In this document: in pieces, positions 1 through 29,389 of the stretch
Position numbering within the stretch: the stretch's first letter is position 1
Layout of the letters: every line of letters starts with the position of its first letter
IMG/VR virus record: IMGVR_UViG_3300009164_000259
Span: 1-29,389 of that record
From: a virus
Length of the DNA: 29,389 nt
Reading direction: 5' to 3' (one strand)
Notes under the pieces: generated by a model
What the model was told of the DNA's origin: nothing
The model's input: only the letters and a program-made list of their open reading frames with translations
Database searches by the model: none
Translations under genes and position numbers: made by a program

Positions 1-192
1 GCCCATCAGTTCCATCGTCTCAAACTGCTCTTCAGACCAGTTTGGCGTGTGCTGCCAGTTGCTCACGCGCGGATGTTTGAACAGGCTCTTGTCTGGGCAG
101 TGGGGATTGCCACACTCGCACTTGCCATCTGGGCCACGTCCATAGAGGCCGAATACGCTGTATCCTGCCTCCCAAAACTTACGATATTCCAT
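1..192 (-). CDS. Bifunctional DNA primase/polymerase, N-terminal fragment (cut by window edge)
   Basis: This is the first 64 residues of a gene that runs off the left edge of the window. The product starts MEYRKFWEAGYSVFGLYGRG, followed by a cysteine-rich stretch (CECGNPHCPDKSLFKHP) and W..TPNWSEEQ. That order (GYSVF near the start, then CxCxxxxC..KHP, then W) is what the N-termini of phage prim-pol (PF09250-type) proteins look like; those enzymes make primers and extend DNA at phage replication forks. The start is fixed by an in-frame TGA two codons upstream, and it lies 3 bases after the stop of the upstream helix-turn-helix gene, so the two are probably translated together. The catalytic acidic residues lie outside the window and cannot be checked. 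A different zinc-binding replication protein is possible but less likely. Confidence 0.72.
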   Translation of the reverse strand, partial: MEYRKFWEAGYSVFGLYGRGPDGKCECGNPHCPDKSLFKHPRVSNWQHTPNWSEEQFETMELMG

Positions 193-195
193 AGT

Positions 196-381
196 TCATC
201 CAAACAGATATTGGGACAACACCGTGATTGTCCGATTTCGGGGGAAGACCCGACCATGAAACACATTTGAGATCGTATTACAATGTAGTTTTGTTTCCGC
301 AGCAACAATATCCATACGTCGGTCGGTCAGCGCGGCGCGGATTTTCTCGACAACCGCCTTCTTGGTTTCCATGTCGTCCAT
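196..381 (-). CDS. Small helix-turn-helix DNA-binding protein
   Basis: This 61-residue protein starts MDDMETKKAVVEKIRAALTD. It continues with VAAETKLHCNTISNVFHG, the layout of a helix-turn-helix: helix, tight turn, and a recognition helix with TISNVFHG. A further start exists upstream (from 426), but the ATG at 381 has a GGAG Shine-Dalgarno about 8 bases before it, so I chose it. The gene reads away from the early operon and is followed after 3 bases by the primase/polymerase gene. Its position beside a divergent promoter region with repeated ATTGTTG/CAACA words suggests a Cro-like or repressor-like regulator of early transcription. That role is inferred. It is too short to carry a separate oligomerisation or effector domain. 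Confidence 0.68.
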   Translation of the reverse strand: MDDMETKKAVVEKIRAALTDRRMDIVAAETKLHCNTISNVFHGRVFPRNRTITVLSQYLFG

Positions 382-394
382 TCTTTCGTCTCCG

Positions 395-428
395 ATTGTT
401 GTTTCTAATTGTTGACATACCCCCAACA
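395..428. promoter_or_regulatory. Repeated ATTGTTG / CAACA words, possible operator
   Basis: ATTGTTG occurs at 395-401 and again at 408-414. TGTTG at 410-414 and CAACA at 424-428 form an inverted repeat with a 9-base gap. The set overlaps the TTGACA box and sits between the divergent helix-turn-helix gene and the early operon, where an operator for that protein would be expected. The link to the regulator is inferred from position only. Confidence 0.28.
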
Positions 429-440
429 GTGCCGTAGATC
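412..440 (+). promoter_or_regulatory. Candidate sigma-70-type early promoter
   Basis: A perfect TTGACA lies at 412-417. After a 17-base spacer comes TAGATC at 435-440, which matches TATAAT at only 3 of 6 positions. The ATG of the first early gene is at 473 and has a strong AGGAGA ribosome binding site, so transcription from here would give a leader of about 25 bases. A weak opposing candidate on the minus strand (TTGATC, 17 bases, TATGTC) overlaps the same bases. This is pattern matching only, and the -10 box is weak. Confidence 0.4.
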
Positions 441-472
441 AATCCTCGTAGAGAAGAAGAAAAGGAGAGAAG

Positions 473-1249
473 ATGAGTATTCTTGCTACGGCGGGTAAAC
501 CGCAATCACGCCCTGTTGCTATCACCATCCTCGGTGATGCGGGCCTCGGTAAGACAAGTCTTGCCGCCACGTTCCCCAAGCCAATCTTTATCCGATCAGA
601 AGACGGCCTTCGGTCTGTCTCTGAGGGGATGATGCCTGACGCATTTCCGCTGATCAAATCGGTTGATGATCTGTGGGCGCAGATGACGGCATTGATCCGC
701 GAGGAACACGAATACCAGACGCTGGTGATCGACACGGTCACGACGCTGGATTCGATCTTTACGGATTACGTCTTGGAGTCAGACCCCAAGAAACCGAAGA
801 GCCTGAACCAAGCCCACGGCGGCTATGGTGCGGGCCGCGACATGATTGCCAGTCTGCATCGGCGCGTCCGCAATGGCTGCGGTATGCTGATGGATCGCGG
901 CATGAATGTGGTCTTCGTGGCTCACGCCGAGACTGTTCGGATCGAGCCGCCAGATGCGCCGCCATATACTAAATATGCCATGCGGATGAACGAGAAATCC
1001 ACCCTGCCATACATCGACAATGTGGATGCCATCGGCTTCATTCGGCTGGAGACTTACGTCACGGGCGACGGTGATGTGAAGAAGGCCGTATCGGACGGGA
1101 CGCGGCAGCTTGTTTGCCACGCGATGGCTGCAAACGTGTCGAAGAACCGTTTCGGGATTTCCGAGCCGATCATACTGGAAATCGGGGTCAACCCGTTTGC
1201 CCAATACCTACCGAAACCCGTTATTGTTAAGAAGGACGAAGCGAAATGA
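473..1249 (+). CDS. Sak4-like AAA/RecA-type recombinase ATPase
   Basis: This 258-residue protein has a Walker A motif GDAGLGKTS at residues 21-29 and a Walker B strand TLVIDTVTTLDS at about 83-94. The segment NVVFVAHAE is a further RecA-fold core strand. The arrangement fits the phage AAA_24/Sak4 group of RecA-like ATPases that help single-strand annealing or exchange. It is the first gene of the early operon, with AAAGGAGAGAAG just before the ATG. Its stop overlaps the start of the SSB-like gene (ATGA), and a YqaJ-type exonuclease follows. Sak4-like proteins commonly travel with SSB and exonuclease genes, which supports the call. Plain annotation as an ATP-binding protein would be the conservative alternative. 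Confidence 0.82.
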   Translation: MSILATAGKPQSRPVAITILGDAGLGKTSLAATFPKPIFIRSEDGLRSVSEGMMPDAFPLIKSVDDLWAQMTALIREEHEYQTLVIDTVTTLDSIFTDYVLESDPKKPKSLNQAHGGYGAGRDMIASLHRRVRNGCGMLMDRGMNVVFVAHAETVRIEPPDAPPYTKYAMRMNEKSTLPYIDNVDAIGFIRLETYVTGDGDVKKAVSDGTRQLVCHAMAANVSKNRFGISEPIILEIGVNPFAQYLPKPVIVKKDEAK

Positions 1250-1860
1250 GCGATTTTTGGAAATTGTCGGACAACACCGATCTGACGACACAAGGCACCG
1301 ATGGCGCGTTTGACGCGGGCGGCGGTAAGATCGCAGCCATCCCCGAAGGGACGCAGTTGCTTGCGGCCATTGATGAAGCGAAGTGGGACCGCAACCTTGA
1401 TGGTGACAAGTTCATCAACATCCGTTGGACGATCCTTCAGCCCGAAGACTTGTCGGGCCGTAAGGTGTTCCAAAAGTTGTGGGTTTCTGACTACGAGCCT
1501 GCTGCACTGAAAAAAGGCCAAGACAAGGCTATCGCAAAGCAGGACAAGGCGAAACGTATGCTGATGGCGATTGATGCCAATGCGGGCGGGAAGCTGGCGC
1601 TCAAGGGGGCCATGCCGACCGACAATGATCTGACATCAAACCTGACGATGAAGCCTATGGTCATCAAGGTCATGGTGTGGTCGCAGAAGGATCGTGAAAC
1701 TGGCGACCTGATCGAAGGCAACTGGGTCGGTGCCGTTGCGCCGAAGAACAGCCCTCGGACCAGCGGCGAGGAATTGGCGAAGTTGCAGGATGCACAGGCG
1801 AAAGCGGCAGCAAACCGCTCGTCGGCTGGCAGCACCAATGGCGATTACATCCCATTTTAG
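1246..1860 (+). CDS. Phage single-stranded-DNA-binding-like protein (DUF669-like) with SSB-type C-terminal tip
   Basis: This 204-residue protein starts inside the stop of the ATPase gene (ATGA at 1246-1249). It has an N-terminal half rich in strand-forming segments (KFINIRWTILQP, GRKVFQKLWVSD) and a second strand cluster (MKPMVIKVMVWSQKD, GNWVGAVAPK). A low-complexity linker rich in A, Q and S follows, and the protein ends in DYIPF. A strand-rich body, a flexible linker and an acidic/aromatic tip ending in IPF is the layout of bacterial SSB, whose DDDIPF tip recruits replication and repair partners. Its place between a Sak4-like ATPase and a YqaJ-type exonuclease fits an ssDNA-binding role. 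DUF669 membership is my recognition of the family style and has not been searched. Confidence 0.66.
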   Translation: MSDFWKLSDNTDLTTQGTDGAFDAGGGKIAAIPEGTQLLAAIDEAKWDRNLDGDKFINIRWTILQPEDLSGRKVFQKLWVSDYEPAALKKGQDKAIAKQDKAKRMLMAIDANAGGKLALKGAMPTDNDLTSNLTMKPMVIKVMVWSQKDRETGDLIEGNWVGAVAPKNSPRTSGEELAKLQDAQAKAAANRSSAGSTNGDYIPF

Positions 1861-1871
1861 GCTAAAAAACG

Positions 1872-1893
1872 GGGGACGCCTTCGGGCGTCTCC
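1872..1893 (+). terminator. UUCG hairpin between the SSB-like and exonuclease genes
   Basis: GGGGACGCC and GGCGTCTCC flank a TTCG loop, giving a 9-bp stem with one G-U pair. It sits in the only sizeable gap (45 bases) of the early operon. On the plus strand no T-run follows, so it may be an mRNA-stabilising or attenuating hairpin rather than a full terminator. On the minus strand a run of six T follows the stem (the A-run at 1864-1869), so it could end antisense transcription. The sequence right after it, TCCACCCTTA, is also found after the hairpin at 28622. Confidence 0.5.
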
Positions 1894-1905
1894 ACCCTTA
1901 TCATT

Positions 1906-2784
1906 ATGGATGGATTAAATATGGAACAGAGATCAGAAAAGTGGTTCGCCGCCCGCAAGGGGCGTGTGACTGGATCAATGGTGGGGGCCGTGCTGGGCCT
2001 TGATCCCAACTGCACCCGTGCCGAGGCCATGCGCCGCATGGTGCGAAGCTGGCAGGGCCTTCCCAGTGAGTTTCAGGGCAACATTGCCACCCAGTGGGGC
2101 GTGATGCACGAGCAAGAGGCGCGCGAGGCGTTTGAATACCTCTCCAGCCTTACCGTGGAGCCTGCCAGCTTTGTGGTGCATCCCACTATGGACTGGCTAG
2201 GTGCAAGCCCCGATGGGTTTATCTCCGATAGATCGCTGATTGAGATCAAATGCCCATTTGGTCTGCGCGACAAACCTGCACCCGTCCAATTCAAGACAGT
2301 CGAAGGACAGCCGCACTATTACGCCCAGATGCAAATCCAGATGTTCGTCACGGGGCGCGAGTTCTGCTATTTTTACCAGTGGACCCCACAGGGGTCTCGG
2401 CTTGACGTAGTCGCTTTCAGTCAAGATTGGATTGACGAAAACCTGCCCAAGCTGGAGGCGTTTTATCAGGAATTTCTGTCAATCTGTGATGACGAAATTG
2501 AAGATACACGCACAGCCGTTGATGACCCACGGGCGCTGCAATTGCTGGCCGAATATGATGATCTGCAAGACGCGATCCTGCGCGCCGACGAGCGCAAATC
2601 GGAAATTCTTGCGGACATCGTTGCCATGTGTGGCGGGAAGAATTCCACTGTCTGTGGTCGAAAGCTGTCCAAGGTCGAAAAGGTGGGGTCGATCTCCTAC
2701 GCCAAGGCGATCAAAGAACTGGCCCCCAACGCCGATCTTGAGCGATGGCGCGGCAAACCATCATCCTATTGGATGCTGAAATGA
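1906..2784 (+). CDS. YqaJ-type viral recombinase / lambda-exonuclease-like nuclease
   Basis: This 292-residue protein belongs to the PD-(D/E)xK exonuclease superfamily. Visible landmarks are RSEKWFAARKGRVTGS near the N-terminus, WGVMHEQEA at about 64-72, GASPDGF with D103, and LIEIKCP with E113 and K115. Q141 (YYAQMQIQ) completes the usual set. These nucleases resect 5' ends of duplex DNA to make 3' single strands for the annealing or exchange protein, which matches the Sak4-like and SSB-like neighbours. The start could also be the ATG at 1921 (MEQRSEKW), which has a GGATGGA sequence upstream and matches the usual beginning of the family; the first ATG at 1906 has no clear ribosome binding site. 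The last four bases overlap the helicase start. Confidence 0.88.
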   Translation: MDGLNMEQRSEKWFAARKGRVTGSMVGAVLGLDPNCTRAEAMRRMVRSWQGLPSEFQGNIATQWGVMHEQEAREAFEYLSSLTVEPASFVVHPTMDWLGASPDGFISDRSLIEIKCPFGLRDKPAPVQFKTVEGQPHYYAQMQIQMFVTGREFCYFYQWTPQGSRLDVVAFSQDWIDENLPKLEAFYQEFLSICDDEIEDTRTAVDDPRALQLLAEYDDLQDAILRADERKSEILADIVAMCGGKNSTVCGRKLSKVEKVGSISYAKAIKELAPNADLERWRGKPSSYWMLK

Positions 2785-4571
2785 CACTTCGGCCATACCA
2801 GCAGGAATCCCACGACGCCATCATGTCGTGGGTCAGGCACAGCCGTGCGCCGTGCTGCATAGAGGCAGCCACGGGAAGCGGGAAGAGCCACATCATCGCC
2901 GCTGTGGCCGAATCAATCAACAAGATGTCTGGGGGCAAGCATATTTTGTGCTTGGCCCCATCGGCTGAACTGGTCGTGCAGAACGCGGAAAAATACAAAA
3001 TTGCGGGGGCGAAGGCGTCAATTTTCAGCGCCTCGGTCGGCCAGAAGAGTCTGCGCTACCCCGTGGTATTTGGCACACCCGTGACTGTCAGCAATGCCAT
3101 TTCCAGTTTCGGGAAGAACTTTGCTGCCGTGATCATAGACGAATGCCACGGCCTGACCCCCACCATCAAGTCAATCATTGATGCCATGCGGTCATCAAAT
3201 GAAAACCTGCGCGTGATTGGCCTGTCTGCCACGCCATACCGCATGAATTCGGGATACATCTTCAACAAGTGGCCCGATGGGTCACCCGTGGCCGAATGGC
3301 AGACCAAGAACCCGTATTTCGCGGCCTGCGTCCACAGGATCAGGGCGGGCGAGTTGATTGACGAAGGGTTCTTGACCAAGCCCGTGATTTCAGAGACTGG
3401 GGCCGACGGCTACGAGACGCTGAAAATGCAGATCAACAGGACGGGGAATTTCAACAGCACCGACGTTGATACCGCATACCACGGCCACGGCAGGAAGACA
3501 TCGCTGATCGTGGCGGACATCGTGCGGCGGTCATTTGATCGGCGCGGCGTGATGATCTTCGCGGCCACCATCCAACATGCCCAAGAGGTCATGGCAAGCC
3601 TGCCACCCACCATGTCCGCCTTGGTGACGGGGGATACGCCAAAGGCAGAGCGAGACAGCATCCTGAAGCGTTTCAAGGCGCATCAGATCAAGTATCTGGT
3701 CAATGTCTCGGTCCTCACCACGGGGTTTGACGCGCCCCATGTTGATGTGGTCGCCCTGCTTCGCGCCACGGAGAGCGTCGGCCTGCTTCAGCAGATGATT
3801 GGACGAGGATTGCGGGTGGCCGATGGTAAGTCTGACTGCCTGATCATGGACTATGCCCAGAACATCGAGCGCCACTGCCCCGATGGCGACATCTTCAGCC
3901 CAGAAATATCCGTATCGGTCACGGGCGGCGAGAAGTCCGAAATCAAGGCGGAATGTCCCCTGTGCGGTGCGGAGAATCTATTTTCAGGAAGGCCAAATAA
4001 CGAAGGCTTCAAAATAGATAAATTTGGGCATTTCCTTGACCTTGATGGGAATCCAATTGAAACCGATTGGGGGCCGATGCCCGCACATTATGGTCGCCGC
4101 TGCCGATCAACGGTCAATTTGGCGGGAAATGAGGTCCAGTGCCACCACCGCTGGACGTTCAAGAAGTGCGACCACTGCGACACCGAGAACGACATCGCAA
4201 CCCGATACTGCGAGGGATGCAAGGCCGAGATCGTTGATCCCAACAAGAACTTGGCAATCAACTTTCAGAACCTAAAGAAAGACCCGACCCGCCGCCAGAC
4301 CGATGCGGTGATCGAGTGGAGTGAGCGCGACCAGATTTCTAAGTCTGGAAAAGCCACCCGCAGGGTTGACGTTGTGACCCCATATAGGTCATTCTCGTTC
4401 TGGGTGCTGATGCAGCCAACGTTCCACAAGGCTAGGGTCCAGAAGTCGCTCTTTGATGAACTTCAGGGATCGGTCCCAAGGACGATCACATACATTAAGG
4501 ACGCTGACAGTGGTTTCTACAGCGCCCTAGCTTACAATGAGGTTGCAGATGAAAGTCCCAGCGGACATTAG
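2781..4571 (+). CDS. Superfamily 2 DEAD/DEAH-type helicase with C-terminal zinc-ribbon region
   Basis: I placed the start at 2781 (ATGA overlap with the exonuclease stop) because MTLRPYQQE is the usual opening of this helicase group; a start 36 bases upstream is open but has no support. The 596-residue product has motif I AATGSGKS (29-36), motif II DECH (120-123), motif III SATPYR (149-154), and in the second RecA domain TTGFDAPHVD (313-322) and QMIGRGLR (338-345). A cysteine-rich region follows (C392, C395, C441, C454, C463, C466, C477, C480), which looks like two zinc ribbons. The protein probably unwinds or remodels DNA during phage replication or recombination. A restriction-enzyme-like translocase is unlikely, since the nuclease neighbours are separate genes. 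Confidence 0.88.
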   Translation: MTLRPYQQESHDAIMSWVRHSRAPCCIEAATGSGKSHIIAAVAESINKMSGGKHILCLAPSAELVVQNAEKYKIAGAKASIFSASVGQKSLRYPVVFGTPVTVSNAISSFGKNFAAVIIDECHGLTPTIKSIIDAMRSSNENLRVIGLSATPYRMNSGYIFNKWPDGSPVAEWQTKNPYFAACVHRIRAGELIDEGFLTKPVISETGADGYETLKMQINRTGNFNSTDVDTAYHGHGRKTSLIVADIVRRSFDRRGVMIFAATIQHAQEVMASLPPTMSALVTGDTPKAERDSILKRFKAHQIKYLVNVSVLTTGFDAPHVDVVALLRATESVGLLQQMIGRGLRVADGKSDCLIMDYAQNIERHCPDGDIFSPEISVSVTGGEKSEIKAECPLCGAENLFSGRPNNEGFKIDKFGHFLDLDGNPIETDWGPMPAHYGRRCRSTVNLAGNEVQCHHRWTFKKCDHCDTENDIATRYCEGCKAEIVDPNKNLAINFQNLKKDPTRRQTDAVIEWSERDQISKSGKATRRVDVVTPYRSFSFWVLMQPTFHKARVQKSLFDELQGSVPRTITYIKDADSGFYSALAYNEVADESPSGH

Positions 4572-4956
4572 GGTTTTTGGCGATATGGAGTTTCGGGGGC
4601 CGTGCGCCTCCGAGGCTGCCGAGCAGGTGACCTTCTTTGCCCGCCTTCGGAAGCAGTATCCGCAATACGGCCAGATCGCGCTCCACCCACGCAATGAGGG
4701 GAAGCGGACACACCTTCAGGCGGCGAAGGAAAAGGCCGAGGGAATGGCAACGGGGGCCACCGACATCATCATCCCGTCAAACCCCAGCTTTGTCTGCGAA
4801 TTGAAGCGCAGGAACCACACCTTGTCATCGTTGCACACGCCACAAATAGACTATATGAGCGCGGCGCAGGCGGCGGGATGCTTCGTGTGCGTTGCGCTTG
4901 GGGCTGACGCTGCGTGGGAAGCGTTTCTGGAGTGGTCTGATGCTAAAGCCCAGTGA
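4549..4956 (+). CDS. VRR-NUC-like nuclease
   Basis: This 135-residue protein has the VRR-NUC pattern: a glutamate in helix 1 (SEAAEQ, E22/E25), then GATDII with D72, then FVCELKRR with E84 and K86, and a Q99 (HTPQIDYMSAAQAAG) in the following helix. VRR-NUC proteins are PD-(D/E)xK nucleases that in phages appear as small stand-alone enzymes, with roles proposed in resolving branched DNA. I chose the ATG at 4549 because TGAGG lies 6-7 bases before it, whereas the ATG at 4537 has none. The gene overlaps the end of the helicase gene by 23 bases, and its own end overlaps the next gene by 17, so it belongs to the same polycistron. Substrate preference cannot be read from the sequence. Confidence 0.77.
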   Translation: MKVPADIRVFGDMEFRGPCASEAAEQVTFFARLRKQYPQYGQIALHPRNEGKRTHLQAAKEKAEGMATGATDIIIPSNPSFVCELKRRNHTLSSLHTPQIDYMSAAQAAGCFVCVALGADAAWEAFLEWSDAKAQ

Positions 4957-5176
4957 GCGTATCAGGCGCGTCTTGATAGGCGCTGTGAGGCTGGAGGACG
5001 AGGATGCGGCGATCCAGTCTGTGTGCAGCAAACATATCTATGATGCGGCAGTTTCAATTTTGAAGATGAAAGACAAGATTACGAGGCAGGCAGCCTTAAA
5101 GAAGCTTCCTGAACCCATCCGACCTCACGTTGAAGACGAGGTGTGGCGTATCTACAAACAAAGGAATCCAAAATGA
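4940..5176 (+). CDS. Small early protein of unknown function
   Basis: This 78-residue, mostly helical, charged protein starts MLKPSERIRR and ends EDEVWRIYKQRNPK. The ATG at 4940 has GGAG 7 bases upstream; longer forms starting at 4892 lack a ribosome binding site and would run further into the nuclease gene. The ending KKLPEPIRPHVEDEVWRIY resembles the tails of small proteins that accompany replication genes in other phages, but I do not recognise a named family. It overlaps genes on both sides, which supports that it is real and translated with them. Confidence 0.6.
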   Translation: MLKPSERIRRVLIGAVRLEDEDAAIQSVCSKHIYDAAVSILKMKDKITRQAALKKLPEPIRPHVEDEVWRIYKQRNPK

Positions 5177-5400
5177 GATTTTACATTACCATGAACATGC
5201 CATCGCGCAGCGGAAATTCCATTCATCAAGTCATTGGGGAACATCGCGCCGCGTCCTTGGAGGAATTTCATGAAATCTTGAACGACGTTGATTTCATCGT
5301 GGTTGAAGAATTCTACAAGAACCAGAGTGGAGGATTTTATAGCGTTGGTGGGATCGTCCTGAACACCATGCACATCGGCAAGGTCAAGGTATCGGACTGA
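5173..5400 (+). CDS. Small early protein of unknown function
   Basis: This 75-residue protein starts MRFYITMNMPSRSGNSIHQV. The ATG at 5173 overlaps the upstream stop as ATGA and has AAGGA 8 bases before it. The second half (DVDFIVVEEFYKN, GGFYSVGGIVLNTMHIGKV) alternates hydrophobic residues and looks like a small alpha/beta fold with a terminal beta hairpin. There is no cysteine cluster, signal peptide or membrane segment. I do not recognise a family. Its place among overlapping early genes makes it a likely accessory of phage DNA metabolism or host takeover, which is only an inference. Confidence 0.6.
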   Translation: MRFYITMNMPSRSGNSIHQVIGEHRAASLEEFHEILNDVDFIVVEEFYKNQSGGFYSVGGIVLNTMHIGKVKVSD

Positions 5401-5702
5401 TGACCAAGAAAAAGACGGTGGCGACCATCACACGCAGCGCGAAGCATCCAAGAATCGCGTATATCATCATCCCCAAGGGGATGGTTCCCGACAGTGATCG
5501 GGTGGACATCCTGATGAATTCCAAGAAGGTCTTGGCATTTGATTTCCACGCCGAGGGGAAGACATCCGTATACAGGACAAGCCGCGATGCCGCGACTGTC
5601 AGGATAAACTTCCCCATCGGCGTGGTTGATGAAATTCCCTACGGCGCGATGGACTGCACCTTAGCCCCCAGAGGGGGATTATTCATCGTCACGGGGCAGT
5701 AG
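5400..5702 (+). CDS. Last gene of the early operon, unknown function
   Basis: This 100-residue basic protein starts MTKKKTVATITRS and contains HPRIAYIIIPKGMVPDSDRV, KVLAFDFHAEGKTSVY and APRGGLFIVTGQ, suggesting a beta-rich fold. The start overlaps the preceding stop (TGATG). Its last 14 bases overlap, on the opposite strand, the end of the last late gene, so the early and late operons meet tail to tail here. I do not recognise a family, and no catalytic motif is visible. Confidence 0.6.
   Translation: MTKKKTVATITRSAKHPRIAYIIIPKGMVPDSDRVDILMNSKKVLAFDFHAEGKTSVYRTSRDAATVRINFPIGVVDEIPYGAMDCTLAPRGGLFIVTGQ
5665..5677. terminator. Short C5-AGA-G5 hairpin near the convergent operon ends
   Basis: CCCCC and GGGGG flank an AGA loop. 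The element is inside the end of the last early gene, and on the minus strand lies about 12 bases past the stop of the last late gene. It is the only hairpin I see at this convergence, and no long T-run follows on either strand. It may be a weak terminator for late transcripts. Confidence 0.25.
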
Positions 5703-6090
5703 GCCAAACCACATCATTGGGGAATCCAGACTGCTGCGTTACGTCCAGCAGGGCGCGGCGGTAGTCTGCCCACGCCGTTTGCTGATCGGGAGTCAAATCA
5801 CCCCAGCGCAACGGATTGCTGATCACAGGATCAACTTTGGTCATGAGGATAAGATCACGTTGCTTGCGGATAAGTTTTGATGCTGCCGCATCAAGTTCAG
5901 CCTGCGTCGGCGGTACATATGCGACCGTGGCGGGGTCCGCATCAAGCCGCGAGTGAAGTTCCGCAACATCAAACTGCGCCCCAGTGTCGTTGGGGTCACA
6001 GGTAAATGGTATCCACCCATAGATTGGGTGGTCGATCTCGCAGTCAATCGCCACGGTCCACGTTCTGCGCGCGTTACGGTAATCCATCAT
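5689..6090 (-). CDS. Tail-fibre assembly chaperone-like protein (Phage_tail_APC type), copy 3
   Basis: This 133-residue protein ends with the signature of the phage tail assembly chaperone-like family: RWGDLTPDQQTAWADYRRAL, then LDVTQQSGFPNDVVWPTAP. The YRRAL.D....GFP..VVWP pattern is shared with the products at 20795 and 22951. The start at 6090 overlaps the stop of the fibre gene as ATGA, with GAGG 6 bases upstream. The middle (TQAELDAAASKLIRKQRDLIL) is helical. Such proteins follow fibre genes and are thought to help fold or attach the fibre. It is the last gene of the late cassette. Confidence 0.74.
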   Translation of the reverse strand: MMDYRNARRTWTVAIDCEIDHPIYGWIPFTCDPNDTGAQFDVAELHSRLDADPATVAYVPPTQAELDAAASKLIRKQRDLILMTKVDPVISNPLRWGDLTPDQQTAWADYRRALLDVTQQSGFPNDVVWPTAP

Positions 6091-6950
6091 GCGTACCTCA
6101 AGAATAATCCACAATTCACATCGCTGGGAACAAAGTTTCCGCTCATAAGACGCCAAGAGCCAGTGAGAGAGTTGTTCGCGCGCAGCCCAACGTATGACGT
6201 GCCAGTAATATCGTATATTAGACAATAAGCTAGGTTTGAACCAGATATACCATCGCCAGTGTTTAGACCGTCAACGTTTGAGACCGCGTAAACATATGCT
6301 CCGACAACTGACGCAGAAGCATTAACAGATGCGTTGGATACGCCAGCCAATACGGCTGAAGTATTCAGGGAGGGCGCGGTTGATATGGATTGGCGGGTCC
6401 GCAGTGGGGTCATAATGCAGGTATTGTCTGCTCCACTTTCGGCTTGCGCTTGTGAAGCAACACTATCCAAGAGAGCGCCCTTGAGAGTTATTGTGCCGCC
6501 TAGCGTTGTATTACCGTCAACGTTCAATGTGCCGCTGATGGTGACATTGGTGGAATCACCGCCCAGTGGTGTATCGGCATAGATCACATTGGTTCCGTCG
6601 GAATAAATTGATCGGACTGTTCCCCGTGGAATTGTCACTGACGTGCCTCCAGCCGCGTTGCTGACGGTCAAGGTGAATGTGCTGGCTCCAGACTGGTTCT
6701 GGATCACCCACTGACCCGCGATAGTGGCGGGAATGCGATATGTCACGTTGCTGACAAATGCGCTGGTGGTGGACTTGATGCACATATTCTGTACATCGCT
6801 GGCCGTAAAATCATAGACACCCGTAGTCGTAGTGACCGTGGTGAAAGAACCGAATGCCTTGTCCAAGATGTCAGTGTTGGCATTGATCGGCACGTTCCAT
6901 GCTGTAGAACCTGCGGCGGGAAGGTTCAGCCCCTTATTTGTAGTTGCCAT
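6087..6950 (-). CDS. Tail fibre / adhesin
   Basis: This 287-residue, Thr/Ser/Gly/Asn-rich protein starts MATTNKGLNLPAAGSTAWNV. The N-terminus (NLPAAGSTAWNVPINANTDI, then LDKAFG) is the sort of virion-attachment start seen on phage fibres. A beta-rich body follows, with TNVTISGTLNVDGNTTLGGT resembling a trimeric fibre shaft. The C-terminal part (GVSNASVNASASVVGAYVYA, GTSYVGLRANNSLTGSWRLM) probably forms the receptor-binding head. The start overlaps the preceding stop (TGATG) and has AGGAG 7 bases upstream. A chaperone-like gene follows directly. It lies far from the other fibre genes, after the internal virion proteins. The receptor is unknown. Confidence 0.72.
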   Translation of the reverse strand: MATTNKGLNLPAAGSTAWNVPINANTDILDKAFGSFTTVTTTTGVYDFTASDVQNMCIKSTTSAFVSNVTYRIPATIAGQWVIQNQSGASTFTLTVSNAAGGTSVTIPRGTVRSIYSDGTNVIYADTPLGGDSTNVTISGTLNVDGNTTLGGTITLKGALLDSVASQAQAESGADNTCIMTPLRTRQSISTAPSLNTSAVLAGVSNASVNASASVVGAYVYAVSNVDGLNTGDGISGSNLAYCLIYDITGTSYVGLRANNSLTGSWRLMSGNFVPSDVNCGLFLRYA

Positions 6951-8740
6951 CAGATGCTCCTATTCGCAATTTCTAAGGCGCTGGCCACGGTGTCGTCTGG
7001 CGTGTTCAGCAGGCCCTCTGTGTGGGCGCTCAGGCCCTTCTTAGCACGTTCTGCGGCCAGAACCAACTGGTCTGCCTCGGCCTCGTGTCCACCCACCCTG
7101 CCGCCCGATTTGCGGCCCATGCGCTGGTCTTCAAGATTGACCAAGGCGTTGGGGATTGCAGAACTTACCTGTGGAATGGCACCGCCCACACGGCCAAGCG
7201 CATACTGGCTCAAGCCAGACAGCTTTGGGCTTCCCAATGCAGCCGCGCTAATGCCATGCGGTCCCTGCGCTGCCAGCATTCCAAGACCAGCTAGGCCGAA
7301 ACCTTGATATGATGGAGGCGCGACCTCCCTGAATGCCATGCCTGCCAGCATCGGGATCAATTCCTTGCCTGCACTTGTTGATGACGACAGCTTTTTCAAA
7401 AGGTCGAGGCGATCTTCCTTTTTCAAAAGGGACAGAAGTTTTTGGATTCTTGCTGTCTCCGACAAATTGTCATTGAAGCCGATACCCTTCAAGTCCTTGA
7501 AGTTCTGAATCCACTGTTGGTATCGCTCCATCATATCGGCGTATCTTGTATCGGCCTTGGCGATGGTATCGCGGACAGACCTTGCGATCTCACCCGCAGC
7601 CCCAATTTTTTCGCCAAGGCTATTTGCATTTATTGTATCATTTAGGGACCGCTTCAGGACATCAAGACCCACGGCGCTTCTGTCCGCTTTATTTGACGAT
7701 GTCGCAACCGTATCAATTTGCTTTTTCATGTTATCAAGAACGGCCCTAAATGGGGTAAACAGTCCCTGCGGCCCAAGTTCAGACTCAACCCTAGCTACCG
7801 TTGAATATATGTCATTCATCGGAAGTTCTTCAGTGGAAAGTTGCGACTTTCCTTTAAGGTATGCCGCCTGCTCCTTGTCCCTCAATTCCTGCATCATATT
7901 TTCGCCAAGTTCGGATACCGTGTTGATGGGGGTATCCTTACTTGTGCCGCGCAAGAATGCATTTCTTTCCACTTTTCCGCCCGTGCGTCCGACTTGCTCC
8001 GCAATCTTCAGGGCAGCCGCTGGCGATCCCGTTGCCAAGGCCTGCGGAAGTTTAAGTGCGCCAGCCGCAACGCGGGGCGCGGCGGAAATTGTCTTGGTTG
8101 CAAGAGCAAGGGGATCGCCAAACTTTGATGCCTCCGCGATCACCTTTGCGGCCTTACCGATGACTGGAACCTTTGATGCAAGGCCAACGCCTGGAACGAC
8201 AGTGGCAACATCCATACCAATAGCAAATGGGTCTTCGGCCAACGTCTTGGCAAACTCGCCGTAATCGGTGTACCGTTTCTTGTACATATCACCAATGGCA
8301 TTGACCGACCTCTCGGCCTCGGCCTTTGCTGCGGGGTCTTGCTCAACGCCAATTGCACCAGCGGCCTTTGATGCTAGGCCCCTGCCTAAATCGCCTACAG
8401 ACGACAGAGTTTCAGGCCAATTGTACACGGCATTCCCAAGCTGCTTGACGACGTTTGCGCCACTGCTTGGCAGGTTGGTGACTGCCGTTCCGAGAACCTT
8501 GCTGATCGGCATATTCGCATATTCAGACGCGGGAAGCTGCCCTTCGACTGGTGTCAGGGGAATCCGCGTGGCGCTCGGAGCGGGCTGAGTAACCGCCTCT
8601 GGAGGTGGGACGTTATCTACAGTTTGAGGGGCAACCTTATCCTTCCCATACAAACTTGGGTATCTCTCTTCCAAAGATTTACCTTCGGATGCGCCACGAC
8701 CCCAGTTTGCAGCCGCGTTCCAGTCAATGCCATCTGCCAT
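6950..8740 (-). CDS. Internal virion / DNA-ejection-like protein
   Basis: This 596-residue, Ala-rich, mainly helical protein has no signal peptide. Long amphipathic and hydrophobic helices occupy roughly residues 100-260 (for example AIGMDVATVVPGVGLASKVP), and coiled-coil-like segments lie in the middle (AYLKGKSQLSTEEL, DVLKRSLNDTINAN). The C-terminus carries a motif that recurs at the ends of phage virion proteins: RKSGGRV, then EADQLVLAAERAKK, then TEGLLNTPDDTVASALEIAN. The start has GGAG upstream and follows the stop of the giant virion protein by 4 bases. Size, composition and neighbours suggest an ejection protein carried in the particle. The role is inferred, and no enzymatic motif is visible. 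Confidence 0.6.
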   Translation of the reverse strand: MADGIDWNAAANWGRGASEGKSLEERYPSLYGKDKVAPQTVDNVPPPEAVTQPAPSATRIPLTPVEGQLPASEYANMPISKVLGTAVTNLPSSGANVVKQLGNAVYNWPETLSSVGDLGRGLASKAAGAIGVEQDPAAKAEAERSVNAIGDMYKKRYTDYGEFAKTLAEDPFAIGMDVATVVPGVGLASKVPVIGKAAKVIAEASKFGDPLALATKTISAAPRVAAGALKLPQALATGSPAAALKIAEQVGRTGGKVERNAFLRGTSKDTPINTVSELGENMMQELRDKEQAAYLKGKSQLSTEELPMNDIYSTVARVESELGPQGLFTPFRAVLDNMKKQIDTVATSSNKADRSAVGLDVLKRSLNDTINANSLGEKIGAAGEIARSVRDTIAKADTRYADMMERYQQWIQNFKDLKGIGFNDNLSETARIQKLLSLLKKEDRLDLLKKLSSSTSAGKELIPMLAGMAFREVAPPSYQGFGLAGLGMLAAQGPHGISAAALGSPKLSGLSQYALGRVGGAIPQVSSAIPNALVNLEDQRMGRKSGGRVGGHEAEADQLVLAAERAKKGLSAHTEGLLNTPDDTVASALEIANRSI

Positions 8741-8744
8741 GCCG

Positions 8745-11700
8745 TTACTCCATCACAAAGTATCTGTAGAGAAGCGGTGACGCCTCTCCGCCCAAGATGT
8801 CACTCAGCACCTTTTGCGCTTCCTCTTTCGAGATTATGCCCTTCCTAGCCTCTTCCATAAATGTTCTGACAGATTCATCGCCAGACATTTTGATAAGATT
8901 TGACAGGTTCTCTTTTTCGGTTTGCCGCAGGCCACCATAGGTCTGATTGTAGGCCGTCCGCCCACTTGAGGCCAAAGCCAGAGGATCGCGGTTGACGTAA
9001 CTTCTGACAAACTTTGCTTCGTCAATTGCATTCTGATTTGACATCAGAAGAGTTGAAGTTATTGCCGCTGCCGCATCTTTGTTCATATCAAGATTTGGAG
9101 ACACATCCATCCAAGCCTTGAATACAGATGCCGCCCTCTGCTCGTCAATGGTTGAATTAGCATTTACCGTTGACAGTTTTCCAAGGATTTGCGCCTTTGC
9201 ATCAGCGGACAGGCTTCCATCTTCGCTCAACGGGACGCCAAAAAACTGTGCTGCCCTTGATACGGCTGGAGCAATGTTGCTTGCGTAGAAATTACCGCCG
9301 AAACCAAAGTTTCCGTCGGCAGCGCCCTGAGACACCACATCAAACATTTCGATTGAATTCGGTTTCTGGCTTGAAGCGTCTACGGACTTGTCAGAAAGAT
9401 CAGACAGCAATGGGGGATTTTGCTCCTTCAAGTAATCAATACCGCCTGGCCGTTTCACGGCCTCTCTGTCCTGAGCAAGAGATTGATCCATCACCTCTTG
9501 ATTTACGGCTATACCCAAATCTTCTGGTTTTTGACTGCTGACCACTCCCTTAGATTTTGCCGCTTGAATGATTGCATTTGCCTCCCTTGGAGCAAGCATT
9601 GCCTGCAATTCTGGGCTGCTTTCAAAAAGTTCATAAGAAATCGTGTCGCCATTTGGCAGTGTGACATAAGCCTTGCCGTAGGGGTCAATGAAGAAACCCT
9701 CTTTCGTGGCGTTGATGTTTTCCCGCCGCGCTTGAGCCAGTGTATTGGCAATGTTTGCCCTTTGGCCCTCACGCGCCATGTAGGTGTTGGCTGCGCCAGA
9801 CATACCTGCCCCGATGGTCGGAAGCAGGAATGGCGATGGGTTTGACAGCATGTCACCGATGCCAGCGAACAACGACAGCATGGCGTCTTTGTTCATTGAG
9901 CCATCTGGATTGTGCATGACCTTGCCCAGCCAATTGCGGTCCTCGTATGGCTTCACGCCGCCTTCTGGGGTGTTACCACGGGGAGCAACCATGCCATTTG
10001 CACCCAAGCCACCTTGGGCTGGAATTGGATTTCCATCCGCCCCAATTGGCGTGGTTGAGTATGTGGATGGTCCGCCACTTCCACCTTCCTGCTTTTCCAT
10101 AGCAGTAAGCATGGCGCTACGCTGCTGTGGGGTTAGGTCCGACAATGGAGTGCTTACGGGGACGCCCAAAGCCGCTGCGACATTGGCGGCATACCTTTCA
10201 GGGTCATTAGTCCCATCGCCCTTTGGTGCGTATTTTGAAATCGCTTTCCCAATATCCATTCCACCATAGACGCCGCTATCAAAGAGAAGGGCTTCTTGGG
10301 CTTTTCGGCCAGTTTCATAGTCGGGAAATACCGCAAAGCGTCCATCAGTCCCGACAGCGCCGTATCGTTTTGCAAGATCGCCGTATTCCATATTGCCTGG
10401 ATTGTTGTTGCGGAAATTAAGATCGCCTTGTTTCCGCTCCTTTGTTCCATCGGTATACATGACATCAGTGAAGCCGTTTCCGCCACCAATAACGCTGGCA
10501 ATCTTACGACCAGCAGCGGGTGGTGCAACCACGCCAGTGGGCGCAACCACTGGAGCGGCAGCAGTTCCAAGGTCGGCGGGGCGCACTCTTGGCCGTGGGA
10601 TCAGGGATTGCTTCATCGCTTCGGCTTGGTAATCCCCAGGACGCGCATTCATGGCCGATGGTGGCAATCCAAGGCTGATAGCGCCAGTCTGATCGAACCT
10701 TGGACCAGCAACGTCAGCAAGGGAAAGCGGAGTTTGCGTTGCCGCAGTGCCATTTGTTCCCGCACCAACTGCCGCTGCGTCAAGCGCCCGCGACCGAGCA
10801 AGTGCCTCGGCCTCTTTTGCCTTTTGTTGCGCCACAGCAACAGGGGTCGGACCTCGGAAATCGCTGATAGGCGCAGCGGAAGATTGCGGCATGACGTGCG
10901 CCAGTCGCTTGTGAAGTTCTTCTCTGGCCTTATCAGAACCAAGGAAGTCTATTTCAGCGTCACCCGCATTTTCAAATGCCCTGTTGCCAAACTGCATCAA
11001 TGCGTTGCCAGTCTCTGGAGCGCCAACGAGTCCAGCGCCCAAGCCAAGCGCCCTAGCGCCCATGCTGGCCAAGTCACCGCCAAGCATTGCAGATGCAGCC
11101 GCCGCTCTCGGACCAAGGTCAAAAGACGAAAGATACTCTGGCCATGTTTGATTTGATTGTGGAACTGGCGTCTTTGCTTCTTTTCTGAAGGAATTATTGT
11201 CAAAACGATCACCTTCATCAAAGGAAGAGCGAAGGGCGTCTCTCACTTGTGAGTCTGGAATTTCTGGACCGCTTGCTTTTAATGCGCGCAATATTTTGTC
11301 ATTGTAAGGATCATCTGGAACGGCAGCCAATCTGCGTTCTCTTGCTGCAATTGCGGCAGCATCGGCAGCAGCAAGGCCAGCGCCTCCTGCGCCAGAATAT
11401 CCAGCCGCTGACGCAAAGGTTCCAGGGAAAGAATTAAAGAGCTGACGCACCCACTCTGGATTGCTTGTAGCGGGTTTTGGCGTTCCGCCTTCATAATACC
11501 CGTCACGGCCACCCGCCACGCCGCCATTGGCGAACTTGTGGGCTTGGCTGTAATCGACGGTCTTGTAACCTTGGGAGTGTCCCACAGCTTCGGGATGCTT
11601 GCGCTCGACCTCGTCCGCCATGAAGCCAACGTGGGTCTGCTGGGTGTCGTCACCCTTGTATTTGAACGTGTAGATCGGCAGCCCATTGTGGGTCTTCCCG

Positions 11701-13160
11701 ATTTCCTTGATGTCATGCTTTAGGCGGCGATCAGAAAAAAGAGAGGCAATCGTAGCAATTGACCCCAAAGAACTGGCAACATTGCTCAAGCCAGATTGCT
11801 GTTGACCCCCAGAGCCACCTGCGGTCTGCGGGGATGTCGGTTGTTTCTTATCCGCTTCCTGCTTGGCAAGGATCGAATCAAGGTATCCCGCGTGTTGTTG
11901 CGGCGCAACGGCCTGCGGCATAATCGGTGCGGGAATCAACCCGCCATCGGCATAGCCAGAGACACCGCCGCCATATGCTTTTTGGCTGTCAAAGATTTTG
12001 TAGAATTTCCCATTCTTGCCAAAGTCAGTGTTCAACTGGCTCAGGTCTTTCCCTGCGTTTGCGGCAGACGATAACATATCCATCATGCCCTGCTGATGTT
12101 GCGACATCAAATTTGGATCGGCAATCATCATCTGGCCGATAGGCAAATACCCTTCGGGAACATATCCACTAGAGCCTGGCTGTGATCCGACAGCGGAACC
12201 ATACGGCCCCGCAATGCCGCCCGCCGCAAAAGCCTCGCCGCGATGGTGTGGGCTGACGCCGCCACCCATGCTTTCGGTCGCCTTGTCGTAATTGACGGTT
12301 TTGTAGCCGCTGGGGTCAAGGCCAACAGCATCGGGATGTTTCTTTTCAACCTCGTCGGCCATAAAGCCAACGTGGGTTTGGGACTGGGGGTCACCCTTAT
12401 ATTTGAACGTGTAAATAGGCATTCCATCGTGGGACATACCGATTTCTTTGATGTCATGCTTCAGGCGGCGGTCTGACCAAAAACTTGCGGGTTGTTTTGA
12501 GGTGGTGGTCGATCCAGACTGCGCGCCAGTTCCCAATGCGATGTTTGCCAGCCAGCTTGCCACTTGGAACGGGTAACCCTGTTCCTGCTGGAACTGGTTG
12601 ATAAGCGCGTCCTTGCCATCCTGCTCGGTCTGCTGCATCTGCGTTCCCATCGCAAGCTGATTGCCTGCGAGGCCCGCCATGCGGTTCAGGTCATTCATAT
12701 TTGCATTCGTGGCCTGATCATATCCCTGGCTGTAGATGTTCGCCATCGTGGAACCCATCGCCATGTTCTGCTGATTGGCAAGGTTTGCAGCGGCAACGCC
12801 TGCGCGGTCACCACCGAAAGCGCCAGACTGCGCGGCAGTTCCGAGAGCGCCAGACTGGGCCTGCTCATTAGCCTGTTCCATCTGCTTGCGCGTAGTATCG
12901 GCCACATTGGTCAAATATGGGTTGAGGTAATTCTGAACTGTGTTGTAGCTTGGGCCAGATTCCGCAATTGCGTTCAGGCCCGAAATACCTTTTTGCTGTT
13001 GCTCATTCATTTGGGCGACAAAGTCGGACGCCTGAGTCCCATACTTCTTGAATGGGGTTTCGGCAATGGTCCCAGCTTTAGCGTTGATCGCATTGTACTG
13101 GTCCATAACCTCCTTTGGGATGGTTACGGTATTCGTGCTAGTCGTTGTCTTGCCGCCCAT
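8745..13160 (-). CDS. Giant internal virion protein with two S74-like chaperone domains and an NNPGN muramidase-like domain
   Basis: This 1471-residue protein starts MGGKTTTSTNTVTIPKEV. Residues 1-220 are Gln/Ala/Asn-rich helices. At S229 a peptidase S74-like (intramolecular chaperone) unit begins: SDRRLKHDIKEIG, then THVGFMADEVEKKHPDAVG; S229 and K234 would be the Ser-Lys pair. A second unit starts at S476 (K481). Each is followed by a Gly-rich stretch (AAGGIAG, ANGGVAGG). Near residues 910-1010 lies FRNNNPGNMEYGDLAKRYG, then RFAVFPDYETGRKAQEAL, the pattern of virion-associated lytic transglycosylase/lysozyme-like domains. The rest (about 1100-1471) is helical. S74 units usually end tail spikes, so two internal ones are odd. 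It probably enters the host envelope during ejection and cuts peptidoglycan. The start overlaps the GNAT stop (TAATG). Confidence 0.78.
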   Translation of the reverse strand: MGGKTTTSTNTVTIPKEVMDQYNAINAKAGTIAETPFKKYGTQASDFVAQMNEQQQKGISGLNAIAESGPSYNTVQNYLNPYLTNVADTTRKQMEQANEQAQSGALGTAAQSGAFGGDRAGVAAANLANQQNMAMGSTMANIYSQGYDQATNANMNDLNRMAGLAGNQLAMGTQMQQTEQDGKDALINQFQQEQGYPFQVASWLANIALGTGAQSGSTTTSKQPASFWSDRRLKHDIKEIGMSHDGMPIYTFKYKGDPQSQTHVGFMADEVEKKHPDAVGLDPSGYKTVNYDKATESMGGGVSPHHRGEAFAAGGIAGPYGSAVGSQPGSSGYVPEGYLPIGQMMIADPNLMSQHQQGMMDMLSSAANAGKDLSQLNTDFGKNGKFYKIFDSQKAYGGGVSGYADGGLIPAPIMPQAVAPQQHAGYLDSILAKQEADKKQPTSPQTAGGSGGQQQSGLSNVASSLGSIATIASLFSDRRLKHDIKEIGKTHNGLPIYTFKYKGDDTQQTHVGFMADEVERKHPEAVGHSQGYKTVDYSQAHKFANGGVAGGRDGYYEGGTPKPATSNPEWVRQLFNSFPGTFASAAGYSGAGGAGLAAADAAAIAARERRLAAVPDDPYNDKILRALKASGPEIPDSQVRDALRSSFDEGDRFDNNSFRKEAKTPVPQSNQTWPEYLSSFDLGPRAAAASAMLGGDLASMGARALGLGAGLVGAPETGNALMQFGNRAFENAGDAEIDFLGSDKAREELHKRLAHVMPQSSAAPISDFRGPTPVAVAQQKAKEAEALARSRALDAAAVGAGTNGTAATQTPLSLADVAGPRFDQTGAISLGLPPSAMNARPGDYQAEAMKQSLIPRPRVRPADLGTAAAPVVAPTGVVAPPAAGRKIASVIGGGNGFTDVMYTDGTKERKQGDLNFRNNNPGNMEYGDLAKRYGAVGTDGRFAVFPDYETGRKAQEALLFDSGVYGGMDIGKAISKYAPKGDGTNDPERYAANVAAALGVPVSTPLSDLTPQQRSAMLTAMEKQEGGSGGPSTYSTTPIGADGNPIPAQGGLGANGMVAPRGNTPEGGVKPYEDRNWLGKVMHNPDGSMNKDAMLSLFAGIGDMLSNPSPFLLPTIGAGMSGAANTYMAREGQRANIANTLAQARRENINATKEGFFIDPYGKAYVTLPNGDTISYELFESSPELQAMLAPREANAIIQAAKSKGVVSSQKPEDLGIAVNQEVMDQSLAQDREAVKRPGGIDYLKEQNPPLLSDLSDKSVDASSQKPNSIEMFDVVSQGAADGNFGFGGNFYASNIAPAVSRAAQFFGVPLSEDGSLSADAKAQILGKLSTVNANSTIDEQRAASVFKAWMDVSPNLDMNKDAAAAITSTLLMSNQNAIDEAKFVRSYVNRDPLALASSGRTAYNQTYGGLRQTEKENLSNLIKMSGDESVRTFMEEARKGIISKEEAQKVLSDILGGEASPLLYRYFVME
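11540..11735 (-). repeat. S74-like domain, copy 2 (coding repeat)
   Basis: The second copy begins at S476 (SDRRLKHDIKEIGKTHNGLP, then GFMADEVERKHPEAVG, then YKTVDYSQA). It lies 741 bases downstream of copy 1 in the same reading frame and is less than fully identical, so the duplication is not brand new. The motif spacing is the same in both copies. Confidence 0.7.
12270..12476 (-). repeat. S74-like domain, copy 1 (coding repeat)
   Basis: This segment encodes residues from S229 onward (SDRRLKHDIKEIG ... GFMADEVEKKHPDAVG ... YKTVNYDKAT). It is clearly similar at DNA level to the segment at 11540-11735; both share stretches such as TTGATGTCATGCTT and AAGCCAACGTGGGT. The similarity suggests an in-gene duplication rather than two independent captures. 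Confidence 0.7.
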
Positions 13161-13663
13161 TAGGTTTCCCCTTCGATTTCTGGCGGAAGGCCAGTCTTGG
13201 CGTTGTAAAGGAAGTATACTCCAGCGGGAGGTCCGAATGTTCTTTCGTATAGGCGAATTTTTGCCTTGGTCCGTTCATTGGATAATACACCAATTGCGAG
13301 TGGCAATTCAAGGTTTTCCGCCATTACCTTGGCAAACTCCGCCAATTTACGCGCCCGACCACCTTTGGCGGCGCGGAACTCTGGATCAACGTAGATCGCT
13401 TTTTCCTCAAGGACTGGTTCTGCGCTATACCAGACGGGGCCGATGTTCAGCAGGATCGCGCCTTCAAGCGGCCCGCCGACCTTGTTTCCGATTACGCCGA
13501 CAGCGCCCCGTTGCATGGTGAGGGACGCCCAAACTTGGTTTGCCAGCATCGCCAGATCGGGGACAACAAAGGCGTTTTCTTCTGTAGCGGCAACAGACAA
13601 ACGCATCATTTCTTCAAAGTCTGCGGCAACACCAAGGCGAACTGTCACTTCAGCTTCATCCAT
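13160..13663 (-). CDS. GNAT-family N-acetyltransferase-like protein
   Basis: This 167-residue protein starts MDEAEVTVRLGVAADFEEMM. It has a GNAT layout: the N-terminal strand-helix VRLGVAADFEEMMRLSVAA, central strands (VGVIGNKVGGPLEGAILLNI), the core strand KAIYVDPEFRAAKGGRARKL matching the V-strand and acetyl-CoA loop (R-x3-G-G-R-A-R), and the C-terminal strand/helix LAIGVLSNERTKAKIRLYER ending in GVYFLYN. The acetyl-CoA loop is a little unusual compared with QxxGxG/A. The gene sits between two virion structural genes, and its stop overlaps the next start (TAATG). Small acetyltransferase-like proteins occur next to virion genes in other phages; a substrate cannot be named. Confidence 0.74.
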   Translation of the reverse strand: MDEAEVTVRLGVAADFEEMMRLSVAATEENAFVVPDLAMLANQVWASLTMQRGAVGVIGNKVGGPLEGAILLNIGPVWYSAEPVLEEKAIYVDPEFRAAKGGRARKLAEFAKVMAENLELPLAIGVLSNERTKAKIRLYERTFGPPAGVYFLYNAKTGLPPEIEGET

Positions 13664-13666
13664 AAT

Positions 13667-14233
13667 TTAATCCTTTTTCGGGCCTGGGAGGTTTTGTAGG
13701 GTCTTGATCGTCTTCTGGCGCATTTTCTTCACGAAGGCATCGAGAATCTTGTGACCGTGATCAATATCACCCTTCCCGATTTCCGCAACGTCTTCGGGTG
13801 GTATCACATATTCGCCGCCAGCCGCAACGATAGGGACGGAATCAACCTCGCCACCGTCTGCCCTATTAGGCGCGGGAACCCCGTAGGGCAGGCCCTTCGC
13901 GCCGTATGGCATACCACTCTGGCCGTATGGCCCTTTGTGCGAGAAGATGTTCTTGGCAACCTTGAAGCCTGCCATGCTGTTGCCCTCACCCATTGCCGAA
14001 ATGATGTCGGCGGGAATGACGTAGGAGCCAGATGCAACGTGCATTGGCAAGTGGTCGGTGCGGCCAGCCACAGACGAATGGATCGCCCCCATGTGAACCT
14101 TGGTCCTGCCGCCGCGCGCACGGGCTGTGTTCAAGGCAGCCGCAATGGCCTGATCCTGCGGGTGTCCAGCCTTGATCATTTCCGAAATATTTTTGGAAAT
14201 TGTTTCCTGCGACGTTCCATGTTTTAGCGGCAT
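13667..14233 (-). CDS. Virion-associated protein with DUF6496-like N-terminus and duplicated VIP motif
   Basis: I start this 188-residue protein at 14233 ([20 protein letters not shown]), one base after the upstream stop and with GAGGGA upstream. A start 27 bases earlier is possible but gives no known beginning. The N-terminus ([20 protein letters not shown], then [13 protein letters not shown]) matches a short phage domain often labelled DUF6496. Two similar segments follow: [17 protein letters not shown] and, 80-odd residues on, [17 protein letters not shown]. Between them is a Gly/Pro/Tyr-rich stretch ([18 protein letters not shown]). Related proteins occur in phage virion gene clusters. 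The function is unknown, and a structural or assembly role is inferred from position. Confidence 0.62.
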
Positions 14234-14234
14234 C

Positions 14235-14588
14235 TTATGTTCCCTCAGAATATGTGACAACGACGGTCATACCAGTCCCTGGGACGACATAGAGGCCATT
14301 GTTATACGGCATGTTGATTACGGTCACGCCAATTGCGTTTGTGACGGCGGCTAAGGGAGTGGTCGCGCTAGTGGTTGTGGTGCTGATGTCGTGGATCACA
14401 CAGGCGCTGCTTCCTGCAACAACAACGCTGACAGATGCAAGTCGGCCCTGCCCGCTGGTCACGAGGGTTGCGGTGGTCATGGTGGTGGATCGAACCGCAC
14501 CTTGGACCCTCAAATAAGTAAGGCCAAGCTGGTTTACCGAGGTAACCACGTTCTTTGCGGCAGTTAGAATGTCTGACAGGGATGACAT
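14235..14588 (-). CDS. Small structural protein, beta-rich
   Basis: This 117-residue protein starts [20 protein letters not shown]. The ATG at 14588 overlaps the stop of the gp10-like gene (TGATG); the codon before it is TTG. After a short helix the rest alternates hydrophobic and Thr/Ser residues ([40 protein letters not shown]), typical of a small beta-sandwich virion component. It is flanked by structural genes on both sides. I do not recognise a named family; a head or tail accessory protein is the likely role. Confidence 0.6.
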
Positions 14589-17143
14589 CAATATTTTCCA
14601 TCTGGTTGAAGGCGGTATCGGATATTTCCCATCCGCCAGAATGTGCCGATTTGATTTCCCGTCACCCTGATTGAAATTAGCCTTGCTCTGATACGCGGCG
14701 AGATATATTCAGTCTGCTGGCTTACGGTGTAGGGGCCATACACGATTGGCGGCTGGCCTGGGTAATCGACTGCGTAGAAGGTGATTTGCACGGTGGCATT
14801 GTTTGCGCCGCCGTAATATCCCCACTTCATGTCTGGCCATACCTGATCAATGAAGGTCTTCAAGTCTCCATCGTCCAGAGCGAAGTAGCCAGTCTGAACA
14901 TAAGCGTCCATCGCAAAGCCGTTTGCATCAGTGGATGTCTCGTGCTGGTAAATGTTCAAATCGTCGGAAGCACCAATCGGTGGGCCGAAGATGCCCTGAT
15001 CAATCCACGCAGTGCGCGTCAATGTACCAAAATCCCATTGTTGGAGCAGCGTGTTGTATTTGACATATTTGGTGGGGACACCATTTGAACCCGTGGTCGG
15101 ATAATACCATGCGATTTCCCCGAAGCGGCTATTGGGCGCGCACCGCACGTTGCCCAAATATTCTTCATCAATGTCTTGGAAAATCACATCCCACACGGGG
15201 CATGGCAACGGCTGGACGCCGCCGCCTGCCAGCATATAGAATTGGCTCTGTGACATCCAATAAACGATGCCGCCCATTGTCCCCATTGCCTTTCGGCCAA
15301 CGAGGCCGCAGCCCGATCCAATTTCGTTGAACGAATAGACCAGAGGCAGGTTGATGTATTGCATCGACCACAGATTGGTATCTGTCCACAGAAGGCCCTG
15401 CTGCGGACCTTGCATAGCGCCGACAATTTTTGATCCCTTGGGGATGCGGAATGATCCAGCCTGATTGCTGACTGTGGCAACCCAACTGGTAAAATTGCCG
15501 ATGTCCGTCCAGCGCACCAGCAGGGGGTCTTGGATGCCATTGAATGTCGAGCCATAGGCAATGATTTGACGCTCAGGCATAGCCACAAAGCAGCCTTCGT
15601 TGACACTGGGCGCATATGGGATGACATTGGAATGTCTGGAGCCGCCGAGGGGATCATAATAGAATATCCCGTTCTTGGCTGGACTGGAGACAAGGAACCC
15701 CCCCCAGTTGTCAAGGGACCAATCCGTTACATCAAGTGGTGCAACGCCAGTCCCCGTGGTGTTGTAGACCCCAGGCGGGAATCCCCAACTTACTATTGCC
15801 ACGGTTCCAGCAGTTTCGGTAGCTGCCGATGATTGAACGGGGAATGAAAATGTGCTTGTCGTTCCAGAAGTCGCCGCCGTTGATGTGAATGTGCCGTTGT
15901 AATTTGTGGTTCCGCTGATCGTGAATTCAGAGGTCGGCGCAATGAATATTTCTTGGTTGATCGTAACCGTTGCCAAGAGTCCGACCGTAGAAATTGATGC
16001 GATTGAAAATCTACGGCCACCGCTGGATGTAACACCAGTTCCATAACCACCAAAGCCCCAAGCGCCATCACCAAAGCCAGTGGGACTTGGGGTGTTCTGC
16101 TTGCCAACGTAGTAGTCAATCCGCGCTTTTCCGCCGTTCATTGACACTGTGGCGGTCGAGGATGCGGCGTATGTGGACGAAATTACAAAAGTATTTGTAG
16201 TGGGTGCTGGGCTTTCTAGAACCAGATAATTGCCATACAGCGTAATGCCACCAACCGTTGTCGGGATAAGGATGGGGAATGTTGCGCCAACGGAATAGCC
16301 GTGGTTCGGAAGGGTAACCGTCACGTTGCTCTGGTTAGCGCCAGTGGTAAAGGATGGGACGACGCCGCTTGTTGCCGATGTTGAGACGAAGGTTCCCGCC
16401 ACGGTCAGGGGGCCAAGGTTTGTCGCTCCAGTAGAAAATGTAAACGTCCCCGCCGCAGATGTCAGGACTGTCCACGTGGCATTATATCCCACGGGGGTGA
16501 CGCCTGAGAATGTGACTGTGGAGCCGACAGTCACGATAAGGTTTGAGGTCGAACACGTGGCCGTTGCAATAAAGTTCGGCGTTGTACCCGATACTGTAAT
16601 TGCCGTAACGGCGAAGGTGTTTGTCGCGGGCGTTTGAAGCCCAATGATGTTTCGCGCGACAATTTGATAATTGTTGCTGGTTACGGCTATCGGGGGATAA
16701 TATCCGAACAAGACAATGCCGCCAACGCTGATTGGGGTCAAGATATTGACGCCATCAAACGACGACACGTTTGAATTCGTGTCATTGATCAGAACTGTGG
16801 CGGAACCGTTGGTGGTTAGCGCCGACACCGCCAAGTTGTAAGTGTAGTAATCAGGCGAAATATCAAAGGAATCAATGTCACCTTGGGCGTAGAGAAGCCC
16901 TTTCTCTGTCCCAATTGCGAGGTAGGACGTTCCATTTGTATCCGCCCAAGAGTGCAGGGCGCGAATAATTGCAGTCTGTGTCGAGGCAAATTTTGTCCAT
17001 CCGCCCAGTTTCTGCGCCAGACCAAGGCCCTGCCGATCTGGGACAAACCTGATCAGATTGCTGTTTGATACAGCCGCCTCGTTAAGGGCGGGAGTTCTAT
17101 TCTGATCAACCCCTGGGATCAGTTTAAGGCTGGCGTGTGGCAT
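14588..17143 (-). CDS. P22 gp10-like packaged-DNA stabilisation / tail hub protein
   Basis: This 851-residue protein starts MPHASLKLIPGVDQNRTPAL, followed by NLIRFVPDRQGLGLAQKLGG and W. The pattern PGVD..rTp.lN...v...nLIRF.....QKLGGW is typical of gp10-like stabilisation proteins that close the DNA channel in short-tailed phages. The C-terminal half contains LLVRWTDIGNFTSWVATVSN and GSGCGLVGRKAMGTMGGIVY, as expected for the beta-propeller-like part. Four Thr/Ser-rich beta units are inserted near residues 106-185, 190-258, 268-338 and 383-450 (for example GYNATWTVLTSAAGTFTFST and NYNGTFTSTAATSGTTSTFS). These resemble an insertion in the next upstream gene. The family assignment rests on recognised motifs, not on a search. 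Confidence 0.68.
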   Translation of the reverse strand: MPHASLKLIPGVDQNRTPALNEAAVSNSNLIRFVPDRQGLGLAQKLGGWTKFASTQTAIIRALHSWADTNGTSYLAIGTEKGLLYAQGDIDSFDISPDYYTYNLAVSALTTNGSATVLINDTNSNVSSFDGVNILTPISVGGIVLFGYYPPIAVTSNNYQIVARNIIGLQTPATNTFAVTAITVSGTTPNFIATATCSTSNLIVTVGSTVTFSGVTPVGYNATWTVLTSAAGTFTFSTGATNLGPLTVAGTFVSTSATSGVVPSFTTGANQSNVTVTLPNHGYSVGATFPILIPTTVGGITLYGNYLVLESPAPTTNTFVISSTYAASSTATVSMNGGKARIDYYVGKQNTPSPTGFGDGAWGFGGYGTGVTSSGGRRFSIASISTVGLLATVTINQEIFIAPTSEFTISGTTNYNGTFTSTAATSGTTSTFSFPVQSSAATETAGTVAIVSWGFPPGVYNTTGTGVAPLDVTDWSLDNWGGFLVSSPAKNGIFYYDPLGGSRHSNVIPYAPSVNEGCFVAMPERQIIAYGSTFNGIQDPLLVRWTDIGNFTSWVATVSNQAGSFRIPKGSKIVGAMQGPQQGLLWTDTNLWSMQYINLPLVYSFNEIGSGCGLVGRKAMGTMGGIVYWMSQSQFYMLAGGGVQPLPCPVWDVIFQDIDEEYLGNVRCAPNSRFGEIAWYYPTTGSNGVPTKYVKYNTLLQQWDFGTLTRTAWIDQGIFGPPIGASDDLNIYQHETSTDANGFAMDAYVQTGYFALDDGDLKTFIDQVWPDMKWGYYGGANNATVQITFYAVDYPGQPPIVYGPYTVSQQTEYISPRIRARLISIRVTGNQIGTFWRMGNIRYRLQPDGKY

Positions 17144-17146
17144 GTC

Positions 17147-18115
17147 TTACCCTCGCGTCGGTGATGCGACTTGGGCGGGCGATTGGGACGACCACGCCGC
17201 AGCCTCGAATTTCTTGCGGGCTTCCTCGACCGTCGCGGACTTGAGAAGTGCCTGATATTGGCTCTCATAGCTTTGCGCCATTTGGGGGTCGTCAGACTGA
17301 CGCCCGAAGTTGCGCTGGTATGCGGAAATGTAGATCATGGATGCCATGATCAGGAGGTCTGGCAGATATTGGCTGATAAACGAAACCCCATTACCGTTCC
17401 CAATCAAACCAATTAGCGTTGCGGATGTGGCAACGGAGACGGATGTTGGGAGAGTGACCGAAATTGTCGTATCACCCGTCACGGTCGCAACGAAAGTGCC
17501 ATTCCAAGAACTTGGCGAAAAGCCAGTCAACGTCACCAACGTACCGCTGGAAATACCGTGGGGTGTCGAAAAGGCGATGTTCCCAATTGCGAGCGTTTGG
17601 ATTGCGGAAGAAACTTTCGGGGTGAATCCAAGCGGCGCGGGGCGCAATGTCCCTACCACTTCCACATAGTAATCAATGTCAGGGACTGGCCCGACAAGGA
17701 ATAATGTGTCGTTGAAAGGGACAAAATATTTCGGTTGTGCCAGATTGCCAGACAGGGAGGAACCGAAGACGGCGTCCAAAAACTCTTTGGTGGTAGGCAA
17801 CAAGGGGATTCGCTCAGATGAATCTGGATCGGTATTGCCAGCGGGGCTGATCAAGTTGATTTGCTCGCTGACCACAAAATACGAGCCATCGCTGAGTGTC
17901 TGACTGAACGACAGGTTCCTATTGCCCGCTGTCAGCTTGTATGCGGGGCCGTGCAGTGACGCCGATGTATCCATCAGGTCAAGGTCGCGGTTGATTCGCA
18001 ATGTGGCATAGTCAATCATCATTTGGAGGATTGACAGGAAGTTTGTATCATCTGGAGATACGACCGCCATTTCCGCGACCTGATTTTTGTATGTCTCGTA
18101 TGTCAGTCCGACCAT
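17147..18115 (-). CDS. Head-tail adaptor-like protein with inserted beta domain
   Basis: This 322-residue protein starts MVGLTYETYKNQVAEMAVVS and has AAGGTGG before its ATG. The N-terminal part (LSILQMMIDYATLRINRDLD) resembles phage adaptor proteins of the SU10 type, with the A..RInRdL helix. The end (FISQYLPDLLIMASMIYISA, then YESQYQALLKSATVEEARKK) is the helical part that closes such adaptors. Residues about 165-240 form a Thr/Ser-rich beta segment (FSTPHGISSGTLVTLTGFSP, SWNGTFVATVTGDTTISVTL) that looks like an insertion between the two adaptor halves. The gene precedes the gp10-like gene by 3 bases, as adaptor and stabilisation genes often do. Another neck protein of similar fold is the main alternative. 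Confidence 0.58.
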   Translation of the reverse strand: MVGLTYETYKNQVAEMAVVSPDDTNFLSILQMMIDYATLRINRDLDLMDTSASLHGPAYKLTAGNRNLSFSQTLSDGSYFVVSEQINLISPAGNTDPDSSERIPLLPTTKEFLDAVFGSSLSGNLAQPKYFVPFNDTLFLVGPVPDIDYYVEVVGTLRPAPLGFTPKVSSAIQTLAIGNIAFSTPHGISSGTLVTLTGFSPSSWNGTFVATVTGDTTISVTLPTSVSVATSATLIGLIGNGNGVSFISQYLPDLLIMASMIYISAYQRNFGRQSDDPQMAQSYESQYQALLKSATVEEARKKFEAAAWSSQSPAQVASPTRG

Positions 18116-18160
18116 GATGCCACCTTACGTTTCAAGGCCACTATAGACCAAATGTTCGCT

Positions 18161-18430
18161 TCAACCAATAGACGTTGCGATTTCCCCGCCACACGCAAAG
18201 TATCCCGCCCCATCAATCCAATTGTCGGCGTGATCTTCATTTGATTTGATGCGGGCTGCCTTCAGGAGTGCCATCATTACAGCCACATCCGTTGATGTCA
18301 CATTGATGTCCAAATGGATGGACCAGTAGGCCGCAATGGTTTCAAAATTGTTTTCCATGTCCCCGTGCGTGTTTGCGCGATCCTTGGTGACATATGCCTT
18401 GGCCGTATCAAGAATCTCGGAGCGGTTCAT
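18161..18430 (-). CDS. DUF6378-like phage protein
   Basis: This 89-residue protein starts MNRSEILDTAKAYVTKDRAN, then THGDMENNFETIAAYWSIHL. The remainder (DVAVMMALLKAARIKSNEDH, DNWIDGAGYFACGGEIA) completes a pattern I recognise from DUF6378: an R..THGD..eNF..iAayW segment, then vAvMMaLLKaARi, then D...D.AGYfA. The function of that family is unknown to me. The start at 18430 overlaps the phosphoesterase stop as ATGA and has AAAGGTG upstream. It is followed by 45 non-coding bases before the adaptor gene. The two are translated together, so a partnership with the phosphoesterase is possible. Confidence 0.72.
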   Translation of the reverse strand: MNRSEILDTAKAYVTKDRANTHGDMENNFETIAAYWSIHLDINVTSTDVAVMMALLKAARIKSNEDHADNWIDGAGYFACGGEIATSIG

Positions 18431-19518
18431 AGTGACACCTTTATGCGGCTGATTTCGCCAAGCTGCTTGTGAAATGTTATAGATTGCATCTGAGATTGCG
18501 ATCCATAGGCGCGAGACATAGAGTAAAAATCCCGTGGTGTCACTGGTCGCATCTGCTCCACCTGAACGCCACCAATGTCCTGCATTTTCGCATGATGCAA
18601 ATGGCCAGTAAAGTAAAAACGAAATCTTGTCCGTCCCCACATTTCTGGCCACTCATTTGCAAGGTGCATTACCAAACGCTCGGCCTTTGCCTTGTCCCCG
18701 TGGTGTGCGGCAAAAAGGCATAGGCCAAACTCCATGATGAAGAAGTCACCAACGTTTTTTTGAATTTCTATGCGCGGATTTTCTCTATAACGCTGGATCA
18801 TGGCCATTCTTACCGCCAAGTAAGCGTCTCGGTCGTGGTTTCCTTGGATAACCGATACCAGAACCGTCTCGTGCTTTGTGGCGGAAATCTCAATGGCCGC
18901 CGCAAGCGCATCTATTGCAGATTCAATTGTTTGTTCGATCCTCGTATCTACATCTAAAACATGGCCGCTTTGCGTCATGTTTGTATTGTCGTTATGATGC
19001 AGAAAATCTCCGCCCACAAGAATCACACCGAACTTTGATGATGGCGCAGCGGCAACGCAACTTGCTATCCCATTTATTATGCGCTGCAAGGCAATCTCCG
19101 TGGTGTATTCCTCCCCAGTTTCGCTCTTGCGCGCTCTCATTCCTATGTGGGCATCAAATATAGGGTATATCGTAAGCAAATCTTCGCTGTGTATTTCAGA
19201 CTTCACGATCTCTGGAATCGCCTTTATGCTGTCCATAGCATTGCGGATATATTCTATCTTGTCATGGAGAGATTCATCTTTTGGAATCTTAAAATAGAGG
19301 GACGCCTTTTCTGTCTTCAGCCATCCAGAATGCAAGATTTCTGAGTCTTGCATTCCAGCGTCGTCCATCGCCTGAGATACGGCTGGGTCAATGCTTTTTT
19401 CAGCGCGCGCAATAATTCTCTTAACGGATCGTTGATTCAATCCAGTTTTGCGCGCGACTTCGGCCTTGTTCCCGATCTCAAGATATAAATCATATATCTC
19501 TTTTTGGCGCGGCGTCAT
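18427..19518 (-). CDS. Metallophosphoesterase with N-terminal helix-turn-helix
   Basis: This 363-residue protein has a helix-turn-helix at its N-terminus (MTPRQKEIYDLYLEIGNKAE, then VARKTGLNQRSVKRIIARAE). The catalytic half follows with the full calcineurin-like metal-site set: FDAHIG (D122, H124), VGGDFLHHND (D171), GNHDRD (N227, H228), AHHGD (H272/H273) and TGHLHH (H306, H308). The family splits phosphodiester or phosphomonoester bonds using two metal ions. Fusion to a DNA-binding-type helix-turn-helix suggests a nucleic-acid substrate, but that is inference. It starts inside the stop of the Rz1-like gene (ATGA). Related HTH-phosphoesterase proteins are known from other phages. It is out of place between lysis and structural genes. 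Confidence 0.8.
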   Translation of the reverse strand: MTPRQKEIYDLYLEIGNKAEVARKTGLNQRSVKRIIARAEKSIDPAVSQAMDDAGMQDSEILHSGWLKTEKASLYFKIPKDESLHDKIEYIRNAMDSIKAIPEIVKSEIHSEDLLTIYPIFDAHIGMRARKSETGEEYTTEIALQRIINGIASCVAAAPSSKFGVILVGGDFLHHNDNTNMTQSGHVLDVDTRIEQTIESAIDALAAAIEISATKHETVLVSVIQGNHDRDAYLAVRMAMIQRYRENPRIEIQKNVGDFFIMEFGLCLFAAHHGDKAKAERLVMHLANEWPEMWGRTRFRFYFTGHLHHAKMQDIGGVQVEQMRPVTPRDFYSMSRAYGSQSQMQSITFHKQLGEISRIKVSL

Positions 19519-19712
19519 TTACACGCCGCGTCAAGCATCATAATCAATTTTGCGCCAGTTGCAATGGAGGCATCCCCACCATCCCTTGCCAGCGCCGCCG
19601 CGTGTTTTGTCCGAGCGGAGGCCGTCCCGTCGCAGATCGCGGGCTTACTTGCCACGCTCACGCAGCCAGTCACGCAAGACAGCAGGATCGCTGCTGATAT
19701 TGTTTTCCACAT
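19515..19712 (-). CDS. Rz1-like outer-membrane spanin lipoprotein
   Basis: This 65-residue protein starts MWKTISAAILLSCVTGCVSV. The signal peptide ends in a lipobox VTGC with C17 as the lipid-modified residue. The gene starts inside the Rz-like gene in a different frame and extends past its end, the classic overlapping Rz/Rz1 arrangement. Together the two would span the periplasm and fuse the membranes in the last step of lysis. The mature part is short, with two further cysteines (C36 and the penultimate C64) but is not proline-rich, unlike many Rz1 proteins. Its end overlaps the phosphoesterase start as ATGA. Confidence 0.76.
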   Translation of the reverse strand: MWKTISAAILLSCVTGCVSVASKPAICDGTASARTKHAAALARDGGDASIATGAKLIMMLDAACK

Positions 19713-19863
19713 CGTCAATTTCCTTTCGGGTTTTAGCATAGTCTTCCGCCGTCTTCAGGGCTGTCTTCTGGCGCTGATCGCGCTTCCCCGCCATCCATGC
19801 CGCGAAAATGATCGCAACAGCGCCAGCGGCCCACAGGGCGGCGCGCTTGAGCCATCCAAACAT
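19645..19863 (-). CDS. Rz-like inner-membrane spanin
   Basis: This 72-residue protein starts MFGWLKRAALWAAGAVAIIF, giving one membrane segment at about residues 8-25 with positive residues before it. A charged, coiled-coil-like periplasmic part follows (KRDQRQKTALKTAEDYAKTR, KEIDDVENNI), ending in DPAVLRDWLRERGK. That ending is common in i-spanins of proteobacterial phages. The start at 19863 overlaps the lysozyme stop (TGATG). A start 21 bases upstream is possible but unlikely. The Rz1-like gene is embedded in its second half. Confidence 0.76.
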   Translation of the reverse strand: MFGWLKRAALWAAGAVAIIFAAWMAGKRDQRQKTALKTAEDYAKTRKEIDDVENNISSDPAVLRDWLRERGK

Positions 19864-20564
19864 CAGCGATCCCCTTCCGCCCACTTACGGAGGCGCTCAC
19901 GCATGATCCACAGCGCGGCCAGCACCACGACGCCACAGAATACCATTGCCACGATCTGGGCCGTCCCAGTAAGGGCAGAGACAGCAGATACGCCAGCACC
20001 AGCCGCAGACACAATCTGAATGGCCCCAGCCTGCATGGTGCTGGACTCCACGGGGGTGTCGCGTGGCGCGTCTGGGGCTGCAACGGTTTCGCGGGTTTCA
20101 ATGCGTGTGGCGATCACCAAAGATTCTGTCAGGAACAGATCGCGTTCCGCAATGCGGCGGCGCGTCAGGCCAGCCAGAACCTTGCCACCAGCCTTATTCC
20201 ACATCAGGATGGCGTCCGCCGCCTTTGCATGATCACCCGCGTTAAAATACCGCAAGGCCGATGATTTCTTGAAGGCACCCACACCGATATTGTATGCCAA
20301 AGAGACAAACGCACCGAACTCATTCTGGGTGGTGGCGCGCGTCAGCAGCTTGGCCACTTCAGTGGAAAACTTTTCAAGGGTGATGTTTAGGTAATGGTCA
20401 GCTTGCGCTTGGGTGATCGTCATGCCTTCGTGCGGGATGACGCCAACGCCAGCGGCTGCGGTCGTGCCGTAGCCAATGGTCCAGACCCCTGCGGGGCATT
20501 TGTATGCCTTTAGGCTGCAACCCTCGAAGGATTTGATCAGATCGGTAGATGCTTTATTGATCAT
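19863..20564 (-). CDS. T4-type lysozyme (GH24) endolysin with C-terminal membrane segment
   Basis: This 233-residue protein has a GH24 lysozyme domain in the first 150 residues: LIKSFEGCSLKAYKCPAGVW followed by TIGYGT, with the catalytic glutamate E14. At the position of the usual second acidic residue the sequence reads AYKCPAG, a variant seen in many proteobacterial phage lysozymes. AFVSLAYNIGVGAFKKSSAL and GLTRRRIAERDLF complete the fold. The C-terminal 80 residues are not lysozyme: an Ala/Gly/Val-rich stretch (AIQIVSAAGAGVSAVSAL) and a membrane segment (IVAMVFCGVVVLAALWIM) followed by basic residues. No N-terminal signal is visible, so release probably needs a holin. It degrades host peptidoglycan. 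Confidence 0.88.
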   Translation of the reverse strand: MINKASTDLIKSFEGCSLKAYKCPAGVWTIGYGTTAAAGVGVIPHEGMTITQAQADHYLNITLEKFSTEVAKLLTRATTQNEFGAFVSLAYNIGVGAFKKSSALRYFNAGDHAKAADAILMWNKAGGKVLAGLTRRRIAERDLFLTESLVIATRIETRETVAAPDAPRDTPVESSTMQAGAIQIVSAAGAGVSAVSALTGTAQIVAMVFCGVVVLAALWIMRERLRKWAEGDR

Positions 20565-20785
20565 TTGCGTAACGCCTCTTCAATGTTTGATAGCTTGTCA
20601 AACACCGTCTGAAACGATGCCTGTATCTGTTTGAACTCGCGGTCGTGGGCTTCCTTATTGGCCGATGCTGTTGCCTTCAAGACGGCTATGTCGGTATCAT
20701 GCGACTGCTGCTTGCTATAGATCATAAAGACAAAGCCAATGACTGGAGCCACCGCCCACTTCATAAGAAACTCCAGAACGTCCAT
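20561..20785 (-). CDS. Small membrane protein, holin candidate
   Basis: This 74-residue protein starts MDVLEFLMKWAVAPVIGFVF, with one membrane segment (about residues 6-23), followed by a charged helical tail (DTDIAVLKATASANKEAHDR, EFKQIQASFQTVFDKLSNIE). The tail looks like a coiled coil, as in XhlA-like proteins. It sits directly before the lysozyme gene (ATGA overlap) with a GGAG ribosome binding site, the position usually taken by a holin or pinholin. A single membrane segment makes a classic class I holin unlikely. The function is inferred from position and topology. Confidence 0.62.
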   Translation of the reverse strand: MDVLEFLMKWAVAPVIGFVFMIYSKQQSHDTDIAVLKATASANKEAHDREFKQIQASFQTVFDKLSNIEEALRK

Positions 20786-20794
20786 GATCTACTC

Positions 20795-21250
20795 CTATTT
20801 GGGCTTTGCGGGCCAGACTATGTTGCGGGGGAAACCGTCTTGAGAGGTTATATCGCGCAATGCCTGCCGATACAAAGACATTTCGGGCGTCATCACGGTA
20901 TCTGATAGTCCAGCCCAATCCGTTTCCGCCAGCAAGTCGGTCCTCATATTGCGGGCGCTTTGTGCGAGTTCTTTCAGGCGCTGTGCCACGTCGGCATCAG
21001 ATGCGGGGGTGATGTCCCATGTCTGAATCCATTCACCGCCCAAAACAACGGGGGTTCCAATGGCGGCGTTCTGAGTTACAGCATCAAACGGTTGCGGGAT
21101 TTCCTGCGGGGTGGCAAAGTAGATGCCAAATTGTTCCAATGCTTCGTCGGGCATACGCTCTGGAAATGAGGTATTTGGATTGTCCCGCATCAGATCGTAA
21201 AGGCCGTAGGGGAAAGCCACGACCGTTCCATCAACGACTTTTATGTACAT
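20795..21250 (-). CDS. Tail-fibre assembly chaperone-like protein (Phage_tail_APC type), copy 2
   Basis: This 151-residue protein starts MYIKVVDGTVVAFPYGLYDL, a beginning typical of tail-fibre assembly proteins. It ends in the chaperone-like signature RTDLLAETDWAGLSDTVM, then YRQALRDITSQDGFPRNIVW followed by PAKP. The ATG at 21250 overlaps the previous stop (TGATG); an in-frame GTG directly before it is less likely. The stop TAG is part of the ribosome binding site region of the holin candidate gene. It follows the propeller-like adhesin and a small helical protein and may help fold that adhesin; the link is inferred. Confidence 0.76.
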   Translation of the reverse strand: MYIKVVDGTVVAFPYGLYDLMRDNPNTSFPERMPDEALEQFGIYFATPQEIPQPFDAVTQNAAIGTPVVLGGEWIQTWDITPASDADVAQRLKELAQSARNMRTDLLAETDWAGLSDTVMTPEMSLYRQALRDITSQDGFPRNIVWPAKPK

Positions 21251-21498
21251 CACTGACCCTCCAGTTGCTGCTCGATGACCTCAAGCATAATGCGTTCCTT
21301 TAGCTGCTCTGTCAGGCTGGATGCCAGTAGGGCGCGAAGCTGTTCCGCGAACTCAAGCATCGCGGGGTTGTCGTTGTGTTCGGCCTCAATCTTTTCAATC
21401 GCAAGGCTGAAGTTGTCAATGTTGATCTGGTAATCTATCACCGAAGCCCTGCGGCCTTGCGCGGCGGCAAACAGTATATCCATACGGTCTTTATTCAC
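21250..21498 (-). CDS. Small helical protein between adhesin and chaperone genes
   Basis: This 82-residue protein begins at a GTG at 21498 that overlaps the stop of the propeller-like gene (GTGA), with GGAG about 10 bases upstream; an ATG at 21483 is the alternative start. It is almost all helix: RRASVIDYQINIDNFSLAIE, KIEAEHNDNPAMLEFAEQLR, LLASSLTEQLKERIMLEVIE. Small helical proteins of this kind often sit between a tail protein and its assembly factor. I do not recognise the family. No membrane segment or catalytic motif is visible. Confidence 0.58.
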   Translation of the reverse strand: MNKDRMDILFAAAQGRRASVIDYQINIDNFSLAIEKIEAEHNDNPAMLEFAEQLRALLASSLTEQLKERIMLEVIEQQLEGQ

Positions 21499-22526
21499 GA
21501 TGTTCTAACTCCAAAGCTTATGCCATTCGCATTCCCGCTCGGAAGCGTGGATGGGTCGGCATATTTTGTTCCGAAGGCGGTTCCAGTCCACGGGTATGCA
21601 GATACATATGGACTGGTATCGTGAGCCACCGCAATGGTGGCCCCATTGGGCGTAAAATCTACTCCGTTTCCAGTTCCCGTGGGAAGGGTTGTGGGGTTCG
21701 CGGCCTTGGCCCCAAAGGCAGTCCCCGTCCATGCGTAGACAGATATGTATGGGCTAACAAGATGGGATATGGCTATGGTATTGCCATTCGGGGAAAAGAT
21801 TACATCTGCCCCAACCCCCGTAGGCAGTGTTGATGGGTCGGCAACCTTGGTTCCGAAAGCGGTTCCAGTCCACGGGTATACTGACACGAACGGTGACGTG
21901 CTATGCACAATCGCTATGGTGGCACCATTCGGGGAGAACGTTACATTCTGGCCCGTCCCCGTGGGAAGCGTTGCGGGGTTAGCGGCTTTCGTTCCGAAGG
22001 CGGTTCCAGTCCACGGGTAAACAGATATGAACGGGGTAACACTGTGTGCCACCGCTATGGCGTTACCACTGGGAGAAAAAGCCAAGCCGTTTCCACCCCC
22101 CGTGGGGAGTGTCGCAGGGTTTGCAGCTTTTGTTCCAAACCCCGAAGAGGACCACGGGTATGCAGACACAAATGGCGTAAGGTTGTGGACAACCGCTATG
22201 GTGCTTCCATCGGGGGAAAAGGTCACATCATTACCATTGGTTGTGGGGATCGTTGCGGGGTCTGCATATTTCGCCCCGAATGAGGTTCCAAGCCACGGGT
22301 ATGCCGTTATGGCTGGGGAACCCAATTGAGTCACTGCTATCGCTCGACCATTTGGGGAAAACGCAACGCCCGTACCCCCGCCAGTTGGAAGCGTGGAAGG
22401 GTCTGCATATTTTGCCCCGAAGGAGTTGCTTGCCCACGGGTAGACATACACATATGGACTGGTCGTCGTTGCCAGCGCGATATAGACGTTTGACTGCGTG
22501 GCGGACTTTACGCGAGTGGACAGCAT
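21495..22526 (-). CDS. Seven-repeat beta-propeller-like adhesin (WD40-like)
   Basis: This 343-residue protein is almost entirely seven tandem units of 47 residues, from N13 to the end. The consensus is roughly TIAVAHxxSPYVSVYPWTG followed by TAFGTKxADPxTLPTGxGxx and VxFSPNG. Units 4-7 are the most alike; unit 1 (YVYVYPWASNSFGAKYADPS) and unit 2 (AITAYPWLGTSFGAKYADPA) differ more. Seven blades of about 45 residues with xxFSPxG is what WD40-like propellers look like. No signal peptide is visible. The start at 22526 overlaps the preceding stop (TAATG); a longer form upstream has no support. It lies inside the tail-appendage block, so a virion adhesin role is inferred. A head or internal protein is possible but less likely. 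Confidence 0.78.
   Translation of the reverse strand: MLSTRVKSATQSNVYIALATTTSPYVYVYPWASNSFGAKYADPSTLPTGGGTGVAFSPNGRAIAVTQLGSPAITAYPWLGTSFGAKYADPATIPTTNGNDVTFSPDGSTIAVVHNLTPFVSAYPWSSSGFGTKAANPATLPTGGGNGLAFSPSGNAIAVAHSVTPFISVYPWTGTAFGTKAANPATLPTGTGQNVTFSPNGATIAIVHSTSPFVSVYPWTGTAFGTKVADPSTLPTGVGADVIFSPNGNTIAISHLVSPYISVYAWTGTAFGAKAANPTTLPTGTGNGVDFTPNGATIAVAHDTSPYVSAYPWTGTAFGTKYADPSTLPSGNANGISFGVRTS
21498..22490 (-). repeat. Seven tandem 141-bp coding repeats
   Basis: The DNA behind the propeller-like protein repeats every 141 bases. The landmark CCACGGGTA (coding strand TACCCGTGG) recurs at about 21591, 21873, 22014, 22156, 22297 and 22438, with a changed copy near 21732. The repeats have diverged, so they are not fresh duplications, but stretches such as GGTTCCAGTCCACGGGTA recur exactly. 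Recombination between units could change the number of blades. Confidence 0.85.
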
Positions 22527-22951
22527 TATGTTCCGTTCCCAACTAAAGCGCCATACAGTGTGCCTGCCACGTTCCACAGTACCACGGTCGTGTATCCAGT
22601 TAGCGCCAGCGTGGGGGCGATCCCCGCGTTGTTCATCCACGTCACCGACGGCCATGTAACGATGGTGTAGGCGGTGCCGTCATTGATCATCAGGGTGATC
22701 GACTGACCCGTGGTCAAGCTGCTGGTCGGCGTTGAATTCCCTGTCAGCGTCCAAGTCTGAACCGTGCCATTAGCCGCACTCAGGGCGGGAGTTGTTCCCG
22801 TCACGGCAAAGACGCCCTCGGTGATACTGGATGTTGTCGCCAAGCTAGAGAATGCGGCGGGAACGGATGCAGTAGCTACGTTGACGGTATCTATAACAGT
22901 GCCACCCGTGGCATTTGTGATACCTGTCGTGCCGTTAAGTGTGATTGCCAT
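22526..22951 (-). CDS. Short tail-fibre-like protein
   Basis: This 141-residue protein starts MAITLNGTTGITNATGGTVI, a start seen in many phage fibre proteins (ITLNGTTGIT). The middle and end are beta-rich, with TWTLTGNSTPTSSLTTGQSI, then TLMINDGTAYTIVTWPSVTW and TTVVLWNVAGTLYGALVGNG, the last resembling the tip of short fibres. Its start overlaps the stop of the chaperone-like gene (TGATG), and its stop overlaps the propeller gene start. It may be the attachment partner of the propeller-like protein or a separate small fibre. Confidence 0.68.
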   Translation of the reverse strand: MAITLNGTTGITNATGGTVIDTVNVATASVPAAFSSLATTSSITEGVFAVTGTTPALSAANGTVQTWTLTGNSTPTSSLTTGQSITLMINDGTAYTIVTWPSVTWMNNAGIAPTLALTGYTTVVLWNVAGTLYGALVGNGT

Positions 22952-23298
22952 CAGATCACCTCATGGGGGTAAGTGGGCCATACCACATCAGCGGGGAAGC
23001 CAGCTTGCGCTGTCATATCACGAAGTGCCTGCCTGTAGATAGCCCATACCGCTTGGTCTACGGGAGAGTCTGCGACTTGCGTCCAGTCACACGATGCCAG
23101 AAGCGTGTTGCGTTCCGCACGGACCTGTTCAGCGGTCTTGGCTGGCTCAACGTAAGGTGCGATGATCACGCCCTGTTTGATCAGTGCATCGTAATGGCGG
23201 TTGCCGCCCACGGCAGGGATAGTCGTTTCAATCCCATCTACCATTGCGGTGATTGAGCCAAGCGAGGTGTAACGTGCATCAGTGATGTCCACGATCAT
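22951..23298 (-). CDS. Tail-fibre assembly chaperone-like protein (Phage_tail_APC type), copy 1
   Basis: This 115-residue protein ends in the clearest copy of the chaperone-like signature in the window: AERNTLLASCDWTQVADSPV, then AIYRQALRDMTAQAGFPADV followed by VWPTYP. The N-terminal half (VDITDARYTSLGSITAMVDG) differs from the other two copies. It starts inside the stop of the 339-residue fibre gene (ATGA), so it is probably that fibre's partner. Confidence 0.8.
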   Translation of the reverse strand: MIVDITDARYTSLGSITAMVDGIETTIPAVGGNRHYDALIKQGVIIAPYVEPAKTAEQVRAERNTLLASCDWTQVADSPVDQAVWAIYRQALRDMTAQAGFPADVVWPTYPHEVI

Positions 23299-24314
23299 AA
23301 CTCCGCATCTGCTGTAACATTAACGATGAAAAAGCGCGCAGCCCCTGTTACATTACATTGCCCCTCAACACGAGTTCCGTTCAGTCTTGGACTGGGAGTA
23401 AAAGAAGTTCCAAAACCGTTCAAAAGGTCACTTGATAGAGAGACGTTTGGAGTCCCCCGCATTGTCACAGGAAAGGGGACATAAACCGCGTAAAAGTTTG
23501 CATTTGTGCAGTCCCCACGATATTCAGCAGCAGATGGCAGGTTTACAAAATACCGCTGACACCGTACCAACTCAGGGCCAAGTTCAGGCTGCTTGTACAA
23601 GTCAACCGCCGCCGTGGTTTGGGTGCCAAGCTTGACGTGGACGCCCCACAGGTCAACTGCGATGGTTTGCAGGCCTAGGCTATTTGTGCGGGCGTTGAAG
23701 GTCGAGCCTGCCGAAGTCCAGAAGTTTATAGCCAGATAGTTGTTAAGAGTTGACCCCAGTGTTTTTCCCGTGATCGAGGGAATGGTCATAGTGACCGCAA
23801 ATGCGGTCCATGAAGTTGTCAGGGTAACGGTTGTGGGGGAAATTGCCGTGACGCTTGCCGATGGCGATCCACCCGTGCCAAAGTTTTGTTCCGCCTCTAG
23901 GGCCATATTGCCAGAACCTGTGGCTCGCTTTGCCCATCCCAAGACTGTAATCGTCTGGCCAGCGTAGCTGCGGACGCCTTCAATGCGCTGCTGCGTATTG
24001 GCATACTGTGCGGAAGTCGTTTGACCCGTCACGTCTTGCCGCAGGAAATATGTGGGGTTGCTTGAGCCGATGGTAGTTCCAAGGGTGAAGGCTTGCTGTG
24101 ACTGCGTAACCGTGCCGCCCGTAAGGCCGTTGAACCACCGATCAGCCCCATATACAGCAGTGGTGAAGCTTGTCCCCCGCTGCCAGAAATCCATAGCGCC
24201 GTTGATGATCAGGTTCTGCGGGTCCAGAACGCCTTGACGTAACGGGATACCGTTGAACGTGGCGGTGTTACCGCCAGAGGCATCAAGGATGGCGTTAGCC
24301 TTTACAGTGGACAT
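23295..24314 (-). CDS. Receptor-binding tail fibre
   Basis: This 339-residue protein starts MSTVKANAILDASGGNTATF and contains NLIINGAMDFWQRGTSFT at about residues 34-51, then YGADRWFNG. This opening is shared by a common group of phage and prophage fibre proteins. A carbohydrate-binding-module-like jelly-roll follows (TYFLRQDVTGQTTSAQYANT, QTITVLGWAKRATGSGNMAL, WTAFAVTMTIPSITGKTLGS). The last third (PELGPELVRCQRYFVNLPSA, PFPVTMRGTPNVSLSS) is typical of the tip. Start and stop overlap or abut the neighbours. The likely role is binding a host-surface sugar or protein. Confidence 0.8.
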   Translation of the reverse strand: MSTVKANAILDASGGNTATFNGIPLRQGVLDPQNLIINGAMDFWQRGTSFTTAVYGADRWFNGLTGGTVTQSQQAFTLGTTIGSSNPTYFLRQDVTGQTTSAQYANTQQRIEGVRSYAGQTITVLGWAKRATGSGNMALEAEQNFGTGGSPSASVTAISPTTVTLTTSWTAFAVTMTIPSITGKTLGSTLNNYLAINFWTSAGSTFNARTNSLGLQTIAVDLWGVHVKLGTQTTAAVDLYKQPELGPELVRCQRYFVNLPSAAEYRGDCTNANFYAVYVPFPVTMRGTPNVSLSSDLLNGFGTSFTPSPRLNGTRVEGQCNVTGAARFFIVNVTADAEL

Positions 24315-24317
24315 AAA

Positions 24318-24542
24318 TCAAACCCCACTTGTTGATGCTAGAAGGTAATAAGTCGTCCCGCCGATCACAACTGCGATCTTGTTTGTCACAGTATTGGTAG
24401 TGGACGCAGAAGGCGATCCGCCAACAAGCACTGTGCCAGCAGCATCAGGCAGCGTCAGATTCCGATCTGTGTTGGTGGCGGGCGCTGCCACCGTGAAGAT
24501 GGCCGTTCCAGCGGCATTGGGTGCGAGGGTGATATTTGACAT
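24318..24542 (-). CDS. Short fibre/collar-like protein
   Basis: This 74-residue protein starts MSNITLAPNAAGTAIFTVAA and continues PATNTDRNLTLPDAAGTVLV, a pattern found in phage tail-fibre domains (xxNTDRtLTLPDatGTVL). The end (TNKIAVVIGGTTYYLLASTS) is one more beta hairpin. The ATG at 24542 overlaps the preceding stop (TAATG). It may be a stand-alone fragment of a fibre, or a small attachment protein. Confidence 0.68.
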   Translation of the reverse strand: MSNITLAPNAAGTAIFTVAAPATNTDRNLTLPDAAGTVLVGGSPSASTTNTVTNKIAVVIGGTTYYLLASTSGV

Positions 24543-25618
24543 TATACGATTGTCCAAACTGAGCCAGAGGGAATGGTGACAGTGACACCACTGTTGATGG
24601 TGATCGGGCCTGCGGTCATGGCGTTGTTGCCAGATGGAATTGAATAGTTTGTTGTGACATTCTGCCCATTCAGAATGAAGATTTCATCTGCGCCCCCACC
24701 CGTTGCGCCGCCCCCAACGGACCCCCATGCGGAGCCGTTGTAGCCCTCAAACTTAGCAACGCCCGTGTTGAAGCGAAAGTATCCAGCGGACGGACTGACA
24801 TCGCGTTGCGCTTGTGTGCCTGCGGGAATTCCCGCAGACCCCGTTAACGCTGTCTGGGGTACATATGCCGTGCTATTCGTCGTGGCTGCCGTGCCAAGGC
24901 CAAGATTTGTCCGAGCGGTGGCGGCATCGGAAGCGCCAGTGCCACCATCCGCAATGGCCAGATCGGTGATGCCAGTGATCGCCCCGCCCGTAATGGTTAC
25001 AGAATTTGAATTCTGCGTTGCAATGGAACCAAGGCCAAGATTGGTGCGCGCCGTTGCGGCATTAGAAGCGCCCGTGCCGCCGTCCGCAATTGCCAGATCG
25101 GTGATTCCTGTGATCGAACCACCCGTAATGGCGACAGCATTGGCATTCTGCGTTGACATAGTGCCAAGGCCCGTGATGTCGGTGCTTGGAATTGAAGAAA
25201 CACCAATCAGCGCGACTGTGCCTGCGCCCTTGATATATCCCGTAAGTGTTGATGCTCCAGTGCCACCATCTGCAACCGCAAGGTCCGTAATGCCTGTGAT
25301 CGAGCCGCCCGTGACGGCAACAGCATTGGCGTTTTGGACAGACATCGTGCCGAGGCCAGAAATGTCTGTGTTAGGAATGGTTGCGGATGCCGTCAGTGGA
25401 TCAGTGCCACTTCCCTTTACGTATCCAGTTAAAGTTGTTGTGCCAGTTCCGCCAACATTAACAGAGAACGGAATTGTCGCTGGGTTTCCACCCCTGCTTG
25501 CCGCAATAATCTGAGTAAGGCTGATCTTGACAGACGTTCCAGTCTGGACGCCTTCAAACAATTCATCCCCAGAGAGATTTGCAACCGCAGGAAGATTTGG
25601 GATTTGAACATACGACAT
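24542..25618 (-). CDS. Tail fibre shaft protein with internal repeats
   Basis: This 358-residue protein starts MSYVQIPNLPAVANLSGDEL. The N-terminus (PAVANLSGDELFEGVQTGTS, VKISLTQIIA) is a virion-attachment pattern. The centre has four repeat units around GGSITGITDLAVADGGTGAS: two of about 62 residues with LTGYIKGAGT and GLGTMSTQNANAVAITGG, and two of about 45 residues with ATARTNLGLG. The C-terminal part (AGYFRFNTGVAKFEGYNGSA) is a small fibre domain often found near such repeats, followed by a short beta end. Start and stop overlap neighbours (TGATG and TAATG). Confidence 0.78.
   Translation of the reverse strand: MSYVQIPNLPAVANLSGDELFEGVQTGTSVKISLTQIIAASRGGNPATIPFSVNVGGTGTTTLTGYVKGSGTDPLTASATIPNTDISGLGTMSVQNANAVAVTGGSITGITDLAVADGGTGASTLTGYIKGAGTVALIGVSSIPSTDITGLGTMSTQNANAVAITGGSITGITDLAIADGGTGASNAATARTNLGLGSIATQNSNSVTITGGAITGITDLAIADGGTGASDAATARTNLGLGTAATTNSTAYVPQTALTGSAGIPAGTQAQRDVSPSAGYFRFNTGVAKFEGYNGSAWGSVGGGATGGGADEIFILNGQNVTTNYSIPSGNNAMTAGPITINSGVTVTIPSGSVWTIV
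24920..25440 (-). repeat. Coding repeats of the fibre shaft
   Basis: Four related DNA units encode the GGxITGITDLAxADGGTGAS block. They share stretches such as CCAGATCGGTGATGCC and AGCATTGGCATTCTGCG (plus strand). Changes are mostly synonymous or conservative. Repeats like these allow unequal recombination and fibre-length change. Confidence 0.65.
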
Positions 25619-26127
25619 CAGATCGGTCCTGTCTCTGGAACTTCAGTGTTACCATACGGCAATCCCGCCTCTGTGGCTAGTGGCGGCGTCTGCGCTGCGG
25701 GGTCAGTGCCTGGCTGTTGGTTCAAGCTGCCATCAGCGCCGCCAGTTTGCTGCGTGACGCGGGTCTTATCGTTTTCGGTGATGCGGACATCACCATCGGG
25801 GACCATGATACCAGTCTTGGCGTTCATTGTGGCGGGGCGACTGGTCAAGCGGAAATCCGTCTCGGCGTTGACGAACTGCTGTGGGCGCGCATTCAGGATT
25901 GGCATTGGATCGGCGGGCAGGACGATAGACCGAAGCTGCTGCTGCGGATCATCCATGCAGTGATTGCACACCAGCAGGCGCTTGTTGATCATTGACGCGC
26001 CAGCCCAGTCATACTGCCAGCCCAGATCAACGTGATTGTATCGGCCACCGCAGCGGTCACATATGGCATGTGCAGCGGGTGATCTTAAACTGGTCCTCGC
26101 CTTACCTGATTTTGACGCATATGCCAT
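25618..26127 (-). CDS. Phage protein with a zinc-ribbon-like N-terminus
   Basis: This 169-residue protein starts MAYASKSGKARTSLRSPAAH. Two CxxC pairs, ICDRCGGRYNHVDLGWQYDW and LLVCNHCMDDPQQQLR, form a zinc-ribbon-like unit. I recognise the CDrCG.ry...dL.w...................vC..C.dp..PQ style from small proteins in phage structural clusters. The C-terminal half is low-complexity (PLATEAGLPYGNTEVPETGP). The start overlaps the homing endonuclease stop (TAATG), with AGAAGGG about 9 bases upstream. The role in the virion or its assembly is unknown. Confidence 0.65.
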   Translation of the reverse strand: MAYASKSGKARTSLRSPAAHAICDRCGGRYNHVDLGWQYDWAGASMINKRLLVCNHCMDDPQQQLRSIVLPADPMPILNARPQQFVNAETDFRLTSRPATMNAKTGIMVPDGDVRITENDKTRVTQQTGGADGSLNQQPGTDPAAQTPPLATEAGLPYGNTEVPETGPI

Positions 26128-26780
26128 TATACCAAACCCTTCTCACGTTCACGCCGAGCCCGTTGAGCATCCCTCATTTTGGCCTTTGTGTCATCAGACA
26201 TCTTCGGTCTTGGCTTTCCACGGGTCTTTGATCCATAGGTATTTCCAAGGTGTGCCTTGGATATTTTTCTACGGGCTTCCTCGGACACGGGATGACCCAT
26301 AGATGAAATAGACATCTTCATCCTTGTTTCTGCAGATGCTTTTCTTCCCGCCTGACCGCCAGAACACTTTGCCCTTACAACATCATTATCCATGCCAATT
26401 TTAGTGGCGGCGGAGTGTTTCTCTCTTGAATCAGGCGCAGACCAACGTCTTTTGGATGCAGCCCTCATTTTTTCTAACACATCTTCAGGCGGGCTTTTTA
26501 AGCCGTCACCGCCAGCAGTTTTGTTTGAAAGTTCAACGTTACGCTCTTTCCAAAAGGCAATTCGCTCTATCTCCAAGCGCAATGAGTCACCCTCAGAAAG
26601 GCCTGATGCGACCATACGCACTTCTACGCACATTCCAAGCTTCTTTAGCTTATTTTTTATGTTGCTATGATGCTTGTTTCTAGTGCGGTTTGGATCAAAT
26701 CTTTCCCCGCTGCCCTTCCCCACATAAAATGGAAGGTCAAGATCGGGACGCCAATGCTCATAAACATAGAATTTTTTCAT
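26127..26780 (-). CDS. GIY-YIG homing endonuclease with NUMOD3-like motifs
   Basis: This 217-residue basic protein starts MKKFYVYEHWRPDLDLPFYV, then GKGSGERF, a GIY-YIG nuclease core (YVY ... FYVGKG). R27, E72 (LEIERIAFWKE) and N86 (ELSNKTAGG) fit the remaining active-site positions. The C-terminal half has several NUMOD3-like DNA-binding units (SAETRMKMSISSMGH, SEEARRKISKAHLGN, SDDTKAKMRDAQRAR). Such genes copy themselves into phages lacking them by cutting at the insertion site. It lies between two structural genes. It starts within the stop of the adaptor gene (ATGA), and its own stop overlaps the next start (TAATG). There is no sign of an intron or intein. Confidence 0.87.
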   Translation of the reverse strand: MKKFYVYEHWRPDLDLPFYVGKGSGERFDPNRTRNKHHSNIKNKLKKLGMCVEVRMVASGLSEGDSLRLEIERIAFWKERNVELSNKTAGGDGLKSPPEDVLEKMRAASKRRWSAPDSREKHSAATKIGMDNDVVRAKCSGGQAGRKASAETRMKMSISSMGHPVSEEARRKISKAHLGNTYGSKTRGKPRPKMSDDTKAKMRDAQRARREREKGLV

Positions 26781-27457
26781 CGAAAATAGCTCGAAATCAT
26801 AGGGCTGATAAACATACCTACGTTCTCAACGTTCTGGTTGGAGGCAATCATATAGCTTTCATCGGCCTGACCCTTGAGGGGGACGGCCAACTGCGGATTC
26901 CAGATGCGCGCCAAACGGTATGTCAGGCCATCAGCAAATGCTTCCAACCACAAATAGGGAATTTCGACATTTTCGTTATTCTTGAGGTTTGAGTCCTGAA
27001 TCTGACGGACGCGATAATACTTCAAAGTCGTGGCCGACGTGCCATCAGGAACAGGCCACAGGGTAATGGTGGGGGCGATCAGGCGGTCATACCAGAAGGA
27101 CGTGGGGAAGCCCTGCTGCTCCTTGTTTGGATAAGATGCGTATTCGGTGCGCGAAATCGGCATGATCACGCGGTCAATGCCCTGATCGGTCGTGGTATAG
27201 GCATCAAGGATCATCACAGTGTTGCCCTCAACGGCATAGGTGGACTGACCCTGAACCAATGGCGTGGTGATCAGATCAACCGCCCAAAGGTTGACTCCCT
27301 GATTTGAAAATCTTGAAAGCATCATGTTGGCAGCCATCCTTGCTGTCTCCATGTGTTCTTGCAGAAGAGAGGTTGGACGTATACCTATGTTTTGATAAGC
27401 ATAGAGAACTATTTCGCCAAGACCTGGATTGAATGCGTATGTGCCACTGGTGGTCAT
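26777..27457 (-). CDS. Tail/neck adaptor-like structural protein
   Basis: This 226-residue protein starts MTTSGTYAFNPGLGEIVLYA. The N-terminus (LYAYQNIGIRPTSLLQEHME, TARMAANMMLSRFSNQGVNL) is a helical unit like that of P22 gp4 and related adaptors (A....G......a...L..M...w...G). The rest is beta-rich, with WAVDLITTPLVQGQSTYAVE, then GFPTSFWYDRLIAPTITLWP, and ends with WLEAFADGLTYRLARIWNPQ, a helix common in neck adaptors. This layout occurs in short-tailed phages next to the portal and head genes. It begins 3 bases after the upstream stop. The exact part in the neck is not certain. Confidence 0.6.
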   Translation of the reverse strand: MTTSGTYAFNPGLGEIVLYAYQNIGIRPTSLLQEHMETARMAANMMLSRFSNQGVNLWAVDLITTPLVQGQSTYAVEGNTVMILDAYTTTDQGIDRVIMPISRTEYASYPNKEQQGFPTSFWYDRLIAPTITLWPVPDGTSATTLKYYRVRQIQDSNLKNNENVEIPYLWLEAFADGLTYRLARIWNPQLAVPLKGQADESYMIASNQNVENVGMFISPMISSYFR

Positions 27458-27460
27458 TGT

Positions 27461-27715
27461 TTAACACTTCCATGCTTTTAGGGACAGCGCCTTGCGGGTC
27501 GGCTTGCCGCTTTCATCTTTCATGGGGCCTTCCATGCCAGACATTCGGGCGCAAAAAGACTTCTTGCGGGCAGCATCTTTTTCGGTTTTTGGCGATGGCG
27601 CGGGCGGCTTCAAGTTCATGCCCTGAGCCTTGGCCGACGCCCGACCTTTGGCGTTCAGGCCACCATCTTTACTTTTACCTTCACTACGCTGCCAAGCTGG
27701 TGTTTTGTATGCCAT
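27461..27715 (-). CDS. DUF6321-like phage protein
   Basis: This 84-residue, basic, Lys/Ser-rich protein starts MAYKTPAWQRSEGKSKDGGL, and contains NAKGRASAK, RKKSFCARMSGMEGPMKDES and GKPTRKALSLKAWKC. The pairing of AWQR.EGK...GGLN and KSFCARMSGM matches a short phage family I know as DUF6321, of unknown function. Its start codon and GGAG ribosome binding site lie inside the end of the HNH endonuclease gene. It is followed after 3 bases by the adaptor gene. Confidence 0.75.
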   Translation of the reverse strand: MAYKTPAWQRSEGKSKDGGLNAKGRASAKAQGMNLKPPAPSPKTEKDAARKKSFCARMSGMEGPMKDESGKPTRKALSLKAWKC

Positions 27716-28247
27716 TTGCTTTCTCCGATACGGCGGCGCACAGCGCCAAAAAAAGTTCAGGTTTAAGGTCGCTCTTGGCTACATTAGCAGCGCGACATAC
27801 AAGTTGCACGTTCCCTTCAGCATACCCAAGAGTAGAGTTTATCCTATCTATGCTTGCATTGGTAGGGATAACCCCTTCTCCAAGCTTCATAGTCATTACC
27901 CATCCAGTTAGCGCGCACTTCCCCTGCTGTTTTTCCCAAAGGTGTTCAAGATAGCTGGTATCAATAGATGCCCCCAAGCGGCGGCGAGCCTTGGCAAGCA
28001 GGTATTGCATATAAGTTCTAACCGAACGAGTTCTTATGCGCGCTGAATGCGACAGCTTTTCAGGACCATAAGTATTTTTGTGGTATGAAGACATTTTGGT
28101 TTTTGAACAAATTTTGCACCAAGAGTTGTATTTTGCCGAACCGTCAGCCTTAATGCCAGTTGTGTAAAACCCATCAACAGGCTTCAGTTCCCCGCATTTT
28201 GTGCAAGGCTTTAAGCCGTCAGGCCGTATGGTGCTTTTTTTAGGCAT
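27684..28247 (-). CDS. HNH endonuclease with N-terminal zinc ribbon
   Basis: I start this 187-residue protein at 28247 (MPKKSTIRPDGLKPCTKCGE) because AAGGAAGG lies just before it; the open frame extends further upstream but into the neighbouring gene. C15/C18 and C44/C47 form a zinc ribbon (CTKCGELKPVDGFYTT ... SWCKICSK). Residues 109-160 carry the HNH region: GKCALTGW, NASIDRINSTLGYAEGNVQL and VCRAANVAKSDL, which fits the D-R-I...GY..gNvqlvc...N..K pattern of phage HNH nucleases. It looks like a free-standing homing-type nuclease. Its last 32 bases overlap the start of the DUF6321-like gene. Confidence 0.82.
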   Translation of the reverse strand: MPKKSTIRPDGLKPCTKCGELKPVDGFYTTGIKADGSAKYNSWCKICSKTKMSSYHKNTYGPEKLSHSARIRTRSVRTYMQYLLAKARRRLGASIDTSYLEHLWEKQQGKCALTGWVMTMKLGEGVIPTNASIDRINSTLGYAEGNVQLVCRAANVAKSDLKPELFLALCAAVSEKANGIQNTSLAA

Positions 28248-28290
28248 TAGTCTTGGCCTTCCTTGCGAGTCCAAGCGGGTGACTTTGCCA

Positions 28291-28599
28291 TTACCGAACT
28301 CCAGCTTGGACGATGTACGCGGTGACCGTGCCAGTGCCTGCGGTGACGTTGATGGAAAGCGCGTGGTGGGGGACAGTGATGGAGCCGTTGATGGATGCGG
28401 TCTTTGCGGAGAAGCCAGCGTCAACAGCCCACACAGTGGGATCCGCAAGCATTGGGTCATCCATCGAAATCTCAATGTTGAAAGTTGCCACGCCAGTCAC
28501 GACGATGACCAAGCCGACGTTGAATGGGTTTTGGAAGCTGTCCGAGGCGATGACCGCGCTCCGCCCAGTGCCAGTTTTTGAAATTGTAACGGGGGTCAT
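28291..28599 (-). CDS. Small beta-rich structural protein
   Basis: This 102-residue protein starts MTPVTISKTGTGRSAVIASD and contains FNVGLVIVVTGVATFNIEIS followed by MDDPMLADPTVWAVDAGFSA. It ends SINVTAGTGTVTAYIVQAGV. The composition is beta-rich, like a head-decoration or tail accessory protein, and similar small proteins follow the capsid gene in other short-tailed phages. The start has AGGAG 7 bases upstream. A UUCG hairpin separates it from the preceding 62-residue gene. The precise role is unknown. Confidence 0.62.
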   Translation of the reverse strand: MTPVTISKTGTGRSAVIASDSFQNPFNVGLVIVVTGVATFNIEISMDDPMLADPTVWAVDAGFSAKTASINGSITVPHHALSINVTAGTGTVTAYIVQAGVR

Positions 28600-28621
28600 C
28601 GTATTCTCCTGTAAGGGTGGA

Positions 28622-28637
28622 GGGGGCCGAAGCCCCC
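28622..28637 (-). terminator. UUCG hairpin between two small structural genes
   Basis: On the minus strand GGGGGC and GCCCCC flank a TTCG loop, starting just after the stop of the 62-residue gene. No T-run follows; instead comes CTCCACCCTTA and then the AGGAG of the next gene. The same 10-base tail (TCCACCCTTA) follows the hairpin at 1872-1893. It may be an mRNA-stabilising or partial-termination element. Confidence 0.5.
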
Positions 28638-28642
28638 CCGTG

Positions 28643-28831
28643 TTACTTCGCCTTGGCGGCGGCTGCTGACATCAATGGCATACCATAGACTGGCTGGCCA
28701 CCCATAACCGTGCGGCTGCCACTGGTGGTGTGCGGTGTCACGTTTTCAGTAACCGATGGCTTGCCAGCATCAATCGACTTGTCGATTGTCATCGAGGGTT
28801 TTTTGTTCCCAACGCGGATGCCATTTTCCAT
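28643..28831 (-). CDS. Small phage protein of unknown function
   Basis: This 62-residue protein starts MENGIRVGNKKPSMTIDKSI and has a low-complexity middle (VTENVTPHTTSGSRTVMGGQ) ending in MSAAAAKAK. It has no membrane segment or catalytic motif. The ATG overlaps the preceding stop (TAATG), and no strong Shine-Dalgarno is visible, so translation is probably coupled. A UUCG hairpin follows its stop. It could be a minor head or scaffold component. Confidence 0.52.
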   Translation of the reverse strand: MENGIRVGNKKPSMTIDKSIDAGKPSVTENVTPHTTSGSRTVMGGQPVYGMPLMSAAAAKAK

Positions 28832-29286
28832 TATGCGAGATCGTGCGCTTGGATGTAACGGACGGTAATCGTGCCGACGCCCGTGCCAGTGTTTGCCGAA
28901 ATAACCCAGATACGGGAATCAGCCGTTCCGTTGTCGTCCCATGCGCCAGTGCGAGTTGCATCAGTGCCTGGGTTCAGCGCGACGAGGCCCACAGGCATGG
29001 AGGTCAGCGCCACCAGTTCGGTCGCGGTTGCCGAGGTGCCAACGCTCAGAGTCGTCGCGGCACCGCTCCACGCGGCGGTATTCAGCATCTGAATGTTCAT
29101 AATGTGGCTGTTTGCGGGCAGCACGATTGGGGTTGCCAATGCGGTGGCCGTGCCAGCTTGGGTGATTGGGTAGGTCTGAACCATAACAACCGAGCCGACG
29201 TTCTTGACGTTTTGGCCCAAAGTGGTTCCAGAAGTTTGTAGAATGTTGCCAGCGCGAACTGGTCCCGTGAAGGTAGTCTTGCCCAT
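28831..29286 (-). CDS. Head-proximal structural protein, possible capsid decoration protein
   Basis: This 151-residue protein starts MGKTTFTGPVRAGNILQTSG. The ATG at 29286 has AAAAGGAG just before it; a longer frame begins inside an inverted repeat and is unlikely. The body is beta-rich (VKNVGSVVMVQTYPITQAGT, LPANSHIMNIQMLNTAAWSG, AATTLSVGTSATATELVALT). I recognise this TTF.GPvr.G.....sG...G....NVG.vv.aq style from proteins encoded right after the capsid gene of short-tailed phages. A decoration or head-fibre role is inferred. Confidence 0.62.
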   Translation of the reverse strand: MGKTTFTGPVRAGNILQTSGTTLGQNVKNVGSVVMVQTYPITQAGTATALATPIVLPANSHIMNIQMLNTAAWSGAATTLSVGTSATATELVALTSMPVGLVALNPGTDATRTGAWDDNGTADSRIWVISANTGTGVGTITVRYIQAHDLA

Positions 29287-29297
29287 ATCAGGCTCCT

Positions 29298-29328
29298 TTT
29301 GCACAATTGGCCACTCTGTCTGTGCAAA
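29298..29328. promoter_or_regulatory. Perfect 8-bp inverted repeat before a structural gene
   Basis: TTTGCACA at 29298-29305 and TGTGCAAA at 29321-29328 are exact inverted copies separated by 15 bases. On the minus-strand transcript the second arm ends right at the AAAAGGAG ribosome binding site of the gene starting at 29286. It could be an RNA hairpin that controls or enhances translation, or an operator for a dimeric protein. Confidence 0.42.
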
Positions 29329-29375
29329 GTCCGCTGGGCGCGGTCAGGGTGGCAATGAAACCCAGAAGAGAAGAA

Positions 29376-29389
29376 GGGGGCCGAAGCCC
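29376..29389 (-). terminator. UUCG hairpin at the right edge (incomplete)
   Basis: GGGGGCCGAAGCCC repeats the element at 28622-28637 and is cut by the window edge. On the minus strand it reads GGGC-TTCG-GCCCCC followed by TTCTTCTCTTCT. It probably lies after the next upstream gene, where a capsid gene would be expected. The 29287-29375 stretch between it and the first late gene here holds only the inverted repeat and ribosome binding site. Confidence 0.45.

Follow-up and report, generated by a model that had tools for sequence, protein, structure and literature searches.

The gene under study (P0001) occupies positions 21495..22526 on the minus strand of the window, the whole 29,389-nucleotide stretch of viral DNA that was analysed. 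Its open reading frame and translation, from an ATG at 22526 to a stop ending at 21495, give a protein of 343 aa, and the plus strand across the same interval contains no open frame. The surrounding minus-strand genes run in the order PF16778 chaperone, short fibre-like gene, propeller gene, 82-aa protein, a further PF16778 chaperone, a small ORF and an endolysin. PF16778 proteins are tail (fibre) assembly chaperones. A tail-fibre gene (23295..24314, minus strand, 339 aa; PHROG 4492 tail fibre, E 4.8e-59) adjoins the upstream chaperone gene (22951..23298, minus strand, 115 aa; Pfam E 4.4e-22), which is followed by the short fibre-like gene (22526..22951, minus strand, 141 aa), the latter with a weak match to a PHROG tail fibre (E 0.0078). 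Downstream of the propeller gene lie the 82-aa protein (21250..21498, minus strand, GTG start), proposed to be helical (alignment A2), and the second chaperone gene (20795..21253, minus strand, 152 aa; Pfam E 7.9e-15; PHROG tail fibre assembly). The propeller gene had been described as lying between a short fibre gene and a chaperone-like gene; the fibre gene does adjoin it upstream, but the 82-aa ORF separates it from the chaperone. The propeller ATG overlaps the stop of the upstream fibre gene by ATGA, and the two genes are probably translationally coupled, the propeller being a separate chain in the window. Since the ends of the cassette genes overlap, they are likely to be co-translated.

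Several other features of the window concern its tail and structural genes. Three PF16778 chaperone genes (5689-6225, 20795-21253 and 22951-23298, minus strand), each in a fibre-like block, occur in this 29-kb contig, which suggests several separately assembled fibres. In a 1471-aa protein (8745-13160, minus strand), two Peptidase_S74 (chaperone of endosialidase) stretches lie internally, a long way from the C-terminus; a Peptidase_S74 domain normally ends a fibre. Two ORFs between structural genes (26127-26780 and 27684-28475, both minus strand) are GIY-YIG/NUMOD3-like and HNH-like and are probably homing endonucleases (the NUMOD3 match has E 0.00045, and GIY-YIG and HNH were judged by eye only).

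The protein is built of 47-residue units, as the original prediction had described. YPW anchors (once YAW) occur at residues 29, 76, 123, 170, 217, 264 and 311, always 47 residues apart, and the self-identity of the protein is 0.51-0.58 at shifts of 47, 94, 141 and 188 and averages 0.08 elsewhere. The periodicity is not a product of chance, since the best value at any shift in 2000 shuffles was only 0.19. Units 1 to 6 correspond to residues 29-75 (22302..22442), 76-122 (22161..22301), 123-169 (22020..22160), 170-216 (21879..22019), 217-263 (21738..21878) and 264-310 (21597..21737), and the C-terminal part of unit 7 to residues 311-343 (21498..21596), all on the minus strand. The last unit is short because an N-terminal strand completes the seventh blade: residues 12-28 (22443..22493, minus strand), which carry model strands E12-20/E26-32 and a partial-repeat match to the repeat HMM, would provide the velcro closure of blade 7. 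The sequence motifs said to recur in each unit do so only approximately, being present in some units and not in every one. Thus an exact match to SVYPWTGTAFGTK is confined to the stretches that run into units 4-5, and FSPNG occurs only in units 1, 4 and 5, with FSPDG, FSPSG and FTPNG in the others. Most of the conserved blade residues are structural ones (Y, P, W, F, G).

The blades of the window protein share 51-74% protein identity with one another, and four-fold degenerate sites differ between them at 63% of positions, against 74% expected at saturation. Because these sites are near saturation, the array is old, and its blades have been kept alike by selection. Repetitive propellers, including viral ones, arise by blade amplification (PMC9218822), and a recent amplification in the window gene is ruled out by the near-saturated four-fold sites.

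Predicted fold, blade number and genomic context of relatives

An AlphaFold2 model of the 343-aa protein, computed from 49 family sequences, has a mean pLDDT of 91.8 and a pTM of 0.90. It comprises 7x3 strong strands with a short fourth element in each unit, and the N- and C-terminal strands fit together in the last blade. The top Foldseek matches are 7-bladed (WRAP-T designs, with 7bid at TMt 0.82, the YVTN protein 1l0q, and lactonases), while a sequence profile search of the PDB returned highly repetitive WD40 propellers (2ymu, WRAP-T and 6r60). At the level of Pfam, PF07676 PD40 scores 30.6 bits, above its cut-off of 20.9, PF00400 WD40 scores 22.7 bits, below its cut-off of 27, and Lactonase gives a weak match (E 0.0055) below cut-off. 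The PD40 profile places the protein in the WD40/PD40/YVTN repeat superfamily, but the canonical WD40 repeat family, with its ~40-residue repeats and GH and WD dipeptides, does not accommodate a 47-residue unit that lacks WD and scores below cut-off. Closure of the ring is deduced from the 7-bladed Foldseek matches together with blade counts in whole sevens among relatives (see below). On these grounds the original prediction of one closed seven-bladed beta-propeller is right as far as structure prediction goes, the model being a confident one.

Scans of viral contigs for relatives yielded 274, at least 598 and 281 stretches. Among 121 complete, distinct homologous ORFs, the blade count is exactly 7, 14 or 21 in 112 (67, 41 and 4 ORFs, respectively). 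Blade spacing in the 14- and 21-blade proteins is ~47 residues but lengthens to ~50-54 after each seventh blade, and these counts and spacers together indicate that rings are built in whole sevens. A 14-blade relative is predicted to form two domains, with a dip in confidence at residues 343-346, the ring junction; the whole matches the double 7-bladed propellers 2ymu and 1nr0, and one match to a 7-bladed ring reaches a TMt of 0.82. The nine exceptions to the rule appear mostly to reflect frames that are split or cut short, or diverged blades that escaped detection. In L053 (672 aa) the first blade was probably missed, L057 has a split frame, blades were missed in the distant L092 and L098, L228 ends early, L178 and L217 may have collapsed in assembly, L132 apparently has 6+7 blades, and L126 has 15 and is diverged.

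A homologue with 58% identity (UOF80687, 'wD40 repeat protein') is encoded by the complete podovirus MW202701, in which the cassette order is as in the window and is followed by a holin. The window protein also matches PHROG 19311 (E 2.2e-20) and, by Foldseek, the BFVD entry A0A6J5SDD4 (TMq 0.82), and no DNA-level relative of the window was found in phage records. More distant propellers (25-31% identity) lie in or near structural regions of POR1, ZRG1, CGphi29 and XacN1; these are too remote for transfer of function, and the text of the XacN1 paper does not name ORF384, its distant propeller, among the virion proteins.

The gene neighbourhood of the propeller is maintained across relatives. 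Among 129 distinct propeller genes, all with 900 or more bases of sequence downstream, the small protein and the PF16778 chaperone follow the propeller in 100, the small protein alone follows in 11, and the chaperone directly precedes the propeller in 4. Its location in the tail block, proposed from the window, is thus constant, with cassette partners at 115 of the 129 genes, and the 14 without them are mostly distant relatives. In many homologous loci the gene immediately before the propeller is a relative of the short fibre gene, in some cases as part of a much longer fibre. The small partner is 76-89 aa long across relatives and has a conserved motif, Q(I/V)NI(D/T)N(Y/F); a look-alike family (REVEYFHYDFDRINF) fills the slot after the propeller in other loci. 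As the small-protein profile was seeded with both of these families, the count of 111 of 129 covers both. Searches of Pfam and PHROG gave no clear match for the small partner, the few weak Pfam ones looking like chance, and it is possibly a fibre-assembly cofactor. A single chaperone is surrounded by two or three propeller paralogues in L022 (373-4654), L048 (4001-6990) and contigs like them, with three in those of the L022 type, and a 267-aa protein of repeats like ALFTNTNTFYSPTVAPG follows.

In several relatives the propeller is the C-terminal part of a longer protein. The N-terminus of L035 matches Mtd_N (major tropism determinant, PF18454, E 7.6e-12), one of the propeller paralogues of L022 begins with fn3 (E 3.7e-9), and L007, L035, L044 and L022 have tail-fibre or minor-tail PHROG matches. 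The C-terminal position on tail-fibre N-termini is where a receptor-binding domain would be expected. These fusions, the constant coupling to a fibre assembly chaperone and the presence of up to three copies around one chaperone argue against an intracellular anti-host or anti-defence protein that lies in the tail block by chance. Propellers are common protein-binding scaffolds, and the variable face described below would also fit an intracellular arms race, but we consider this explanation highly improbable.

The occurrences in bacterial records bear on whether the propeller is a bacterial protein in its own right. A non-phage bacterial protein was considered and set aside, as the genome matches with readable context look like prophages or phage contigs. 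Of these, L091 has a tape-measure-like gene and an integrase (judged by eye), L097, a prophage-like element of Pararhodobacter sp. CCB-MM2, carries the same cassette, and immediately upstream in L088/L098 lies a small protein similar to the cassette partner. A distant relative on a Massilia plasmid, which also has a gene for a phage capsid, bears the annotation 'tail fiber protein'.

Variable sites and selection

Among 456 distinct repeats, entropy is highest at blade positions 22, 24, 40 and 41. The model assigns strand a to positions 23-28, b to 34-39, c to 45-3 and a short strand d to ~7-13. By deduction from this strand order, the four sites share the top face of the predicted ring, where strand a begins and strand b ends, on the d-a/b-c side. 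The hypervariable residues of the window protein are G50, T52, L68 and G69 in unit 1, N97, N99, N115 and L116 in unit 2, G144, N146, S162 and V163 in unit 3, T191, Q193, S209 and T210 in unit 4, V238, A240, L256 and V257 in unit 5, T285, N287, D303 and T304 in unit 6, and N332 and N334 in unit 7, completed by T21 and T22 from the N-terminal region. Four such residues per blade amount to ~28 per ring, and the seven blades of this protein carry seven different four-site combinations.

We estimated pN/pS by a counting method from 77 independent pairs of near-identical repeats, bearing in mind that exchange between blades can distort such ratios. The value at sites 22, 24, 40 and 41 is 1.87 (95% CI 1.49-2.31), compared with 1.10 for the whole top loops; the bottom loops stand at 0.21, as do strands and other positions. 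When sites were picked from half of the data and scored in the remaining half, the median was 1.79 and the same four sites were nearly always recovered. Five ortholog pairs gave 1.85 at the four sites vs 0.32 elsewhere.

It is conceivable that the four sites are simply neutral loops, with the excess produced by exchange between blades and by the counting methods, an alternative that competes with selection and not with a role in the tail fibre. Pairs drawn from different genes give a four-site ratio of 1.28 (CI 0.85-1.88), which is not significant alone and whose interval includes 1, and codons changed at the variable sites often differ at 2-3 bases, as exchange would leave them. However, pairs of blades from the same gene give 2.08 (CI 1.63-2.65), the ratio peaks at low divergence (1.5-2.3) and falls to 0.78 in random pairs, and the split-half selection reproduces the same sites. 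In addition, the bottom loops, which are expected to be exposed too in the predicted fold, are constrained. We therefore regard neutrality as doubtful. The multi-base codon changes themselves suggest exchange between near-alike blades.

Diversification by a diversity-generating retroelement (DGR) was also considered. No reverse transcriptase (PF00078) was found in 24 propeller-bearing records, including the window and some that are fragments, and changes involving A are only in modest excess (0.64 vs 0.53), so the variation does not appear to depend on a DGR.

The distribution of conserved and variable residues also bears on a possible enzymatic role, in which a lactonase- or depolymerase-like propeller would cleave a polymer on the host surface. 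Many propellers are enzymes, and lactonases appear among the Foldseek matches and, weakly, in Pfam. Against this, the sequence has strong sevenfold symmetry, and conserved residues peculiar to one blade, from which a single active site could be made, are absent. Conservation falls mostly on structural residues, and the canonical binding face varies more than any other part. No catalytic asymmetry was seen, and an enzymatic role is very unlikely.

Proposed role and comparison with known systems

The fast-changing residues are all predicted to lie on one face and the neighbours are tail-fibre genes; the propeller is therefore most likely the part that grips the host. We consider it likely that it is a receptor-binding domain at the tip of a tail fibre with a diversifying sevenfold binding face, and infer from this evidence its presence in the particle, its attachment to the fibre and its binding of a receptor. 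The original prediction had offered a receptor-binding or an anti-host protein; the fusions to tail-fibre and Mtd_N sequences and the diversifying face favour the former, and nothing found speaks for the latter as such. Propellers often bind ligands on their top face. In the mechanism we propose, the ring would sit at the far end of a tail fibre, held there by the coupled short fibre protein, with the small partner and the PF16778 chaperone assisting its attachment. Its conserved frame would fold reliably, and the face formed by the d-a and b-c loops would present about four variable residues per blade on this rigid frame and engage some structure on the surface of the host bacterium. These residues would shift under diversifying selection, probably aided by exchange between blades, and the changing face would let the phage follow changes in the host receptor.

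The main competing role within the tail is that of a structural adaptor or spacer, which would hold fibres or needle without binding the host, as do the propeller domains of podophage nozzles. Nozzles of podophages contain propellers, 7-bladed in the case of SU10 (PMC9509320), the window encodes SU10-type adaptor proteins, and PF16778 chaperones build fibres and not tips alone. On the other hand, the nozzle position in the window is held by a separate virion-protein gene (14588-17143, PHROG 3287), a single hypervariable face with pN/pS near 2 is unexpected for a spacer, and variation between 7, 14 and 21 blades among relatives is unlikely in a ring part of fixed stoichiometry. We consider an adaptor role unlikely and retain receptor binding as the preferred reading.

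If it is right, this reading would name a class of host-recognition module that is widespread among environmental phages and now annotated only as 'WD40 repeat', would mark the residues that should set host specificity, and would describe a natural, modular and symmetric binding ring. The Caudoviricetes 'WD40/YVTN repeat-like-containing domain' proteins (A0A6J5SDD4, UOF80687 and PHROG 19311) are homologues annotated by domain only; the literature found does not describe their sevenfold copy rule, variable face or function, and the blade motif did not appear in the literature searched. The bacterial or designed WD40 proteins 2ymu and WRAP-T, the best sequence-profile and fold matches, share the high blade-to-blade identity but differ in having no tail context or described site-specific selection.

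The original prediction regarded a propeller as an unusual type of protein for a tail, a view that is not supported, since phages already provide examples of propellers in proteins for receptor binding and in nozzles (PMC4901313, PMC9509320). The receptor-binding protein gp45 of phi11 contains a 5-bladed propeller platform and recognizes GlcNAc of wall teichoic acid, and propellers also occur in the receptor-binding or peripheral baseplate proteins P2 of PRD1 (5-bladed) and gp131C of phiKZ (7-bladed, 4GBF) (PMC4901313). The likeness to all three lies in having a beta-propeller in such a protein, and PDB sequence searches detected no sequence kinship with them; phi11 gp45 in addition has a stem, a tower and a trimeric assembly, none of which was found for the window protein. 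Given these precedents, the propeller protein is best seen as a variant within a known kind.

A second point of comparison is Mtd, the tropism determinant of a Bordetella phage, whose C-terminal part is a C-type lectin fold that a diversity-generating retroelement varies. The likeness consists of the Mtd_N domain on one propeller homologue (L035) and of the proposed diversification of a tail-tip protein for host tropism. The two differ in that Mtd varies a lectin fold by a DGR, whereas the propeller-bearing records surveyed lack a reverse transcriptase.

The closest parallel for the variable face comes from the fungal HNWD proteins, whose WD40 domains have four codons per blade under diversifying selection on the interaction face, divided equally between the d-a loop and the b-c turn (PMC1805685, PMC12222747). 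The products of Podospora het-d/het-e resemble the phage proteins in their near-alike blades, in paired variable sites at the d-a and b-c positions (22/24 and 40/41 in the phage blade) and in the existence of double propellers. They differ in being eukaryotic intracellular NLR sensors with WD40 repeats of ~42 residues, whereas the phage blade has 47 residues, no WD and a tail-fibre cassette. Because both the repeats and the biology differ, we read the likeness as convergence and make no claim of direct descent. Tailed phages may have reached independently, and without a DGR, the HNWD solution of a ring in sevenfold units whose frame is frozen and whose one face bears four hypervariable residues from each blade, or ~28 sites, a proposal for which we find the case evenly balanced; if right, it would show clearly that the adhesins of phages and the immune sensors of fungi have converged.
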